Shown: positions 1 through 62,278 of the stretch, piece after piece
Layout: each line of letters opens with the position of its first letter
Numbering within the stretch: the first letter of the stretch is position 1
From: a virus
DNA: 62,278 nt
Virus record (IMG/VR): IMGVR_UViG_3300009184_000003
Coordinates: 1 to 62,278 of that record
Strand: one strand, 5' to 3'
Program-made: the position numbers and the translations under genes
The notes under the pieces: generated by a model
Told to the model about the DNA's origin: nothing
The model's database searches: none
What the model saw: only the letters and a program-made list of their open reading frames with translations

Positions 1-120
1 CAGGCGTTACGGGTACAGGCGTTACGGGTACAGGCGTTACGGGTACAGGCGTTACGGGTACAGGCGTTACGGGTACAGGCGTTACGGGTACAGGCGTTAC
101 GGGTACAGGCGTTACGGGTA
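1..120 (+). repeat. 15-bp tandem repeat, 8 copies, left contig end
   Basis: Eight perfect copies of CAGGCGTTACGGGTA. Read in the host gene's frame the unit encodes Thr-Gly-Val-Thr-Gly. Seven more perfect copies in the same phase end the contig at 62174-62278. The contig therefore closes on itself inside the array. The true copy number is uncertain: the 105 bp at the right end may be an assembly overlap with the left end, giving 8 units instead of 15. Either value keeps the reading frame. Confidence 0.95.
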
Positions 121-890
121 CAGCGGATACAACAACCACAACGGACACGACAGGCACGACAGGCACGACAGGCACGACAGGCACGACAGGCACGACAGGT
201 ACAACGGGTACGACCGGCACGACACAACCTGGCGGGTCAGGTGGGTCGGGTGGGTACAATCGAAGCACGGGTCAAAAATTATTACCTGGAAGTATGACCC
301 CCGACTACTTACCGGCTGCACAATTTAGCTACACAAAAATTGGCGACGAGACTCCCATGCTTAACCCTCTTCTGTTCTCTTTAGCTGGAATGGGTCCATC
401 AATCCCTAACCAATCTCCAACAGAGGAAAAGACGTTGAGTGATTTAAACACAGGCTCATCCAGTTTTGACCCAACGACACAGGCACCTATCTTTGATATG
501 TATGCTAAAGGCAATACGGGGCAATATGATCCGCAAGAAGAAAGCCCGTGGTCTGGTTTTGCTGCGGGTGGTTTAGCAACCACACACCCCGCTGGTGACC
601 CTCAGTTTTACTCTCAGGGTGGTCTTGGCAACATGTACGTTCGTGGTGATGGTGATGGCACATCAGACAGCGTGCCTGCCATGTTGGCCAATAACGAATT
701 TGTTATACCCGCTGACGTTGTATCGGCGTTAGGCAACGGTTCCAGTGAAGCTGGCGCCGGTGTATTAGAGAAGTTTATGTACGAGATTCGTAACCACAAA
801 CAAGCACACAACCCTAAGGACTTGCCTCCGCAAAGTAAAGGTCCCTTAGAATATTTATCATCTGCAATGCAGAAAGGTCACAGAACATGA
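1..890 (+). CDS. Large virion-associated Thr-Gly repeat protein, C-terminal part (gene wraps through the contig ends)
   Basis: The frame whose codons start at base 3 is open from base 1 and is the exact continuation of the frame starting at 59848. The joined protein is about 1106 residues. This part begins with TGVTG repeats, passes through a TTG repeat, then a Gly-Ser linker. It ends in a domain carrying FAAGGLATTHPAG and, near the end, GEF-like NNEFVIPADVVSALGNGSS. I know the last signature (DG.SDS.PA followed by .EFV.PADVVS.LGNG) from uncharacterised structural or internal proteins of many podophages. No enzymatic motif is seen. The stop overlaps the next start (ATGA, 887-890), so the two are translationally coupled. 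An internal ATG at 294 is probably not the true start, because the frame is open upstream and runs in from the other contig end. Confidence 0.85.
   Translation, partial: GVTGTGVTGTGVTGTGVTGTGVTGTGVTGTGVTGTGVTGTADTTTTTDTTGTTGTTGTTGTTGTTGTTGTTGTTQPGGSGGSGGYNRSTGQKLLPGSMTPDYLPAAQFSYTKIGDETPMLNPLLFSLAGMGPSIPNQSPTEEKTLSDLNTGSSSFDPTTQAPIFDMYAKGNTGQYDPQEESPWSGFAAGGLATTHPAGDPQFYSQGGLGNMYVRGDGDGTSDSVPAMLANNEFVIPADVVSALGNGSSEAGAGVLEKFMYEIRNHKQAHNPKDLPPQSKGPLEYLSSAMQKGHRT
142..223 (+). repeat. 9-bp GGCACGACA tandem repeat encoding Thr-Thr-Gly
   Basis: About eight tandem, slightly degenerating copies of a 9-bp unit follow the 15-bp array inside the same gene. They extend the low-complexity Thr-Gly stretch, which is probably a flexible linker in the protein. 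Confidence 0.85.
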
Positions 891-1759
891 GCAACGTATT
901 TGACGTCAGCAGAACCACAACCACCGAATTACCCTCGTGGTATTCGGATGCACAAAAAGCTGCGGCCACGGGTGCTAAAACAGCGTTAGATGCTGCGACT
1001 CCTTATGGTAGCACCGTACTCACAGGGGTCACCGATGCTTTTAGTAAGCCTGACAACGCGTATACTCAAGCAACAAACAACCTGCTAGACATACAGAAGG
1101 GCAACGCAACCGCCTATAATGCAGACGGCACGATAAACACCGCGTCTCCACTTGGTCGCTTGTTTAGTGCGCAGAACGCACAGTTAAATCAAATGCTGCC
1201 TGGCATTACAGGCAAAGAGGGTGCGGTTGGTATTGGCGGCGGTAACTTTGGTTCCTTGCGTGGTCAGACGGCAACTCAAACCGCGCGTGGTGGTGCGTTA
1301 ACTACTATGCAAGAACAGCAGGCCAAGGCGATGTTAGACGCACAAACGCAATCAATTAACGCTGGTCTTGGCGTGGGTAACCTGCAACAACAATACGGTA
1401 CTCAGGGACTTAACTTACACAACGCTCAGTTGGCTGGTGGTCTGCCTGCTTACTCTAAGTATGAAGACATTATGGGCGCGATGGCACCTACATTGAACTC
1501 AACAAAAACTGAGACACAAAGCCAAAGTGATTACCAAAACGTACTCAGTTCTATTGGTGCAATTTCAGACATTGGTAAATCAATTGGATTATCAGGGTTA
1601 GATTTGACTAAATTATTGTCTGGAAAAACAGGATATAGCTGGTACGATGACATGTTTAAATCAAATCCGTCTACCGGATCCATAACTTACTCGCCACCTA
1701 CAAATGCTCCTATAAATCCAGCCCCTGATTCGGACACCGGCTCTACAATCACTATTTAA
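887..1759 (+). CDS. Putative internal virion protein, 290 aa
   Basis: Starts on ATG at 887, overlapping the previous stop by 4 bp, so it belongs to the same translation unit. The protein is Ala/Gln/Asn rich and probably helical, with no cysteine cluster or enzyme motif. Its N-terminus (TELPSWYSDAQKAAATGA) and Gln-rich middle (residues about 100-190) look to me like DNA-ejection or internal core proteins of podophages. That is inference from composition and from its place between the nozzle cluster and two further large virion-type proteins. Confidence 0.75.
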   Translation: MSNVFDVSRTTTTELPSWYSDAQKAAATGAKTALDAATPYGSTVLTGVTDAFSKPDNAYTQATNNLLDIQKGNATAYNADGTINTASPLGRLFSAQNAQLNQMLPGITGKEGAVGIGGGNFGSLRGQTATQTARGGALTTMQEQQAKAMLDAQTQSINAGLGVGNLQQQYGTQGLNLHNAQLAGGLPAYSKYEDIMGAMAPTLNSTKTETQSQSDYQNVLSSIGAISDIGKSIGLSGLDLTKLLSGKTGYSWYDDMFKSNPSTGSITYSPPTNAPINPAPDSDTGSTITI

Positions 1760-1770
1760 TGGAAATGTAA

Positions 1771-3678
1771 ATGGATAAGGATACTCAAATAGTAGGTGGA
1801 CTCCCCGCCGGCACAGAAGAACCGTTACCTGGATCCAATAAAAAAGGCATAACGATTGCAGGCACGAAAGGCGTTTCTTTAGAACCAGAAAATAGTATGG
1901 AGGTTCGCAATCGTCTACTTGAATTGATTAGACAACGTGAGGCGGAGCGTTCAGGTTTCGGTGCGTTACTTGAGCGTTTGTCTATCTATAGTCCGAGCCC
2001 CAACACGTCGTTTCAGGAGCGTGTGGCCGGCTATGCTGATAAGCAACGTCAACGCGATCAAGACATATTCAACATGCAGTTGGGTGTATCGCAGTTGGAC
2101 ACTGAGACGGCGCGTCAGGCTCAAGAACGCGCTAAAATAGCTCAACGTAGGCAGGAGTTTGCACAGTCTATCGGTTTAGGCGGTCAAGGCGGTCAGGGCG
2201 GTCAGGGCGGTCAGGGCGGTCAGGGCGATGGTGGTGTCTCTCCGGCAAAGATGCAGCAAACATTTAACGCTCTCTCGCCTCAGCAGCAGCAGATATTGCG
2301 TAACATGCATGAGCAAAATCCTTTAGAAGCAGAAAAACAGTTAATCGCTTTAACTAAACGAACTGACCTGCAAAGAAACCTCGACTCCGCTGGACTTATA
2401 GAAGGTACAGACCCCTACAAAAACGCAATGTTAGCTCACTTGGCTTCTAACGCCGGTGACTATGTTGAGGTGCCTGATCCTGATAAACCAGGGTTTAACA
2501 AAACGGTGCCGAAAATAGAAGCTATTGGTAGCAACCTTGGCCTTTCACCGCAACAAACTTCAGTGGGTCCTTTGTCTTCTGTTGAATCAAAACCTCCTCA
2601 ATCTTCAGTATATGATAATTTAATATCCCGTGGTCCATTGCCTTCAGCAAAGGAATCGGCATCTGCAGCAGCACGCACAACAACGGCACCGGCACCGGCA
2701 CCTGCAGCAGCACGCACAACAACGGCACCGGCACCTGCAGCAGCACGCACAACAACGGCACCTGCAGCGGCACCTGTTAAAACCACAGTAGGTGGCGTAA
2801 CACTTACTAGCCCAAGGGCACTAGCCGAGCTAAATACAAAAAATCCATATCCTACATCCGATAAGAGATGGAGCGCATTTGAAGGTGATAGAGCAAAGGC
2901 AGCCCTTGATCTTGAGAAAGCGAGTAGAGAGGTACCTATTAAACTTGCAGAAGAGCAAGGCAGGGCTAGTATTGACGTCAATAAGCAAGCTCAGTTGGTG
3001 CCGATTGAAGGACAAAAGACAGAGTCTCAAGAGATGGGTAAAACAGACGCAGCCCAGCAGACTGCTCTTTCTGATTCAGTAGGACGAAATAGAGAAAATG
3101 TAATTTACTCTCATCGCATAAAGAGCACCATAGACAGCATACCTAAAGAAATGCAGAATGACCTCTTCGGTACATTAAATCAAGGTACGGTTAAATCGGC
3201 GGTGCTTAATTTTATTAGTAAAGGTATTAACACACCTTTTGGTTCATTGTCTGCACCAGCGTTTACTGATGTTGCAATTCAGACGACTCCAGCCGTTGTA
3301 AGAAATCAAAGAGCTGACGGATCAAACCCATTACTAGAAAAAAGGCAATTAGTATTATCAGACCTTGGAAGACTTACACTTGCGTTTACTGCGGTTGCCA
3401 ATAAAGGCCAAGGTGCAATTTCTGATAAAGAACGTGTCATGTATGCGGAGGCGATTGCTGATCCTAATCGTTCAACGGCAGGTATCATTAAACTTATGGC
3501 GCTCTCTGTTGAACTTGCTACGTCTCATGCTGAACAAACACAAGGTGCGTGGGAAAATGCAAAGAACGCAGGCCTGAGCTGGCGTGAATTTAAGGGAAGT
3601 ACGGAATATAAGAGAATGGTTGCTGACCAAATTAAAGAGTCTCAAGCGGCGCTCATTCCATATCGTAGAGCGAGATAA
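1771..3678 (+). CDS. Putative internal virion protein with GQG and Ala-Pro-Thr repeats, 635 aa
   Basis: ATG at 1771 follows a weak purine-rich ribosome site 11 bp after the previous stop. Residues about 137-152 are GGQ repeats and residues about 297-333 are Ala-Pro-Thr-Arg repeats, separating a charged N-terminal helical part from a C-terminal part of about 250 residues. The C-terminal part contains SDKERVMYAEAI, a pattern I associate with phage internal or ejection proteins, but I cannot assign an activity. It sits in the late plus-strand operon. Confidence 0.7.
   Translation: MDKDTQIVGGLPAGTEEPLPGSNKKGITIAGTKGVSLEPENSMEVRNRLLELIRQREAERSGFGALLERLSIYSPSPNTSFQERVAGYADKQRQRDQDIFNMQLGVSQLDTETARQAQERAKIAQRRQEFAQSIGLGGQGGQGGQGGQGGQGDGGVSPAKMQQTFNALSPQQQQILRNMHEQNPLEAEKQLIALTKRTDLQRNLDSAGLIEGTDPYKNAMLAHLASNAGDYVEVPDPDKPGFNKTVPKIEAIGSNLGLSPQQTSVGPLSSVESKPPQSSVYDNLISRGPLPSAKESASAAARTTTAPAPAPAAARTTTAPAPAAARTTTAPAAAPVKTTVGGVTLTSPRALAELNTKNPYPTSDKRWSAFEGDRAKAALDLEKASREVPIKLAEEQGRASIDVNKQAQLVPIEGQKTESQEMGKTDAAQQTALSDSVGRNRENVIYSHRIKSTIDSIPKEMQNDLFGTLNQGTVKSAVLNFISKGINTPFGSLSAPAFTDVAIQTTPAVVRNQRADGSNPLLEKRQLVLSDLGRLTLAFTAVANKGQGAISDKERVMYAEAIADPNRSTAGIIKLMALSVELATSHAEQTQGAWENAKNAGLSWREFKGSTEYKRMVADQIKESQAALIPYRRAR
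2179..2227 (+). repeat. 9-bp GGTCAGGGC tandem repeat
   Basis: About five copies of a 9-bp unit encoding Gly-Gly-Gln inside the 635-aa virion protein. It is probably a linker and is expected to vary in length between strains. Confidence 0.85.
2659..2769 (+). repeat. 30-36 bp imperfect repeat encoding AARTTTAPAPA
   Basis: Three consecutive copies of a unit containing GCAGCACGCACAACAACGG lie in the 635-aa protein. They encode a proline/alanine/threonine linker. Confidence 0.85.
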
Positions 3679-3708
3679 ACTAAAAGAATGAAAGGGTAAC
3701 CTACTAAT

Positions 3709-6117
3709 ATGGGCGCCGAAAATACAAAAACTTTTGAAGTACCTCAGTCTGCTCCAATACAAGAACTTGACATAGAGGATAACCAAACGGAGTCTGCTCC
3801 TTATACCGGACCACGTTTGCGTGACTCCCGTGACATGGCCGCGTTTGGTGTTGGTACTGCTGCGGGTTTTCTTGCTGATTCTATGCAAAGACACGAAATA
3901 CAAAAAAGAATAAATGATGAAAACAAAACCCAAGCAGACGCTGCGTACATGGCGCAGATGCGTATGGAATTGCAGAGGATGCAAGACGCTGAATATCGAC
4001 GGCAGATTGATGCGCGTAATGAATTAATACGTCAACAACAAGCGCAATATCAACAAGAATTAGAAGCACACGCGCAAGCGGTAGCTGAGGCTAAAGCTAA
4101 TGAGCCTAAGCTATACGGCACAGGCACACAAAATTGGACAGACCAAGAGTACGCCGAGAAAATTGCTCGTCAAATCGATGACCCGCTCAGTAAGGGTATC
4201 GCTTCAAAAGAGGCAGAAAAAAGAATAGCCATGCAGTTAAAGGCGGAAGAGTTGTTCCCAAGTCAAGTGTTAGCAGGTAAAGGTTCGTTATTGACTATAC
4301 CGCTTATCCCTGGCGGTCAAACAGAAGTGCCAATGAGTATGCGTAAGGAAAAACCTGAACCGGCGCCGCTACCACCACCACCAAGTAAACCAGTGCCGCC
4401 ACCAATACCGCAACGAACTCCTATTCCTGAGCCACAACCGCGTGCGCAAGCACCTGAGCTTCCAAGTAAAATGCACTCAGCTGGAAGCGGTTTGATGGGT
4501 GGTTTGGCTGGTGCGGATTTGTTTGACGCATATCAAAATTTTAGACAAGGAAATATAAGAGAGGGTCTTACAAGTGCAGGCACAGGGCTCTCAGCTGCCG
4601 CCGCTTCGTACCTTAAAAATCCTAAACTTAGAGCACTCTTGGCGGCGCCCTCTATTTTGTCAAAAGGTTCTGGTTTGCTGGACTACTTTAGTGCTGGCCA
4701 ACCAGAACAGAAAAAAGCTGAAGGCGGGATGATCCACATGGCGGGTGGTGGTCTTGCACCACACGGTATGCGTCACAGTGGCGAGGGTGCAAAGGGTAAG
4801 GGCTACTTTGGCATGATGCCAAGCCAAGATATCGGCGAGGGTCCAGTGGACTACTCACTGGCAGCACAGCCACGTTCATCCGAGCTATCATTGGAGTCTG
4901 ATGGTATGGGCGAGTACCCCTCGTTAGTGCCAGGGTTGACTAAAGAAGAGATGGATTACATGCTGGCCGGTAACGAGCCAACTGAAAGCATTTTACAAAA
5001 AGCCAAAATGCACGCGATGATGCGTAAAAAAAAAGGCTTGAGCCCCTTCGCACAACCTGATGAGTTGCGTTATCCAGTGCCCAACTACGCAGCCGGAGGG
5101 CTATCTGTAGCTCAGAACGTAGCAAAGGCAGCAGCACCTAGAGCAAAAGCGGCGTACAAATATGGGTCTCAACAAGCAGGTAAATTATCTGACTGGGCTC
5201 AAAATTTTATGGATCAATACCTTGTCCCCACTCAAGCAGATCGTATGGGTGGTGTAGGCGGTCCTAGCTTTAGTGCTAATCAACTAGGCTTACCACAATA
5301 TGCTGATGTTGCTTGGGGTTCTGGTAAACAAGGAATTGCAACTGGTATCGCTAATTTAGCAAAAGATCCGCGTTTTGGGGGAACACAAGGGCAGATTTTT
5401 ACACCATTACTGGGTGAAGAAAGCCAACTCCGGTCAAATCAACTTGTATATGATAAGTTGATGAAGGAGTTTTATAAAAACCAAGGTAAGATGACGCCAG
5501 AGTTAATGGCTAAAATTAATTTATTTATGCAAGCCGGAGGCCCTAAAGCCAGCGGTGAATTGCGTTTTGCACCAATTGAAAAGTTTGACCTTTCTGATCA
5601 AGATATGATGAAAGAGTTGGGTAAAACATTTAAGTCACGTAGAGATATTGTTACACATGCATTGGGTGGTGAAGGCCTTGGAGGCAAGAAATCACAAATT
5701 ATCCCTTATGACGATATATTAAAATCAATGCAAGACCCATTTACTGTGGGTGCTCCTACATACGCATTAGGCCCTCGTGCATTTAGATTGAGTGGTAAAG
5801 TGGGACAAGAACCACGCCCTGATTTAAACAAAGCGTATCCATATATTCTACACGGCCAAGATATGAACGTGACATTCACACCAACACCAGCTGAGTTGGC
5901 GTTGATGGACTTTCAAAACCAATGGCGTAAACAAACAGGTAATACCATGCCATTAAAAAGTGGCGCATTACCACAAGCCCAGTATTATGAACTCACCGCA
6001 GGCTATAAACCGGAAGGTTCATCAGAGCGGGTATACCCAAGACAGAAAATAACTGAGGAATGGATTAAAGAGCTGCAACGTAGTGGTTTTGCGCAAGGTG
6101 GCCTGGCATCACTCTAA
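3709..6117 (+). CDS. Large putative virion/ejection protein, 802 aa, last gene of the plus arm
   Basis: Residues about 60-140 form a Gln/Glu/Ala-rich probable coiled coil. Residues about 215-245 are proline-rich (PLPPPPSKP, PVPPPIPQ). Residues about 250-330 are Gly/Ala-rich and could interact with membrane. The motifs EGGMIHMAGGG, YAAGGLSVAQ and a terminal FAQGGLASL belong to a short FAxGG(L/M) signature shared with other proteins of this phage. The C-terminal 300 residues look like a folded domain that I do not recognise. Position after the other internal proteins suggests an ejected or polyvalent virion protein. A terminator follows directly. Confidence 0.7.
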   Translation: MGAENTKTFEVPQSAPIQELDIEDNQTESAPYTGPRLRDSRDMAAFGVGTAAGFLADSMQRHEIQKRINDENKTQADAAYMAQMRMELQRMQDAEYRRQIDARNELIRQQQAQYQQELEAHAQAVAEAKANEPKLYGTGTQNWTDQEYAEKIARQIDDPLSKGIASKEAEKRIAMQLKAEELFPSQVLAGKGSLLTIPLIPGGQTEVPMSMRKEKPEPAPLPPPPSKPVPPPIPQRTPIPEPQPRAQAPELPSKMHSAGSGLMGGLAGADLFDAYQNFRQGNIREGLTSAGTGLSAAAASYLKNPKLRALLAAPSILSKGSGLLDYFSAGQPEQKKAEGGMIHMAGGGLAPHGMRHSGEGAKGKGYFGMMPSQDIGEGPVDYSLAAQPRSSELSLESDGMGEYPSLVPGLTKEEMDYMLAGNEPTESILQKAKMHAMMRKKKGLSPFAQPDELRYPVPNYAAGGLSVAQNVAKAAAPRAKAAYKYGSQQAGKLSDWAQNFMDQYLVPTQADRMGGVGGPSFSANQLGLPQYADVAWGSGKQGIATGIANLAKDPRFGGTQGQIFTPLLGEESQLRSNQLVYDKLMKEFYKNQGKMTPELMAKINLFMQAGGPKASGELRFAPIEKFDLSDQDMMKELGKTFKSRRDIVTHALGGEGLGGKKSQIIPYDDILKSMQDPFTVGAPTYALGPRAFRLSGKVGQEPRPDLNKAYPYILHGQDMNVTFTPTPAELALMDFQNQWRKQTGNTMPLKSGALPQAQYYELTAGYKPEGSSERVYPRQKITEEWIKELQRSGFAQGGLASL

Positions 6118-6121
6118 TTTA

Positions 6122-6168
6122 GTGCGGGGAGGAAACGGACACAGAAGCCGCCTCCCCCACGCTTTTTT
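6122..6168 (+). terminator. Rho-independent terminator ending the plus-strand late arm
   Basis: A GTGCGGGGAGG / CCTCCCCCCAC stem (one bulged C, arms 6122-6132 and 6151-6160) is followed by six T at 6163-6168. It lies where the late arm meets the end of the convergent DNA polymerase gene. Confidence 0.85.
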
Positions 6169-8113
6169 ATTTGCGGTACCTTGTATCAATCCATGACTCA
6201 GCGGCAAGCGGAAAGTCAGGGGCCCAGTCAGGTGGTGTGGTTAAGAACTGCATCAAGAGGCTCTCAACCTCCTTGGCAAGCTCAACTCTGCTTAACGCCA
6301 GAATCTCATCATGCACAAGATTAATTATCGACACACCCTGACCCTCAAGCCTCAACGCGGGTTCGGCAAGAAAGTCCCTCGCGGTTCCTTGGACGGCACT
6401 CTGGAAAATGCTCGACCCAATCAGTTTGTTCCGCCCCCATTTACGGGTGAACGTGTTCTGACTGACGACGTAAACGACATCGGCGAGCTTACCCCATGGG
6501 GTGTACTCCTGCACGACCTCAGGACGCTGCCAACAGATTAGACGACCGCTAGGTAGCTGCATCCACAGCGCGTCGTTCGTCACCTTCAGCATGACCTTAC
6601 CCGCACGAAACGACTGGCCTGGGCTTCCAATTGCATCGATTGCAGCCTGACCCATCTGGTACCAACAATTCTTCACCTTGGCGTACGACATACGGTACGC
6701 GTTAACGGCCTCCTCGGCCTGCGCCGGTGACAAGACAACCCCCATACCATCGGCGTAGTCAACCAGGCCCTTGGCGCCTTGGCCAAACATGCAGCCCAGT
6801 ACGGCGGACTTGCTGACCTGACGCATGTCCTTGGTCACCTCCTCGTATGGAATCTTGTAGAGGCTGGTTGCTGCGAAGGTCTTGTACTCATCGAGCCCCT
6901 TCCTAAACAGCTCAACCTTGTCGTTCTGACCCGCTATCCACGACGCCACACGGTTCTCAATCGAGGACAGGTCGGCGTCCACAAAGGTAAACCCCTCGGG
7001 TGCCTTGATCGCGTTACGTACCACGGAAGAACATACGTCCATCGTCCTGTTACCGAAACGCTCTTTTAGCGACACGTAGTCGCCCTGAACCAGTCCTAGC
7101 TCAACGGTGTCGGCTATGTCTTCGTCCTTCATCCAGATAGCAGGGCGCGCGATGTTCTGCAGGTTGATCCCTCGACTGGCCCATCGCCCTGTAGAGGCTC
7201 CATGGTACACCAGACCGTTTCTAATGCGTCCCCCTACCTGTACCTCGGCCATCTTCGTAAACTTCGTCACGGACGTTTTAGCGCCTTCTGAACGCAGTTT
7301 CAGCACGGTGTCGATGTCCTTGTTGGCGTGCGTCTTCTTTGCCTCCTTCTCAATGGTCTCTGCCTGCATATTAGGCAGATCTAGCCCGTTGGCTTGGAAC
7401 CACTTTAGCAGCTGGTCGCGCTTGGTGACCTCGATGCCGCCGGTGATCTGCTTGATGTGCTCGTTGATGTGGTTTAGCTCCAAGTCAACGATACGGCAAA
7501 TGTTATCAAGCTCACGGGGATCCACTGGCACACCCCTCTGGTTGATCACCTGAGTCAATACCCATACCGCTTGCTCATGCTGAGTTAATTTACGCAGTCC
7601 CTGCACAATGGATATCTCTGTCTGCACGTCACGCTTGCAGTAGTCAAACATCTCAGCCAATAGCTCTGGGTCCTCGTTAAAGGTGCCGTCACGCTTGGGC
7701 TTAGAGAGTAACTGGATTAGCTTCTTGCCGCGCTTGTCTTTCTGGAACTCTGATCCAGTGACTTCGCCTGCCGTATCCAGGTCTTGGGGCAGGTTGTTGG
7801 CCGCGGCTATGGCCATCGAGTCAACCAACTGGGGCAGCCTCAACTGGGGCCAACCAAGGCAGCTGCCTACGTGATTCCATATGTGATACTCAAACGCCGC
7901 ATTCCATGCGGAGATTACGCCTTTATTCGCCGCATGATCTAATACCCAATTTGGGACGTTTTTGGGCGCCCAGACTCCGACATGCCCAGAATCGAAGCCT
8001 GCTGCGATACAAATTATTTCTGTGGAGTGGTCTCGTGCGTAAACATCAAGGCCGCGATCTTTCAGATCAATACGGCTACGTGTTTCAAAGTCGATGGAAA
8101 GTATTGTAGACAT
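6167..8113 (-). CDS. Family A DNA polymerase with 3'-5' exonuclease domain
   Basis: Replicative polymerase, 648 aa. The N-terminal DEDDy exonuclease has ExoI D8/E10 in SIDFET, ExoII around N71-E74 (NAAFE, Glu at the usual Asp position) and ExoIII Y158-D162 (YCKRD). The polymerase domain has TGRWASRGINLQN (308-320), motif A DADLSSIENR (379-388), motif B RQVSKSAVLGCMFGQG (431-446) and motif C HDE (601-603). There is no 5'-nuclease domain, which is normal for phage enzymes of this size. The start is set by TAAGGAGCGATTC just before ATG at 8113. It is the last gene of the minus arm and is separated from DUF3310 by a terminator, so it may depend on read-through. Confidence 0.97.
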   Translation of the reverse strand: MSTILSIDFETRSRIDLKDRGLDVYARDHSTEIICIAAGFDSGHVGVWAPKNVPNWVLDHAANKGVISAWNAAFEYHIWNHVGSCLGWPQLRLPQLVDSMAIAAANNLPQDLDTAGEVTGSEFQKDKRGKKLIQLLSKPKRDGTFNEDPELLAEMFDYCKRDVQTEISIVQGLRKLTQHEQAVWVLTQVINQRGVPVDPRELDNICRIVDLELNHINEHIKQITGGIEVTKRDQLLKWFQANGLDLPNMQAETIEKEAKKTHANKDIDTVLKLRSEGAKTSVTKFTKMAEVQVGGRIRNGLVYHGASTGRWASRGINLQNIARPAIWMKDEDIADTVELGLVQGDYVSLKERFGNRTMDVCSSVVRNAIKAPEGFTFVDADLSSIENRVASWIAGQNDKVELFRKGLDEYKTFAATSLYKIPYEEVTKDMRQVSKSAVLGCMFGQGAKGLVDYADGMGVVLSPAQAEEAVNAYRMSYAKVKNCWYQMGQAAIDAIGSPGQSFRAGKVMLKVTNDALWMQLPSGRLICWQRPEVVQEYTPWGKLADVVYVVSQNTFTRKWGRNKLIGSSIFQSAVQGTARDFLAEPALRLEGQGVSIINLVHDEILALSRVELAKEVESLLMQFLTTPPDWAPDFPLAAESWIDTRYRK

Positions 8114-8148
8114 GAATCGCTCCTAAGGCGGACAGACGTATCTGTGAG

Positions 8149-8179
8149 AAAAAAAAGGCAGGGAGGCGAACCCCCCTGC
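8149..8179 (-). terminator. Terminator after the DUF3310 gene
   Basis: On the minus strand a GCAGGGGGG-TTCG-CCTCCCTGC hairpin (8158-8179) is followed by an eight-base T run (8149-8156 as A on the plus strand). It separates the ribonucleotide reductase/DUF3310 unit from the polymerase. Confidence 0.85.
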
Positions 8180-8188
8180 TAAATGACC

Positions 8189-8404
8189 CTACTGGGTCAC
8201 ACCATGAAAAACTGTAAACTCAATCTCGCGATCAAGGTACCACCTTGCCTTCCTTAGATCCTCAAGTCGCTTGCCCTTGTGATCTGCTCGTGCAATGTAT
8301 TTTACTACATTACCCAAACGATAGTTCAACTGCTTTGCTTCTATAAAGTCGATGGTCTCAATACCACCGGCTGTATAGTGGTCGGGGTGGTTAATTATAT
8401 CCAT
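8189..8404 (-). CDS. DUF3310 family protein
   Basis: 71 aa matching the DUF3310 (SaV-like) pattern: HPDHYTAGGIETIDFIEAK, LNYRLGNVVKYIARADHKG, then LEDLRKARWYL. The family is common in phage replication regions and is sometimes annotated as a nucleotide-kinase-like protein, but its activity is not established. The ATG overlaps the end of the small membrane gene upstream. It sits between the nucleotide reductase and the polymerase, which fits a nucleotide or replication role. Confidence 0.92.
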   Translation of the reverse strand: MDIINHPDHYTAGGIETIDFIEAKQLNYRLGNVVKYIARADHKGKRLEDLRKARWYLDREIEFTVFHGVTQ

Positions 8405-8547
8405 AACGAATACCCCGCCAACGCATAATGAATCAATCGAAGCAACAACCCTAGCATGACAATACTAAAACCAATGTAGACCAGTATTGCCCAACCACCT
8501 ACTAATAAATAACCCAAAAACTTACCAGTTTTTTTAAGGTATTCCAT
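8395..8547 (-). CDS. Small membrane protein, 50 aa
   Basis: An ORF below usual length cutoffs. It reads MEYLKKTGKF, then a long hydrophobic stretch (LGYLLVGGWAILVYIGF and on) to residue 38. AAAGGAGT lies 4-5 bases before the ATG and the end overlaps the DUF3310 start, as expected for a real gene in this operon. Probably an inner-membrane protein of unknown role. Confidence 0.65.
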   Translation of the reverse strand: MEYLKKTGKFLGYLLVGGWAILVYIGFSIVMLGLLLRLIHYALAGYSLWI

Positions 8548-8556
8548 AAAACTCCT

Positions 8557-10425
8557 TTAGATATCGCAAATACCCGCTACACACGCCAACAACTGCGCGC
8601 CCTCTACGTTGTCTGTTGTCTCTTTAAACTCCTCCCACTGAATGGTAGGCATCTTAGCCAACAGCGTTTCATACTCTTCCTTGGTGCAGGTCTCGTATGG
8701 TGCTTGACGATACGTACCACCATCATACGGCAAGAACGACACACCAGACATCTCATCAAAGTGCTTCCATACGAACGCACCCACCTCTGGCCACTCGCTC
8801 TCTGACACCGATATGGTAACAGACGGCTTGTGTTCGCACCAGTGGCGCTGATACTGCAACCACAACTCTAAGTGCTCAATCGCGTTCACCTCGTCGCGCG
8901 TGATAGCACCTGCTGGTGCCGCTTGTGGGAAGCTGAACACCGTCGTGGTGTTGGGCTTCATGACGCACGGCTCTGCAGGTATACCCTGGCTGATCAAGAA
9001 CTGTGTCAGTGGATCCTTGTTGTCACCACGCACACGTCGAATGTAATAAGGCGCATGACGTGGGTGGATACCACTCGCGGTGTCTGTCAACTGGCTGACG
9101 GTGCCACTTGGCTTGACTGCGGTGATGGCCGTCGAGTAGGGGATGCCTAATTTTTCAGCAAACTCTTTATTCGTCTCATCAGCCACCACACGCAAGATCG
9201 ACAACCACTGTTCAGCGTGAGTCACACTACCCATGGTCTCGTTGTCATAGATACCAGTCAACGACACACCCAATAAACGCTCTTCCTCAGTGTTTCGCTG
9301 CCAGATCTTGCGCAGGTATGGGAAGTGCGTGAACGTCGCTTGTAGGGTGCCTAAAATGGATGCAAGGTGCACCTTACGCTTTAGGGTCTCCAGTGTGTCG
9401 TCAGCACGCACCATGACCTCGGTCAGGTTACAGAACTGGTACGGGCGCAGGATGATCTCTGAGCATGGGTTAGTGCCGAACTCATGATCTGCATCACGCT
9501 TGCCATACTTGGCCACGACCTTCTGTGCAGCCTCACGGTTGAAGATACCACGCTCGCCTGAGTGGCTGTTGTATAGTGACGTCCACTCCTCCATGAAGGT
9601 GCCGACCGTTGGCTTGGTCTCGTACACCGCGCTGTTGTTTGCCAGTGCACGGTGGCCGCTAGTTTCCCACCAGTTGCCTGACTTAGCGTGACGGATGCGC
9701 TCGTCGTTCAAGTCGGACAGACTGATCATGGCCGAACGACGCACGCCACCCACAACCACCACCTCACCGATCTTGCACATCAGATCATGACACTCCAAGG
9801 TGTTCAGCTTACGACCACGCGCACCTTGGAACGTGCGAATGGTGAAGTGGAACAGGTCTTCCAATGGCTCAGGACCAGACGCACGACCACCGAACGTCTT
9901 CAGTGGTGTGCCTGCAGGGCGCACCTTGCTCACGTCCCACTTCGGGATCTCACCGGCGTACAGGTTGGCTAATAGCAGGCGGTAGGACTTAGCCCAACCC
10001 TCTTTGCTGTCATGCACCGAGATAATGTGCTCAGAGTTAAACAGCTTCTCAGGCACCTCTGGCAGCTTGTTCGTGTACTTGGACTCAACAGAGAAGCCAA
10101 CACCAGTGCCGCACAATAAAATAAACATCGCCTCATCAAATGACTTGACGTCATCAACTGGCAGATACGAACAGTTGTAGATGCATGTGTTGTCGCGATC
10201 TGCTGCCTTGCCTGCGGTCATCATCGCGCGCATTGAGGGCATGATCTCTTGTTTTAAAATGGCTTGATTGATATCCGCCTTCAGTGCCGGATCATTCAAT
10301 TCTGTTTTGCTGAAAATATAATCAACATATCGACGGACTGTTTCGTCCCAGTCTTCTCTGCGATTTTGTGCAGGAAGGAATTTTGCATAGCGGCTTTTGT
10401 GTATGTATGATTGGTATTGGTTCAT
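8557..10425 (-). CDS. nrdJ: Adenosylcobalamin-dependent (class II) ribonucleotide reductase
   Basis: 622 aa; makes deoxyribonucleotides for phage DNA synthesis. Family landmarks in order: NTCIYNCSYLPVDD with an active-site Cys near residue 84, GTGVGFSVE, VGGVRRSAMISLSDL, the finger-loop NPCSEIIL, PSGTVSQLTDTASGIHPRH, and a C-terminal redox pair C615/C620 (ACVAGIC). The length and C-terminal cysteine pair fit the monomeric Lactobacillus-type enzyme. No small subunit or NrdG activase gene is seen, as expected for class II. The host must supply or take up cobalamin. The start is ATG at 10425. Confidence 0.94.
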   Translation of the reverse strand: MNQYQSYIHKSRYAKFLPAQNRREDWDETVRRYVDYIFSKTELNDPALKADINQAILKQEIMPSMRAMMTAGKAADRDNTCIYNCSYLPVDDVKSFDEAMFILLCGTGVGFSVESKYTNKLPEVPEKLFNSEHIISVHDSKEGWAKSYRLLLANLYAGEIPKWDVSKVRPAGTPLKTFGGRASGPEPLEDLFHFTIRTFQGARGRKLNTLECHDLMCKIGEVVVVGGVRRSAMISLSDLNDERIRHAKSGNWWETSGHRALANNSAVYETKPTVGTFMEEWTSLYNSHSGERGIFNREAAQKVVAKYGKRDADHEFGTNPCSEIILRPYQFCNLTEVMVRADDTLETLKRKVHLASILGTLQATFTHFPYLRKIWQRNTEEERLLGVSLTGIYDNETMGSVTHAEQWLSILRVVADETNKEFAEKLGIPYSTAITAVKPSGTVSQLTDTASGIHPRHAPYYIRRVRGDNKDPLTQFLISQGIPAEPCVMKPNTTTVFSFPQAAPAGAITRDEVNAIEHLELWLQYQRHWCEHKPSVTISVSESEWPEVGAFVWKHFDEMSGVSFLPYDGGTYRQAPYETCTKEEYETLLAKMPTIQWEEFKETTDNVEGAQLLACVAGICDI

Positions 10426-10445
10426 TTTTATAAATTTTAGGGGTT

Positions 10446-10473
10446 AAAAAAAAGGCCCATGTCGCCATGGGCC
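10446..10473 (-). terminator. Terminator before the ribonucleotide reductase gene
   Basis: On the minus strand GGCCCATG-GCGA-CATGGGCC (10454-10473) is a perfect 8-bp stem followed by a T run (10446-10453). It ends the transcript of the acidic-protein pair at 10498-10967. Confidence 0.9.
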
Positions 10474-10497
10474 TCCAGTTTACTACATTTATTGCTG

Positions 10498-10665
10498 TTA
10501 CTGCTCTTCTACTTCTTTTTCTACCTCTCCTGCTAATGCTAGAGCTTGTGGCTCTGCTTGTACAACAATTTGTGAAATCACATTGTTGGACTGCGCAAAA
10601 GGTAGTTGACCAAGCAATGAAAGAATGTGGTTCAATTCTTCAAGGCTAAACTCTAATTTAATCAC
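10498..10665 (-). CDS. Small phage protein, 55 aa, GTG start
   Basis: A short ORF beginning IKLEFSLEELNHILSLLG and ending EVEKEVEEQ. The GTG start at 10665 shares GTGA with the stop of the acidic gene, so translation is coupled. The N-terminal pattern is one I have seen in many phage genomes as an uncharacterised small protein. It is closed off by the terminator at 10446-10473. Confidence 0.8.
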   Translation of the reverse strand: MIKLEFSLEELNHILSLLGQLPFAQSNNVISQIVVQAEPQALALAGEVEKEVEEQ

Positions 10666-10967
10666 TCGTAGTCCTCTTCATCTTCGTCTTCGTCTTCATC
10701 TACTTCGTACCACTCATCATCTTCTTCATCGTAGTAGTAGTAGACGTCCTCATCTTCATCGTACCAGTATGCTACACCGTCTTCGTCGTACTCGATGTCG
10801 TCGTCTTCTTCATCATCGTACTCTTCTTCGTCGTCAAAATCGTTCTCTGACTCTTCGATCTCTTCGATCTCTTCCAACAAACCAATTACGTGTAACAACT
10901 TAACAGGGTCGTCAGTTGATACCAATACTTCCATACCGTCAATATACAATTGTGCTTCGATAATCAT
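10662..10967 (-). CDS. Hyperacidic protein, 101 aa
   Basis: Residues 1-30 look like an ordinary small domain (MIIEAQLYIDGMEVLVSTDD). From residue 31 almost every residue is Asp, Glu or Tyr. The predicted charge is very negative. DNA mimicry or metal/cation binding are possible roles, but nothing proves either. AAGGAGAACACC precedes the ATG. It is coupled to the 55-aa gene downstream. Confidence 0.8.
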   Translation of the reverse strand: MIIEAQLYIDGMEVLVSTDDPVKLLHVIGLLEEIEEIEESENDFDDEEEYDDEEDDDIEYDEDGVAYWYDEDEDVYYYYDEEDDEWYEVDEDEDEDEEDYE

Positions 10968-11176
10968 GGTGTTCTCCTTATAGTTTTATTGGGTTTGTTG
11001 GTGGCCTTGCTAGGCTCAGGGCGCACTGGAATCCTAAACAGGTGTGCCTACTCGTTCCACTTAATCCAGATACTTTTCACCAACACGGCTGAGGACTGAG
11101 AAGATCGTTCTGACCCACTAGTAAGGCACACAATCCTCATGCGTGTTGGGGCTGGGGTTACCCCCAGCCTTTCTAC
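10968..11176. other. Intergenic region with one hairpin, no convincing gene
   Basis: About 210 bp between the acidic protein and the DUF2815 gene. A 30-codon minus-strand ORF (ATG near 11139) has no ribosome site, so I do not call it. The region probably holds a promoter for the acidic-protein pair, but I see no clear -35/-10. Confidence 0.5.
11150..11169 (-). terminator. Possible terminator hairpin after the DUF2815 gene
   Basis: GGCTGGGG/CCCCAGCC perfect 8-bp stem with a 4-base loop lies just past the DUF2815 stop. No T run follows on the minus strand, so termination here would need a factor or be weak. Confidence 0.5.
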
Positions 11177-11692
11177 TTATACTGCGAAGTCTGTTGCTGC
11201 GGACGAACCACCGCCCAAACGCTCACCATCCTCCAACTTCTGAAGGTTACCCAAACCGCAGGCTATGCCCTTACTGCCGTTGGAGTTGTATGGATAAAAC
11301 GTCAGACTGGCACGGCCATAACAACCGCTGTAAAACTCGTCTGGGTCGATGATGGGATTCAAATCCGCATCTACCACGCCAGGTTTTTGAACCGAGTTGG
11401 CGTTGATGAAGACCGCACCTTGGTACGCCTCGTCATCCTTCTCTGCATCGCCATCTCGCAGGCCGCCTTTGAGGCCTTTAGGGACCGCACCGCCAAAGAA
11501 TGGTCCAGATGCTGCCTTGACCTCCTCGAACGCCGCGTTGAGCTTGGCAATGGTCTCCTTGTCACTCTTGTCAATGATAATTGACACAGAATACTTGGGG
11601 GTCTTACCCTCTTCACTGGCTACGGCTTGGAAGACGTTAGCGTAAGAAAAACGGACCTTGCCGGTTACTACCTTCTTGTTTACTTTTGCCAT
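11177..11692 (-). CDS. DUF2815 single-stranded DNA-binding protein
   Basis: 171 aa from ATG at 11692, chosen because CAAGGAAAAAAG lies just upstream; the frame is open further up but without a better site. The sequence VTGKVRFSYANVFQ, KYSVSIIIDKSD, GGLRDGD and the late YPYNSNGSKGIACGLGNLQ match DUF2815, a phage OB-fold ssDNA-binding family typically next to a DUF2800 nuclease, as here. It would coat single strands at the replication fork. Confidence 0.9.
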   Translation of the reverse strand: MAKVNKKVVTGKVRFSYANVFQAVASEEGKTPKYSVSIIIDKSDKETIAKLNAAFEEVKAASGPFFGGAVPKGLKGGLRDGDAEKDDEAYQGAVFINANSVQKPGVVDADLNPIIDPDEFYSGCYGRASLTFYPYNSNGSKGIACGLGNLQKLEDGERLGGGSSAATDFAV

Positions 11693-11773
11693 CTTTTTTC
11701 CTTGTTTGACTTGAACGACTGGACTTGATGCGGGTGCCAGTCTAAACCCGTACACATAATAACCCAAATTTCA

Positions 11774-12904
11774 CTATCCGAAATCACCGAAGTCACTGGG
11801 CGCCGTAAACTCTACTAGTTTAGCGGAACCTTCAGGTTTCACTATCAGGTCGCCAAGTAAACCTATGAGTTTCTCTTTCCCGACCACCTTCTCCAACTGC
11901 GCGACCGACTTCAATCTCGGGGGCTCAACAATATCCTCCACCTGAAAACCTTGTCTAAATAGCAACATTTTAACGCGGTCCTCGTCGTCAATCTTGCGCT
12001 TGGTTGAGGTGTATCCCAGTGTGAAACCCGCGGGTACATCGCCATCCACCGCACGCTTTAGTAGGTGCTCCTCGACGTCACTGATCCACTTCTTAATCAG
12101 ACCCGCACGCTTTAGTACGGTCACTAGCTCCTCCTCAGACAAGAGTGCCGGTGGTTTGAAGTCGTCTGCTACGGCTGCCTGCATGAAGTCACTACGGGCA
12201 CGACACTGGGACTTCGCACGACAGAACGTGCAGTGATCCCCAGGCATGAAGTCACCCGAGCCTGCCCACGCCTTCTTGGCCTTTGGTTTGACTACATGCT
12301 CCGCCCAGTCTAGTAGCTGAAACAGCTCCATCTTTTCCGTGCTGATGTGCTCCAACCTAGGCTGCGAGATGGTGTACTCAATGTGCGTAATATTGGGGTG
12401 CGCGTCCTTGTACATGTTCCACGTACCCAGCGCGTACAATCGAAGCTGTGGATTCTCTTCGGCGTCAATCTTGTTACCCACACCGAATTTTAAATCTATG
12501 ACACGTATCGTTGTGTTGTTAATGATAACCACGTCAGCCGTACCAAACCCCTCTGGCACCCAGTCACTGAAGTCTACGCGCTGCTCAAAGTATGGCGTGT
12601 CATTCTCGCCAATCTGAGAGCGAACGTATAGCACGTAGTCGTCTACGAACTTCTCAAACTCCTCGTCGTAGAACGGCGTCTCTTTTACCTCGTTGACTTC
12701 CTTGAGATACTCCGCCGCACTGATCTGGCCGTAGTGGCGCTTTAGTTTAGCCTCCGCTAACTTGTGTGCCGTTGTGCCATTGAGACTGTGGTCGAATGAC
12801 CCAGCTTTACGTTTTGGTTCAGGAAGGACAGACTCTAAGCGCGCACTGGGCGAGCAGCTCATCCACCTGTAAGCGCCAGAGGCGCTTAACATTGCGTGTG
12901 CCAT
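11774..12904 (-). CDS. DUF2800 PD-(D/E)XK nuclease
   Basis: 376 aa. RecB/Cas4-like nuclease signature: GFGTADVVIIN and IRVIDLKFGVGNKID supply the D...D-x-K core, followed by ENPQLRLYALG. A Cys cluster (DHCTFCRAKSQCRARS, near residues 224-239) recalls the Fe-S site of Cas4-type exonucleases. The DUF2800-DUF2815 gene pair is a common phage recombination/replication unit. RBS sits just upstream of ATG at 12904. Confidence 0.9.
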   Translation of the reverse strand: MAHAMLSASGAYRWMSCSPSARLESVLPEPKRKAGSFDHSLNGTTAHKLAEAKLKRHYGQISAAEYLKEVNEVKETPFYDEEFEKFVDDYVLYVRSQIGENDTPYFEQRVDFSDWVPEGFGTADVVIINNTTIRVIDLKFGVGNKIDAEENPQLRLYALGTWNMYKDAHPNITHIEYTISQPRLEHISTEKMELFQLLDWAEHVVKPKAKKAWAGSGDFMPGDHCTFCRAKSQCRARSDFMQAAVADDFKPPALLSEEELVTVLKRAGLIKKWISDVEEHLLKRAVDGDVPAGFTLGYTSTKRKIDDEDRVKMLLFRQGFQVEDIVEPPRLKSVAQLEKVVGKEKLIGLLGDLIVKPEGSAKLVEFTAPSDFGDFG

Positions 12905-12935
12905 AATACCTTTCTACAAAGGTTACAAGTTGTGT

Positions 12936-13343
12936 TTAGACTGACTTTTTAAGTTGCGCTATCAGGTCGTTAACCGCTGAACCAAAGTCTACCTCGACCT
13001 TGGCGTTTAGATCAACCTTCGTGCCGCGCTCTTCTCGATACGTTTCACCGAACTGGCCACGTAAAGCAATCTCAACCAAACGACTGTTAAATGCCTTGTT
13101 CTCCACGTTGGCCAAAATCAAACGCTCCCAGTAGGCCTGCGCCTCAGTAATCGCCTGATCCAGTGCCTCAGCAAAATCTGCGTGCTCTTTCTTAAACCGT
13201 TGCGCCACCGAGGAGGATATCCCCACCGACGAAAACATCATCTTCTGAGAGGCGCCCTCTTTCCCCAGCGCGATAATCTTTTCACAGATCGCCGGATCAT
13301 ACTCGTACTTGTACTTGGTACGGGTTTTCTTTTCTGTTGCCAT
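12936..13343 (-). CDS. terS: Candidate terminase small subunit
   Basis: 135 aa with an N-terminal helix-turn-helix-like segment (residues about 18-60: EKIIALGKEGASQKMMFSSV, VAQRFKKEHADF) followed by long helices (EALDQAITEAQAYWERLILA). This is the usual layout of small terminase subunits that bind DNA and oligomerise. No other terS candidate lies beside the large terminase at 30135. It lies on the early strand, but a copy of the late-promoter-like motif sits just upstream (13380-13397). The RBS ATAAGGAAACTACC precedes ATG. It could instead be another phage DNA-binding protein. Confidence 0.6.
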   Translation of the reverse strand: MATEKKTRTKYKYEYDPAICEKIIALGKEGASQKMMFSSVGISSSVAQRFKKEHADFAEALDQAITEAQAYWERLILANVENKAFNSRLVEIALRGQFGETYREERGTKVDLNAKVEVDFGSAVNDLIAQLKKSV

Positions 13344-13379
13344 GGTAGTTTCCTTATAATAGACCGCTCATCGCGGCCT

Positions 13380-13397
13380 TCTATACAGAATTACCCA
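13380..13397 (-). promoter_or_regulatory. Late-promoter-like motif on the minus strand before terS candidate
   Basis: Minus-strand TGGGTAATTCTGTATAGA, with TAGA at the same spacing as in the copies at 31597, 41207 and 48312. It ends about 37 nt before the 13343 start codon and overlaps the stop of the preceding gene. Confidence 0.5.
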
Positions 13398-13573
13398 TTT
13401 TCTGGTGGGTTCTTGGCCAGAGTCTCGTCACGAATTTGTGCTCGTTGTTTGGCCTCCTTGATCGCGTCGTTGATCACCAAGCGCGTCACCGCACCGGCCA
13501 TCTCCGCAATACGTTGGTCTTTGCTTTTGACTCCCAGTGAGTCAAGTAAGTTGGTTGCTGTGTTCTTTTTCAT
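13391..13573 (-). CDS. Hypothetical protein, 60 aa
   Basis: A small charged, helical protein (MKKNTATNLLDSLGVKSKDQ...). ATG overlaps the stop of the upstream gene (ATGA, 13570-13573). No domain is recognised. It is part of the coupled run 14257-13391. Confidence 0.7.
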   Translation of the reverse strand: MKKNTATNLLDSLGVKSKDQRIAEMAGAVTRLVINDAIKEAKQRAQIRDETLAKNPPENG

Positions 13574-13722
13574 TTTTCATTCCTTTTACGAATAATATCG
13601 ATACACCCCTCTACTGCGGTGTACCACCCAATGTGCTGCCCGTCACCGTCCTCTTCCATGAACTCTTGGAGTGCCTCAATAATTTCTTGCCGCTCACGTT
13701 TAAGTAACTCGTCTTCGGTCAC
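13570..13722 (-). CDS. Hypothetical protein, 50 aa, GTG start
   Basis: A short ORF (TEDELLKRERQEIIEALQEF..., ending IDIIRKRNEK) fitted exactly between neighbours. Its GTG overlaps the upstream stop as GTGA and its TGA overlaps the next ATG. It is acidic and helical with an HIGWYTAVEGCI core. The precise double overlap is the main evidence that it is real. Confidence 0.75.
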   Translation of the reverse strand: MTEDELLKRERQEIIEALQEFMEEDGDGQHIGWYTAVEGCIDIIRKRNEK

Positions 13723-13967
13723 TGCACGCCTCCCCACTTCTTGTAGTCAAACATATTCTTTTCTGCTGAGTCGTCGATCACCTTCTTGTTACCCGCCGCG
13801 ATGACATCGTGCACCGTTGCCAGTGACGTGATGATATTTAAAAGTGTTAGTCGTTGCGCTTCATCCACTAGTGCCTCGACACTGGTAGCGTCTGCGCTGA
13901 ACACGCCTGGGGCTATCTCTTCAAACCCCGCTTCTTTTGCTAACCCACTGTATTTAAATTTACTCAC
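13719..13967 (-). CDS. Hypothetical protein, 82 aa, GTG start
   Basis: The GTG at 13967 shares GTGA with the stop of the sigma-region-4-like gene, so it is chosen over the TTG further upstream. The protein (SKFKYSGLAKEAGFEEIAPG...) has a helical C-terminal half with KKVIDDSAEKNMFDYKKWGG. No family is recognised. Confidence 0.7.
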   Translation of the reverse strand: MSKFKYSGLAKEAGFEEIAPGVFSADATSVEALVDEAQRLTLLNIITSLATVHDVIAAGNKKVIDDSAEKNMFDYKKWGGVQ

Positions 13968-14257
13968 AGCTTTAATTCCTTTCGTATGCGTTTGATTGCC
14001 TGCGCCCAGTGGTATCGCCAATACTTTTCAGTGACGGCTAAGTCTTTGTGTGTGTACCCCAGTAGGTGTGCCTCCACGATCTCTTGCTGCTGAGGTGTTA
14101 GCTTACTGGAGATAACATTGTAGACGTCTTGAACGGTATCAGGCCCCCACGGTGCCCAGTGTATCGCCGCCAGTGGTTCTACACTGGGGTCGTCACTCTC
14201 CATAGGATCAACTTCTTCATCAGACAACCGCCGAATCGTTGCGTTAAATTTTCTCAT
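13964..14257 (-). CDS. Sigma-70 region 4-like helix-turn-helix protein
   Basis: 97 aa. The C-terminal half (residues about 52-97) reads LTPQQQEIVEAHLLGYTHKD, then AVTEKYWRYHWAQAIKRIRKEL. This is the layout of sigma region 4 or a small late-transcription activator. The N-terminus is acidic linker. This phage also encodes sigma regions 2-3 alone at 23017-23556, so the two could act together at phage promoters. The ATG shares ATGA with the SNF2 stop. Confidence 0.65.
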   Translation of the reverse strand: MRKFNATIRRLSDEEVDPMESDDPSVEPLAAIHWAPWGPDTVQDVYNVISSKLTPQQQEIVEAHLLGYTHKDLAVTEKYWRYHWAQAIKRIRKELKL

Positions 14258-15582
14258 TGCAATTTAAGCGCATTCATCAGCGCCTCCTGTGTGTCAATCT
14301 TTCCCTGCAGTACGTCCATCACCTGCGCGTCAATACTCTTGGCCATCGTTAAATGATGCACGATCACGGGTTTGGTTTGCCCCTGTCTAAACACCCTGGC
14401 GTTTGCCTGCAGGTAGTCTTCACCTGACCACGGCAAATCAAACCACACGATCTGCGCCGTATCACCCACGTTACACTGCAGGTTCAATCCGATGCCTACA
14501 CTCTTGGGGTGGCAGAGTAGTGTGCTGATCTTGCCCTCTCTCCATCCCCTGATAGTCGCCTCATCATCTGGATCGAGCACCACCGCATCAGGTAGCGCCT
14601 TCCTCAATCGATTGAGTGCGTGCTTGTAGTTGTAGAATATCAGCGTAGGTGTCTCATCTATCATGTCGAGCAAATAGTCCACCTTGTCTGTGTGGACCTC
14701 GGTGACTTTCTTTTCTTCATTATAAATTTCGCCTGACGTAATCTGCAGTAGCTTGTTGGTCAACACACCCGCTGTGACTGCCGTCACTGTGTCGCCCTTC
14801 ACCTCAGCCACCATGTCCTTCTTCATGCGCTTGTAGATATCTAAGGCCTTCTTACTCCATTCGATTTGGTGCGTGATGTCCTGACGTTCTGGCATCGTCA
14901 AGTAGTCATCAGCGCGCAAAGAAAAACAGACGTCAGATATCTTTGCATCAATTAATTCTTTTGCTCCATGTTTTAATTTCCAACTCCACACGACACCAGT
15001 GCGTCGATCCTTTTGATCTGGCTCAAAGTATTGATCTTTAAACTTCGTCATTGACGAACCAAGCCGATGGCCAAGATCGAGAATAGAAACTTGGGTCCAC
15101 AGGTCCAGATATGACTTGGGCGTGGGTGTTCCTGTCAAAATATACCGATGCTGAAAGTTTTTGAGCATACCCTTTAACGCCTTCCATCTTTTCGACGTTG
15201 GGTTCTTGAAGCGGCTGCTCTCGTCGATCACCAGAGTCGTCCACTGTGGTAGATTCGTCTGTCCCATTAGCCATACAACATTTTCCACATTCACGATGTA
15301 AACATCTGCAGGTGAGTGCAGTGCATCCATTCTTTCCTGCGGTGTGCCCACAATCAATGCAAACTTTAATTGGGTCGTGTGTTCCCATTGTTTAGCCTCC
15401 TGTCGCCATACGTTCTTCGCTACCGCCTTCGGGGCTATGATCAGCGTCTTGCCCTTGATGATGGTCAGCGTCGTGATTGTCTTTCCTAAACCCATGTCCA
15501 TCAGCAGGCCCATGTGCGGGATCTGCTTACTCTTTTCGATCAGTCTCCTCTGGTACTCGTGGAGATTCTCTAAACGCAACAT
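14254..15582 (-). CDS. SNF2-family DEAD-like helicase/translocase
   Basis: 442 aa. Motif I MDMGLGKT (28-35), motif II VIDESS (118-123, DES instead of DEAH), motif III TGTP (150-153), and in the second RecA lobe GIGLNLQ and ARVFRQGQTK (motif VI). Phage SNF2 proteins of this length are common in replication modules and probably move along or unwind DNA or displace proteins. It follows an HNH and a VRR-NUC nuclease, a frequent phage trio. Confidence 0.93.
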   Translation of the reverse strand: MLRLENLHEYQRRLIEKSKQIPHMGLLMDMGLGKTITTLTIIKGKTLIIAPKAVAKNVWRQEAKQWEHTTQLKFALIVGTPQERMDALHSPADVYIVNVENVVWLMGQTNLPQWTTLVIDESSRFKNPTSKRWKALKGMLKNFQHRYILTGTPTPKSYLDLWTQVSILDLGHRLGSSMTKFKDQYFEPDQKDRRTGVVWSWKLKHGAKELIDAKISDVCFSLRADDYLTMPERQDITHQIEWSKKALDIYKRMKKDMVAEVKGDTVTAVTAGVLTNKLLQITSGEIYNEEKKVTEVHTDKVDYLLDMIDETPTLIFYNYKHALNRLRKALPDAVVLDPDDEATIRGWREGKISTLLCHPKSVGIGLNLQCNVGDTAQIVWFDLPWSGEDYLQANARVFRQGQTKPVIVHHLTMAKSIDAQVMDVLQGKIDTQEALMNALKLQ

Positions 15583-16058
15583 CAGTAGCCTCCTCTTTCT
15601 CGCGCTGCTTGGCTATTATCAACCTTTGTATATGCAGGTCTCGTGATGTAGGTGAAGGCGGGATCATTGAAATGTGGGGGATGGGCTCCACCATTTTCTA
15701 CTTCCTTTCGTTTTTTATGAAGCCAGTCTGCAACTGCATACAGCTCCTTCTCAGTTGCCGTTGACTTGATTGTGTTTGCCTTATGGGATATCCACGCAAC
15801 ATTGCCTCTGACGTACCCCATGTCTGGAATGATGCGGTCTAATGAAGGTGAGTCATCTGCCGGTGACCCATTACCACCATACCCCCACTTCAGTGGCACT
15901 TTAAATATCGGACATAAATTTGGGGCGATGGCTGAAAGATATTTTGTATCAACTTCGAACTTAATATCTTTTGCTTTCGCTCGTCTTTTTATGTCATATC
16001 GTAGTCGTGCTATGTGTGTCTGCTTGGCTTGATCAAATGCTTTTTCAGGATTAGTCAC
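15582..16058 (-). CDS. HNH-like endonuclease
   Basis: 158 aa. NLCPIFKVPLKWG, then SPSLDRIIPDMGYVRGNVAWISHKANTIKS, is the phage HNH-type pattern (SLDRI...GY..GN..ws...N..K). Only one clear Cys remains in the N-terminal CP motif. It is a possible resolving or restriction-like nuclease in replication. ATG overlaps the VRR-NUC stop (ATGA). Confidence 0.82.
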   Translation of the reverse strand: MTNPEKAFDQAKQTHIARLRYDIKRRAKAKDIKFEVDTKYLSAIAPNLCPIFKVPLKWGYGGNGSPADDSPSLDRIIPDMGYVRGNVAWISHKANTIKSTATEKELYAVADWLHKKRKEVENGGAHPPHFNDPAFTYITRPAYTKVDNSQAARERGGY

Positions 16059-16327
16059 AGCGTCTCCACAAATTGTTTAACGTCTTCCTCGCTTGCCAGT
16101 ACGTGGACCTTTATGCCTATCCCCTCCAACTGACCAAGAAAAAATATCTGTCGTGCTGATAGCTTTCCTTGTGGGTCTTTTAGTTCCACTAACTTTATCT
16201 GGCTGTTGCACAGAACTATCCGATCCGGCACCCCCGTCATGCTGGGGCTCACCCACTTCAGGCACAGTCCCTTCTTTTCCTTCACCAACTTGACCAGAAG
16301 TTTTTCGATTGCTTTTTCGTTTTGCAT
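16055..16327 (-). CDS. VRR-NUC domain nuclease
   Basis: 90 aa, close to the whole length of phage VRR-NUC proteins. GVPDRIVL and KLVELKDPQGKLSARQ give the PD...E-x-K catalytic core, followed by a helix and HVLASEEDV. The family includes Holliday-junction and flap nucleases. Its N-terminal 250 nt are read in another frame by the upstream metallopeptidase-like gene. Confidence 0.9.
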   Translation of the reverse strand: MQNEKAIEKLLVKLVKEKKGLCLKWVSPSMTGVPDRIVLCNSQIKLVELKDPQGKLSARQIFFLGQLEGIGIKVHVLASEEDVKQFVETL

Positions 16328-16715
16328 ACTTGTGTATCTCCATGACGCACGCCTGATAGATCTGCTCTACCAAGTGCTGCATTAGGTAGGCGCGTGTCTC
16401 TTCGCCTACCCCTTCATCCTCGCCGATGTGCTCAAAAATTCTTTCAACGACGTGGATGGTCTCATGCGCCACGATACCCGCCATTCCAGATACATCATGC
16501 GCAATTGATTCGACACCAAAGATAACGACGACAAACGACTCACCTTGATTACTGAATGCGTATGTCTCCGCTATCCCATGCTGCAGTGGTGCCACCTCAG
16601 GGTTAACATACTCCGGCACCCCGTACTTTTTAAGTATCTTAAAAAAGTCTTTGCTTGAAAAGCATACCTCGACAGGCGTTGGAAAAAATCCCGCGTCTAT
16701 GTTGTAGATACTCAT
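16077..16715 (-). CDS. Metallopeptidase-like protein with C-terminal extension overlapping VRR-NUC
   Basis: 212 aa. GIVAHETIHVVERIFEHIGE carries an HExxH-type zinc motif (HETIH), with VGEETRAYLMQHLVEQIY after it. I have seen a similar segment in short phage proteins near this length without the tail. Residues after about 130 (16327 to 16077) lie entirely within the VRR-NUC gene in a different frame and are low-complexity (Gly, Glu, Lys, Arg). The tail may be a recent read-through extension. ATG overlaps the primase stop (ATGA). Confidence 0.7.
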   Translation of the reverse strand: MSIYNIDAGFFPTPVEVCFSSKDFFKILKKYGVPEYVNPEVAPLQHGIAETYAFSNQGESFVVVIFGVESIAHDVSGMAGIVAHETIHVVERIFEHIGEDEGVGEETRAYLMQHLVEQIYQACVMEIHKYAKRKSNRKTSGQVGEGKEGTVPEVGEPQHDGGAGSDSSVQQPDKVSGTKRPTRKAISTTDIFSWSVGGDRHKGPRTGKRGRR

Positions 16716-19018
16716 GCGAATATTTCCTCTTTCTCAAATTGAGATATACCATCGATGTACTTCTTGGCCTTCGCATTCAGCTTCACACCGCGATAGATGT
16801 TACACAACTCACCATCGACGCGCGCACGCTCTGCAACCACTCGATGATCCTGAGTCGCTGCAAGAAAACGACGCTTGAATGTTAAGTCATTACCTGGTGG
16901 TATGTTCTTCGCGGTGCTCCAACGCCTCCAACATGTAAAGACGTCATCCTTCTGTGCGAATCCCTCAAGGTCATACTCCAGTGCGTCAGTCACGAACGAA
17001 CCAATCGGGTTGCCTAACTCTTCCATCAACTCCAACAACTCACGACCTGTTGATGGTTGCTGGAATCGCTGACCCTCACGCGCCATGCGTCGCTGCTGAC
17101 CCTCGATGGACCAGTTAAAAATACCTGGTAGCTCCTTCGCGAGTCTGTCTGCAAGCTGCGTGTCTTCCTTGCCGTAAAAGCTGTTGCTCATCTTAAAGAC
17201 TATCATTCGCCCTGTCAGTGCGTTTGAGTTTTCTGTAAGCTGCAAGGCCTCGTTGGAGTAGATCACGATACGCGTTGGCAAGTAGCCGGACCACGACTCT
17301 TTGTTTTTCCGATTTACCGTGACAGTATCTCCACCAACAATACGCAGTAACTGGCTCACGACAGCACCCCTGTTGCGATCCGGCGCACGGGCATCCGTGA
17401 AAGATGCGAGTAGCTTTCCGATCCAAGGCTGTAGCCCAAAGGTATCGCAGAGTTCTTCTAACTGCGGCGCGACAGTGTTGTGTTGTCCAAGTAGCGATAC
17501 AAGCACCTTATTGATTGTGCCCTTGCCTGAACGACGTGGGCCGATGATATTAAAAAACTTCTGTTGACTGGAGTCACCCGAGAGTATGTAGCCAAACATC
17601 TCCTGCAGGCAGTCTACGCTCTCCTGATCCTCTGGCCACAGGTCATTCAAGAACTTCATCCACGTCGGGCACTCAGCCGTTGGGTCATACGCAAACGGTA
17701 ATGAGTTTAACGTGAAGAAGCCCAGTGAGTGCGGTATCAAAAGATTCTGCTCAGTATGGAATAACCCATTTTTGAGCGATACCAGTTTCGCGGGGTCAGG
17801 CCTGTCGTTGCCGTACCCATCCAACCACACCGGTGGTCGGGTGTTGGACGTGTTGGGCAGGTGGGTCGTAGCCTTCACCGCGTCCAAAATACCAGACACG
17901 GTAGAGGGGCCTGGGTTGAACGGGGTCAGGTTGTTCTTGCGGTCAAACTTCTTGCACTTGTCCAAGAAGTCGTATAGGTGCGACCTGACCGTGGCCTCCT
18001 CGATGTCCTCGTAGTGCGTGCCCTTGAACTGGAACATGTCACCGGCGTAGCTCGTCAGTGTCGTGCCCTCTTCGCAGGTGTAGCGGCTGTCCAAGAACTC
18101 CTTGGCGTGGTTCAAAGGCCCACCATGCAGCACCTTTTCCCCGTTCGCTATGACCTCCGCCTCCTTACCCTGACGCACCTTGAAGACCAGTGACCGGAGT
18201 GTAGTCCCGCCGGTGCCCCCGAACGTAGACCACTTCTTCTCACACTCACCCTCGACGTAGGTGGGGCAGTTGCCGTCAGCATACGACCACCGATCCCATA
18301 GCTCCAAGGCCTCGTAGTCACCCGCGAACTGGTGCTGTAGGGCCATGCCGACCGCCAACCAACCCGCGTACCCACAGTCGGGGTCGATGCTTGCCAGTAG
18401 CTCGGTCTCAACGCGTGCCAGATCCCAACCCTCCAGTGGTGGGCTGTAGTCCGCAAACGAATCGCCGGTGTGCACACGTTGGCGCTCAGGCACCAGACTC
18501 TGTAGGTCCTGCTCCTCGTCTGGTATGGACCCACCTAGGGTGTGGCCTGTGACCGTGAAGTAGCGCCCCCGTGGGTAGATCTCAAGGCCCTTGTCGTGGT
18601 CAACGTGCGCCGTGTTCAGTTGCGCCCGTGTGAATATCTTGATGCCGGTGCCTGATGGACTGATCTCACAGTAGCCACTGATCTGGTCCTTGATAGCCTG
18701 CGCGTGGTCGGCTAGTGTGCCGGCATCCAAGCAGTCATCCAAGTCGATGCCCATGATGCCGTCAGACCCATCAAACACAAACCCAACCCCATCAAACTTA
18801 CCAGACTCGTAAGCCTCCTGCGCATGTAAAAAGTCAGTCCACGTCTCAGGGTTTGTAGAACTGGCTGACGTACCGCTTGACTGCAGCGGCAGCTTCGCCC
18901 AACGCCTGCTTGATCCTTCCCCAACCTGTACGTACCTCCACAGTACCCACCGTGAGATTTTCTTCAGCGCTATCGGTATGTTCTCGAACTTCACTTCTAA
19001 CGTCGTCGGTTTTTCCAT
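16712..19018 (-). CDS. Primase-helicase, D5/P4 type
   Basis: 768 aa. The N-terminal primase-polymerase-like region (residues about 1-200) has FVFDGSDGIMGIDLDDCLD with catalytic acidic residues. A PriCT-2-like segment follows (DCGYAGWLAVGMALQHQF...EKKWSTFGG). The C-terminal half is an SF3 helicase with Walker A GPRRSGKGT and later FTDARAPDRNRGAVVSQLL. It would prime and unwind DNA for the phage polymerase. The start (MEKPTTLEVKF) lies inside the upstream 122-aa frame, giving 173 nt of overlap. Confidence 0.92.
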   Translation of the reverse strand: MEKPTTLEVKFENIPIALKKISRWVLWRYVQVGEGSSRRWAKLPLQSSGTSASSTNPETWTDFLHAQEAYESGKFDGVGFVFDGSDGIMGIDLDDCLDAGTLADHAQAIKDQISGYCEISPSGTGIKIFTRAQLNTAHVDHDKGLEIYPRGRYFTVTGHTLGGSIPDEEQDLQSLVPERQRVHTGDSFADYSPPLEGWDLARVETELLASIDPDCGYAGWLAVGMALQHQFAGDYEALELWDRWSYADGNCPTYVEGECEKKWSTFGGTGGTTLRSLVFKVRQGKEAEVIANGEKVLHGGPLNHAKEFLDSRYTCEEGTTLTSYAGDMFQFKGTHYEDIEEATVRSHLYDFLDKCKKFDRKNNLTPFNPGPSTVSGILDAVKATTHLPNTSNTRPPVWLDGYGNDRPDPAKLVSLKNGLFHTEQNLLIPHSLGFFTLNSLPFAYDPTAECPTWMKFLNDLWPEDQESVDCLQEMFGYILSGDSSQQKFFNIIGPRRSGKGTINKVLVSLLGQHNTVAPQLEELCDTFGLQPWIGKLLASFTDARAPDRNRGAVVSQLLRIVGGDTVTVNRKNKESWSGYLPTRIVIYSNEALQLTENSNALTGRMIVFKMSNSFYGKEDTQLADRLAKELPGIFNWSIEGQQRRMAREGQRFQQPSTGRELLELMEELGNPIGSFVTDALEYDLEGFAQKDDVFTCWRRWSTAKNIPPGNDLTFKRRFLAATQDHRVVAERARVDGELCNIYRGVKLNAKAKKYIDGISQFEKEEIFA

Positions 19019-19214
19019 CTATGGCCTCTATACTTATAATAATTCCGAAAGGAGTCACAATGTTAGGTCCGCCGTGGTTCAGCTTGTAGCTGAGTATGCG
19101 TGGTGAGCGCCCACAGGCTGTTGCTGCCTCTTTAATGCTTGAGTAGACAGCCGTGTGATACAACTTGCCGTCATACGCCGCATCATCGCAGCCAAAAGTA
19201 ATTTTGATCTTCAT
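18846..19214 (-). CDS. Small DNA-binding-like protein overlapping the primase start
   Basis: 122 aa. ATG at 19214 shares ATGA with the upstream stop, so the start is well placed. SIKEAATACGRSPRILSYKL looks like a NUMOD-type helix-turn-helix followed by NHGG. Residues after about 65 overlap the primase N-terminus in another frame. The non-overlapped part looks like a normal protein; the tail is less certain. Confidence 0.6.
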   Translation of the reverse strand: MKIKITFGCDDAAYDGKLYHTAVYSSIKEAATACGRSPRILSYKLNHGGPNIVTPFGIIISIEAIDGKTDDVRSEVREHTDSAEENLTVGTVEVRTGWGRIKQALGEAAAAVKRYVSQFYKP

Positions 19215-19573
19215 TCGTTGTCCTTCGCTTTGAGCACCCTCAGCGCAAACTTCTCACGCTTGGCCTGCGCCTGTTCAGTGACGTCACGCATCACCTTCAG
19301 TCGCTCGTCCATCTCAACAACCACCGACCACCCGTACTTCTTGGCGGCCTCTTCATCAGTCAGATCCTCCGCGACAATCCTATCAATCAGGCTGTTACTG
19401 GGGCCGTTGTTGTATTCATGAAAGCGCACGACACCCTGATCCTCCGCGATGTACATGGCCGCATACGGTATGGCTAACAGTAGCGGCAGTGATAACCACC
19501 ACTCCATGTAGGTAGTGAATAGCAGGCCAAAAAATGCACCCGCCGCGTAAAACAAATAGAAAACTGATTTCAT
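19211..19573 (-). CDS. Membrane protein, 120 aa
   Basis: ATG at 19573 is preferred because AAAGGA lies six bases upstream. A GTG at 19615 in GTGA overlap with the upstream stop is the alternative (134 aa). Two adjacent hydrophobic segments (residues about 3-19 and 22-42 of the short form) are followed by a soluble helical tail ending EKFALRVLKAKDNE. No family is recognised. Confidence 0.7.
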   Translation of the reverse strand: MKSVFYLFYAAGAFFGLLFTTYMEWWLSLPLLLAIPYAAMYIAEDQGVVRFHEYNNGPSNSLIDRIVAEDLTDEEAAKKYGWSVVVEMDERLKVMRDVTEQAQAKREKFALRVLKAKDNE

Positions 19574-19611
19574 TAGCAATCCTTTAATTTGGCAACTGAA
19601 TAACCCATATT

Positions 19612-19962
19612 TCACGATGTGGAATCTGTCACGTTCCAGTCGTCCTCACCCTCAAAGTCTCCACGCGACATGCGCGCCCTGTTGTCCTTGATGTAATCCG
19701 GTTCATACTCATGCACCCAGACCTGTTGTAGCTCTTGATAACGCAAATAGGGCTCGTTAGGGATAAAGAGAGGCGTTGGCATCCCGTCATCCTTAACTAA
19801 GCCCAGTACGTCAGTCGGCCTGCCGTTCGCCTTCTTCCAATCCGCTCGTGCCTTACGCAGGCGCAGGTGTGCCTCATAAACATCCTGCGTCCACTGTTTC
19901 GCAAACGCCGGTGGCAGCCTCCCCAATTTAATATGAAACTCTTTTTGTTCTTGTTCTGTCAT
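19612..19962 (-). CDS. Hypothetical protein, 116 aa
   Basis: A soluble, charged protein (MTEQEQKEFHIKLGRLPPAF...) with a Trp-containing helical middle and acidic end. ATG shares ATGA with the gene upstream. No family is recognised. Confidence 0.75.
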   Translation of the reverse strand: MTEQEQKEFHIKLGRLPPAFAKQWTQDVYEAHLRLRKARADWKKANGRPTDVLGLVKDDGMPTPLFIPNEPYLRYQELQQVWVHEYEPDYIKDNRARMSRGDFEGEDDWNVTDSTS

Positions 19963-20204
19963 TTACGTTTTCTCCATAACTTACTCTTCGTGTCCTCAGG
20001 CGGGGTGTGCATCTTACCCTCTTCAATCGCACGCTTTAACATTTCAATCACCGCGAAATTAAGCAGGTACTTCACACCCTCCGCATTCAATCGCAGATTA
20101 CAATCCGCACTACCATCGGGGTTGTCTTTGAACTCGGTCAACTGGATCATTACGTCCTCGTTGGTGTCCCAGTCCCTCAGGTCTGCCTCGCCCACTGTGC
20201 TCAT
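19959..20204 (-). CDS. Hypothetical protein, 81 aa
   Basis: Contains LTEFKDNPDGSADCNLRLNA followed by a helix (GVKYLLNFAVIEMLKRAIEEG) and a basic end, a pattern seen in uncharacterised phage proteins. ATGA overlaps at both ends show it belongs to the coupled operon. Confidence 0.78.
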   Translation of the reverse strand: MSTVGEADLRDWDTNEDVMIQLTEFKDNPDGSADCNLRLNAEGVKYLLNFAVIEMLKRAIEEGKMHTPPEDTKSKLWRKRK

Positions 20205-20407
20205 AGGTCAACTTCCTTCCCGTAATGACTCAGCACCCTCTTGAATGCTTTCCTTAGTTTTAGTATTTGCTTTTTTTCTTCCTTTTTGTCCCAGCTGAAC
20301 TTCGCTTGGTCCTTCTCGTACACTAGCCACTGCATCGCGTCCATCAGTGCTTGGACTACTATCTTGTCGGCCATCTCGTAATCCATCTCTATCATTAACT
20401 TCTGCAT
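20201..20407 (-). CDS. Hypothetical protein, 68 aa
   Basis: Helical acidic/basic protein (MADKIVVQALMDAMQWLV...LKLRKAFKRVLSHYG). GGAGGAGCATAACA precedes the ATG. It is read over almost its full length in another frame by the 114-aa gene; this one looks the more protein-like in the shared stretch. Confidence 0.75.
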   Translation of the reverse strand: MQKLMIEMDYEMADKIVVQALMDAMQWLVYEKDQAKFSWDKKEEKKQILKLRKAFKRVLSHYGKEVDL

Positions 20408-20552
20408 TGTTATGCTCCTCCGCTAGTGCGTTCAGTATCGCCTGTGTGTATCCCATCAGGTCTAGGTTGTCTACTTTAGGTGCGGCACCCCACACGTAAA
20501 CCATCGTGCCACCGTGCTTCTCTGCTACCTTGATTATCTGTTCTTGGTTCAT
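20208..20552 (-). CDS. Hypothetical protein, 114 aa, C-terminus overlapping the next gene
   Basis: The N-terminal 48 residues (MNQEQIIKVAEKHGG...LMGYTQAILNALAEE) resemble common small phage proteins. The rest (20407 to 20208) overlaps the 68-aa gene in another frame and is Ser/Gly/Lys/Glu-rich. The start is fixed by ATGA overlap with the gene upstream. Confidence 0.6.
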   Translation of the reverse strand: MNQEQIIKVAEKHGGTMVYVWGAAPKVDNLDLMGYTQAILNALAEEHNNAEVNDRDGLRDGRQDSSPSTDGRDAVASVREGPSEVQLGQKGRKKANTKTKESIQEGAESLREGS

Positions 20553-20704
20553 CTGCGTGTGTCCCTTATCTCATTGATGACGTCTTGTAGTCGCCTGATC
20601 TCCATACGCAGGCGCTCAATCTCCCACCCCTGACTAGTTACCTTCTTCTTCAGCTCCTCGTAGGGTGATATCGGCGGCAGGTCATCAGCTATCGGATCTA
20701 ACAT
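20549..20704 (-). CDS. Hypothetical coiled-coil protein, 51 aa
   Basis: ATG at 20704 is chosen because GGAGG lies six bases upstream. The frame is open further up. The C-terminal half (VTSQGWEIERLRMEIRRLQD) has heptad character. It overlaps the 3' end of the previous gene by 20 nt and the next start by ATGA. Confidence 0.7.
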   Translation of the reverse strand: MLDPIADDLPPISPYEELKKKVTSQGWEIERLRMEIRRLQDVINEIRDTRR

Positions 20705-21041
20705 TATTTTCCTCCACTGGTATGTATAATGAGTTTTCAGTTTCAAGTATTCCTAAATCAAAATTGACCCATTTTAATCTACTAGTGATCACCTGACCTG
20801 GGGGTAGCTTCGGGTGATCAGTAGCGTTCACAATCGCATAGTACCCCTCACTTGTTTGGCGTATGGTGCAGCCCCCAGTGTAGTGCACCACAAACTTATA
20901 TCCATCGAGTGAAGGATCCTCCTCAAATTCATTTAATAGTTCTGCTATTTCCTCTTTATGCACCTTCTTCTCCTTGTGGCGCCCTTGGTTGCGCTTTGGG
21001 TTGGCTATCATGTCCCTTGCTACGGGGTTGCGCGGTTTCAT
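20685..21041 (-). CDS. Conserved phage protein, 118 aa
   Basis: ATG at 21041 has GGAGGTGATACG upstream and shares ATGA with the previous stop. The N-terminus MKPRNPVARDMIANPKRNQG then HKEKKVHK is a motif I know from many phage genomes, function unknown. The remainder looks like a small beta-rich domain (YKFVVHYTGGCTIRQTS). Confidence 0.8.
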   Translation of the reverse strand: MKPRNPVARDMIANPKRNQGRHKEKKVHKEEIAELLNEFEEDPSLDGYKFVVHYTGGCTIRQTSEGYYAIVNATDHPKLPPGQVITSRLKWVNFDLGILETENSLYIPVEENNVRSDS

Positions 21042-21259
21042 CGTATCACCTCCACCTCGTGTGGCGTCTCTAGCCACACGCGCGCGCCACATGACAGCGG
21101 TTTGTCGGGTGAGTAGACCACCTTGGACTCGCCCTTGATGGCCACCTCATGCGCATACGTGTTGCTCTTATACGTCTTCACCGTTAACACAGGCAGCGTG
21201 TCGCCCGTCTTAGCATTATGTCGGACATTATGCTGATTTACATGCACTATCGTCTTCAT
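21038..21259 (-). CDS. Hypothetical protein, 73 aa
   Basis: Begins MKTIVHVNQHNVRHNAKTGD and looks like a small beta-rich domain, which I have seen in phage genomes without assigned function. ATGA overlaps at both ends. Confidence 0.8.
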   Translation of the reverse strand: MKTIVHVNQHNVRHNAKTGDTLPVLTVKTYKSNTYAHEVAIKGESKVVYSPDKPLSCGARVWLETPHEVEVIR

Positions 21260-21396
21260 TGTTTGTTCTCCGCTTCTAGTTCGCGCATGTCCATCGCCAC
21301 ATCAGCGACCCCGTGCCAGTCACACCGCGCGATCATCACATGCAAATACTCAATCAAAATAGCGCGTTGAACTTCATAGCTTGAATAGTCTTTCAT
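21256..21396 (-). CDS. Conserved small phage protein, 46 aa
   Basis: A short ORF: MKDYSSYEVQRAILIEYLHV, then RCDWHGVADVAMDMRELEAE. The CDWHGVADxAMDxRE pattern recurs in phage genomes. The start shares ATGA with the gene upstream and the stop shares ATGA with the gene downstream. Confidence 0.82.
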   Translation of the reverse strand: MKDYSSYEVQRAILIEYLHVMIARCDWHGVADVAMDMRELEAENKQ

Positions 21397-21752
21397 ACGT
21401 TGTCATCCTTTAGTTCGGCGCCTGATAGTGCGCGCATTTCTGTTAAAAGTTTACCCAGTGGTTCTAACTTCAGTGCCCTACAACAGTTAATCGTAATCGG
21501 GTTGAACATCCTGCCCGAGTCAGACTCCTCTACCACGTCCAAGTATTTATCAAAAAACTCTTTTACCGCGAGTCGTAGTTGATCGCCTTTCTTCTGACCT
21601 ACGCGATGGCCGTTGATCCATGCGTCTGCTTCACCTGCCGTGTACTCTTGGTTCATTATGTATCCTTTCATCCATGCGGATTCTACTGGAATTGTGTTTG
21701 ATATATCTATATTCCATTCGGTCGTGCTGTTTTTGATCACTGGGTCGCTCAT
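21393..21752 (-). CDS. Hypothetical protein, 119 aa
   Basis: ATG at 21752 has GGAGTGGTGCAA upstream and shares ATGA with the small membrane gene. A second in-frame ATG at 21656 (MNQEYTAGEADAWINGHRVG) has its own AAGGA site, so a shorter product could also be made. Helical C-terminal part; no family is recognised. Confidence 0.72.
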   Translation of the reverse strand: MSDPVIKNSTTEWNIDISNTIPVESAWMKGYIMNQEYTAGEADAWINGHRVGQKKGDQLRLAVKEFFDKYLDVVEESDSGRMFNPITINCCRALKLEPLGKLLTEMRALSGAELKDDNV

Positions 21753-21838
21753 TTGCACCACTCCAATAAAGCCAAAAATTCGCCTGTTAATAAACCAAAA
21801 CAAAATCCAACGCAGATACCCATGAAATAAATTTTCAT
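21749..21838 (-). CDS. Very small membrane protein, 29 aa
   Basis: Reads MKIYFMGICVGFCFGLLTGE and ends EFLALLEWCK; one hydrophobic helix. Both ends overlap neighbours as ATGA, and GGAGGAG precedes the ATG. These overlaps are the main support for a gene this short. Confidence 0.6.
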   Translation of the reverse strand: MKIYFMGICVGFCFGLLTGEFLALLEWCK

Positions 21839-22110
21839 AACTCCTCCCCGTTCTTCTCGGCTTCTTCGTTTAAGCCTCGTATAGCGTCAGCTGCGTGGTC
21901 ATACGCCGCCGTGACCAGTTGACTGTGCCACCTCGCTAGGCTGTTGCATAGCTTGGCGTTCTCCTCCTTCTCTGCCGCACGACCCGCTAACCAACCCTCC
22001 CACGCCCAGTACGCCGGAGTCATTCGCGTGAACGGATTGTCTTCGTCATTAATTTCTCCGTTCCACCACTCATTAAATTTTGGATCTCTTGGCCATTCAG
22101 CTTTAGTCAT
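21835..22110 (-). CDS. Hypothetical protein, 91 aa
   Basis: Trp-rich N-terminal half (WWNGEINDED, AYWAWEGWLAGR) then a helical end. The WxAWEGWLAGRAA pattern is frequent in small phage proteins of unknown function. ATGA overlaps at both ends. Confidence 0.8.
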   Translation of the reverse strand: MTKAEWPRDPKFNEWWNGEINDEDNPFTRMTPAYWAWEGWLAGRAAEKEENAKLCNSLARWHSQLVTAAYDHAADAIRGLNEEAEKNGEEL

Positions 22111-22346
22111 GACTGCCCCCTTGCGCGGATTTGATCTGCTAGTGTTGTCCTTGGCATGCCGTTACAACACCAATACTCTGCTATATCGGCACAATCTTTG
22201 CGCTCTGCTGCTGCGACTAGATTAATAAATTTCTCAAGTTCATCCATGTGTACGCCATCGCAGTATGGGGATACAATCTGATTAAGATTTTTGCTGTATT
22301 CAATTCCAGCCTCTTCCACTAATCGGATAATGTCACTTTGTGTCAT
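22107..22346 (-). CDS. Hypothetical protein, 79 aa
   Basis: MTQSDIIRLVEEAGIEYSKN...LEKFINLVAAAERKDCADIA is a pattern common in small phage proteins. It overlaps the preceding gene by 14 nt and the next by ATGA. Confidence 0.8.
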   Translation of the reverse strand: MTQSDIIRLVEEAGIEYSKNLNQIVSPYCDGVHMDELEKFINLVAAAERKDCADIAEYWCCNGMPRTTLADQIRARGQS

Positions 22347-22533
22347 TTTGGTTCCTCGCTATCATCATGGCGTCAGCCGCCTCATAAGCGGCTTTTGCAT
22401 ACACCAGTACGTCTCTGTTCGGTATTGTGTCTGTGCTTAACAAGGCCTGCACTATTGCCGTGGCAAAGTAATCTCGCAGGTCCATGCCCTGTTGGTTTAG
22501 CCCCGTCATATTTGATAATGGAAATGCTTTCAT
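22333..22533 (-). CDS. Hypothetical protein, 66 aa
   Basis: Contains GMDLRDYFATAIVQALLSTD and AKAAYEAADAMMIAR, the layout of a widespread small phage protein family (GMxLRDYFAA...ADAMLxAR) of unknown function. Confidence 0.85.
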   Translation of the reverse strand: MKAFPLSNMTGLNQQGMDLRDYFATAIVQALLSTDTIPNRDVLVYAKAAYEAADAMMIARNQNDTK

Positions 22534-22718
22534 AGCTCCCTCGCTTTCACTAGTGCCTCAAATGTGTGCCACATGCGCTTGAACTTGTAGTCGTACACTG
22601 ACGCCAGTGCATCAAGGTCGTCAACTGTCGTGCCCATCTCGTACATCACGTGGATGTCGTCCACGATCTGCCAACACTCTAACATCTGCTGCTCTAAGTC
22701 GAATCGGTCTGTTGTCAT
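22530..22718 (-). CDS. Hypothetical protein, 62 aa
   Basis: Acidic helical protein (MTTDRFDLEQQMLECWQIVD...FKRMWHTFEALVK). This FDLEQQ.L.CW.V.DDI pattern occurs in T4-like and other phage genomes. ATGA overlap with the next gene. Confidence 0.82.
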   Translation of the reverse strand: MTTDRFDLEQQMLECWQIVDDIHVMYEMGTTVDDLDALASVYDYKFKRMWHTFEALVKAREL

Positions 22719-22760
22719 TTTGATATCGCTTTATTCGCGCCCTCGTTGGTTGTTAAATAA

Positions 22761-23024
22761 TTAATCATTCGCGTTCTTCTCCCGTAGCTTAGCTTCAATA
22801 TCTTCATAAATTGCCCTTCCTGAAAAGGCACCATGAAAATGAAAATCTGATATTTCTTGTATTTCTTCTGCTGTCAAACTTACCCACTTGGTGCGGTACC
22901 ACTCCTTCTCAGAGTATAGCAGTCTAATGGTGTGCGCGGCCATCTCCCTTGCTAATTTGGAAACGGCTCCAATGTCTTCAAGCTCGTCTGCTCGTCTCAG
23001 TGCTTCAGGCTGTTTGTCAGTCAT
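22761..23024 (-). CDS. Hypothetical protein, 87 aa
   Basis: Starts MTDKQPEALRRADELEDIGA, with a second half WVSLTAEEIQEISD...FARAIYEDIEAKLREKN-like. Both halves are familiar from many small phage proteins of unknown function. Its start lies inside the last codons of the sigma gene (8-nt overlap). Confidence 0.82.
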   Translation of the reverse strand: MTDKQPEALRRADELEDIGAVSKLAREMAAHTIRLLYSEKEWYRTKWVSLTAEEIQEISDFHFHGAFSGRAIYEDIEAKLREKNAND

Positions 23025-23556
23025 GGTGGTCTACCTCCTCGGCTAATCTGTCGTTGTTCAATGCATCTAGGCTGATTGGTTGGCGGTGGGATACCAGTAG
23101 CAAGTCGCGGACTTGCGTGTCAGACAGTCCAGAAGCCTCTACAAGCTCTTTTTGGGTGGGCTCCCTACCGAGGCCTTGGGTGAGCTTCGTTTTCGCCTTG
23201 TAGAGCCTCCTGATGCCTTCTTGGACGTTTACTGGGATGGCGATCAGGTGCTCTTGGTTCTCGATTGCGCGAAATACCTTGCTGTAGATCACGCCCCTTG
23301 CATATGTGGCAAGTCGATGTGTCGGCTTCCACGTCCTGATGGCGCCCATCAACGCGATGTTGGCCTCTTGTATCAGGTCCTCCCTGGTCATGGAACCGGA
23401 CAGGTTCCAGTGGGGGAGGCGCTTAACTATGTAGACGGCCAGTCCCAGGTTGGAGAGCACCAACTGCTCAAAGGCCTCCTCGTCACCGTGCTCGACCATC
23501 CTACGGTGTAGCTCCTTCTCTTCATCGAACGTCAATAGCGGTTGCTTTTTTGTCAT
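23017..23556 (-). CDS. Phage RNA polymerase sigma factor, regions 1.2-3 only
   Basis: 179 aa. Region 1.2/2.1: LTFDEEKELHRRMVEHGD, VLSNLGLAVYIVKRL. Region 2.2-2.4: REDLIQEANIALMGAIRTW, ATYARGVIYSKVFRAIENQE, IPVN. Region 3: REPTQKELVEASGLSDTQV, ending near QPISLDALN. There is no region 4, so the protein cannot read a -35 box alone in the usual way. A separate region-4-like protein is encoded at 13964-14257. This is the first gene after the inverted-repeat control element at 23611-23714, which fits an early-to-late switch role. Confidence 0.9.
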   Translation of the reverse strand: MTKKQPLLTFDEEKELHRRMVEHGDEEAFEQLVLSNLGLAVYIVKRLPHWNLSGSMTREDLIQEANIALMGAIRTWKPTHRLATYARGVIYSKVFRAIENQEHLIAIPVNVQEGIRRLYKAKTKLTQGLGREPTQKELVEASGLSDTQVRDLLLVSHRQPISLDALNNDRLAEEVDHHD

Positions 23557-23610
23557 GTTTTATTCCAGTAGGCCTTTGTATATTTAAAAGGCTATGTTAA
23601 AAGGGTGTAC

Positions 23611-23714
23611 GGCTGTTCAGGTTGTCGGGGTATGTTCACTCTATTTTATATTTTTAATTTTAAAAAATAAAAAATAAAAAATAAATAGAATAGACCCCGA
23701 CAACCTGAACAGCC
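23611..23714 (-). promoter_or_regulatory. Control element copy 1: 21-bp inverted repeat around a 62-bp AT-rich core
   Basis: Perfect arms GGCTGTTCAGGTTGTCGGGGT (23611-23631, 21 bp, first 20: GGCTGTTCAGGTTGTCGGGG) and its complement at 23694-23714. The 62-bp spacer is almost pure A/T. Homology to copy 2 (29030-29133, opposite orientation) continues through 23715-23753. It lies about 55 bp upstream of the sigma gene. Candidate promoter/operator or replication origin. Confidence 0.8.
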
Positions 23715-23764
23715 AGACAAAATCAATGACTTAGCTAACACTTTGTCAGGAACTTTACAAAATG

Positions 23765-23878
23765 TTAATTGTCAATAAAGCAAAGTAGTATCAAAAGGGT
23801 AACGGCACTCATGCGATAGTTGCCAAAAAACAAAATGGTGCAGAGCGCAAGACCGATGGTTGGTAAATAGCTAATCAT
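23765..23878 (-). CDS. Small membrane protein, 37 aa
   Basis: Reads MISYLPTIGLALCTILFFGN, then SAVTLLILLCFIDN: two hydrophobic segments split by NYRM. The ATG overlaps the upstream stop as ATGA, with a weak AGGA site. It is the last gene before the control element, at the 3' end of the early small-gene cluster. Confidence 0.55.
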   Translation of the reverse strand: MISYLPTIGLALCTILFFGNYRMSAVTLLILLCFIDN

Positions 23879-24036
23879 GTCGAAATCCTAATAGTTTTAC
23901 CCGCAGGTATGGCACGTAGACAGCGGTCAATAACCTCACCCCGAGTAGGGGCAAGGTAGGTGCGACCAGTCCTCAGTAAGACTAACTGCCAGAGTGATAA
24001 CTCTGGCTCGTACTTCAGGTGGGCGCTGATGATCAT
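23875..24036 (-). CDS. Hypothetical protein, 53 aa
   Basis: Reads MIISAHLKYEPELSLWQLVL, with RTGRTYLAPTRGEVIDRC later. AAGGAGTACACAGC precedes the ATG and both ends overlap neighbours as ATGA. Soluble; function unknown. Confidence 0.75.
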   Translation of the reverse strand: MIISAHLKYEPELSLWQLVLLRTGRTYLAPTRGEVIDRCLRAIPAGKTIRIST

Positions 24037-24284
24037 GCTGTGTACTCCTTACCATCGATACGCAGGCTGCGTATAGTGTCGCGGTTGATCGCACGGTAGC
24101 CGTCGTTCTGTACATCAAAAATCGTGATGTACTGGTTGGGGTCCAGTGTGGACGTGCCGCCCTTTAAGCGGCTAGTAACACCGAGACGACCCACCAACAC
24201 ACGCTCACTGCCGTCCTTCTTGATGAAGGTCACGGAAATGAATTTACCATTGGACTGCTCGATTAGATCTGTAAGCTTGCTCAT
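24033..24284 (-). CDS. Hypothetical protein, 83 aa
   Basis: ATG at 24284 has AAGGAGAACAGC upstream. The frame stays open back into the 23-bp repeat (MVPFDH), but that ATG has no ribosome site. FISVTFIKKDGSERVLVGRL, then RLKGGTSTLD and YRAINRDTIRSLRIDG look like a small beta-barrel-type phage protein I have seen elsewhere unannotated. Confidence 0.8.
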   Translation of the reverse strand: MSKLTDLIEQSNGKFISVTFIKKDGSERVLVGRLGVTSRLKGGTSTLDPNQYITIFDVQNDGYRAINRDTIRSLRIDGKEYTA

Positions 24285-24330
24285 GCTGTTCTCCTTAGTT
24301 GACTGGTTAACTGTTTTGGTGCTGCTATCT

Positions 24331-24353
24331 ATATGGTCAAACGGCACCATTTA
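24331..24353 (-). repeat. Early 23-bp element, copy R1
   Basis: Minus-strand TAAATGGTGCCGTTTGACCA plus TAT. Begins at the stop codon of the gene upstream and lies 47 nt before the 24284 start. See the finding on the five-copy element. Confidence 0.85.
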
Positions 24354-24533
24354 AAAACCCATTAGCAAATAGATAATGACAAATATGAAACCGGCGATGC
24401 AAAAGCCAGTGACCATTGAGTCGGGGTCCAACCCACTGGACTCATTACCCTGCTGCGTGTGTATGGGGTTGGCCCAACTGTGGTAGGTGCACTCTTCACT
24501 GGTGCGGGGGGTTCTAAAATATGACTGTTTCAT
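24351..24533 (-). CDS. Small membrane protein, 60 aa
   Basis: A polar N-terminus with two Cys (MKQSYFRTPRTSEECTYHSW) and a C-terminal hydrophobic segment (TGFCIAGFIFVIIYLLMGF). Leader GGAGCACACC lies directly before ATG. Its stop is the first codon of repeat R1. Confidence 0.72.
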   Translation of the reverse strand: MKQSYFRTPRTSEECTYHSWANPIHTQQGNESSGLDPDSMVTGFCIAGFIFVIIYLLMGF

Positions 24534-24543
24534 GGTGTGCTCC

Positions 24544-24816
24544 TTAATTGTCGTAGTGGTCGATGTAGTTGGCGATTACACACAAGCAGCCTGCAATCAG
24601 GCCGTTTGATGCGTGATATTGTATGTCAGGCTCGCTCTCGTGCCAAGCCACAAAATTTTCAGGGAACAGCTCAGACTTGGCAAACTTGACCCTATGTTTC
24701 TGTAACAGGCGTAATCCTGGATCTGCCTCACTGGACCATGGTTGTGCCCATGTGCCTTCGATCACCGCGATGATGTAATCAAGCTTGCTCAATACTACTT
24801 TGTTATCGATTACCAT
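24544..24816 (-). CDS. Hypothetical protein, 90 aa
   Basis: Contains KLDYIIAVIEGTWAQPWSSE and a C-terminal hydrophobic patch (LIAGCLCVIANYI). GGAGAAGCAAG precedes the ATG, which overlaps the preceding gene by 7 nt. No family is recognised. Confidence 0.72.
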   Translation of the reverse strand: MVIDNKVVLSKLDYIIAVIEGTWAQPWSSEADPGLRLLQKHRVKFAKSELFPENFVAWHESEPDIQYHASNGLIAGCLCVIANYIDHYDN

Positions 24817-25052
24817 CTTGCTTCTCCGATCTGCTCAAATAGTGGTTTGTTGTAGTCAGGCACCACCTTGGTGGGTGGGTGGTACTTGATCAGGCCCTGG
24901 TCGATCATGTCCGTAGCAGTGCGCCCGAACCAACCTTGTAGGCGCCACGCGAGGCCGCTGTCCACTAGGAACTGCCACGCCTCGATGACCTGCTCTTCTG
25001 ATTCGGGGGCCTCGAAGCCCTCCGCGATACCGACTGCTAGGTAGGGTGTCAT
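24810..25052 (-). CDS. Conserved phage protein, 80 aa
   Basis: ATG at 25052 (MTPYLAVGIAEGFEAPESEE) has AAGGAGAGACAGC upstream and ATGA overlap with the zinc-ribbon gene. The core VIEAWQFLVDSGLAWRLQGW then FGRTATDMIDQGLI is a signature I know from many phage genomes (AWQ.L.DTGL.W.LQG.FGR.A..LI..G). Function unknown. Confidence 0.85.
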   Translation of the reverse strand: MTPYLAVGIAEGFEAPESEEQVIEAWQFLVDSGLAWRLQGWFGRTATDMIDQGLIKYHPPTKVVPDYNKPLFEQIGEARW

Positions 25053-25210
25053 GCTGTCTCTCCTTTGTATGTGATGTAGCTCTCTGGTGAATTGCACTCG
25101 AAGCAGAGTGATATCGTGTTGTCTGAGTATGGATCGTTGACGTACTCAATCTCGTCCCACTCAATCACGTCCTTGCAGCACTCGCACTGCGCTTTGGTCT
25201 TGGTTTCCAT
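25049..25210 (-). CDS. Small zinc-ribbon-like protein, 53 aa
   Basis: Starts METKTKAQCECCKDVIEWDE and ends with CFEC and SPESYITYKG. Two C-x-x-C knuckles (C9/C12 and C36/C39) suggest a bound zinc. AGGTAATATC lies upstream. The frame continues upstream but only as a shadow of the 87-aa gene. Confidence 0.72.
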   Translation of the reverse strand: METKTKAQCECCKDVIEWDEIEYVNDPYSDNTISLCFECNSPESYITYKGETA

Positions 25211-25214
25211 GATA

Positions 25215-25478
25215 TTACCTTTCTGCCTTAGCGGCTTTTTCTCGTAGGTTTTCTTCAATGTAATTGCGGCAGTTGTCTGACATGCCTGCCTCGATGTCTG
25301 GTACTGCGTTGCCGTCCATGTCGTACAAGGACCATACGACTTCGGTGTATCCGTAGTAGTCCACGTCGCTGTCCCAACTGTTGCGGTTGGGCCTCTGGTG
25401 TGTGTAGTTGGTGCTGATTGCTTGGTACTCGGTACCGCACGGTGCTTCGTAATGCGCAACTATTGGTTCTTGTTTCAT
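25215..25478 (-). CDS. Hypothetical protein, 87 aa
   Basis: Tyr/Asp-rich (YGYTEVVWSLYDMDGNAVPD) with a basic helical end. GGAGCACACC leader precedes ATG. Repeat R2 lies 36 nt before the start. No family is recognised. Confidence 0.75.
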   Translation of the reverse strand: MKQEPIVAHYEAPCGTEYQAISTNYTHQRPNRNSWDSDVDYYGYTEVVWSLYDMDGNAVPDIEAGMSDNCRNYIEENLREKAAKAER

Positions 25479-25513
25479 GGTGTGCTCCTGTTGTGTTTGT
25501 GTGCACTACATAC

Positions 25514-25536
25514 ATATGGTCAAACGGCACCATTTA
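25514..25536 (-). repeat. Early 23-bp element, copy R2
   Basis: Identical core to R1. Its TAA is the stop codon of the 98-aa gene, and it lies 36 nt before the 25478 start. Confidence 0.85.
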
Positions 25537-25830
25537 GAGATTGTACCCAGTGATTATCTCCAGAACGTACTCGCGTTTTGATACTCGACGCGCGTATCCG
25601 CTGTGGCTTGGGCACCCACAGCAATCGTGCTCATGTTGGCAATATGAGTACGTGAAGTGCCGCCCGATTAAATTGCTGAGATCCTTGCTCTTGGCCGATA
25701 CAGGCGCCACGACTCGCGTCATGTACGACTTACCATCGCACCCGTCATCGCGGGTCACGCGGCCCTTCAGTAGCTTTAGGGTGATTGTATTTTCGCAATC
25801 GTCGTCTGTGTATATTTCTAATGGTGTCAT
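25534..25830 (-). CDS. Hypothetical protein, 98 aa, Cys/His-rich segment
   Basis: Begins MTPLEIYTDDDCENTITLKL. Residues about 64-76 (CQHEHDCCGCPSH) form a Cys/His cluster that could bind metal. GGAGCACACC leader before ATG. The arrangement with GRVTRDDGCDGKSYMTRVV suggests a beta-rich fold; function unknown. Confidence 0.75.
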   Translation of the reverse strand: MTPLEIYTDDDCENTITLKLLKGRVTRDDGCDGKSYMTRVVAPVSAKSKDLSNLIGRHFTYSYCQHEHDCCGCPSHSGYARRVSKREYVLEIITGYNL

Positions 25831-25839
25831 GGTGTGCTC

Positions 25840-26121
25840 CTAGTATACGAATTGATCTGCTTCATCGAAAAAGGCGTTTACGCTGCTATCCATCACGGTC
25901 TCGTCAGGTTCCAGGCCATACAGGCTAACCACCGCCTTGCCTACTACCTCGCCGTCCTTATCGCGAATGGTCAGGAACGCCTCTTCAACCGACTCTATGG
26001 CCTCGATGATATCCTTGTAGCTGCTGCTGCGTACAGCCTGCCACTCTTCACCGTCGAACACGCTGACGGTGCACTCTTTGTTTAATGCGAATTTGATAAG
26101 TTGCTTGCATGCGTTTTTCAT
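25840..26121 (-). CDS. Hypothetical protein, 93 aa
   Basis: Reads MKNACKQLIKFALNKECTVS, then EEWQAVRSSSYKDIIEAIES and LTIRDKDGEVVGKAVV; I recognise this as a small protein seen in several phages but without a function. Leader GGAGCACACACC precedes ATG. Confidence 0.8.
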   Translation of the reverse strand: MKNACKQLIKFALNKECTVSVFDGEEWQAVRSSSYKDIIEAIESVEEAFLTIRDKDGEVVGKAVVSLYGLEPDETVMDSSVNAFFDEADQFVY

Positions 26122-26136
26122 GGTGTGTGCTCCTGA

Positions 26137-26337
26137 TTAGATTTGTGTTTCGGTCTTGGTGCCGGTGAATCCTTCATCGCTGTTGTATATCCAACGATGC
26201 GCTTTACTGATTAGCTCGAACGGGTCATAACCCTCGAATCGGTAGAGCAGTTTGCCACGGTAGCAAATATCTAAGACCATGTGTGAGGTCCCGTAGGCTC
26301 TATAGATTTTAATGGTCGCTGTTTTTGTCTTTATCAT
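26137..26337 (-). CDS. Hypothetical protein, 66 aa (92 aa if the upstream in-frame ATG is used)
   Basis: ATG at 26337 carries the GGAGCACACACC leader typical of this cluster. The frame is also open back to ATG 26415, which has GGAGCACAGACAA upstream and encodes MSLLQEMQQHGLADCEFNRQ first. Both starts may be used, or two small genes may have fused. The core KTATIKIYRAYGTSHMVLDI looks like a small mixed alpha/beta domain; function unknown. Confidence 0.7.
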   Translation of the reverse strand: MIKTKTATIKIYRAYGTSHMVLDICYRGKLLYRFEGYDPFELISKAHRWIYNSDEGFTGTKTETQI

Positions 26338-26430
26338 GGTGTGTGCTCCTATTAGTTGACGATTAAATTCACAATCTGCTAAACCATGCTGTTGCATTTC
26401 TTGTAATAAGCTCATTTGTCTGTGCTCCTA

Positions 26431-26667
26431 TTATTTGAATGATTTATAAAAACTTATGAACTCTGCTTTGTTGGCACGGGCGATCACGAAAAATTCTACG
26501 ATCTCGCCCTCTTTGTCGCCGACCTCAGCGCAGTTGGTACTGGGGTAGCCGCTGCCACTCAGTGCATCTGAGATGGCCTCCACGGCGTCAGCGCCGCCCT
26601 CTATGGCCATCAGCACCGTGCCGCGAGGTATGTCTGCACCGTGCTTGCTAATTTCGTATGCTTTCAT
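26431..26667 (-). CDS. Hypothetical protein, 78 aa
   Basis: Begins MKAYEISKHGADIPRGTVLM, then AIEGGADAVEAISDALSGSG. It is an alpha/beta protein with a basic end (FISFYKSFK). A short GGGGAGATAATT site precedes ATG. No family is recognised. Confidence 0.75.
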   Translation of the reverse strand: MKAYEISKHGADIPRGTVLMAIEGGADAVEAISDALSGSGYPSTNCAEVGDKEGEIVEFFVIARANKAEFISFYKSFK

Positions 26668-26669
26668 AA

Positions 26670-26942
26670 TTATCTCCCCAGTGCTTTGTTGATATAGTCG
26701 TCAGCAAATATGCTGAAACCGCCGATGTTCCACTTTATTACGTCCTGTGGCTTGCAGCTCTGCTTCCAGTCATAGACGCTAACCACGGTGCCGTCAGCGA
26801 ACTTCAGGCGCCACTCTGCCTGCGTCTTGTAGTCGTCGCCGCGCTCTGGCTCACCGAAGGCATCTACTAGGTCCCAGTAGCTTGCCTCAATGTAACCCTG
26901 CAGTGATGTGCCGTCGGTGTTTGCGTGTGTTGTGAATTGCAT
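26670..26942 (-). CDS. Conserved phage protein, 90 aa
   Basis: TSLQGYIEASYWDLVDAFGE and KTQAEWRLKFADGTVVSVYD, then WNIGGFSIFADDYI, match a pattern widespread in phages (TSLQGY...FG.P..GD.YK...EW...F.DG....IYDWK). Function unknown. GGAGCACACC leader; R3 lies 42 nt before the start. Confidence 0.88.
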   Translation of the reverse strand: MQFTTHANTDGTSLQGYIEASYWDLVDAFGEPERGDDYKTQAEWRLKFADGTVVSVYDWKQSCKPQDVIKWNIGGFSIFADDYINKALGR

Positions 26943-26983
26943 GGTGTGCTCCTGTTATGGTTGTGAAGTTGTGCTGCATATAC

Positions 26984-27006
26984 ATATGGTCAAACGGCAC
27001 CATTTA
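26984..27006 (-). repeat. Early 23-bp element, copy R3
   Basis: Identical core to R1. Here the upstream gene is read in another phase and stops on the TGA inside the element (26990-26992). Confidence 0.85.
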
Positions 27007-27328
27007 GCTCTTCGATGAATTTTGTTGCGCTATCGATATCGCGGCGGATACCGCGAATGGTAATTTCCAATGCGATGCGGCTCACGCGCTTTTTACTGAC
27101 CAGTGCGAGCAGGTCGTCAGTGTAGTGCGAATTCAGTGCACCGTAAGCGATATGGGCTCCGGTCTTGGCGTTGCCTGCCTCGACCAGTGCATCGATCTGC
27201 GCGTCAGTGATTTTTTTCTGGGCCCAGATGCCGTTCTGATTGAAGCAGTGGAACAGTGCTCTTTCCTTGTTACTCCACCCGCGTTGTACTTCGGTTGCTG
27301 TATTCAGTATTTTGTCAATTTTGCTCAT
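26990..27328 (-). CDS. Hypothetical protein, 112 aa
   Basis: ATG at 27328 with GGAGCACACC leader (MSKIDKILNTATEVQRGWSN). Helical; includes KKITDAQIDALVEAGNAKTG and KKRVSRIALEITIRGIRRDI. It starts about 20 nt downstream of the first hammerhead-like element, so its transcript would begin with a ribozyme-made 5' end after cleavage. No family is recognised. Confidence 0.75.
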   Translation of the reverse strand: MSKIDKILNTATEVQRGWSNKERALFHCFNQNGIWAQKKITDAQIDALVEAGNAKTGAHIAYGALNSHYTDDLLALVSKKRVSRIALEITIRGIRRDIDSATKFIEELNGAV

Positions 27329-27347
27329 GGTGTGCTCCGTGGTTGTT

Positions 27348-27399
27348 GGTCTCATCAGTGGCAGCCTGACTGCCAGACCGGCTCACGCCGGTTTCGACC
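27348..27399 (-). ncRNA. Type II hammerhead ribozyme, copy 1
   Basis: Minus strand, 5' to 3': GGTC, then GAAA (core), CCGGC-GTGA-GCCGG (stem III with a GNRA loop), TC (U16.1-C17), TGGCAG-TCAGG-CTGCCA (stem I), CTGATGA (core), GACC. Stem II is the open GGTC/GACC pairing. Every invariant core position is present. The predicted cut is after C17, between 27376 and 27375. The element abuts the TAA of the 75-aa gene. Confidence 0.92.
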
Positions 27400-27627
27400 T
27401 TATTTGAACAGGGCCAGTAGCTGCTCGGTGCCTGCCTCCCTAGTAGCAGGCAGGTCAGAGCGCCACAGGTCCGCCGAGTTGCGCAGGTTGCTAATAATGT
27501 ATAGCAGTGCCGCTGCGTTCGTGCGGTCCTTGGAACCGGCAGGCGACAGCGTGATAGCGATGGTGTTAAGCTTCTCGGCTGTGTCTTCAATGCTGCACAG
27601 GTCTTTGTATGTGAATAGTGGGCTCAT
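27400..27627 (-). CDS. Hypothetical protein, 75 aa, between two hammerhead ribozymes
   Basis: ATG at 27627 with AGGAGAATTACA upstream. Reads MSPLFTYKDLCSIEDTAEKL..., helical, with NAAALLYIISNLRNSADLW. Its TAA is immediately followed by ribozyme copy 1, and copy 2 lies 27 nt upstream of its ATG. Self-cleavage at both would release a 306-nt RNA (27681-27376) with this gene alone. Function unknown. Confidence 0.8.
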   Translation of the reverse strand: MSPLFTYKDLCSIEDTAEKLNTIAITLSPAGSKDRTNAAALLYIISNLRNSADLWRSDLPATREAGTEQLLALFK

Positions 27628-27653
27628 TGTAATTCTCCTATGGTGTGTGTATT

Positions 27654-27705
27654 GGTCTCATCAGCACTGGCCTAACCAGTGGACCGGCTCACGCCGGTTT
27701 CGACC
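27654..27705 (-). ncRNA. Type II hammerhead ribozyme, copy 2
   Basis: Minus strand, 5' to 3': GGTC, GAAA, CCGGC-GTGA-GCCGG, TC, CACTGG-TTAGG-CCAGTG (stem I), CTGATGA, GACC. The core and stems II and III equal copy 1, while stem I has a wholly different sequence with all six pairs kept. This compensated divergence supports a conserved RNA fold. The predicted cut is between 27682 and 27681. A TAA codon abuts it, as in copy 1. Confidence 0.92.
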
Positions 27706-27756
27706 TTACTTTTTTAAAGACTCTGCTGTTAACCCTTGAGCTAATTATTTATTCAT
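27706..27756 (-). pseudogene. Remnant mini-gene MNK-stop-LAQGLTAESLKK-stop
   Basis: ATG at 27756 carries the GGAGCACACC leader, but the fourth codon is TAA. The same frame then reads LAQGLTAESLKK and a TAA that abuts ribozyme copy 2. It may be a gene reduced to its two ends, or the match may be chance. Confidence 0.35.
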
Positions 27757-27976
27757 GGTGTGCTCCTATGATCTGGTTCCTGCCGCCGCCCTCGCCTGTC
27801 AGCCAGTCGTAGAGGTCGAATGCGTCCTTGTAGTAGATCTCCTGCTTGACCACTGGCTCGTACTCGCCGAACGCTGTCTCGAGTTTCTGGAGCACTTCCT
27901 TTTTAGTCTTACCAATGATGCTGTAAGTCTCACTGTCATCGGTGCGAACTGCAATCCATACTGTTAGCTTTGCCAT
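27749..27976 (-). CDS. Hypothetical protein, 75 aa
   Basis: ATG at 27976 with AGGAGAATCACC upstream. MAKLTVWIAVRTDDSETYSI, KKEVLQKLETAFGEYEPVVK and DAFDLYDWLTGEGGG are familiar from small phage proteins of unknown function. The last codons run through the GGAGCACACCATGAA leader of the next start. R4 lies 43 nt upstream. Confidence 0.8.
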   Translation of the reverse strand: MAKLTVWIAVRTDDSETYSIIGKTKKEVLQKLETAFGEYEPVVKQEIYYKDAFDLYDWLTGEGGGRNQIIGAHHE

Positions 27977-28018
27977 GGTGATTCTCCTGTTTTGGTTGTG
28001 TTTGTGTGCCTTACATAT

Positions 28019-28041
28019 ATATGGTCAAACGGCACCATTTA
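28019..28041 (-). repeat. Early 23-bp element, copy R4
   Basis: Identical core to R1. Its TAA is the stop codon of the 110-aa gene, and it lies 43 nt before the 27976 start. Confidence 0.85.
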
Positions 28042-28371
28042 GAACTTGATGAAGTAGGCAGGATCGAATCCGCCCCACTGCGCTGCGCGCTGTCCTACCA
28101 GTGCACCGACGCGCTGCTCTGGTGTGTAGACTGCTACGCAGTCCTGCTCCAGTATGTCGCTGATAGCAAGCGCTTCAGCATACACACGCTTCGGTGCTGT
28201 CTGGAACGCTGCGACAAGTGTCTGCTCTGTAGCTGACTGCTCGATCCTATACTCCACGAAGGCGAAGCGGCTGCGCAGTAGTACCAGTGCATACTCAGCG
28301 CGCGCTGTTAGCTGCTCTGGTGTGCTGGTTGTGTTGGGTACTTCTAAACCGATGTTAATTTGGTATTGCAT
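28039..28371 (-). CDS. Hypothetical protein, 110 aa, first gene of the minus arm
   Basis: Begins MQYQINIGLEVPNTTSTPEQ, with EYALVLLRSRFAFVEYRIEQ and a C-terminal PEQRVGALVGQRAAQWGGFD. GGAGCACACC leader precedes ATG, and R5 lies 37 nt upstream. No function is recognised. As the first gene after the divergent region it should be expressed earliest. Confidence 0.78.
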   Translation of the reverse strand: MQYQINIGLEVPNTTSTPEQLTARAEYALVLLRSRFAFVEYRIEQSATEQTLVAAFQTAPKRVYAEALAISDILEQDCVAVYTPEQRVGALVGQRAAQWGGFDPAYFIKF

Positions 28372-28407
28372 GGTGTGCTCCTAGGTTGTTTATCAGGTCT
28401 TACATAT

Positions 28408-28430
28408 GTATGGTCAAACGGCACCATTTA
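28408..28430 (-). repeat. Early 23-bp element, copy R5
   Basis: Same core as R1-R4 with one difference at the distal edge. This copy follows no gene, which suggests a promoter or RNA-processing role for the element. Confidence 0.85.
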
Positions 28431-28527
28431 GCCTAGACACGATTCCACTGCTTAAAAATTAGGCAGTGCCGATTTTTTAGTATCTGAGCCCCCCACCACA
28501 CAGTCATATCGCGCACGCGTTGGTCTG

Positions 28528-28562
28528 CTAATGAGTCATAAGCCTGCGTTATGACTCATTAG
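28528..28562. repeat. Perfect 14-bp inverted repeat
   Basis: CTAATGAGTCATAA and TTATGACTCATTAG, 14 bp each, around a 7-base loop (GCCTGCG). No T run follows, so it is more likely an operator or structural site than a terminator. Confidence 0.85.
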
Positions 28563-28584
28563 TAATACAGTGACTCACCAGTCA

Positions 28585-28819
28585 GGCACGGTTCTTGCCT
28601 TAGCATATTGCGTGCCAGCCACCGCCCCAGTGAGTGCTCACTTCGCCAACTTGGTGCGCCCCAGTGAGTGCTCACTAACCTGGCCGGCCAAGCTGGCACA
28701 GATCTTGCTTCGAAGTGAGCGCTTACTTCGCCGGCTGCGTGGGCTCGGCACAGATCTTGCCTTAGCAAGAAGCGTGCCATGTTGGCAGGCATAAATCTTG
28801 CCTTAGCAAGTTCCGTGCC
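28585..28819. repeat. Array of 32-bp hairpin units (GGCAC-CTTGC-loop-GCAAG-GTGCC)
   Basis: Full units at 28585-28616, 28747-28778 and 28788-28819, and a half unit near 28695. Each has outer arms GGCAY/GTGCC, inner arms CTTGC/GCAAG, a CTTA loop and a small internal loop. Between them lie two AGTGAGTGCTCACT sites and CGAAGTGAGCGCTTACTTCG. These could be protein-binding sites, an origin, or a structured RNA. Confidence 0.8.
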
Positions 28820-29029
28820 AGACCGGCGGCTTGTTAATTAGGCAACACCCCGATTTGGGTCCCATCGGCGGGGCGGCTAGGGGGGCCCCCACAGAAAGCA
28901 AGTTTTTTACAAACGCCCAGTTTACAAAAAAGCACTTGCCTAATTTTTTTTTTATAATTTTTACAACACACTAAGTTGTTAATATGTTAAGTTCCTGACA
29001 AAAGTTGCGCTAAGTCCTTGATTTTGTCT

Positions 29030-29133
29030 GGCTGTTCAAGTTGTCGGGGTCTATTCTATTTATTTTATTTTTTTAATTCAACGCGAAAAAAATATCTATA
29101 AAGAGCAAACATACCCCGACAACCTGAACACCC
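29030..29133 (+). promoter_or_regulatory. Control element copy 2: 21-bp inverted repeat around a 62-bp AT-rich core
   Basis: Arms GGCTGTTCAAGTTGTCGGGG(T) at 29030-29050 and ACCCCGACAACCTGAACACC(C) at 29113-29133, each one base different from copy 1, with the same 62-bp spacing. Upstream homology with copy 1 covers 28989-29029. It faces the late plus-strand arm as copy 1 faces the sigma gene. A TATAAA box at about 29097 lies beside the right arm. Confidence 0.8.
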
Positions 29134-29231
29134 AGACTGTGCTTGGGTATATTTTGCTCTGGTTTGAAATAAATGCAATAGTTGGCGTCTAGCGTGAGTT
29201 ACTGCTATTTGGGCGTAATCGGGTGAATAAA

Positions 29232-29250
29232 TGGGTATATCAGATTACAC
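29232..29250 (+). promoter_or_regulatory. Possible late-promoter-like motif (weak copy)
   Basis: TGGGTATATCAGATTAC lies directly before the Hint-protein start; a second TGGGTATAT is at about 29155. Both match the TGGGTA(C/A)TT motif only in part. Confidence 0.35.
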
Positions 29251-30138
29251 ATGGGAATAGACGCGCGACTCCCATTGCCTACGACAGCCGGATGGCTGCC
29301 AGCTGGACAACTCCAGGCAGGCGATGTGGTATTCAGTTACACAGGGTATCCAGTTAAGGTCGTTTCGATCCAGAGATATACGCCGGCGGCGTGTTATAAG
29401 ATCTGGCTCAAAGACGGGCTGACACTGGTGGTAGACGCACGCACTGGAATTCCTGTGTTTGACCGCAAGGCTAGGAACCAGCTGCATTTGTGGACGCGCA
29501 CCACTTACCGCCACGAAGACTCGTATGTCCAACCACTAAGTCCTGAGGCCATCCTCACATGGGAATTTGGTTGGTGCAGGATCCCAGTCTGCCAACCGCT
29601 ACGACCCCCGCACAGAAGCCTACCCGTTGAGCCGTATGAGTTTGCGCGCTGGATGTTTGACCGCAGCGAGAAACGCCGGCGCAATCGAACTGACATCACC
29701 CGCGAACTGATCGAGCGGTATCCTACCATTCCAACCCACATACCCGAAGAGTATTTGTTTGCGTCGTTTGAACAACGACTGGCGTTCTTGCGCGGTATCC
29801 TGAGCGTTAGAACCAAGGCCTTTAGCAAAAGCAATTGTCTTTTCAAAATAGATGTGGCCGACAGGCGGCTGGCTCGGCAAATACAGGGGCTGGTCGAATC
29901 GTTTGGGATTAAGACGTACATTGTCAACGCAAGAACAAACTACCGGTTTAGGGTTTGTTTCAAAACCATACTGCGGCTGTGCGAGGACCAAGACATCCCT
30001 AAGAATGTTAACGAGCTGGAATATCGGCGGATTATGCAAATTGAAAAGATAGCACCAAGAGAGTGCGTGTACATTAAAACGGATGACCCCAACAACACAA
30101 TTTTGGTAAGCGAAGGCTACCTAGGAGTTTCATTATGA
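29251..30138 (+). CDS. Free-standing Hint/intein-like protein with LAGLIDADG-like domain
   Basis: 295 aa. The N-terminus (LPTTAGWLPAGQLQAGDVVF, SYTGYPVKVVSIQ) is the start of a Hint/intein fold, and residues 65-71 (TLVVDAR) mark block B. The C-terminus (ECVYIKTDDPNNTILVSEGY) matches block F but ends LGVSL without the final His-Asn. The first Cys and the block-B His are also absent, so splicing is unlikely. A middle segment (RLAFLRGILSVRTKAF) resembles a degenerate LAGLIDADG endonuclease. Its TGA overlaps the TerL ATG. No good ribosome site precedes ATG 29251, so the start is uncertain. Confidence 0.75.
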   Translation: MGIDARLPLPTTAGWLPAGQLQAGDVVFSYTGYPVKVVSIQRYTPAACYKIWLKDGLTLVVDARTGIPVFDRKARNQLHLWTRTTYRHEDSYVQPLSPEAILTWEFGWCRIPVCQPLRPPHRSLPVEPYEFARWMFDRSEKRRRNRTDITRELIERYPTIPTHIPEEYLFASFEQRLAFLRGILSVRTKAFSKSNCLFKIDVADRRLARQIQGLVESFGIKTYIVNARTNYRFRVCFKTILRLCEDQDIPKNVNELEYRRIMQIEKIAPRECVYIKTDDPNNTILVSEGYLGVSL

Positions 30139-31574
30139 CCCCAAACCAAGAGAAGATACTTAAAGAGTTTGCCGAGAAAAATAAGGGCTGGCCTAAGGAG
30201 GCCCTTGACCAAGCCCTATGGAAAGTGCGATGGGCGTTGTCTGCACTACCCCACCAGCAAGAACCAGAGGACGGCGAGTACGACACCTTCTTGCTACTGG
30301 CGGGTCGTGGATCTGGCAAGACGCACACCGCGTCGAATTGGATTGGGTTGCGCGCGGCGGAGTTTCCTAGAACCCGTTGGTTGGTGACGGCGCCAACGTC
30401 AAACGACATCCGAGCCACCTGCTTTGAGGGCGACTCAGGGTTGTTGAATATCATTCCGGCGTCACTGATCAAGGACTACAACAAGTCGCTGTTTGAGTTG
30501 ACGTTGAAAAATGGCTCGTTGATCCGCGGCATCCCTGCCTCAGAGCCAGAGCGTTTCCGTGGTACCCAGTGGCATGGTTGCTGGATGGACGAGTTGTGTG
30601 CGTTCGAATACATTGACGACGCGTATGATCAGATTCAGTTTACGTTGCGTTTGACAGACCCGCGTATTCCGCGTGTTCAGAGCATTATAACCACCACGCC
30701 AAAACCGCTGGAGCTCATCACTGACCTGAATGAGGGAAAAATTGGTGGCGACGTGTACGTATCGCGTGCTTCGTCATACGACAACAGGAAAAATCTTTCT
30801 GGAACCTTCTTTAAACAGCTCGAAGCCTATGAAGGCACAGATTTAGGCAGGCAAGAGATCTACGGCGAGATCTTGGATCCTGAGAATGCGGGTATTGTGA
30901 AGCGAAAATGGTTCCGCATGTGGCCGTCAAAGAAAGAAACGCCGACGTTGGAGTACGTTTTGGCCTCATATGACCCAGCAACGAGCGAAAAAACGCACAA
31001 TGACCCCACCGCGTGCGTAGTTTTGGGTGTTTTTGATCGAGAAGACGCTGGAACGTGCTGTATTTTGCTAGATTCTTGGGATGATCACCTGTCTTACCCA
31101 GAATTACGCCGAAAAGTACGCGATGATTACCGCGAGGTGGTGTACGGTGCCGATAATACGTTCGCAAAAGGCAAAAAAGCCGACTTAATTTTGATGGAAG
31201 ACAAGTCGGCGGGTATTTCGTTGATCCAAGAGCTGCAAGGCGCTGGTTTACCAGTCAGAAGCTACAACCCAGGGCGTGCTGACAAGGTGCAGCGTATGAA
31301 TATTGTGGCTCCGTTGATTGCCAAGGGTAAGGTGTTTGTACCAGAAGACCCTAACGCACCTGGAGAGGTGGCACCGTGGGCCAAGCGGTTCATTCGTCAG
31401 GTGTGTTCGTTCCCAGAAGCCAAAGGACACGACGACTACGTGGACGCACTGTCTCAAGCGTTGCGTGTGTTGCGTGACTCAGGGTGGCTGCAACTGGATC
31501 CGTTACCGGATCGAGACCACGACCACTCAGACGACATTGCAAAGCGTAAGGTGTACAACCCCTACGCCGCGTAA
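30135..31574 (+). CDS. terL: Terminase large subunit
   Basis: 479 aa; the packaging ATPase-nuclease. Walker A LAGRGSGKT (55-63), Walker B GCWMDE (148-153), then TTTPKPLELI as the coupling motif. The nuclease domain has YDPATSEKTHNDPTA with its first acidic residue, LMEDKSAG in the middle and DDYVDALSQAL near the end. Length and motifs fit the Terminase_6 group. ATG overlaps the Hint-protein stop (ATGA). Confidence 0.96.
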   Translation: MTPNQEKILKEFAEKNKGWPKEALDQALWKVRWALSALPHQQEPEDGEYDTFLLLAGRGSGKTHTASNWIGLRAAEFPRTRWLVTAPTSNDIRATCFEGDSGLLNIIPASLIKDYNKSLFELTLKNGSLIRGIPASEPERFRGTQWHGCWMDELCAFEYIDDAYDQIQFTLRLTDPRIPRVQSIITTTPKPLELITDLNEGKIGGDVYVSRASSYDNRKNLSGTFFKQLEAYEGTDLGRQEIYGEILDPENAGIVKRKWFRMWPSKKETPTLEYVLASYDPATSEKTHNDPTACVVLGVFDREDAGTCCILLDSWDDHLSYPELRRKVRDDYREVVYGADNTFAKGKKADLILMEDKSAGISLIQELQGAGLPVRSYNPGRADKVQRMNIVAPLIAKGKVFVPEDPNAPGEVAPWAKRFIRQVCSFPEAKGHDDYVDALSQALRVLRDSGWLQLDPLPDRDHDHSDDIAKRKVYNPYAA

Positions 31575-31596
31575 GGGGCGAAAACACAGACAAAAG

Positions 31597-31615
31597 TGGG
31601 TACTTAGCTATAGAG
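31597..31615 (+). promoter_or_regulatory. Late-promoter-like motif
   Basis: TGGGTACTTAGCTATAGAG in the 72-bp gap between TerL and the 923-aa gene, 50 nt before its ATG. It shares TGGGTA-n-TT and a TAGAG end with the copies at 41207 and 48312. Confidence 0.55.
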
Positions 31616-31646
31616 AATAACAAAAACCCCACCTCGGAACCTTTAC

Positions 31647-34418
31647 ATGAATCCAATTAAAACCCCGCAACAGATGCTTATGGAACAGGCAGGCCTACCT
31701 CATTATGTTGGTGGTGGTAAAGTGGCCATGGAACTTGGAAAAGATTTGATGCAGCAGTTTTCAGGTCGCATCCAAGAAGCCATTCGTAAATACGTTCGCG
31801 CAACAGGCAAGATGCCAACAAAAGAAGAAGTTGCGCAACTTGAACAGCACATTCAATCATTAACCAAACCAGCACCATCAACAACCCCAGCACCAACACG
31901 GGCACGAATTGCTGCTGAGACGCCGTTTCCAAATAAATTGGTTGATGCAAATGGTCGTCCTTATTCAGCTGTCCCTGATCCCGTAACTGGTAAGTTGCGT
32001 GCACCAGAAGAGATGAACGACTTCCGTGTCAAAGATAAGTTTGGCATGGGTCCTGGCAACATGGCCGCACGTAAGAAGCTGTATGAGGCACCACACGTAA
32101 ATGCGTTTGGTGAAGATCCATTTTTATCGGTGGCTAACACGGGTCGTACGCCAGAACGTACGTGGTTGAAGTCATTTACGCCATCGACAGAAGAACTAGC
32201 GCAACGTGAGTTGCAGGCTGCGGAAACGGGTGTTGATGATGCGATGGGTGGTCTGTCTCAAATACGAATGACTGAGGGCGACATCCCAACAATTCAACCG
32301 TCACAGATTGCTGAAACGGCGAGCTCTTTAGAGGCGCCTGCAATGGACAAGATTAGCACTGAGATTTTGTTGGGTGAGCATAAAGATTTAGTGCGTCAAG
32401 TTGAGCAAGACTTTAGAGCGCGCGGAATTATTCCGGATCAAGAAGATATCATCAACGCGGTGACTGCGATGATTAATCCGATGCGCCATAACTACACGGG
32501 CATAAACCCAATTGGCCTGCGTCCTACACCTCCTCGTGGTCGCTTGACAAGAGAGGCTGAAGTTGAAATGAACAACTGGCGCGACTTAGCGCGTGCATCA
32601 GGTTTAAATGAAAAAACAATATCTGAACGCCCAGTTAACTGGAGCATGAAAAACAAGCAGGACTATTTGCTCGATACAGAACCTGGTAAGCGTGGGTCGT
32701 TTGCAAAAGATTGGGAGCTAGGTGAGTATGCGTCGGGCGGCATGATACCCTCTAGCAACCCAAATGATTCAAACTTTTCTGATGGTGGCTATTCAGGGCA
32801 AATGACTAACCAGTCGCGCATTACTGGCGCCACACCGCAGATGAACCCGACAAACAATCCGTTTCCTCATGCGCCACAAAATTTGAGCAATCAAATGACG
32901 CAGGCCAATATGTTTCATTCTAGCGGCCCGACCCAAGGTATGTCACCCGCTGATATGCAAGCGCAAATGTTGGTGCGTGGTTATGCTGACGGCAAGATCG
33001 TAAAAAAGTATAACGCCCCCTTTGGCGAATTTGCCCGTGACGTTGGCCGTTCAGCACTACAAGGCCTAACTATGGGTTGGGGCGATGAGGGTGAGGCAGC
33101 GATTCGTGCGTTAATGGATCAAGGCATGGACGCGTTTACAGCAAAACGAAAACTCTCTGAACTTGTCACAGGAAAAAAACCAACTTCCGCGTATGAGCAA
33201 CAGCTTGCGCGAATACAAGGTGAACAAAAGCAATTTCAAGAAGCAATGCCTGGCGTTGATTTAATAGCAAATATAGTTGGTGGTGCACCGCATCTTTTGG
33301 TGCCGGCGTTAAGAGCTGCGACTATCCCAGCGATGGCGGCACAAGGTGCTATTTTTGGTGCAGGTGCAGCACAACCGGGTGAACGACTAGAGGGTGCCGC
33401 AATTGGCGCACCTTTTGGTGTTGCGTTGGGTAAAGGCATGCAACATTTAGGGAAATTTGCTTTGCCTGTTCTTGGTGGAGCAATTGGTGCTAGTCAAGCA
33501 AAACCAGGTGAAGAATTGCAAGGTGCTGGCATAGGTGTGCTTGGCGGTGCCGCAATTGGCAAAGGTGCCAACGCTGCGTATCAAGCGGCAAGACGACGAA
33601 TGATGAACCCCGAGGCCAGACTTGCAGAGGAGGTATCTGGCCGCCCTTTTGATTTTCGCTCAGGGATGAAGGCGACCTCTTCCCCTGAGCGTCAAGAGTG
33701 GATTGGTCGATCACACGAGGCTGGTGTCAAGGCGTTCATGGAAAATGATCCGGCATACAAGGCAGCGGTGTACGCGTCATGGTTGGAGAGACGTCCTGAA
33801 ATTATTAAGCAGTCGGGTGCTCAGAATTATGACCAGCTGATGAAGGCAATTTATGATCAAATGGCTAAAGAGACGGGACAGCAGTTTAAAGCGATACCCA
33901 ACAAGATACGCATGTACGGTGAAGATGAAGCCGCACAAATGGACTACTTGGCAAGAGCCGCACGTTTAGGTCAAAAACCTGCAGAATTTATACGTGAACG
34001 ATTGTCTGAGGGTAAACCATTTAGTATTTTTAAAGATACAGATAATCCGCACGAGTATCTTGCAAAAGTAGACCCCGTTACTGGGATGAATCAAAACGAA
34101 CAATTTAGGGCCGTTCATGATTACTTTGGACACTTGGGCACAAAGAGGCCTAACACATTTGGCCCGAAGGGCGAAGAGAATGCTTGGCTTGCGCATCGTC
34201 AGATGTACTCGCCACTGGCTGAACCTGCTGTAACATCTGAGACGCGCGGAGCTAATAGCTTTGTAAATTACGTTGACCCAAAGAATTTGGCTTTACGTAA
34301 ACAAGGAATGCCCACAACCGAATACGCAAAAAACAAACCCGTGTTGCTTCCCCCAGAGGCATCTGACCCCGCATACATGGGCGGTATGCCCGAATACCTA
34401 AAACGGATTATTAAATAA
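31647..34418 (+). CDS. Large putative virion/polyvalent protein, 923 aa
   Basis: N-terminal part is charged with YVGGGKVAMEL. Middle (residues about 365-455) is Asn/Gln/Met-rich with YASGGMIPSS and RGYADGKIVKK. Residues about 545-655 hold two Gly/Ala-rich repeats (AQPGERLEGAAIGAPFG; AKPGEELQGAGIGVLGG) that could enter membranes. The C-terminal domain carries FRAVHDYFGH and ENAWLAHRQMYSPLAEPAVT, a signature I have seen in large phage proteins but cannot assign. Placement between terL and portal is unusual. It could be an ejected protein. Confidence 0.72.
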   Translation: MNPIKTPQQMLMEQAGLPHYVGGGKVAMELGKDLMQQFSGRIQEAIRKYVRATGKMPTKEEVAQLEQHIQSLTKPAPSTTPAPTRARIAAETPFPNKLVDANGRPYSAVPDPVTGKLRAPEEMNDFRVKDKFGMGPGNMAARKKLYEAPHVNAFGEDPFLSVANTGRTPERTWLKSFTPSTEELAQRELQAAETGVDDAMGGLSQIRMTEGDIPTIQPSQIAETASSLEAPAMDKISTEILLGEHKDLVRQVEQDFRARGIIPDQEDIINAVTAMINPMRHNYTGINPIGLRPTPPRGRLTREAEVEMNNWRDLARASGLNEKTISERPVNWSMKNKQDYLLDTEPGKRGSFAKDWELGEYASGGMIPSSNPNDSNFSDGGYSGQMTNQSRITGATPQMNPTNNPFPHAPQNLSNQMTQANMFHSSGPTQGMSPADMQAQMLVRGYADGKIVKKYNAPFGEFARDVGRSALQGLTMGWGDEGEAAIRALMDQGMDAFTAKRKLSELVTGKKPTSAYEQQLARIQGEQKQFQEAMPGVDLIANIVGGAPHLLVPALRAATIPAMAAQGAIFGAGAAQPGERLEGAAIGAPFGVALGKGMQHLGKFALPVLGGAIGASQAKPGEELQGAGIGVLGGAAIGKGANAAYQAARRRMMNPEARLAEEVSGRPFDFRSGMKATSSPERQEWIGRSHEAGVKAFMENDPAYKAAVYASWLERRPEIIKQSGAQNYDQLMKAIYDQMAKETGQQFKAIPNKIRMYGEDEAAQMDYLARAARLGQKPAEFIRERLSEGKPFSIFKDTDNPHEYLAKVDPVTGMNQNEQFRAVHDYFGHLGTKRPNTFGPKGEENAWLAHRQMYSPLAEPAVTSETRGANSFVNYVDPKNLALRKQGMPTTEYAKNKPVLLPPEASDPAYMGGMPEYLKRIIK

Positions 34419-37177
34419 TGGCACAAACTCCAGTCCTACCTATTCAAGCGGGTGGTAACCTGTCTGCTCTTTCGTTTGTCAAAGATCCAGATTCGGATGA
34501 ACCAAACAAAGAAAAAGAGATTGAGAATATAGCAGACGCGCTTGATCTTGACATGGATGACGTAGAGCAAGAGATCATCGAAATGGAAGATGGCTCTGTT
34601 GTTGTCAACATGCAGCAAACCCAAAAGCCATCAGAGAACCCAGACTTTTATGCCAACTTGGCTGAGATTATTGATGAGGCTACACTTGATTCGTTGGCTG
34701 ATGAATACTTAGACCTTATTGAAGTTGACCGCGAGTCTCGTAAAAAGCGTGACGAACAATACGAAGAAGGTTTGCGTCGTACTGGCATGGGTAATGATGC
34801 CCCAGGTGGCGCAAACTTCCAAGGTGCGTCAAAGGTTGTACACCCAATCATGGCAGAAGCCTGCGTTGACTTTGCTGCAAACGCATCGCGCGAGTTGCTT
34901 CCATCGGATGGATTGGTGAAGGGCAACATCGAAGGCGTATCGGATATGAAGAAACTTGACTCTGCTATGCGCAAGGTCAACTTCATGAACTGGCAGTTAA
35001 CAAATCAAATTGAAGAGTACCGCGATGAGATGGAACAGCTGTTTACTCAGTTGCCGTTGGGTGGCTCTCAGTATTTGAAATGGCGCTTTGATCGAGACAT
35101 GTGTCGTCCAGTTCCTGAATGGATCCCCATCGATAATATTTTGTTGCCGTTCGCATCGACAAATTTTTATTCATCACAGCGCGTAACTGAACAACAAGAC
35201 ATCACACAGGACACGTTTGAACAACATGTTGCGACGGGTGAGTATCGCGACATTGAGATATACAAAGCTGACTTAGACATAGACAAACAAACTAAGGCAG
35301 AAAAAGCAAACGATAAAATTGAAGGCCGCGAAGATCCCATTAAAAATGTTGACGGTCTGCGTCGTGTGTATGAGATCACCTGCTACTTAAAATTAGAAGA
35401 CGACAACATTACTGAGGGTGATCGTGCCCCATACATGTTAACGATTGATGAGTTGTCGGGTAAAGTTTTGTCGTTGTACCGTAACTGGGAAGCCGGCGAC
35501 ATCAGGATGAAAAAGCTCGACTGGATCGTTGAGTACAAGTTTATCCCATGGCGTGGCGCATACGGCATCGGTATGCCGCATTTGATTGGTGGCTTGGCTG
35601 CCGCATTGACGGGCTCGTTACGTGCGTTGATGGATACAGCCCACGTCAACAACTCGATCACGATGCTGAAGTTAAAGGGTGGTCGTATTGGTGGTCAGAC
35701 AGATCGCATTGAGCCAACACAGGTTGTTGAGATCGAGGGATCCCCTGGAGTTGACGACGTGCGTAAGTTGGCCATGCCCATGCCGTTTAATCCGCCGTCA
35801 ACTGTTCTGTTCCAACTGCTAGGTTGGTTAACTGATGCGGCTAAGGGTGTGGTTAAGACCAGCGAAGGCCGTATTGCAGAGATGAATGCAAACACGCCGG
35901 TGGGCACAACGCAGGCGATGATTGAGCAGGGGTCTAAGGTATTCTCCAGCATTCACGCACGACTACACCGCTCACAAGCGAAGAGCTTGCAGATCCTGTC
36001 GCGCTTGAACTACTGGTATTTGGAGGATATGGATAACCAGTCAGGTGCGCAAATTGAGGTGGCTGACTTTGAAAACAGTAGTGATGTAACGCCGGTATCT
36101 GATCCTAATATTTTTAGTGAGACTCAGCGTCTAACACAAGCTCAGGCCACACTGCAGTTAGCTGAGAAGTTCCCTGACCTGTATGACAAGCGTGAAGCTA
36201 ACCTGCGCATCTTGCGTTTGATGAAGGTGCCGGATATCGATAAGATATTGCCAGATCCAAAGGGATCGCAAGAAAGTAACCCAGCGTTAGAGAATGTGCA
36301 GATGACTATGGGCGGCATGGCTGCGGCGTTCCCTGATCAAGAGCACATCGAGCACTTGAAGGTGCACTTGGCGTACATGATGGACCCGTCGTATGGTGGC
36401 AGTCCCTTAATATCGTCGAAGTTAACGCCAATAATGTTGGAGCACATCAAGCAGCACCTGACGCTGCACTACCTTGCCTCGATGCGCAACTACGTGAAGT
36501 ATGCAGCGGGTGGCGAGGATACGTTCAAGCTAAACGAAGAGCGTCAACTGGATGGCGCGGCACAAGAGGCACTGGCCGTTGCCGCACAACTGGTGAACCA
36601 AGACTCGCAGCAAGTGTTCCAAGGCATTACGCCAATCGTTCAAAAACTGGTTGAACAGCAACAGCAGGCTGCGCAGAATCAGATGCAGCAGGCGGCTATG
36701 GCAGATCCTACGGCGCAGGCGTTGGTTCAGACACAGGTTGCAGAGACCAAGCGTAAGGCAGAAGAGGCGCAGGCTAGGTTCCAGCTTGAGCGCGAGAAGA
36801 TGCAGGCTGAGATGGCTGATAAGGTACGTGACTTAGAGGCCAAACTTGCAGAGCTTCAAGCCAAGATGAGTCTGGAACAGCAACTGACTGATCAAGATAA
36901 CGCGGCCAAGATTGCGATTGCAGACATCAACAACGCATCGAAGGAGCGTGTGGCGACCATTGCAGCGGGTCAGCAAATGGATCAAATGCAACAGCAACAG
37001 GCACACGAGCAAGGGCTGCTTGCAATGGAAGCACAACAGCAGGCGTATAAAGACATGCAACAGCACGACATGCAGCAACTGCGAGAAGAACAGCAGCGCG
37101 CGCACGAAGAAACGCTACAAGCACAACAGCAATTTTTACAACAACAGCAGCAACTTCAACAACCCCCACAGGAGTAA
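34418..37177 (+). CDS. Portal protein
   Basis: 919 aa. The core (residues about 95-640) has the podophage portal pattern: GASKVVHPIMAEACVDFAAN, SQYLKWRFDRDMCRPVPEWI, AYGIGMPHLIGGLAAALTGS, NTPVGTTQAMIEQGSKVFSS and LHRSQAKSLQILSRLNYWYL. The last about 180 residues are a Gln-rich coiled coil, which would form a long barrel inside the capsid as in P22-type portals. TAATG overlap with the 923-aa gene. Confidence 0.92.
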   Translation: MAQTPVLPIQAGGNLSALSFVKDPDSDEPNKEKEIENIADALDLDMDDVEQEIIEMEDGSVVVNMQQTQKPSENPDFYANLAEIIDEATLDSLADEYLDLIEVDRESRKKRDEQYEEGLRRTGMGNDAPGGANFQGASKVVHPIMAEACVDFAANASRELLPSDGLVKGNIEGVSDMKKLDSAMRKVNFMNWQLTNQIEEYRDEMEQLFTQLPLGGSQYLKWRFDRDMCRPVPEWIPIDNILLPFASTNFYSSQRVTEQQDITQDTFEQHVATGEYRDIEIYKADLDIDKQTKAEKANDKIEGREDPIKNVDGLRRVYEITCYLKLEDDNITEGDRAPYMLTIDELSGKVLSLYRNWEAGDIRMKKLDWIVEYKFIPWRGAYGIGMPHLIGGLAAALTGSLRALMDTAHVNNSITMLKLKGGRIGGQTDRIEPTQVVEIEGSPGVDDVRKLAMPMPFNPPSTVLFQLLGWLTDAAKGVVKTSEGRIAEMNANTPVGTTQAMIEQGSKVFSSIHARLHRSQAKSLQILSRLNYWYLEDMDNQSGAQIEVADFENSSDVTPVSDPNIFSETQRLTQAQATLQLAEKFPDLYDKREANLRILRLMKVPDIDKILPDPKGSQESNPALENVQMTMGGMAAAFPDQEHIEHLKVHLAYMMDPSYGGSPLISSKLTPIMLEHIKQHLTLHYLASMRNYVKYAAGGEDTFKLNEERQLDGAAQEALAVAAQLVNQDSQQVFQGITPIVQKLVEQQQQAAQNQMQQAAMADPTAQALVQTQVAETKRKAEEAQARFQLEREKMQAEMADKVRDLEAKLAELQAKMSLEQQLTDQDNAAKIAIADINNASKERVATIAAGQQMDQMQQQQAHEQGLLAMEAQQQAYKDMQQHDMQQLREEQQRAHEETLQAQQQFLQQQQQLQQPPQE

Positions 37178-37180
37178 GAC

Positions 37181-37357
37181 ATGGAAAAAGAATTAGGTTT
37201 TCGTAAGGCATACAAGATGACTGGCACACCAGGCTACGCAGGCGGCCCTGGCCAACCAGTAGAAAAAGGTCCATCGGGCTCAAAGCGCGCTGACAACGCT
37301 AAGGTTGCACTGGCTCAGGTACCAGAAGTCAATAGCAGGGGTTTAAAAACTAAATAG
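37181..37357 (+). CDS. Small basic protein, 58 aa
   Basis: A short ORF after the portal with AGGAGTAAGAC before ATG. MEKELGFRKAYKMTGTPGYA, then GGPGQPVEKGPSGSKRADN, Gly/Pro/Lys-rich and probably unstructured. No family is recognised. Confidence 0.7.
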   Translation: MEKELGFRKAYKMTGTPGYAGGPGQPVEKGPSGSKRADNAKVALAQVPEVNSRGLKTK

Positions 37358-37377
37358 GGCGGAATTTCAAAAGTAAG

Positions 37378-37396
37378 TGGGTACTTACTTATGAAG
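37378..37396 (+). promoter_or_regulatory. Late-promoter-like motif
   Basis: TGGGTACTTACTTATGAAGG upstream of the 65-aa and GroES-like genes, matching the copies at 31597 and 41207. Confidence 0.5.
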
Positions 37397-37407
37397 GAGG
37401 GTTTTTG

Positions 37408-37605
37408 ATGAAAGACCCGTTTTACGCCACGATGTTCAAAATTCAGGCCGAACTGAAGATACTTTCAGAGGCCTGTTTGAACGGAGTAGAAAGCTGGGAC
37501 AAATACAACCAGCTTATAGGAAGAGCCAGAGGTCTGCAAGAGACCCTGGATATTATGAATGAAGTCTTGAGAGAAGACGAGGAAGACGATGAACACAGAA
37601 AGTAA
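37408..37605 (+). CDS. Small helical protein, 65 aa
   Basis: ATG at 37408 has GAAGGAGGG upstream; the TTG one codon earlier is less likely. MKDPFYATMFKIQAELKILS... then an acidic end. It resembles small phage proteins beside the portal, function unknown. Overlaps the GroES-like gene by 17 nt. Confidence 0.75.
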   Translation: MKDPFYATMFKIQAELKILSEACLNGVESWDKYNQLIGRARGLQETLDIMNEVLREDEEDDEHRK

Positions 37606-38020
37606 ATACCAGGTTGATGGTCGGAGTGAGACTGACTGCTTTCCGGAAGTAGATCCAGGAATAGACCTGAAGGGCAACAGAATCGTAGTCCAGCTTCGTA
37701 AGGCTAAGGACGTCAGCAAGGGGGGCATTATCCTTGTTGGTGATACCAAGGCAACGGAGAAGTGGAACGAGGTAATCGCTAAAGTCATTTCAGTAGGTCC
37801 TTTGGCCTACAAAGATGTCAACACACTTGAGTCATGGCCGGAAGGCGCATGGGCAGAACCAGGCGACTTGGTTCGCGTTATCAAGTACGGCGGTGATCGT
37901 TGGGCTGTACCACACGGCGACGGTGAAGTTGTATTTATTGTTTTGCAGGATCGAGAAGTGATCTGCAAAATTAAAAACTTTGAGGTGGCAAGGACAATGT
38001 TCCCCGCCTTTGTAGAGTAA
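37589..38020 (+). CDS. GroES-like co-chaperonin
   Basis: 143 aa. The Cpn10 core reads KGNRIVVQLRKAKDVSKGGI, ILVGDTKATEKWNEVIAKVI, then EPGDLVRVIKYGGDRW and a late VVFIVLQDREVICKI. The mobile loop (DVSKGGI) is that of a GroEL partner. It is longer than bacterial GroES (about 97 aa) because of an N-terminal extension and an insertion. It lies just before scaffold and capsid genes, so it probably helps fold the capsid with host GroEL. Confidence 0.88.
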   Translation: MNTESKYQVDGRSETDCFPEVDPGIDLKGNRIVVQLRKAKDVSKGGIILVGDTKATEKWNEVIAKVISVGPLAYKDVNTLESWPEGAWAEPGDLVRVIKYGGDRWAVPHGDGEVVFIVLQDREVICKIKNFEVARTMFPAFVE

Positions 38021-38029
38021 GGATTTCGT

Positions 38030-39010
38030 ATGAAAACCAGTGAGCGGCCCGAAGAGGGCGTGCCCGTCAAAGAACGTGACGACGGCACAGCATTAGCGTC
38101 AATTGATGATAACCTTGATCCGTTTGAAGATGAAGAGGATAACAAAGGTGAGATTGATGGTTTTGCCGAGGGTGGTCGAGCAGACCAAGAAGATGGTGAT
38201 GAATCAGAAGAAGACCGTGAGGCTATCCGAGCCGCACGAAGAGAAGAGCGTAAGCTAAAGAAAGAGCTTACAAAGCAGCGCGAGGTAAGTGCCAAGCACA
38301 AGATCAGCGCGCTAGAACGCCGTAATGAAGATCTGGCCAGGCGACTGGCACAAGTAGAGAACACTGCAACAAGTTTTCAGTTTGCTCAAATGGATCGTTT
38401 CATTGAAGATGAAGCGACACGCGTTGAGTACATGAAAATGAAGATGACCCAAGCAGCAGAGCAAGGGGACGTTGCGGGTCAGATGGAACTACTTGATCAT
38501 TATCATGACGCGAAGAATAAGTTGGCTCAGGCTCAGTACCTGAAACAACAACAACTGGAAGCGGCACGGAACCCACGCAACAATGTTCCAACGCCCAACA
38601 GTGAGTCAGTGCAGCAGAATGCTACGTCTTGGATGAAAGACAATCGTTGGTACGATCCAAGTGGCAAAGATACAGACAGTCGAATTGCAAAAGTAATTGA
38701 CAATGATTTAGCAAGTGAAGGTTGGGACCCAGCGGATCCAGAGTATTGGGACGAGCTGGACAATAGATTGAAAGAACGCCTACCTCATAGGTATTCGGGA
38801 AAATCTGGTGGCGATAGAAATCGTCGAAGCGGAACCTCTAGCAGTCGCTCAGATACAAGTGGAAGCCCAGCGATGGGTAAAAACACTTTTACTTTGAGCC
38901 GTGAAAGAGTACAAGCCTTAAAAGACGCTGGCATGTGGGATGACCCAGATAAGCGTGCGAAGGCAATCCGTAACTATGCAGACTTTGACCGTAAAAATCG
39001 TAGAGGCTAA
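38030..39010 (+). CDS. Scaffolding protein candidate
   Basis: 326 aa. Acidic N-terminus (LDPFEDEEDNKGEIDGFAEG), then a long charged helical stretch (residues about 60-190, coiled-coil type: EERKLKKELTKQREVSAKHK), and a C-terminal part with WYDPSGKDTDSRIAKVI. Position before capsid and this composition fit a phage scaffold. It carries a copy of the FAEGG motif. Confidence 0.75.
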   Translation: MKTSERPEEGVPVKERDDGTALASIDDNLDPFEDEEDNKGEIDGFAEGGRADQEDGDESEEDREAIRAARREERKLKKELTKQREVSAKHKISALERRNEDLARRLAQVENTATSFQFAQMDRFIEDEATRVEYMKMKMTQAAEQGDVAGQMELLDHYHDAKNKLAQAQYLKQQQLEAARNPRNNVPTPNSESVQQNATSWMKDNRWYDPSGKDTDSRIAKVIDNDLASEGWDPADPEYWDELDNRLKERLPHRYSGKSGGDRNRRSGTSSSRSDTSGSPAMGKNTFTLSRERVQALKDAGMWDDPDKRAKAIRNYADFDRKNRRG

Positions 39011-39012
39011 AA

Positions 39013-39570
39013 ATGGCAAACAATCGTATATCCCGTGACTTAGATGATCGCCTTCAAGGGCGTGTAGAAGAAATCAAAGATCGGAAGGCTGCGGCCTCCG
39101 TTACTCCTGATGAAGCAGTGAAGCGTGAAAGGCTGGAGGCCTTTCGGGACAAATGGGCCAACAACGCACTGCCGGACATTCCAGAAGGCTTAGTCCCTGG
39201 AATGCACCTCTGCTGGTTATCAACAACTAACCAGTATGATTCAATCGACAAACGTATGGCGTTGGGCTATGAGCCAGTGAAAGCCGCCGCTTTAGGCAAA
39301 GGTTTTGACCACTTAGGCAAGATGAGTTCAGGCAGGTTTGAAGGTTGTATATCTTGTAATGAGATGATCCTCTTTATGATTCCAGATGACATCTTCCAAG
39401 AAGTAGCGCGAATGTTGCACCATGACGATCCGCTGGAACACCAGCGAAATATCACCGCACAGGTGCGTTCAGCAGCAGATCCAGGTAAAGGTGGACGCTC
39501 AATTTTGGAAGGCGGTCTTTTGGAAATGGAAAAAGAGTCGAATAGAGCCGCACACAATATGCGGTTTTAA
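39013..39570 (+). CDS. Hypothetical head-region protein, 185 aa
   Basis: Contains GLVPGMHLCWLSTTNQYDSI and MALGYEPVKAAALGKGF, later CISCNEMILFMIPDDIFQEV. I have seen this pattern in several podophage head modules without function. A MHHDDP segment and a short CISC site could hold a metal, but this is only a guess. Sits between scaffold and capsid. Confidence 0.78.
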   Translation: MANNRISRDLDDRLQGRVEEIKDRKAAASVTPDEAVKRERLEAFRDKWANNALPDIPEGLVPGMHLCWLSTTNQYDSIDKRMALGYEPVKAAALGKGFDHLGKMSSGRFEGCISCNEMILFMIPDDIFQEVARMLHHDDPLEHQRNITAQVRSAADPGKGGRSILEGGLLEMEKESNRAAHNMRF

Positions 39571-39596
39571 CCCTAAAACTATAAGGAACCAAAAAG

Positions 39597-40196
39597 ATGA
39601 GCGCAACTTATGCTCCATTCGGGCTCAAGCCCGTCTACCACCCAAGTGGTCTGGTCCGCAGTTTGAACTTCACCGGTGCCTATGACACCGCTGCAATTTT
39701 TTACTCCGGCACTCCAGTCGCTTTGGATGAAGCAACAACCGCAGGTACAGCGACCCTCGTTGTTGCCAGCAACACCCCTACAGCCAACATGCGCCTCGCC
39801 GGTGTATTTGGCGGTGTGGAATACACCGATGCATCCGGTCGTCGTACTGTTAGCAAGTGGTTTGGTCCAGATTTGGGCACAGCCACTAACGTCGTAATGT
39901 GGATTTTCATGGACCCAGAAATTGTTTATGAAGTTCAAGCTAACGGTTCATTGACTAACATCGTAGTTGGCCAAGAGTTTAACTTTACTGCAGTCTCGTC
40001 AGGTCAAATTATCGGCAACGGTGGTTTGGGTACTTCAACAGCAGCGTTAAGCACTACCGCAGTTGCCGCAGGCACACAAGCTCAAATGCAAGTAGTCAAT
40101 TTGGGTCGTGCAATCGACAATGCATGGGGTGATGCCTATACTGTTGTTCAAGTCAAACTTGCTAACGATACTTTCGTTGCTCCTAACGTAGAATAA
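39597..40196 (+). CDS. Putative capsid-associated (decoration) protein, 199 aa
   Basis: A Thr/Val/Ala-rich beta protein starting MSATYAPFGLKPVYHPSGLV. This N-terminus (YAPFGL.P....GG) is a well-known pattern of phage proteins encoded next to the capsid gene. It is likely a decoration or vertex component. RBS GGAACCAAAAAG precedes ATG. Confidence 0.7.
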   Translation: MSATYAPFGLKPVYHPSGLVRSLNFTGAYDTAAIFYSGTPVALDEATTAGTATLVVASNTPTANMRLAGVFGGVEYTDASGRRTVSKWFGPDLGTATNVVMWIFMDPEIVYEVQANGSLTNIVVGQEFNFTAVSSGQIIGNGGLGTSTAALSTTAVAAGTQAQMQVVNLGRAIDNAWGDAYTVVQVKLANDTFVAPNVE

Positions 40197-40215
40197 TTAA
40201 AGAAAGGAAGTAGCT

Positions 40216-41133
40216 ATGGCAACCCCAATGCGTAGTACGGACTTTCGTGCGGTAGTTGAACCTATCCTTAACGAAGTCTTTGATGGTGTCTATCAACAAC
40301 GTGATGATGAGTGGAAAGGTTTCACGACCCAGATCACTGGTATCCCACGTAACTATCACGAAGAGGTCATGCTCTTCGGTATGAATACTGCTCCTGAAAT
40401 GCCTGACGGCACACCCGTCTCGTATGACCAGGGTGGTACTCTGTTTATCACTCGCTTCATCTACAAGATCTATGGCTTGGCATACGCCCTGACCAAAGTT
40501 CTGATGGAAGACGGCGATCACATCCGTATCGGCTCCACATTCTCGAAGCACCTCGCTCAGTCAATGATCGAAACTAAAGAGACACTGTGCGCCAACTTGC
40601 TGAACTTTGCGTTTACTGCCGGCTACGTCGGTGGTGACGGCGTGACACTGATCAACAGTGCTCACCCGATCTCCCAAGGTCGTACATTCAGCAACCAGCT
40701 GTCAACTGCAGCAGCTATGTCTCAGACTTCGGTCGAGCAGATGCTGATTCAGATCCGTTCCGCTGTGGACAACAACGGCAAGCGTATCCGTTTGAAAGCA
40801 GAACAGTTGATCGTTCCTCCTGCCTTGGAATTCCAAGCTGAGGTAATCCTGAAATCGGTACTGCGTTCAGGCAGTGCTGACAATGACCTGAACCCAATCA
40901 AGTCAACTGGTATGCTCCCTAACGGTGCTCACGTTGTGACCCGTTTGAGCTCCAGCAAAGCTTGGTGGATCCAGACCAATGCAGAGAACGGCCTGATGCT
41001 AGTCATGCGTCGTCCTCTGGAGCGCAGCTCAGAAGGCGACTTCGAGACTGACTCAATGCGTTACAAGGCCTCCGAGCGTTATGCGACCGGCTGGCACGAT
41101 CCACGTAACGTGTACGGCACAATCGGTCTGTAA
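40216..41133 (+). CDS. Major capsid protein
   Basis: 305 aa. Pattern of HK97-fold heads in podophages: DFRAVVEPILNEVFDGVYQQ, MNTAPEMPDGTPVSYDQGG, INSAHPISQGRTFSNQLSTA, then QLIVPPALEFQAEVILKSVL, RSGSADNDLNPIKS and WHDPRNVYGT at the C-terminus. Strong AAGGAAG site before ATG. A strong terminator follows at 41168, which is common after capsid genes. Confidence 0.9.
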   Translation: MATPMRSTDFRAVVEPILNEVFDGVYQQRDDEWKGFTTQITGIPRNYHEEVMLFGMNTAPEMPDGTPVSYDQGGTLFITRFIYKIYGLAYALTKVLMEDGDHIRIGSTFSKHLAQSMIETKETLCANLLNFAFTAGYVGGDGVTLINSAHPISQGRTFSNQLSTAAAMSQTSVEQMLIQIRSAVDNNGKRIRLKAEQLIVPPALEFQAEVILKSVLRSGSADNDLNPIKSTGMLPNGAHVVTRLSSSKAWWIQTNAENGLMLVMRRPLERSSEGDFETDSMRYKASERYATGWHDPRNVYGTIGL

Positions 41134-41167
41134 AGAAAGACTGAGGCCCTTCGGGGTCGTCCCTAGA

Positions 41168-41196
41168 TGCCCCGCCTACAAAGCGGGGCATTTTTT
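41168..41196 (+). terminator. Rho-independent terminator after the capsid gene
   Basis: TGCCCCGC / GCGGGGCA perfect 8-bp stem (41168-41175, 41183-41190), loop CTACAAA, followed by six T. Confidence 0.95.
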
Positions 41197-41206
41197 CTTA
41201 TAGAAA

Positions 41207-41225
41207 TGGGTACTTATAAGTAGAG
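41207..41225 (+). promoter_or_regulatory. Late-promoter-like motif
   Basis: TGGGTACTTATAAGTAGAG right after the capsid terminator and 80-100 nt before the next gene, where a new promoter is expected. Confidence 0.6.
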
Positions 41226-41304
41226 CTTCAAATGACGCCGATTACCGAATAGCTCACGGTTTACTTCCAGGAGACGGCGCCGTTAATCTTCCCTAGGAGA
41301 AGTC

Positions 41305-41838
41305 ATGTCAAGTACATTTACCAGTCCAATTCGGATTTTTAAGCGCAACAACCCAACAAACGACGGCACCATCGCCCCAGACAACACTGGTGCAGCAACA
41401 GTAGGACAACAGCAGTTTTTTGCTCCTATTACAGCGGCTCGTACAGCTGGCGCAATCCCAACATTTAAAGTTGGCAGCACAACAGCCACTGCTCTTACGA
41501 TTCCAGCTGGATCACTGATTAACCACGTTTTTCTCTACCAAACTTCAGCGCCATCGGCGTTGACAGGCGGTGTGATTACTGTGGCTATTGATGGCACAGA
41601 CGTAGGCACGCTAACTCCAACTACTACTGGCGGCAGAATCGGACTCACATTCACAGCTACCGCAGCAGTTGCTACATTATTGAACAACGTCGGCACTTCT
41701 GACGTAACGGTCACCTTTACTGCTACTGCTATTACTGCCATCACTGGCACATTGGCAGGTACTTTTGATGTTGAGTACATACCGCGTAATGTAGACGGTT
41801 CTATCACAGCATACGGCTCAGGCTATACAAATAGCTAA
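41305..41838 (+). CDS. Thr/Ala-rich structural protein, 177 aa
   Basis: Beta-rich: PIRIFKRNNPTNDGTIAPDN, GTIPAGSLINHVFLYQTSAP-like middle, ending VDGSITAYGSGYTNS. Starts with CTAGGAGAAGTC before ATG. Likely a virion component of the capsid/tail joint or a decoration protein; no family is certain. Confidence 0.7.
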   Translation: MSSTFTSPIRIFKRNNPTNDGTIAPDNTGAATVGQQQFFAPITAARTAGAIPTFKVGSTTATALTIPAGSLINHVFLYQTSAPSALTGGVITVAIDGTDVGTLTPTTTGGRIGLTFTATAAVATLLNNVGTSDVTVTFTATAITAITGTLAGTFDVEYIPRNVDGSITAYGSGYTNS

Positions 41839-41847
41839 GGAGATACC

Positions 41848-42126
41848 ATGCGCCAAATCACTGTAGGCAACGGCGTACTAGTGCCGATTGATCAGTACCT
41901 GACGCCTATCAACATAGCTTATGTTGCTTCAGGCGGCACGGTACAAGTATCATACTCGGATCCATTTCCGTTGGACGCGCAAGGGTATCCAGTGGCAACC
42001 GCACCAACAATGGTGTGGGTTGCTGCTGCGGCAAGTCCAATCGTAGATAATCCAATCCGTGCTATTAGAATTACTGGCGGTTCTGGTTCAGACACTCTGA
42101 CTGTAATTCAAGCCGGAGTACGTTAA
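41848..42126 (+). CDS. Small structural protein, 92 aa
   Basis: MRQITVGNGVLVPIDQYLTP... and SYSDPFPLDAQGYPVATAPT. AAGGAGATACC lies before ATG. Beta-rich; seen in similar position in related podophages as an unannotated structural gene. Stop overlaps the next ATG (TAATG). Confidence 0.72.
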   Translation: MRQITVGNGVLVPIDQYLTPINIAYVASGGTVQVSYSDPFPLDAQGYPVATAPTMVWVAAAASPIVDNPIRAIRITGGSGSDTLTVIQAGVR

Positions 42127-42524
42127 TGGGTAACGCCTATTACGGCGGAATCTATTGCGATACGCGCGGGGAGGCTGTCCTCTCCGTCGCGATTTGCGAC
42201 AGGTGTAGCAGGAAAGTTCCTTACACCTTATTGCGTCCGGACCCAAACTCACCGGGCTTAATGGTATGCCCAGCCGACTTGGATCAATACGATCCATGGC
42301 GTCTGGCTGCACGCCAAACAGAAACAATCACACTGCGTCATGCGCGACCAGACGTCTCCGTAGCCATACCTGGAAAAGGCAAGGCTATCCCTAACGCACC
42401 CAACTCTCAAACAATTAATCAAGGCCCCAACATGGTTGGTACTGGATTTGGGGATTCGTTTACGCCTGCGCAGTATGGCAACACCTCTGCTGAACCCACA
42501 CCGGGCAACATACTGGATACATAG
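42126..42524 (+). CDS. Zinc-ribbon-like protein, 132 aa
   Basis: [20 protein letters not shown] and [20 protein letters not shown] contain C-x-x-C and a later Cys plus Asp/His-like ligands, resembling the small phage head-tail proteins with one metal site. The C-terminal half is Pro/Asn-rich and flexible. It may join the capsid to fibres; unproven. Confidence 0.72.
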
Positions 42525-42526
42525 TC

Positions 42527-44413
42527 ATGGCCGATATAAGTATATTACAGCTGCCTCCCGCAACCACCGTCAGTGCAAATGACGTGACGGTTGTCGTGCA
42601 AAATGGCATAACAAAAAAGGTTGCCGCCTCTGTATTTCAAGGCGGCATTATTGGACCTGTTGGCCCCATAGGCCCAGCTGGTCCTACAGGCCCATTAGGA
42701 CCCACAGGCCCGTTAGGCCCGTTAGGCCCAACAGGAACACCAGGACAACAGGGACCACAGGGAGCCCCTGGACCTGTAGGTAGCGTAGGAGCCACAGGAC
42801 CCACAGGCCCAACAGGCGCAAGCGGCACGGCAGGTGCAACCGGCCCAACAGGCGCAACCGGCCCAACGGGTACAGGCGCAACTGGCCCTACAGGTGCTAC
42901 AGGCCCCACAGGCCCCGCAGGCGGCCCCACAGGCCCTACAGGTAACACAGGTGCAACTGGTCCAACAGGCCCCACAGGTGCGGCGGGTACAGCTGGGACA
43001 ACTGGCCCCCCAGGTGATACAGGCGCAACTGGCCCAACAGGTGCAACCGGCCCATCAGGCACAGGCCCTACAGGCCCGACAGGCGCAGCGGGTGCAACTG
43101 GTCCAACAGGCGCAACTGGCCCATCAGGTACAGGCCCCACAGGCCCTACAGGTCCAACGGGTGCAGCCGGTACTGCAGGCGCAACTGGTCCAACAGGTGC
43201 AACTGGCCCATCAGGTACAGGCCCCATAGGCCCCACAGGCCCAACGGGTGCAGCCGGTACGGCAGGTGCAACAGGCCCCACAGGCCCAACGGGTGCAGCC
43301 GGTACGGCAGGTGCAACTGGTCCAACAGGCCCAACGGGTGCAGCCGGTACGGCAGGTGCAACTGGTCCAACAGGAGCAACTGGCCCATCGGGCACAGGCC
43401 CCACAGGCCCAACAGGCCCAACAGGTGCTGCAGGTACGGCAGGTGCAACAGGCCCAACAGGCCCCACCGGCCCTGCGGGTAGCGGCGGTGGTGACGTAGT
43501 TGGACCAGCTTCAGCAACGGATAACGCTATTGCTCGATTTGATACTACTACAGGCAAGTTAATCCAGAATTCGGGCGTTACTATTGATGACAATAATAAT
43601 GTTAGTGCCAATTCGTTTTTAAATGGTTTTTCAAATACCGCTGCATCAGGCACACAAATCACACTAACAATTGCCTCCGTTACTTCGTACAATATTACTG
43701 GATCAGGCGGCCAAGTTATTCAGTTACCAAATGCTACGACATTGTCAAATGGCGCGCTCTATGAATTTAATAACAATCAATCAAGCGGCGCGATTACAGT
43801 AAACAACAACTCAGGAACATTAATTGTTAGTGTTCCATCGGGTGGCTATGTACAACTCACTTTGCTATCTAACGCGACTGCTGCAGGAAGTTGGGATAGA
43901 CATGACCTAGCACCAGCCAATGTGTCGTGGTCAACTAATACGTTTGATTACCCAGGGTCAATTACATCAGCCACGTGGAATGGAAATGCTGTAGCAACAA
44001 ACCGTGGCGGCACAGGGGCATCTTCACTCGCCGGCGCGTCGATTGTTACCTATACAGGCACTGAGACACTAACGAACAAACGTATTAATCCTCGTGTAGT
44101 TACTGCGGCATCAACTGCGACATTGGCACCAGATATTTCATCAGGTGACCAATATAATTTAACCGCTCAAGCAGCAGCATTAACTGTTTCTGCGCCTATT
44201 GGATCATCGCAATCACCTGTAGATGGTAATAAATTAATATTTAGAGTATTAGACAATGGTACAGCTAGAGCGATAACGTGGAATGCAACGTATACGCCTA
44301 TTGGTGTAACGCTACCGACTACAACAACAGTAAATAAAACCACGTATGTTGGTTGCATATACAACGCAAACAACACCCGTTGGGATGTTATTGCTGTGCT
44401 TACACAGGCTTAA
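42527..44413 (+). CDS. Collagen-like tail fibre protein, 628 aa
   Basis: The N-terminal about 45 residues probably anchor the fibre. Residues about 45-320 are G-x-y triplets ([14 protein letters not shown] style), a collagen-like triple helix. A C-terminal region of about 300 residues ([20 protein letters not shown] and after) has the phage tail-fibre foot pattern. It ends in LTQA. It probably binds host or particles. The low-complexity DNA is recombination-prone. Confidence 0.9.
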
Positions 44414-44416
44414 AAA

Positions 44417-46138
44417 ATGCCAACGACAGTCATTGCTATCCCTATTGGAACTGGTTCATTTACGATACCGGCGGATTTTCCATCGGGGGGCACTTTGCAA
44501 GTCGAATGTGTTGGTGCTGGAGGCATAGCCAATTCAGGTGGTGGCGCGTATTCTAAAACAACTGCAATTTCAGGAATTAGTGCTTTACAAACTGTATATA
44601 TTCAAGTAGGCACTTCTGACACTTGGTTTAACAAGACATCAAACGCTGCGCCAACTTCCACAACTGATGGTTGTTTAGCTAAAGCAGGAACGCCAGCTGG
44701 CACAGACCTTGCCCCCGGAGGGCAGGCATCAGCTGGTATTGGTGATGTTAAATACTCAGGTGGAAATGGTGGTACTTGGACTGAGGGTCCTCCTGATATA
44801 TTTGGTGGTGGAGGTGGTGCTGCTGGCCCAAATGGTGCTGGAGCAAGCGCGGGAGTTTTTCCAAATAATGGTGGTGGCGGCGCAAATGGTGGTAGCACTG
44901 GTAGTGGAAACACTGGCGGTAACGGTCGTGGAGGTTCTGGTGGTGCTACATCTGGTAATGGTTCAAATGGCGGTGGTGGTGCTGCAGCTATTTTTCCGTC
45001 CACTCCCGCTGGCTCTGGTGGCCCAGATTTAATATGGACTGATTTTGCTGGTGTGCAATGGGGGCCATGCGGTGGTGGCGGCGGTAATAATATAGTAAAC
45101 CAAACTGGTGGTCAAGGATACGGCGGTGGTGCTTGTAGAACATCTGATGTAGGAACAAGTGCTAGTTCTCGAGGATTAATTGTCCTTACCTATACTACAG
45201 GAAGCGCATCAGCAAGTTTTGTTGATGCGGCTCCGTTTATCACTGGAGCAAGTAATAATTTATACACTTATCTAGGATATTGGTACATACCCTATGGTGT
45301 TACCAGCTTACAAGTTGAGTGTGTTGGCGCGGCAAATAGTAGCGGAGTAAATACAATTGGCGGCGGGGCTTACGCAACGAGAACATTGACGCTAACTCCA
45401 GGGGGGCCATTATATTTAGGTGCTGGTTCAACCGTAGCTAGTGCTGACCCTGATACATGGGTTAACCCCTCGTCAAACGTCAAACCATCATCAGCAACTA
45501 ATACGGTATTAGCAAAAGGAACTACTACGACAACAGGTGGTGCGTCTGGTTCTTCTTTTGGTTCAACAGTATATTCAGGCGGTAACGCTGCTGCAACAGC
45601 TAACGTCGCGGGCAACGGTGGTTCAGCGGGCCCGAATGGAGCCGGTGCTAATGGAGGCACAGGTGCTACGTCTGGTAGCAATGGTCTTGGTGGCGGTGGT
45701 GGCGCAGCAAACGGCGGGTCAGTTGGTGCTGCTTCAGGAACTTATGCTTCACGAAATGGTGGAGCAGGCGGAGCTAGTAGACTATCTGTTGCTGGCGGGT
45801 CGGGGGCAACTTCCGCAATAAACGCAACTAACGGCTCAAGCGGTTCTGGTGGCGGTGGTGGTTCGCTTAATGCAAATCCTAACGCATTTCGCCTTGCTGG
45901 ATGCGGCGGTGTTGAAAATATTTGGACAACCACAAAAGGTGATGTTTATGGTGTTGCTGCGGGTGCGGGTGGACGGTCGCGTCTTAGCAGCGTTTTAAGC
46001 GGATACGTGTCTGGCGGCGTCCAAGGATTCGGGGCACAAAATGGAGTTGATTCTTCTGGCGGCGGATTAATTGTGTTTACCTATACGTATGTTCCTCCAG
46101 TGGTTACTGACAACGGCAACTTTTTTATGTTCTTCTAA
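44417..46138 (+). CDS. Glycine-rich fibre tip protein, 573 aa
   Basis: Two similar halves. Each starts with a beta segment of the form IP(A/Y)..S....VECVGA (44459 on and 45280 on), followed by runs of G with A, S, T and N (GGGGGAAGPNGAGAS, GNGSNGGGGAA). Repeated Gly blocks resemble the polyglycine-helix adhesins at the tips of some phage fibres (as in S16 gp38). Placement after the collagen-like fibre supports a receptor-binding tip. Confidence 0.75.
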   Translation: MPTTVIAIPIGTGSFTIPADFPSGGTLQVECVGAGGIANSGGGAYSKTTAISGISALQTVYIQVGTSDTWFNKTSNAAPTSTTDGCLAKAGTPAGTDLAPGGQASAGIGDVKYSGGNGGTWTEGPPDIFGGGGGAAGPNGAGASAGVFPNNGGGGANGGSTGSGNTGGNGRGGSGGATSGNGSNGGGGAAAIFPSTPAGSGGPDLIWTDFAGVQWGPCGGGGGNNIVNQTGGQGYGGGACRTSDVGTSASSRGLIVLTYTTGSASASFVDAAPFITGASNNLYTYLGYWYIPYGVTSLQVECVGAANSSGVNTIGGGAYATRTLTLTPGGPLYLGAGSTVASADPDTWVNPSSNVKPSSATNTVLAKGTTTTTGGASGSSFGSTVYSGGNAAATANVAGNGGSAGPNGAGANGGTGATSGSNGLGGGGGAANGGSVGAASGTYASRNGGAGGASRLSVAGGSGATSAINATNGSSGSGGGGGSLNANPNAFRLAGCGGVENIWTTTKGDVYGVAAGAGGRSRLSSVLSGYVSGGVQGFGAQNGVDSSGGGLIVFTYTYVPPVVTDNGNFFMFF

Positions 46139-46141
46139 ACT

Positions 46142-46456
46142 ATGATAACTTTTACTTGGTCAGTCACAAAAATAAATTGTATTTCTAACCAAAATGGAAA
46201 TGCAAACGTGGTTAAGGACGTACACGTAGCCTGTACCGGTGTTGACGGTGAGCACACATTTTCAATCACAGGCTGTTACGGATTAGAGTATAATGAGGGT
46301 AGTTTTATCCCTTATAACGAATTAACCGAGGAGCAGGTTTTAGGATGGGTGTGGGATTCTGGTTGCATAAATAAAGAAGCAATTGAGTCTGCCATTGATC
46401 AAAAAATTCAAGAAATTATTGATCCGCCTATCGTCAGTTTGCCTTTGCCTTGGTAA
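46142..46456 (+). CDS. Conserved phage protein, 104 aa
   Basis: MITFTWSVTKINCISNQNGN...VVKDVHVACTG, then DGEHTFSITGCYGL and LTEEQVLGWVW. The layout (FTW.I..........V...H....A.DG.....S..G...L) is common beside fibre genes of many phages. Function unknown. Confidence 0.82.
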   Translation: MITFTWSVTKINCISNQNGNANVVKDVHVACTGVDGEHTFSITGCYGLEYNEGSFIPYNELTEEQVLGWVWDSGCINKEAIESAIDQKIQEIIDPPIVSLPLPW

Positions 46457-46473
46457 AAAAGGAAACTAGTTAA

Positions 46474-47526
46474 ATGAAGATAGCAGTCTACGCGATATCT
46501 AAAAATGAAGAGGCCTTTGTAAAAAGGTTTTGTGATTCCGCAAAAGATGCGGATCTCATTCTTATAGCGGACACAGGCTCGACTGACAAAACAGTAGAAC
46601 TAGCCAAAGAGTGTGGTGCTGTGGTGTATAACATCAGCGTTAAACCGTGGCGTTTTGATGTGGCGCGTGAGGCCTCATTGACGTTAGTGCCTGCCGATTA
46701 TGACGTGTGTATTTGCTTAGACTTAGATGAAGTGATGGAGCCAGGTTGGCGAGAAGAAGTCGAAAGACTTTGGAAAGACGACACTACACGATTGAAGTAT
46801 AAATTTGACTGGGGCAGCGGTGTCGTATTTCATTCTGATAAAATTCATTCACGTTCTGGTTATCGTTGGAAGCATCCCTGCCACGAAATTCTTGTACCGA
46901 CCACTGGCTTTACAGAAAGCTATGAGTGGACTGACAAACAACTAGTCACACACCTCCCAGACAATACTAAGTCACGCGGTCAGTACATGGATCTTTTATC
47001 CACGTCGATTAAAGAAGACCCAAATTGTTCTCGTAATACTTTTTACTACGCGCGAGAATTGACATACTATCGTCGGTGGGTGGAAGCAATTAACGAATTA
47101 AAACGCTATTTAGAATTACCTAGCGCAACATGGAACGCTGAAAAATCATACGCCATGAGGTTGTTATCCAAGGCGCACACAGAGATAAACAATAAAGGGG
47201 AAGCCATTAGGTGGGCCCGTTTGTCTGTTGCTGAGGATCCCACAGTGCGCGATAGTTGGGTTGAGCTATCTCAAGCGGCGTATAATCAACATATGTGGAC
47301 AGAGAGTTATTTTGCTGCTATCTCAGCACTTAACATTTCTCAGCGGTCCTACATATATATGGAAGAGCCAATTAACTGGGCAGAAAAGCCGTTTGATCTT
47401 GCATCTATCGCTGCATGGAATTTAGGCTTTAAAGATCAAGCCGTCGAGCTTTGCAAGAAGGCACTTGAATTTAACCCAACCGATAGCAGGCTGATTCAAA
47501 ATTTAAAATCAATGGTAGGGGAGTAA
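46474..47526 (+). CDS. Family 2 glycosyltransferase with TPR-like C-terminus
   Basis: 350 aa. MKIAVYAISKNEEAFVKRFC, DLILIADTGSTDKTVELAKE and VCICLDLDEVMEPGWREEVE give the GT2 fold with the DxD-type LDLDE site. Residues about 200-345 form TPR-like helical repeats (YARELTYYRRWVEAINELKR...). Encoded among fibre genes, it may add sugar to virion proteins or to the host surface. The acceptor is unknown. Confidence 0.85.
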   Translation: MKIAVYAISKNEEAFVKRFCDSAKDADLILIADTGSTDKTVELAKECGAVVYNISVKPWRFDVAREASLTLVPADYDVCICLDLDEVMEPGWREEVERLWKDDTTRLKYKFDWGSGVVFHSDKIHSRSGYRWKHPCHEILVPTTGFTESYEWTDKQLVTHLPDNTKSRGQYMDLLSTSIKEDPNCSRNTFYYARELTYYRRWVEAINELKRYLELPSATWNAEKSYAMRLLSKAHTEINNKGEAIRWARLSVAEDPTVRDSWVELSQAAYNQHMWTESYFAAISALNISQRSYIYMEEPINWAEKPFDLASIAAWNLGFKDQAVELCKKALEFNPTDSRLIQNLKSMVGE

Positions 47527-47531
47527 ACGTA

Positions 47532-47774
47532 ATGGATGGTCAGAGTATTTTTAACGCCGTCGTCACCATAGGTAGTGCGGCTGGTGGATGGTTCTTAAAA
47601 ACAGTTTGGGATTCTTTGCGCGATCTTAAATCAGAGATTCGTAGCCTGTCTCTTGAAATGCATCAGGATTTTGCGCGAAGGGATGACTTCAAGGAAGCCA
47701 TTAAAGAAATCAAAGACATGCTAGTTCGCATTTTTGATAAGCTCGATGACAAGGCTGACAAGACTAATCAGTAA
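47532..47774 (+). CDS. Small membrane protein with coiled coil, possible holin/lysis protein
   Basis: 80 aa. One hydrophobic segment (FNAVVTIGSAAGGWFLKTVW) then charged coiled coil (SLRDLKSEIRSLSLEMHQDF). GGGGAG precedes ATG. The end overlaps the lysozyme start, so the pair looks like a lysis cassette. Could be a small holin or spanin-like protein. Confidence 0.7.
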   Translation: MDGQSIFNAVVTIGSAAGGWFLKTVWDSLRDLKSEIRSLSLEMHQDFARRDDFKEAIKEIKDMLVRIFDKLDDKADKTNQ

Positions 47775-48318
47775 GACTCTCCTGACGCTGGTGTTGATGG
47801 GCTGTTGTAGCGTTATAACAGACCCCCCAGTAGGCAAACAGGAGATTGAGGTAGGACCCAAGGCACACGCGCTGATACAGCGGTTTGAGGGCTTTTCGTC
47901 CGTGGCGTACCCAGATGCAATTACTGGCGGCGCTCCTTGGACGTATGGGTACGGTTTTACGACTCGCGCGAATGGCAGCCCTGTGCAACCTGGTGACACA
48001 ATACCCAGAAAAGAAGCCGACGCACGATTAGCCAAAGAAGCGCAAAAGTATTGTGGCCACGTACTAAAGCGAGTGCCTAAAAAATACGCAACACAGAATC
48101 GAATAGACGCCGCTGCAAGCCTCTGCTGGAACATCGGGGTGCCTAACCTGCAGCGCAGTGTGTTTTTAAAGAAGTGGATCGCAGGCGATATCAATGGCGC
48201 CGCCAAGGCGATGCACTCGTGGGTGTGTTCAGGCACCCCAGTAGAGAAAGTTTTGAGGGCCAGACGTCGGGTTGAGTCTGCCCTTTTTCAGGGCGAAAGA
48301 CCTTATTTTGATGGGTAA
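47746..48318 (+). CDS. Lysozyme (GH24) with lipoprotein-type signal
   Basis: 190 aa from ATG 47746 (TTG 47734 possible). Residues 1-20 form a signal with a lipobox LMGC (C20), unusual for an endolysin. The muramidase core has RFEGFSSVAYPDAITGG with catalytic Glu and Asp nine residues apart, then WTYGYGFT, GDTIPRKEADARL, AASLCWNIGV, and the C-terminal RARRRVESALFQGE. It cuts peptidoglycan at lysis. A second GH24 enzyme is encoded at 54993. Confidence 0.9.
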   Translation: MTRLTRLISKTLLTLVLMGCCSVITDPPVGKQEIEVGPKAHALIQRFEGFSSVAYPDAITGGAPWTYGYGFTTRANGSPVQPGDTIPRKEADARLAKEAQKYCGHVLKRVPKKYATQNRIDAAASLCWNIGVPNLQRSVFLKKWIAGDINGAAKAMHSWVCSGTPVEKVLRARRRVESALFQGERPYFDG

Positions 48319-48330
48319 TTTACAGTAGAG
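48312..48330 (+). promoter_or_regulatory. Late-promoter-like motif
   Basis: TGGGTAATTTACAGTAGAG, overlapping the lysozyme stop and 30 nt before the next ATG. It shares TAGAG at the same spacing as the other copies. Confidence 0.5.
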
Positions 48331-48341
48331 AGGAACTTAAC

Positions 48342-48647
48342 ATGGCAAAATATACACCCCGCATCGATCACTCGAAAAAAGACTACGAGAATGAGTCTGC
48401 AGATATGGCTCAGGACAAAAAGGTAGTCAAGAAGGCGTTCAAGATGCACGACGAACAAAAGCATGACGAGCCTACTACGGACCTCGCCAAGTTGAAAAAA
48501 GGCGGTCGTGCGAAGAGCAAGAAGCCATCCGTGCGCGAACACAAAGCTGGCGGCATGATCGACGTCAAAGAGATCACCAAGAAGCCTGACGCTAAGATGC
48601 CTAAGAAGATGGGCGCAAACAAGTTCAATCGTGGCGGCATGTGTTAA
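48342..48647 (+). CDS. Small basic virion-type protein, 101 aa
   Basis: Lys-rich (MAKYTPRIDHSKKDYENESA...), with KKGGRAKSKK, HKAGGMIDVK and a terminal FNRGGMC. The GGR/GGM signatures match the FAxGG(L/M) motif found in other proteins here. AGAGAGGAAC lies before ATG. No family is certain. Confidence 0.75.
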   Translation: MAKYTPRIDHSKKDYENESADMAQDKKVVKKAFKMHDEQKHDEPTTDLAKLKKGGRAKSKKPSVREHKAGGMIDVKEITKKPDAKMPKKMGANKFNRGGMC

Positions 48648-48920
48648 ATGAAAAAGCACGACAAGCCTATACCTCGCAAGACAACAGGCAAAGATAAAAC
48701 GTACAATTCTACCGAATCTGGTGCCGGCATGACTGCAAAGGGTCGTGCCGAATATAACGCCAAAAACGGTAGCAATTTAAAGCCTCCTGCACCAAGTCCT
48801 AAAACAAAAGAGGACAAGGGCAGGAAGGCTAGTTTCTGTGCCCGTATGGAAGGCGTTGTTGAAAAAGCTAAAGGCCCAGCAGAACGGGCTAAGGCATCAT
48901 TAAGGAACTGGAACTGTTAA
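48648..48920 (+). CDS. DUF6321-like phage protein, 90 aa
   Basis: GAGMTAKGRAEYNAKNGSNL, KPPAP, then RKASFCARMEGVVEKAKGPA and ERAKASLRNWNC match the DUF6321 pattern (G.GLTAKGRAKYN...GSNLK.P.........SFCARM.GV....GP..RAKASL..W.C). Virtually always in phage structural regions; role unknown. Confidence 0.88.
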   Translation: MKKHDKPIPRKTTGKDKTYNSTESGAGMTAKGRAEYNAKNGSNLKPPAPSPKTKEDKGRKASFCARMEGVVEKAKGPAERAKASLRNWNC

Positions 48921-49087
48921 TGGCTACTAAACCTGGGCTCTATGCCAACATCCACGCCAAGCAAGAACGCATCGCTCGTCAAAAGGCAGCAGGAAAAACT
49001 CCTGAAAAAATGAGGACACCAGGCTCAAAAGGTGCTCCGACTAATGACGCGTTTAAGCAATCTGCTAAAACAGCAAGGAAAAAATAG
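48920..49087 (+). CDS. Conserved small phage protein, 55 aa
   Basis: A short ORF: MATKPGLYANIHAKQERIAR, then EKMRTPGSKGAPTNDAFKQS and TARKK. The pattern KxGLYANIHAKxxRI...EKMRxPGxKGAPT is one of the most common small phage proteins. ATG overlaps the upstream stop (TAATG). Function unknown. Confidence 0.9.
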   Translation: MATKPGLYANIHAKQERIARQKAAGKTPEKMRTPGSKGAPTNDAFKQSAKTARKK

Positions 49088-49089
49088 TC

Positions 49090-49251
49090 ATGCCAATTAA
49101 GTCAAAGTCTCAAGAGCGTTTAATGCAGGGTGTCGCGCATAGCCCAGAGTTTGCTAAAAAAGTAGGCATCAAGCAATCCGTGGGTAAGGAGTTTGTGGCT
49201 GCGGGTCCTGCAAAGAAAAAACTTCCTGAAAAAGTGACTAAGAAGAAATAA
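49090..49251 (+). CDS. Conserved small phage protein, 53 aa
   Basis: A short ORF: MPIKSKSQERLMQGVAHSPE, FAKKVGIKQSVGKEFVAAGP. The KSKSQxRLMQ(G/A)VAHxPxFAKKVGIxQSVGKEFV pattern is widespread in phages next to the previous gene. TAA overlaps the next ATG. Confidence 0.9.
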   Translation: MPIKSKSQERLMQGVAHSPEFAKKVGIKQSVGKEFVAAGPAKKKLPEKVTKKK

Positions 49252-50291
49252 TGGCCAGCGACTACACTAACACCTCTAACACAACGGCTCAGACCACCGT
49301 CACGGTGGATCAAATGATTCGTTTTGCTTATAAAGAGGCTGGCAAGTTGGCAGAGGAAATGACGCCAGAGTATGTTCAAGACATACGTCTGGCGTTGTGG
49401 TACATCCTGATTAATCTTTCAAATCGTGGTGTTAACCTGTGGTTGCTTGAGTACATCATGCAAGGATCAGAAGCGCAACAGCGCGAGTATCCTATGCCAC
49501 GCGGTACGGTGGACATTCGTATAGCCAACTATCGTTTGTGCACTCGTCCATCAGCTGCGTCAGATAATACGTCCGGCGCGTTCAATACGAACACACTAGA
49601 CTTGAATTATGTCATTGCTGCAGGTGGTTCGGCTAACGCGTATTACGGCGAGGCGTTTAGATTTTTGAGCGCTGGCTTTAACTGCGCCACGCTAAACACT
49701 ACACTGTTAGTTGACTACAGCTACGACAATATTACATGGACTAATTTAGCCAGTGTAACAAATAACGTAAACACTTGGGGCTACACGCAGATTGATGGTT
49801 CGCCTCAAGCAAACTTTTGGAGATTCCGTAATACAACAGCCTCGCCTATTACTGTGCGTGCGTTGTCGTTAGCGTCTCAACAGCAAGATATTCCCATGGC
49901 ACGATTGAATCGTGACAGCTACTTCAATCTACCAAATAAAGATTTCCCAAGTAATCGCGCGCTACAGTATTGGTTTGACCGCCAAGTAACCCCGATTGCT
50001 AACTTGTGGCCAGCACCACAAGACGCATTTCAGACGTTCCAATACATCATTGAAATGCAGCCTCAGGATGTTGGCAGGCTGACAAACGAGATCGCGGTAC
50101 CAGATCGTTGGATGCCTGCGATGCAAAAACAATTATCTGCTGCGGTAGCAAAGCTGCTTCCTGGTATTGATGAAAACAGAATTATGCGGCTATCTGCCGA
50201 AGCAAAAGAGTTGACGGTGACTGCAGAAGAAGAAGATAGAGATAAGTCGCCGATTTACTTTGCACCTAACATTTCGTACTACACAAAATAA
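49251..50291 (+). CDS. Head-tail/tail connector protein candidate, 346 aa
   Basis: N-terminal VDQMIRFAYKEAGKLAEEMT and DIRLALWYILINLSNRGVNL form an all-helical connector-like start. A beta-rich insertion (residues about 110-215) contains SYDNITWTNLASVTNNVNTW. The end returns to FDRQVTPIANLWPAPQDAFQ and EIAVPDRWMPAMQKQLSAAV. This is the layout of adaptor-like phage tail proteins, but the family is not certain. TAATG overlap with the previous gene. Confidence 0.72.
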   Translation: MASDYTNTSNTTAQTTVTVDQMIRFAYKEAGKLAEEMTPEYVQDIRLALWYILINLSNRGVNLWLLEYIMQGSEAQQREYPMPRGTVDIRIANYRLCTRPSAASDNTSGAFNTNTLDLNYVIAAGGSANAYYGEAFRFLSAGFNCATLNTTLLVDYSYDNITWTNLASVTNNVNTWGYTQIDGSPQANFWRFRNTTASPITVRALSLASQQQDIPMARLNRDSYFNLPNKDFPSNRALQYWFDRQVTPIANLWPAPQDAFQTFQYIIEMQPQDVGRLTNEIAVPDRWMPAMQKQLSAAVAKLLPGIDENRIMRLSAEAKELTVTAEEEDRDKSPIYFAPNISYYTK

Positions 50292-50306
50292 AAGGAGCCA
50301 CTAGAT

Positions 50307-51503
50307 ATGGCCGCCGCCAACTTTACGCCAATTAGTCTCTATTACAGTACAACAGCAGCCGCCGCGCCAACGTCTGGTAATTTAGTCAATGGTGAACTAG
50401 CTTTAAATATTACCGATGGCAAACTGTATTACAAGGATAACGCTGGGGTAGTTAAGTTGTTGGCGAGTAACGCTGCGACTACAAATGTCACGTCGCTCTC
50501 GTTTGGTACTACTGGCTTAACACCGAACACGGCCACCACTGGAGCCATAACAGTGGCAGGCACGTTAATTACGTCTAACGGCGGCACCGGTCTATCCACG
50601 TACACCGCAGGCGATTTGCTTTATTACGCTGCAGGGACGTTGCTATCTAAACTTGCTATTGGCACCGCTGGTCAAGTTTTAACATCAAGCGGTACAGCTC
50701 CTCAGTATGTAGCACAAAGCACTCTGTCAGTTGGATCTGCCACAACGGCTACAACGGCAACCAATGTAGCGGGTGGTGCAGCAGGATCCTTGATTTACCA
50801 AACAGCAGCTGCTACCACAACCACATTAGCGATAGGAACTGCCGGTCAAGTTTTAACATCAAGCGGAACAGCTCCTCAGTATGTGGCACAAAGCACTCTG
50901 TCAGTTGGATCTGCCACAACGGCCACAACGGCCACAACGGCCACAACGGCAACCAATGTGGCCGGTGGCACTATTGGTGCAATACTATATCAATCAGGGG
51001 CAGGCGCGTCTGCATTTTTATCTGGTAATACTGGCACTACGCCTCAATTTGTAACTTCTACAGGCACGGGTGTAGCAGCTCAAGCGCCAACATTAACAAG
51101 CTCCACTGGCACGGGCAATGTTGTACTAGCCACTTCACCCACAATTACTACCGGCACCTTTACTGGGTATACAGAAACTTCACCTGCATCAGTAACGGTT
51201 GGAACCGGAACTACTGCCATATCTGACGCTATTATTGATTCAGGCACAGTATTACGTTATACGTTGACTGCATCACAAGCAACTACATTTACTATGCCCA
51301 CTGCCACCGCGGGTAAGTCATTTGTGATGTTGCTGAAGCAGGCTGCGACCACTGGCAACGGTACGGCTACGTTTACTGGCGTTAAATGGGGTACCGCTGG
51401 TGCTCCGACTATTACTGCTACGGCTGGCAAGATGGATATTTTGACGTTTGTGGCTGACGGCGCGAATTGGTATGGATCAATCGCTCAAGGTTACACACCA
51501 TAA
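50307..51503 (+). CDS. Tail fibre-like protein, 398 aa
   Basis: N-terminus PISLYYSTTAAAAPTSGNLV, NGELALNITDGKLYYKDNAG is a standard phage fibre start. Two long direct repeats (about 50655-50760 and 50835-50950) encode SSGTAPQYVAQSTLSVG and TTATNVAGG. A beta-rich end follows. Trimeric fibre or appendage. Confidence 0.82.
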   Translation: MAAANFTPISLYYSTTAAAAPTSGNLVNGELALNITDGKLYYKDNAGVVKLLASNAATTNVTSLSFGTTGLTPNTATTGAITVAGTLITSNGGTGLSTYTAGDLLYYAAGTLLSKLAIGTAGQVLTSSGTAPQYVAQSTLSVGSATTATTATNVAGGAAGSLIYQTAAATTTTLAIGTAGQVLTSSGTAPQYVAQSTLSVGSATTATTATTATTATNVAGGTIGAILYQSGAGASAFLSGNTGTTPQFVTSTGTGVAAQAPTLTSSTGTGNVVLATSPTITTGTFTGYTETSPASVTVGTGTTAISDAIIDSGTVLRYTLTASQATTFTMPTATAGKSFVMLLKQAATTGNGTATFTGVKWGTAGAPTITATAGKMDILTFVADGANWYGSIAQGYTP

Positions 51504-51512
51504 GGAATATTG

Positions 51513-53549
51513 ATGTTTGCTTTTACTAAATTGATGCAAACAATGGTAGCGTCTGGTGCGGTAAATGACCCGTATTTTTATTTGAATACGTTATTGCTTA
51601 ATACGACTAGCACTAACCTTGCGCAAAACAATACGTTTCAAGATTCATCTAGTAATGGTTTTGCTGTATCTCGCGCCCCAACTACCGGCCCCCTTGCACC
51701 GACACAAGGCACATTTTCGCCGTACAGTCAGACGGGGTGGAGTAATTATTTTGCTGGTGATGGAAATTTTTTATCGCCAGCTGCAGGTAATGTTATATAT
51801 AACCCCGGAGCTACCGGTGCTTGGACATTTGAAACTTGGGTATATCCAATTGCATCTGGGTATTTTTATGGTGTTGGCACAACGGGCTCGGCAAATAGTA
51901 ATAGTATGGCTTGTGGATACAATGGCACTAGATTTATTTTTGCACAAAGTGGCGGTGGTTCACTTCAAGTAAACATAACGGCTTCAACTACGCAGCCCAT
52001 AAACAATTGGTACCACTATGCAGTTTCCAAAGACTCAAGTAATGTAATTCGTTTGTTTATTAATGGAGTAGAAAGAGGCACTGCAACACACAGCGGCCCA
52101 ATTAACTCTGGTAATCAACCAGTTATCAACGGATTAAATGATAATAATGGTTTAGGTAATAGTGGGGGTAGTTCTTATCTTTCAAATTTAAGATGGGTAA
52201 AGGGTGGCGCTTTATATACCAGTAATTTTACGCCACCAACAAGTCCTTTGACTACTACGGTTAGCGCAGGCACTTGTAACCTATTGTTTGCGCAATCTAA
52301 TAGGTTTGTTGATAACAGTACAACTAATGCTGTTTTTTCTCCAACTGGCACACCATCCGTACAAGTCTTTTCACCATTCGCGCCTACTGTTGCATACAGC
52401 ACAAACACAATTGGTGGCAGTGGATATTTTAATGGTTCGGGGAATTATTTAACTGTCGGTGCTACAGCCCCAACTTTAAATTTTGGAACGGGGGATTTTA
52501 CTGTTGAGTGTTGGATATACCCTACTGCTGATGCGGCAACACAAAAAATTTATGACTTTAGGTCAACAATAGGTGCTGTTGGTTTTAATTTACAGCGAGT
52601 ATCAGGTTCACTAATACAATTCAATAACAGCGTTACTGTTGTTCAATCTACGAATTTAGCTCCACTTAATGCGTGGACTCATATTGTTGCTTCTAGGGTA
52701 TCTGGAAATTCTAGGTTATTTATTAATGGGGTATTGCAAGGAACTGCTGTGGCGGATACGGCAACGTATGTAAATGGCACTAATAGACCAGTTATAGGGG
52801 TTAGAGGAACCAACACAAGCACTGATAGTTTTACTGGGTACATAACAACGGCTAAAGTAGTTATCGGTTCGGGGGTTACATCAGTTACAGTTCCAACGTC
52901 GCCGTCAACATCCTCTGGTTCTAATTTATACTTAGGCTTTACCAACGCTAATATTTATGATGTCACTGCTAAGAATGTTTTAGAGACTGTAGCAGATGCA
53001 AAAGTAAGTACGGCGCAGGCTAAGTTTGGTACTACGTCGATGGCGTTTGATGGAACAGGAGATTATTTATTAATTCCTGATTCTCGTATTCAGCAATTAG
53101 GAACTGGTGATTTTACTATTGATGGTTGGTTCTTTTTAAGTACGGCTGGCGTTGCTTATGGTCTTGTAAGTAAAGGAGCTACTACAACAACAGGCTGGTC
53201 AGTAAACGTAACTTCTGGCAATAGGATTCAATTTAGTTATAGCGCAACTAGTCTTCCTGGGACTGTAACTACTTTGGCTTCAGGTACGTGGTATTACTTT
53301 GCTGTTGTAAGGTCGGGAAGTGCAGTAGGTAACTTAAAATTGTATTTAGGAACAGCAGGGTCAACAACTCTTGAAGCAACAAGTGCTGGAGCTGTAACAG
53401 ATGACTTTACCCAGACAAATCCTATGTATGTTGCTGCTAATAGAACAGGCGGCGCTGTTTTGAGTGGTTATCTTGAAGAAATTCGCATTACAAAAGGTTT
53501 TGCAAGAGACGTAACCACTGTCCCAACCGCACCATTTTCAGTTCAATAG
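51513..53549 (+). CDS. LamG-domain fibre/adhesin protein, 678 aa
   Basis: ATG at 51513 with AAGGAATATTG upstream (TTG one codon before is less likely). Three concanavalin-like (LamG) domains: around residues 80-250 (GAWTFETWVYP ... NNWYHYAVSKDSSNVIRLFI), 300-470 (GDFTVECWIYPTAD ... LNAWTHIVASR) and 495-670 (GDFTIDGWFFLSTAG ... SGTWYYFAVVRSG). These domains bind sugars or proteins, so this is probably a receptor-binding appendage. Confidence 0.88.
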   Translation: MFAFTKLMQTMVASGAVNDPYFYLNTLLLNTTSTNLAQNNTFQDSSSNGFAVSRAPTTGPLAPTQGTFSPYSQTGWSNYFAGDGNFLSPAAGNVIYNPGATGAWTFETWVYPIASGYFYGVGTTGSANSNSMACGYNGTRFIFAQSGGGSLQVNITASTTQPINNWYHYAVSKDSSNVIRLFINGVERGTATHSGPINSGNQPVINGLNDNNGLGNSGGSSYLSNLRWVKGGALYTSNFTPPTSPLTTTVSAGTCNLLFAQSNRFVDNSTTNAVFSPTGTPSVQVFSPFAPTVAYSTNTIGGSGYFNGSGNYLTVGATAPTLNFGTGDFTVECWIYPTADAATQKIYDFRSTIGAVGFNLQRVSGSLIQFNNSVTVVQSTNLAPLNAWTHIVASRVSGNSRLFINGVLQGTAVADTATYVNGTNRPVIGVRGTNTSTDSFTGYITTAKVVIGSGVTSVTVPTSPSTSSGSNLYLGFTNANIYDVTAKNVLETVADAKVSTAQAKFGTTSMAFDGTGDYLLIPDSRIQQLGTGDFTIDGWFFLSTAGVAYGLVSKGATTTTGWSVNVTSGNRIQFSYSATSLPGTVTTLASGTWYYFAVVRSGSAVGNLKLYLGTAGSTTLEATSAGAVTDDFTQTNPMYVAANRTGGAVLSGYLEEIRITKGFARDVTTVPTAPFSVQ

Positions 53550-53556
53550 GTGACGT

Positions 53557-53772
53557 ATGCTTTACTCTAAAAACGGTTCTATACCTGGTACAGAAACCGA
53601 TGGCACAGAAGGTTGGATTGAGGTTCCTGATGCGCCTACTGCTGCTGAAGGACAAGAAGTTATTTGGTGTTTCCCTCCAGGATGGATTGTTCGTGATGTC
53701 ATGCCCCCACAAAGAGAGGGCTATCGTTGGGCACACTACATAGACGCTGGGTGGGTTGAATACAGTGAGTAA
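53557..53772 (+). CDS. Small hypothetical protein, 71 aa
   Basis: MLYSKNGSIPGTETDGTEGW and PPGWIVRDVMPPQREGYRWA, Trp/Pro-rich. Similar small proteins follow fibre genes in other phages and may be chaperones or tip adapters; unproven. Confidence 0.78.
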   Translation: MLYSKNGSIPGTETDGTEGWIEVPDAPTAAEGQEVIWCFPPGWIVRDVMPPQREGYRWAHYIDAGWVEYSE

Positions 53773-53777
53773 ACAAA

Positions 53778-54389
53778 ATTGATCCGCTCACCATCCTCGC
53801 CGCTGCAAAATTGGCTGCAAGTGCGATTAAGCAAGGATGCGAATTGTATCAGTCTGCAAAAGCCGATGGCATGGAGCTGGTCGATGCCTACGGTAAAGTC
53901 AAGGACGTTGTTGCCGACATTAGCGGCCACCTCGGAAACTTTTTTAAAGCGCACGAACAGTTAGAGAAGCACGTACACGAAGAAGAATTAAAGACTAAGA
54001 AAGTTCGCGATCCAGAGCTATCTGTTAACCAAGAAGCCTTTAACAGAATCATGGCTCAAAAAGAAATGCAGCGGTTAGAAACAGAACTGCGCGAGACCCT
54101 CGTGTATTCGGCACCGCGAGAATTGGGCGCAATTTGGACAGAATTTGAAGTAATGCGCGACAGGGTTAAAGCAGAACGCGCTGAAGTGCAGCGGCAAGAA
54201 CTACTAAAGCAACAGGCGGCTGAATGGCGACGGGCAAATATAAAAAGAAAAATCGCGGAACAGATGACATCAATTCTCGCGGTTCTGTTCATAATGTTAT
54301 GGTTCGTATGGGTAATGATACTGATAAGAACGAGCGCGACGTACCGTGGAGTTTACTCGTCGCCTTGGTGGTCGTGTGTCTTATGCTAG
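53778..54389 (+). CDS. Coiled-coil membrane protein, possible AUU start
   Basis: About 203 aa if the ATT at 53778 is used (reads I-DPLTILAAAKLAASAIKQG), or 192 aa from TTG 53811. The MDPLTI..AA...A..AI..G start is typical of a phage protein family, so the ATT site is plausible; GTGAG lies 7 bases before it. The middle is coiled coil (residues about 55-160), and a C-terminal hydrophobic helix (ILAVLFIMLWFVWVMILI) overlaps the next gene. In a lysis region; possible spanin-type protein. Confidence 0.7.
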   Translation: MDPLTILAAAKLAASAIKQGCELYQSAKADGMELVDAYGKVKDVVADISGHLGNFFKAHEQLEKHVHEEELKTKKVRDPELSVNQEAFNRIMAQKEMQRLETELRETLVYSAPRELGAIWTEFEVMRDRVKAERAEVQRQELLKQQAAEWRRANIKRKIAEQMTSILAVLFIMLWFVWVMILIRTSATYRGVYSSPWWSCVLC

Positions 54390-54511
54390 TCCTCGTGTTG
54401 CCTGTGATGGCCATTATGTACGGCGACATGGTTTCAGCAACAGAAGCCGCAATCGTTGAGACACGCAAGATGAAAGAACTACGACTAAAACTTCTAACTG
54501 AAGGACAATAA
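54224..54511 (+). CDS. Single-span membrane protein, 95 aa, overlapping the previous gene
   Basis: ATG at 54224 overlaps the coiled-coil gene by 166 nt in another frame; a later ATG at 54308 (MGNDTDKNERDVPWSLLVAL) would reduce the overlap to 82 nt. The hydrophobic segment is LLVALVVVCLMLVLVLPVMA. It lies directly before the holin, with ATAATG overlap, so lysis is the likely process. Confidence 0.7.
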   Translation: MATGKYKKKNRGTDDINSRGSVHNVMVRMGNDTDKNERDVPWSLLVALVVVCLMLVLVLPVMAIMYGDMVSATEAAIVETRKMKELRLKLLTEGQ

Positions 54512-54996
54512 TGCTTACCCTACTATCTACCTTTATCTCTTTCCTGTCCGGTGGCCTTCCTAAGCTACTGGATTTCTTCCAAGACAAGCAGGACAAGAAG
54601 CACGAACTGGCACTAGCCCAGTTGCAGATACAGATGCAGATGGAGCTGCAAAAGGCAGGTTTTCAAGCACAAGAGCACATTGAAGAGATCCATACAGAGC
54701 AGCTACAGATCCAGACCCAAGCAGCCGAACGGCAGGCACTTTACGCCCACGACGTAGCCATCGGTCAGGGCGCCAGTCAGTGGGTAATTGATGCACGTGC
54801 GATGGTCAGACCAACGATTACTTATGGGTTATTCTTTTTATTAGTGGGTGTAGATATCGCTGGTATCTGGTACGCGTGGACGATGAACGTGCCTTTTAAA
54901 GAAATGATCGACCAAATTTGGGATTCTGATACCCAGCTAATTTGGGCATCAGTGATCGCATTCTGGTTTGGAACACAGGCTTTTAGTAAGAAATGA
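54511..54996 (+). CDS. Holin, GTA_holin_3TM-like
   Basis: 161 aa. An amphipathic start (LLSTFISFLSGGLPKLLDFF), a Gln/Glu-rich coiled coil (residues about 30-75), then two hydrophobic helices (PTITYGLFFLLVGVDIAGIW and TQLIWASVIAFWFGTQAF). This fits the gene-transfer-agent-type three-helix holins. Followed immediately by the second lysozyme. Confidence 0.85.
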   Translation: MLTLLSTFISFLSGGLPKLLDFFQDKQDKKHELALAQLQIQMQMELQKAGFQAQEHIEEIHTEQLQIQTQAAERQALYAHDVAIGQGASQWVIDARAMVRPTITYGLFFLLVGVDIAGIWYAWTMNVPFKEMIDQIWDSDTQLIWASVIAFWFGTQAFSKK

Positions 54997-55490
54997 ACAT
55001 CTCACCAAGGGGCCGCAAGGCCCTAGCTCATCATGAGGGTGTACGTAAGAAGCCGTACCTTGATAGCGTACTTCTCTGGACGACTGGTGTTGGCCACTTG
55101 ATAGCACCGATTGAGCACCAGAAGATGACCTTGGATGAGCGTAAGGCTGCGAAGGCCGCAGGCAAACTGCCCTGCCCTCCTGAATGGAATAGGACGCTAA
55201 CTGATGACGAAGTGGATAAGATACTGCAGGACGATCTACGTCGGTTTGAGCGCGGCGTTTTACGTTATTGTCCTGGTGGCCTTACTCAAGGGCGCTTTGA
55301 CGCGCTCTGCTCTTTTGCGTTCAACGTCGGACTGGGAGGACTTCAAAAATCTTCTATTAGACAGTGCCACAATAGGGGCGACTATGAGGGCGCAGCCAAT
55401 GCCTTTTTGAAGTATAGGATGGCTGGCGGTAAAGTTTTTAGGGGCCTAGAAATCAGGCGTAATGATGAACGAGCAATGTACCTAGGATAA
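54993..55490 (+). CDS. Lysozyme (GH24), second copy
   Basis: 165 aa. HHEGVRKKPYLDSVLLWTTG gives the catalytic Glu15-Asp24-Thr30 spacing of T4-type lysozymes. LTDDEVDKILQDDLRRFERG, FDALCSFAFNVGLGGLQKSS and ends RRNDERAMYLG are typical. No signal peptide, so it depends on the holin for export. ATGA overlap with the holin gene. Confidence 0.93.
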   Translation: MNISPRGRKALAHHEGVRKKPYLDSVLLWTTGVGHLIAPIEHQKMTLDERKAAKAAGKLPCPPEWNRTLTDDEVDKILQDDLRRFERGVLRYCPGGLTQGRFDALCSFAFNVGLGGLQKSSIRQCHNRGDYEGAANAFLKYRMAGGKVFRGLEIRRNDERAMYLG

Positions 55491-55493
55491 AAA

Positions 55494-56111
55494 ATGGCAG
55501 CTGAGGCAATGACCTATGACAGCCTTGTAGAGGACGTCATAAAGTATAGCGAAAGGGATGACGAAAACTTCGTCAATCAAATACCCCGCCTGATCATGAT
55601 GGCGGAGCAGGCCATTGCGGCTGAGATTAAAACACTCATGCAGTTGAACGTGGTTAACACTACGGTGCTGGCCAACAACGCGGTGCTACAAAAACCAGCA
55701 CGCTGGCGCAAGACGACCAGCATGAAAATTAATGGTCAGCCGGTGATGTTAAAGTCAATGGACTACGTTTCAATGTACCAATCTGAATCCGTCCCCGGCG
55801 TGCCACTTTACTACGGCGACTATGACTACGACCACTGGGCACTGGCACCAGTTCCGGCTACAACGTATCCGCTACAAATTATTTACTACAGCAGAATTCA
55901 GCCGCTAGACATAACCAATCAGGAAAATCTCTTGACGCGCGAGGCACCACAGGCGCTTTTGTTTGGTACGCTGCTACAAGCTCAGGGCTACTTGAAGAAT
56001 CAAGAGAAGCTCATGGTTTGGAAAAGTTTTTACACTGACGCTATTGCAGCGTTAAAAACTGAAGATCAAAAACGCATGATTGATAGAAATACTGTGAGGC
56101 CAGAACCATGA
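55494..56111 (+). CDS. SU10-type adaptor protein
   Basis: 205 aa. MTYDSLVEDVIKYSERDDEN, FVNQIPRLIMMAEQAIAAEI, LQKPARWRKTTSMKI and QENLLTREAPQALLFGTLLQ with PFLKN-like GYLKNQEKLMVWKS are the pattern of phage adaptor proteins that sit between portal and tail. Stop overlaps the next start (ATGA). Confidence 0.85.
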   Translation: MAAEAMTYDSLVEDVIKYSERDDENFVNQIPRLIMMAEQAIAAEIKTLMQLNVVNTTVLANNAVLQKPARWRKTTSMKINGQPVMLKSMDYVSMYQSESVPGVPLYYGDYDYDHWALAPVPATTYPLQIIYYSRIQPLDITNQENLLTREAPQALLFGTLLQAQGYLKNQEKLMVWKSFYTDAIAALKTEDQKRMIDRNTVRPEP

Positions 56112-57388
56112 CAATTTTCGTATCCCCCTTTACAGGGGACGTAATCCAACCGACAGATGTAAGCTACGCATCGGTTTCATTTAGTGCCAACGTGCAACTG
56201 TACTGGCCGCAGTACATCGCTACTAGTGGTCAGCAGGTGGCCGCGCGTATCATGGAGTTCACGGCGACAGCGGCGGGGCTCTCTGTCTTTCTGCCTAACG
56301 CACAACAGACCTCGGTGGGACAAGATATTTTGATCCGCAACACTGGAGCCAATTCGTTTGTCGTCAATCGTTTTGGTGGTGGCGGATCATTTACTGTAGC
56401 CGCAGGCCAATCGTTTTACACCTACCTGATAGACAACACGACAACCGCAGGCATATGGGCCGTGTTGCAGTTTGGCACTGGCACCTCTTCAGCTGATGCC
56501 AACACACTAGCGGGTGTGAGTACAGCAGCCATTGCAGGCAAACTTGAGGCGGCGTTTGTCACTTCCGAGTACAGCTCATCAGCACCCACAATTACTGATA
56601 GTCAACGCGGCAACTGCTTGGTGTGGACTGGCGGTTTATCTACCTGGACACTTCCACCAGTAACACAGCTTTCTACTGGGTGGTTCATTCTTGTTCGTAA
56701 TAACGGAACGGGTGCGTTAACTATCGCAACCTCTGCAGTCGGTTCAACAATTGACGGACTAGTAAATATTGTGTTGCCCTTGGGTGACTCGTGTTTTATT
56801 TGCGTCAATCGTGATTTAGCAAAACAAGACTTTTTTACAGTGGGTCGTGCAAGACCAAACAGCTTGACGTTTACCTCCGCAACGTATGACGTGGATACCA
56901 TTGTTGGTGCTACGTATAGTTTGGTAAGTAACACGCCAATCATTCAGCGATACACCGCGTTGAGTGGGAGTCGCACTACTTCGCTACTAATTCAATTGCC
57001 TGCGGTTACGCAAGTTTACTACCTTATAAATAACACCAATCAAAGCGGGTACAACATTAATTTTCAAGTTCAAGGCAGTAGTCAGGCTCCAATTGCACTG
57101 ACTAACGCAAGTCAAGTTATTATGTTGAGTGATGGTAACTATCTTTACCCGTTAAACCAGTCTTCTACAGGACAGCAAACTGTTGCAGATGGAACTGTGG
57201 CGGCACCAGCCTACTCATTTTTATCCGACAGCACAACGGGTATGTACTTAGCCAACCCCACACAGCTAGGGTTTTCTACCGGTGGCGTAAACATTTTGAC
57301 GTTGGATGCGTCAGGGGGTGCAGGTAATTTTGTATCTCGTTTTGTGGGTCGAGTGCAGGCCACATTAATTGCAGGCGGGACATTCTAA
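56108..57388 (+). CDS. Tail fibre-like protein, 426 aa
   Basis: Beta-rich, with repeated folds around FLPNAQQTSVGQDILIRNTG, SSAPTITDSQRGNCLVWTGG and a C-terminal FLSDSTTGMYLANPTQLGFS then GGVNILTLDASGG. The last part is the phage tail-fibre/baseplate tip motif (SDSTTGMY...). Coupled to the adaptor gene and directly before the nozzle candidate. Confidence 0.8.
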   Translation: MTIFVSPFTGDVIQPTDVSYASVSFSANVQLYWPQYIATSGQQVAARIMEFTATAAGLSVFLPNAQQTSVGQDILIRNTGANSFVVNRFGGGGSFTVAAGQSFYTYLIDNTTTAGIWAVLQFGTGTSSADANTLAGVSTAAIAGKLEAAFVTSEYSSSAPTITDSQRGNCLVWTGGLSTWTLPPVTQLSTGWFILVRNNGTGALTIATSAVGSTIDGLVNIVLPLGDSCFICVNRDLAKQDFFTVGRARPNSLTFTSATYDVDTIVGATYSLVSNTPIIQRYTALSGSRTTSLLIQLPAVTQVYYLINNTNQSGYNINFQVQGSSQAPIALTNASQVIMLSDGNYLYPLNQSSTGQQTVADGTVAAPAYSFLSDSTTGMYLANPTQLGFSTGGVNILTLDASGGAGNFVSRFVGRVQATLIAGGTF

Positions 57389-59542
57389 ATGGCTGATCAG
57401 GGTCAAGATACTTCAAAAATATTTACCCTCTACGTCAAACCTGGCATTAAACGAGACGGTACACAGTTTGAGGGTGATGAGTATGCCGATGGTCTATGGG
57501 CTAGGTTTCAACGTGGGCGTGCTAAAAAAATAGGCGGCTATCGTCAGATGTTTGCCTCCCCCACAGGCGTACCCCGTGGCATTATCACCAACGCACAGAA
57601 CGGCGTTAACTACATTTTTACTGGAAACAGTAATGGCATTGAGGTGTTTAACACCGGCACCGATCAGGGTGTTGGTGTGGGTCCGTTTACGGTGGAGTTT
57701 AATACGACGTATGTGGTGACTGCGGTAAACACCGGCCCCTCTACCATTGAGGTTGTTGGCAACTACACCGCGCTATTTGTAACTGGTTTTATTTTTTGGG
57801 CGTACAACACCAGCCGCGTAAGGACCAACTACACCGTGTCCGCAACTGCGTCAACGTACAACTCAGGAACCAATCGCACAACGGTGACGTTAACCAACGT
57901 GACAGGTATGCCATCCGTGCCAGCTGGTCAGACCACGATGGAGATATATAACCCAAATGGTATAGCGGCAAACAGTAAATACCTCTGGCAGTTTGACATT
58001 GCGTATGATTCGACAGGTGGTGGTAATTCAAAACTTTTAGCTCACCCTGGGCAGAATCTACAAAACATTGACTCAGGTGTTTTGACTTCCTTGTATGCCG
58101 GCGACTTCTTACCAGATCCTACCGTTAACAGGTACGTGTTGACGCAGGTCTTGGATTCAACGGGTGCAAACCCAACGTATCAGGCAATCAACGCGAGTGG
58201 TGGTGTGGTTGTCTTGCAGCCGTTTGTTTTTGTCTACAGCAACTACGGGCAGATAACAAATAACAACATAGACTTCACAACAATCTCCACAAACAAGCAG
58301 ACGTTTAGTGACTGGAACGGCACACTAGCCAATGATGTCAATACAGCCGCAGGTAAAATTGTAAAAGGGTTTCCAATACGTGGTGGTACGGCGTCACCCT
58401 CTGGTTTATTTTGGGCCACCAACGCATTAGTTCGTGTGTCATTTACTTCGACGTCGCCCTACTACTGGCGCTACGACACCGTAGCGGATCAGATATCGGT
58501 CATGTCATCAAGCGCCATTACAGAGATGGACGGCGTGTTTTTCTGGATGGGCGTTGATAGATTCTATCTGTATAACGGATCAGTTAAGGTTCTGCCGAAT
58601 GACAAGAACGTAAACTACCTGTTTGATAACTTGAACTTCTCGCAGCGTCAAAAGGTGTGGGCGACCAAAATACCACGCTACAATGAAGTCTGGTTCTTCT
58701 ACCCACGTGGTACCGCAACAGAGTGCACCGACGCCATTATCTACAATGTTAAGGATCAGATTTGGTACGACGCCGGACAAGCAGAGGGTGCCCGTAGATC
58801 ATGCGGCTACATGACTGAGCTGTTCCCTCGTCCGATATGGTGTGATTGGCAATTCTCTGGGAGCATAGGACAGACGTATACCTTGCTTTACGGACCCTCA
58901 CGCGCCACAGCGCCAGTCACTAACGCAAAGCAGGTGATTGTGGCTGGAGACATAACAACCAACCCACCAGGGTCGTACATGGTGTTCAGTGTGAATGGGG
59001 AGCCTTCTTTCGCTACGGCAAATCAGATAGCCTCAGCGGTGTTTACAAATAACGCATCGGGCGGATACACCACCGTGACCTTTGTTAACACTGTCCCCAA
59101 TACAATAGTCGCTGGCAGCTTTATGTCACAGGCAACAGGCGGGTACGTGATCTGGGAGCAGGAGTTTGGATCTAATAAGATCACGGCCACGACTGAGTAC
59201 GCCATTGATTCGTATGTGGAGACCTGCGACATCAGCTTTATTGGTGGTACCCCCGCTGAGGATACGACGATCACATCCAATCGAAGAATGCACTTAACGC
59301 GTGTTGAGCCTGACTTTAAGCAGTCAGGCGCGATGACCATGACGGTGGTAGGCAGGCCCTTTGCGCAGTCTTCAGACATCCAATACAACGGCCCATACGA
59401 GTTCTTTGATGATACGGGCAAGATTGACTTGAGGGTGGAACACAGGTTAATTAACCTCATATTCCGCAGCAATGAAGTTAACGGCGACTATGAGGCGGGT
59501 CGTATTATGATCACCGCCGAGTTGGGCGACGAGAGGCCGTAG
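57389..59542 (+). CDS. Tail nozzle / P22 gp10-like stabilisation protein candidate
   Basis: 717 aa, beta-propeller-like. GDEYADGLWARFQRGRAKKI then GGYRQMFA is a well-known podophage structural signature near the N-terminus. The middle holds PYYWRYDTVADQISVMSSSA and FFWMGVDRFYLYNGSVKVLP, then NEVWFFYPRG. These match proteins that close the packaged head and form the tail nozzle. Followed by a small gene in TAGTG overlap. Confidence 0.8.
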   Translation: MADQGQDTSKIFTLYVKPGIKRDGTQFEGDEYADGLWARFQRGRAKKIGGYRQMFASPTGVPRGIITNAQNGVNYIFTGNSNGIEVFNTGTDQGVGVGPFTVEFNTTYVVTAVNTGPSTIEVVGNYTALFVTGFIFWAYNTSRVRTNYTVSATASTYNSGTNRTTVTLTNVTGMPSVPAGQTTMEIYNPNGIAANSKYLWQFDIAYDSTGGGNSKLLAHPGQNLQNIDSGVLTSLYAGDFLPDPTVNRYVLTQVLDSTGANPTYQAINASGGVVVLQPFVFVYSNYGQITNNNIDFTTISTNKQTFSDWNGTLANDVNTAAGKIVKGFPIRGGTASPSGLFWATNALVRVSFTSTSPYYWRYDTVADQISVMSSSAITEMDGVFFWMGVDRFYLYNGSVKVLPNDKNVNYLFDNLNFSQRQKVWATKIPRYNEVWFFYPRGTATECTDAIIYNVKDQIWYDAGQAEGARRSCGYMTELFPRPIWCDWQFSGSIGQTYTLLYGPSRATAPVTNAKQVIVAGDITTNPPGSYMVFSVNGEPSFATANQIASAVFTNNASGGYTTVTFVNTVPNTIVAGSFMSQATGGYVIWEQEFGSNKITATTEYAIDSYVETCDISFIGGTPAEDTTITSNRRMHLTRVEPDFKQSGAMTMTVVGRPFAQSSDIQYNGPYEFFDDTGKIDLRVEHRLINLIFRSNEVNGDYEAGRIMITAELGDERP

Positions 59543-59781
59543 TGCAGATCGAGTTCTTACCAGACTACAGTACGTGGGAGGACTGGAACGGCAACATACT
59601 CCACTACTATGGTGAGCAAAACTTCCCATTTTTGCCGGAGCCCCAGTGGCGCGATGTGGCGTTTGCGATCACCTTGAACTCGGTGTTTGATACGTATGGC
59701 ATACCGGCACCCGACACCTTCGAAGACTGGCGAGACTGGGCGAGGGCCTTCACGACGTCCGTTAACGGCAAGACATCCTGA
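59542..59781 (+). CDS. Small hypothetical protein, 79 aa, GTG start
   Basis: GTG overlaps the nozzle stop (TAGTG), so it is coupled. MQIEFLPDYSTWEDWNGNIL, Trp-rich, with FEDWRDWARAFTTSVNG at the end. I see this layout after nozzle genes in related phages; function unknown. Confidence 0.78.
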   Translation: MQIEFLPDYSTWEDWNGNILHYYGEQNFPFLPEPQWRDVAFAITLNSVFDTYGIPAPDTFEDWRDWARAFTTSVNGKTS

Positions 59782-59802
59782 GGGCGCAGAACACCCCTAA
59801 AA

Positions 59803-59821
59803 TGGGTAATTCCGTATATGA
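59803..59821 (+). promoter_or_regulatory. Late-promoter-like motif
   Basis: TGGGTAATTCCGTATATGAA in the gap before the wrapped internal-protein gene, about 35 nt before ATG 59848. Confidence 0.5.
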
Positions 59822-59847
59822 AAAGGCACAATTTTTAAGGCAAATTT

Positions 59848-62278
59848 ATGGGTCTTGGTGACGTAGTTAAAAAAGCGATTGACAAAGAGATAGCTGCGAA
59901 AGCAAAAAATGACGCCGCTGCCGCCGCCGCACCTGTAAGTAATGTCGAGAAGGCAAAGGCAGGGTTGTTTAAAAATGTTGACCCTGATACAGGGATGCCT
60001 ATCCTTGACCGAGCAAAACTCGATGCAATAATTAAAAAACACGGCGACAGCATTAGGGGCAACGGCAACGCCCGTATGTCGTTTGATGATTTTGGCTGGG
60101 GTATGGTATCAGACAACGGGCAAATCCTTCATGGTCCTGCTATTGTTGGGTTGTCCATGGGGAATGTACCAGACCCAAGTAAGTCACAAATGAGCGGCTC
60201 GTCTATGAGAGCTGTTGTGAATTCTAACGGCACCGCGGCCACCCAAAAAGACTATGAGGCTGCTGCCAAAAAAGCGGGAATTGATTTTAACACCTACATT
60301 AAGCCCGAAAAGTTTGTTCCAAAAGTTACAGCCGCTCAATTTGGTCTCCCAGAAAGTATAGAAAAGGCCACCGCTAAAAATTCTGCGCAATACACGGATC
60401 CCATAACAGGGGAATCCTACTTAGCGCGGATTGATGGTAAGGGCAAATTTCAAACTTCGATGGATACGTCAAAGTTGTTTGAAGACATATCCGCTAAAAC
60501 CAATGACTTGTATTTGGTTGCCAACGCAGTAGACGCTAAGGGTGCCAATAAGTCTTCACCCCACGCGGCCATATTGTTTAAGGCAGACGAAGACGGCAAT
60601 CTTAAAACAGTAATTGGCCCTGACAACAAACCGGTAGTTAGTTACTACGATGGCACAACGGTTAGCCATGCTGGGTGGAAAGGACAACTTGCAGAGTTAG
60701 CTCCTGTCATTTCGATGGCACTTCCTTTTGTTTTACCTGGAATTGGTAGCGCATTATCTGGGGCATTAGGCAGCACCGTGGTCTCAGCAGCAGTGGCACC
60801 GACGGCGTTTACTGTAGGTGTCCCTGCAGTGACATTGAGCACAGCAATTGGTGCAACAGCAGTTGGCGCGTTATCCAACGCAATAACTAATGCTGCTGTT
60901 ACCAAGCTATTGAATCCCAATGCAACAGGAATGGACGTAGCTAAGTCAGCTGGATTAGGTGCGGTTAGTACGCTTTCAGCTGGCAACGCAGCAAAAATTG
61001 TTGAGAATGTTGGAATTGATGCGGCCACGGTTAATAAAATAGCTTCGGCTAGTAATTTAAGCGCAAATCAAGTTAACAGTATACTTGCAAACGGAATCAC
61101 AAAAACCGCAGTAGCACTAGTTACAAAAGATTCTAACGCCGTAACAAACGTAACAGCAAGTGTAGCTGGTCAGTTTGTTGGCTCACAAGCTCAAAATTTA
61201 GCTGCCGATGCACTTAAAAACGCAGACCCAAAAGTATTACAAAGTGCAGTCAGTGTTGCAGGTAACGTAGGCAATATAGCCACACAAACGCTTATTAAAA
61301 AAGGCGATGTAAGTGCTGCGTTAATTAATGCTGCTCCAGATATATTGGCAGACGTAAAAGACGAAATTAAGGGTCTTGATAAAACTAAAAAACCCGCTGA
61401 CAATAAAACAACAACACAACAAGTAGCTGATGCTGGTGATATTGAATGGGACACGTTAACTCCTGAACAAAGAGATTATTTAAATTCATCTACTGCTGCG
61501 CTACAAGGTTCTAATATCAGCGGTAGTCAAGTAATTCCTGGTTCTACGTCTGAAGCAGATGAAAATGATCCCGTGCTTTTTGAAGGCGGTCAAAGACGTC
61601 TTGGGCGTGATCAAAGAGCGGGTGCCGTATACACAGTCACCAATGACAAAGGCGAAACATATCAAGCAAGGGATATAGTTGACGGTAACGGCAATACATT
61701 TACTGCGTATTTTGATCCTGCAACTGGAACATACGGTCAGGGTAAAACTACTTTTGCGGAAAAAACATTAGCAGACTCAGGCACTACACCTACAGGTAAC
61801 GCAAGACCAACGCTTAATCAAACAAAAAGCGATGTTTTAGATACAATTCTAAACGGCGGCGATGTAAACGATGCACAAGTTGAATTGCTTCCTTTAGAAG
61901 AAGATACGCCAAAAATAAACACGCCAAGAATAAATACGCCAGAAATAGATACGCCAGAAATAGACATACCAAAAATAGATACTCAAGAAACACTTCAAGA
62001 GGCAGTAGCCAATGCTACGGCTAAAAAAGCTCTTGCCGATCTTAATTATACAAGAAAACCAACACAGCTAAGAAAACGCGCCGCAGATAGCGCCGCTGAA
62101 ACTTTACTGGTCGCTCAAAAAGCACTTGATGATTTCATAAACCCCAGCGTAATAGATAACTCAACTACAGGCACAGGCGTTACGGGTACAGGCGTTACGG
62201 GTACAGGCGTTACGGGTACAGGCGTTACGGGTACAGGCGTTACGGGTACAGGCGTTACGGGTACAGGCGTTACGGGTA
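59848..62278 (+). CDS. Large virion-associated Thr-Gly repeat protein, N-terminal part (continues at base 1)
   Basis: ATG at 59848 (MGLGDVVKKAIDKEIAAKAK); the frame is open to the last base and continues at 1 to 890. Residues about 1-280 look globular with no enzyme motif. Residues about 290-480 are Ala/Gly/Val-rich with long hydrophobic stretches (PVISMALPFVLPGIGSALSG), fitting an ejected protein that crosses membranes. Then come acidic repeats (INTPEIDTPEIDIPKIDT) and the TGVTG array. AAGGCACAATTTTTAAGG lies before ATG. Confidence 0.88.
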   Translation, partial: MGLGDVVKKAIDKEIAAKAKNDAAAAAAPVSNVEKAKAGLFKNVDPDTGMPILDRAKLDAIIKKHGDSIRGNGNARMSFDDFGWGMVSDNGQILHGPAIVGLSMGNVPDPSKSQMSGSSMRAVVNSNGTAATQKDYEAAAKKAGIDFNTYIKPEKFVPKVTAAQFGLPESIEKATAKNSAQYTDPITGESYLARIDGKGKFQTSMDTSKLFEDISAKTNDLYLVANAVDAKGANKSSPHAAILFKADEDGNLKTVIGPDNKPVVSYYDGTTVSHAGWKGQLAELAPVISMALPFVLPGIGSALSGALGSTVVSAAVAPTAFTVGVPAVTLSTAIGATAVGALSNAITNAAVTKLLNPNATGMDVAKSAGLGAVSTLSAGNAAKIVENVGIDAATVNKIASASNLSANQVNSILANGITKTAVALVTKDSNAVTNVTASVAGQFVGSQAQNLAADALKNADPKVLQSAVSVAGNVGNIATQTLIKKGDVSAALINAAPDILADVKDEIKGLDKTKKPADNKTTTQQVADAGDIEWDTLTPEQRDYLNSSTAALQGSNISGSQVIPGSTSEADENDPVLFEGGQRRLGRDQRAGAVYTVTNDKGETYQARDIVDGNGNTFTAYFDPATGTYGQGKTTFAEKTLADSGTTPTGNARPTLNQTKSDVLDTILNGGDVNDAQVELLPLEEDTPKINTPRINTPEIDTPEIDIPKIDTQETLQEAVANATAKKALADLNYTRKPTQLRKRAADSAAETLLVAQKALDDFINPSVIDNSTTGTGVTGTGVTGTGVTGTGVTGTGVTGTGVTGTGVTG
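62174..62278 (+). repeat. 15-bp tandem repeat, 7 copies, right contig end
   Basis: Seven perfect copies of CAGGCGTTACGGGTA, in phase with the eight copies at 1-120, closing the circle. It encodes TGVTG. Confidence 0.95.

Follow-up and report, generated by a model that had tools for sequence, protein, structure and literature searches.

Two type II hammerhead ribozymes on the minus strand of a virus DNA of 62,278 nucleotides from IMG/VR (the window, taken at its whole length) bracket a single 75-codon gene, and they are probably active, cis-cleaving elements that punctuate a polycistronic early phage transcript into single-gene pieces. This reading builds on the presence, structure, covariation and placement of the ribozymes, all of which were observed directly, in the window and in a survey of other contigs.

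Two ribozymes and the gene between them

Copy A occupies positions 27654..27705 and copy B positions 27348..27399, both on the minus strand, and on reading of the sequence each of these 52-nt elements fits the hammerhead at every core position and in every pair. The order of elements in both copies is GGTC / GAAA / CCGGC-GTGA-GCCGG / T C17 / stem I hairpin / CTGATGA / GACC, where GGTC and GACC are the 3' and 5' strands of stem II, the CCGGC-GTGA-GCCGG hairpin is stem III, and the stem I hairpin of 17 nt is found between T16.1 C17 and CTGATGA. Where the hammerhead core calls for CUGANGA, GAAA, an A15.1-U16.1 pair and H17, both copies have CTGATGA, GAAA, A-U and C17. As evidenced by the MFE and centroid structures of each isolated 52-mer, stems I and III are closed and stem II is open, and re-reading and folding thus confirm the sequences, the coordinates, the full core and the state of the three stems given in the original prediction. 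The compensated divergence of stem I described there was equally borne out, with CACTGG/CCAGTG and the loop UUAGG in copy A, TGGCAG/CTGCCA and the loop UCAGG in copy B, and 6 of 6 pairs kept. A core scan requiring a paired stem II returned only copies A and B as type II elements from the whole window, and a structural finder that evaluates core and structure located the same two elements in the window and none in 1.17 Mb of shuffled sequence. The copies are confirmed as genuine type II hammerheads, an identity well supported by sequence, covariation and context, and their sequences predict self-cleavage of both in this phage, between 27682 (C17) and 27681 in copy A and between 27376 (C17) and 27375 in copy B.

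The bracketed gene (27400..27627, minus strand) is the single 75-codon reading frame that had been described between the two copies, and is preceded by a Shine-Dalgarno site, AGGAG, at 27639-27635. Its product matches no PHROG or Pfam family, and its sole relative found in viral contigs is in L122, a contig of the same virus species with 99.96% identity over 12.2 kb. As the genes bracketed elsewhere are diverse as well, we rejected the idea of a conserved function for this gene. The next gene upstream (27749..27976, minus strand, stop codon at 27751-27749) likewise has 75 codons and belongs to no known family. Beside copy A are twelve sense codons (LAQGLTAESLKK) plus TAA (27706..27744, minus strand) that have no start codon of their own and are possibly the 3' remnant of a replaced gene. 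Both ribozymes had been said to follow a TAA codon directly. In copy B this codon is the stop of the bracketed gene, whereas at copy A the TAA (27708-27706) closes the startless 12-codon frame and does not terminate the upstream gene. The downstream gene (26990..27328, minus strand) encodes 112 amino acids from its likely start, ATG 27328, with the Shine-Dalgarno site CGGAG at 27339-27335. The formal start of a longer reading frame (26990-27355), ATG 27355, is inside the CTGATGA core of copy B; the true start is likely ATG 27328, judging from the CGGAG upstream of it.

The C17 positions predict an excised single-gene RNA of 306 nt (27376..27681, minus strand), in agreement with the product first proposed. 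It would consist of a 5'-hydroxyl, the stem I hairpin of copy A, the gene, the stem III hairpin of copy B and a 2',3'-cyclic phosphate, and its excision as the message of one gene, although predicted, is well supported by sequence, covariation and context.

The window, from a tailed phage, encodes a terminase, a primase, a helicase, an exonuclease, a ribonucleotide reductase and a DNA polymerase, and the ribozyme pair sits among small genes that run leftward. When this region was scanned for promoters and terminators, matches were no more frequent than in shuffled sequence, and the segment 22000-29500 of the window has no nucleotide relatives among annotated phages. A near-identical start box, AGGAGCACACCATG, is common to many of the small genes, e.g. 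at 24527-24544, 25472-25489, 26936-26953 and 28365-28382 (minus strand). In addition, the same operon contains five exact minus-strand copies of ATGGTGCCGTTTGACCAT (24333-24350, 25516-25533, 26986-27003, 28021-28038 and 28410-28427), for which the expected count is 0.12 with up to 3 mismatches. Each is found right after a TAA and is followed by a Shine-Dalgarno site and ATG, the same slot that the hammerheads occupy. In the sister phage L119 two copies are exact and a third, at 3060, has GTGGT..ACCAC; this compensated change of the outer pair suggests an RNA hairpin or a palindromic site. Long inverted repeats (94 nt, 88%) and AT-rich palindromes (23606-23719, and 23666-23759 with 28985-29078, and 29026-29137) flank the small-gene region and perhaps take part in transcription termination or replication. 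Note also a plus-strand reading frame adjoining the terminase gene (29251-30138) that gives a weak LAGLIDADG match below the cut-off (E 0.004).

A pseudoknot-free class of type II hammerheads

We surveyed viral contigs with a degenerate type II pattern and with a second pattern for the form with a 4-bp stem II. Each returned at least 120 matching stretches, and the total came to at least 345 type II hammerheads in at least 222 loci that are only partly independent; 9 among the matches listed were from bacterial genome contigs. The patterns required the core, and ORFs were called mechanically. Stems I and III are formed by 93% and 98% of the unique pattern matches, compared to 0.2-0.3% after shuffling of the unspecified bases, and the structure is therefore not imposed by the search.

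The length of the stem I hairpin is bimodal. Among the matches listed in the first scan it is either 17 nt (63 unique elements) or 20-24 nt (99), with almost none between. In the 17-nt class stem II is 4 bp long in 61 of 63 cases and the loop is a UNANG pentaloop, where the first base is U in 189 of 191, the third A in 144 and the fifth G in 151, and an A is found directly 5' of stem II in 189 of 190. Neither the pentaloop bases nor the A flanking stem II were fixed by the survey patterns. A pseudoknot between loop I and the 3' tail is reported for the majority of type II hammerheads, not for all, and is typical rather than defining. The long-loop class combines a 3-bp stem II with the pseudoknot of Perreault et al., and complementarity of at least 4 pairs between loop I and tail is present in 94% of its members vs 28% of controls. 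For the pentaloop class the corresponding value is 11.6%, with no excess over the 10.8% in swapped controls. By its UNANG loop, its 4-bp stem II and the lack of a pseudoknot the window pair is assigned to the pentaloop class; a loop I-3' tail pseudoknot was considered for it and rejected, since its class shows no excess complementarity. The pentaloop class may already have been described, as Perreault et al. (2011, PMC3088659) note that many hammerheads are without the pseudoknot and may use other contacts.

An alignment of 46 diverse sequences of the class shows standard pairing in 99.9% of pair cells. Its covariation score is 0.788, compared to 0.150 in shuffled alignments and about 0.10 at most when slid, and 0 of 500 shuffles reach the score. 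Compensatory change, with both sides altered, is seen in 13 of the 16 pairs; the alignment pairs 4-51, 5-50, 9-24 and 10-23 are fixed by the search pattern and should be discounted as evidence for covariation.

The class difference also accounts for the outcome of the database search. Against the Rfam model Hammerhead_II (RF02276) each copy scored 30.1 bits over the full model length, short of the gathering score of 37, and the whole window has no match at the gathering threshold. The check proposed with the original prediction, a score above this threshold, is in a literal sense negative, but in the loci tested the threshold misses the whole structural class, and in 11 such loci it was passed by long-loop elements only. 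A covariance model (R2) that we built on 44 elements from other contigs, with this phage excluded, gave 73.2 bits for copy A and 72.9 bits for copy B, with E about 3e-19 and no further match in the window. A hammerhead-like sequence that arose by chance or has decayed and lost its activity might likewise score under the Rfam cut-off. With that E-value reached twice, no such element in shuffled sequence, a stem I replaced between the copies with all pairs kept, and the same position and class recurring in many contigs, the probability of this explanation is practically negligible.

Placement between genes and proposed processing of the message

Among the matches listed, 67.4% of the hammerheads have a stop codon at most 12 nt from their 5' end and also, 6-45 nt past their 3' end, a Shine-Dalgarno site with ATG. 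The same placement is found at 1.6% of random same-strand positions and at 0% on the antisense strand, and once identical elements are removed, each of the two structural classes gives 68%. Also among the matches listed, C17 is a C in 342 of 345 elements, all copies are on one strand in 64 of 64 multi-copy loci, and 75 of 117 pairs within 1500 nt bracket exactly one ORF that spans the interval. The 69 distinct ORFs bracketed in these matches contain one homologous pair only, and the conserved feature is therefore the position between genes rather than a gene. The few known families represented include ArdA, superinfection exclusion, anti-restriction, DUF932, SSB-like and RusA-like proteins. 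The arrays can be long: the contig L144 has seven one-gene units, and in four phages each record gives 8-10 model matches. Type II elements outnumber candidate types I/III by 345 to 5 among the matches listed, a dominance biased by the type II pattern with which the survey was seeded. A convincing type III hammerhead does occur on the minus strand of L144, near position 500, beside a run of type II elements, and this phage thus has mixed topologies. In another surveyed contig, L031, an odd Rfam tmRNA match of only 66 nt (6081-6146, minus strand) was reported over the whole model with 53.6 bits.

A cut between hairpins, set between a stop codon and an intact ribosome-binding site, a uniform orientation and unrelated genes together indicate a general segmentation of mRNA. 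In the proposed mechanism, each ribozyme would act from the gap between the stop codon of one gene and the Shine-Dalgarno site of the next, and the nascent RNA would be cut after C17. With stems I and III as the closed ones, the cut would fall between two hairpins. The upstream piece would then finish with stem III and one further nucleotide bearing a 2',3'-cyclic phosphate, and the downstream piece would open with a 5'-hydroxyl and stem I. Among the RNA decay enzymes, RppH and RNase E detect phosphates at the 5' end, and 3' exonucleases require an end that is single-stranded. From these requirements we infer that the new ends should resist 3' exonucleases as well as enzymes that depend on a phosphate or triphosphate at the 5' end (RppH, 5' sensing by RNase E). 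Two cuts would provide the 75-codon gene with an mRNA of its own, and uncouple its stability and translation from those of its neighbours. The benefit for which the ribozymes were selected may be this protection of the ends or this uncoupling, a weaker claim than the processing itself.

Some of the folding results complicate this picture. When the whole 306-nt product is folded thermodynamically, its stem I re-pairs with the coding sequence (stem I P about 0.09). In the first 45 nt of the excised RNA taken alone it does form, so that the 5' hairpin and the protection it provides may depend on co-transcriptional folding. In the fold of a 601-nt precursor, stem III of copy B is mostly mispaired unless the pairing distance is limited. 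A stem I buried in the free product would also suit a role in down-regulation, in which exposed ends speed the decay of upstream or downstream messages and so lower the expression of particular genes, and intergenic cleavage that strips the 5' triphosphate and separates leaders could work in the same direction. Such a role is unlikely, however, as the ribozyme is found directly after the stop codon with the Shine-Dalgarno site and ATG intact in most cases, and as the new ends in type II are hairpin segments.

The predicted ends also bear on a third possible fate of the excised RNA. A 5'-hydroxyl and a 2',3'-cyclic phosphate suit reversal of the hammerhead reaction or ligation by RtcB, and the product might persist as a stable circular mRNA of 306 nt, its ends joined by a hybrid hammerhead or by host RtcB. 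Such a hybrid would be complete in this pair: copy A would contribute its 5' half, made up of stem I, CTGATGA and GACC, copy B would contribute its 3' half with GGTC, GAAA and stem III, and stem II (GGTC/GACC) is identical in both copies. Among the matches listed elsewhere, however, stem II differs in 28 of 117 neighbouring pairs and 23 hybrids retain 1-2 pairs only, so that the ability to close a circle is not conserved in general; joint conservation of stem II in the two members of a pair, considered as a sign of circles, was not found as a general feature. Neither circular nor spliced products were detected when Perreault et al. (2011, PMC3088659) searched for them in their arrays. The ligatable circle envisaged in the original prediction thus stands as far as its chemistry and the complete hybrid core in this phage are concerned, but not as a general feature of such pairs or of the published arrays. 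Circles from the present pair are possible, but they are unsupported, and as an account of its function we consider them quite unlikely and do not favour them over the release of linear messages.

The sister phage L119, with 86-90% identity wherever it aligns, carries just one ribozyme in the corresponding position, and this ribozyme combines a stem I like that of copy A with a downstream flank like that of copy B. Neither of its neighbouring genes is related to those in the window, and only the segments from stop codon to ATG are similar there; gene cassettes were evidently exchanged at the ribozyme-bearing borders, as these alignments suggest. The distant terminase-related phages MW202545 and Caulobacter phage RW contain no ribozymes, and with one in L119 and none in these two the pair is not essential to the lineage. 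The elements could accordingly be seen mainly as recombination joints, cassette borders for the swapping of small accessory genes, with a cleavage role that is secondary or has vanished. In line with this, homology breaks at 77% of hammerhead gaps compared to 56% of other gaps, and at 65-80% identity the counts are 42 of 42 vs 95 of 143. At 80-95% identity there is no difference (20 of 28 vs 86 of 119), the matches are not independent, and breaks at gene borders are common in phages. The excess is in part an alignment effect, because the conserved core extends alignments across the gap, and with the effect this modest we rejected the idea that recombination prefers the ribozymes as joints. Compensatory changes and core conservation moreover demand a function at the RNA level, and a mainly recombinational role is in our view very improbable.

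With cleavage of a polycistronic message retained as the preferred function, the question arises how far it extends. A distinct and widespread pseudoknot-free type II class, with a 6-bp stem I, a UNANG pentaloop and a 4-bp stem II flanked by conserved As, and below the Rfam cut-off, may constitute a general punctuation in many phages that converts polycistronic early transcripts into end-protected single-gene mRNAs. The tertiary contact in this class might be the canonical non-Watson-Crick one between loop I and stem II, with the flanking As in place of loop II. We regard this wider proposal as plausible, if a little short of probable. If it is true, catalysis by RNA belongs to the normal course of mRNA maturation in many phages and is not a curiosity.

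Relation to known hammerhead arrays

A pair of hammerheads bracketing one phage gene was initially thought to be undescribed, and this is incorrect. In prophages, Perreault et al. (2011, PMC3088659) had found several hammerheads set around single genes or short blocks, and they inferred the processing of long phage transcripts into single-gene mRNAs; three of their arrays cleave in vitro and one, from Agrobacterium, in E. coli. A review of 2017 (PMC6155905) states that such motifs flank small ORFs, and a publication of 2023 (PMC10085705) calls the reason for the clustering of hammerheads near particular genes and near each other unknown. The present case resembles the arrays of Perreault et al. 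in having at least two hammerheads around one phage gene, with type II among theirs, and differs in the phage, in the gene and in the lack of a loop I-tail pseudoknot in the window pair. The spacing of stop codon, ribozyme and Shine-Dalgarno site measured in our survey is not tabulated in the running text of PMC3088659. What we add is a quantified rule of placement, the clean division into two structural classes, one of which falls below the Rfam cut-off, and arrays in cultured Streptomyces phages. Placement is thereby made concrete as the gap between stop codon and ribosome-binding site, in uniform orientation and around unrelated genes. With the Rfam family RF02276 the window pair shares the type II topology, the full core and the closed stems I and III, but unlike the elements that pass its cut-off, which are of the longer-loop class, it belongs to the class with a 5-nt UNANG loop and a 4-bp stem II. 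A standard database threshold thus overlooks a large structural class.

The Streptomyces phages Tefunt, Diane and Salutena each contain 7-10 model matches per genome, on one strand and between small genes, and the stretches viewed have no ribozyme annotation. Their type II arrays are like the window pair in strand and position, but mostly have longer stem I loops and a GGC/GCC stem II, and they come from cultured phages, in which the processing hypothesis is directly testable. In Tefunt (L233, 2617-2673) the annotated CDS gp75 starts inside a hammerhead, and this start is therefore probably misannotated. A more distant parallel is provided by retrozymes and viroid-like circular RNAs, in which direct-repeat hammerheads delimit a unit of a few hundred nucleotides (PMC7761336). 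Those ribozymes are of type I or III and their units are mostly non-coding and accumulate as circles, whereas the unit in the window is delimited by type II ribozymes and is coding.
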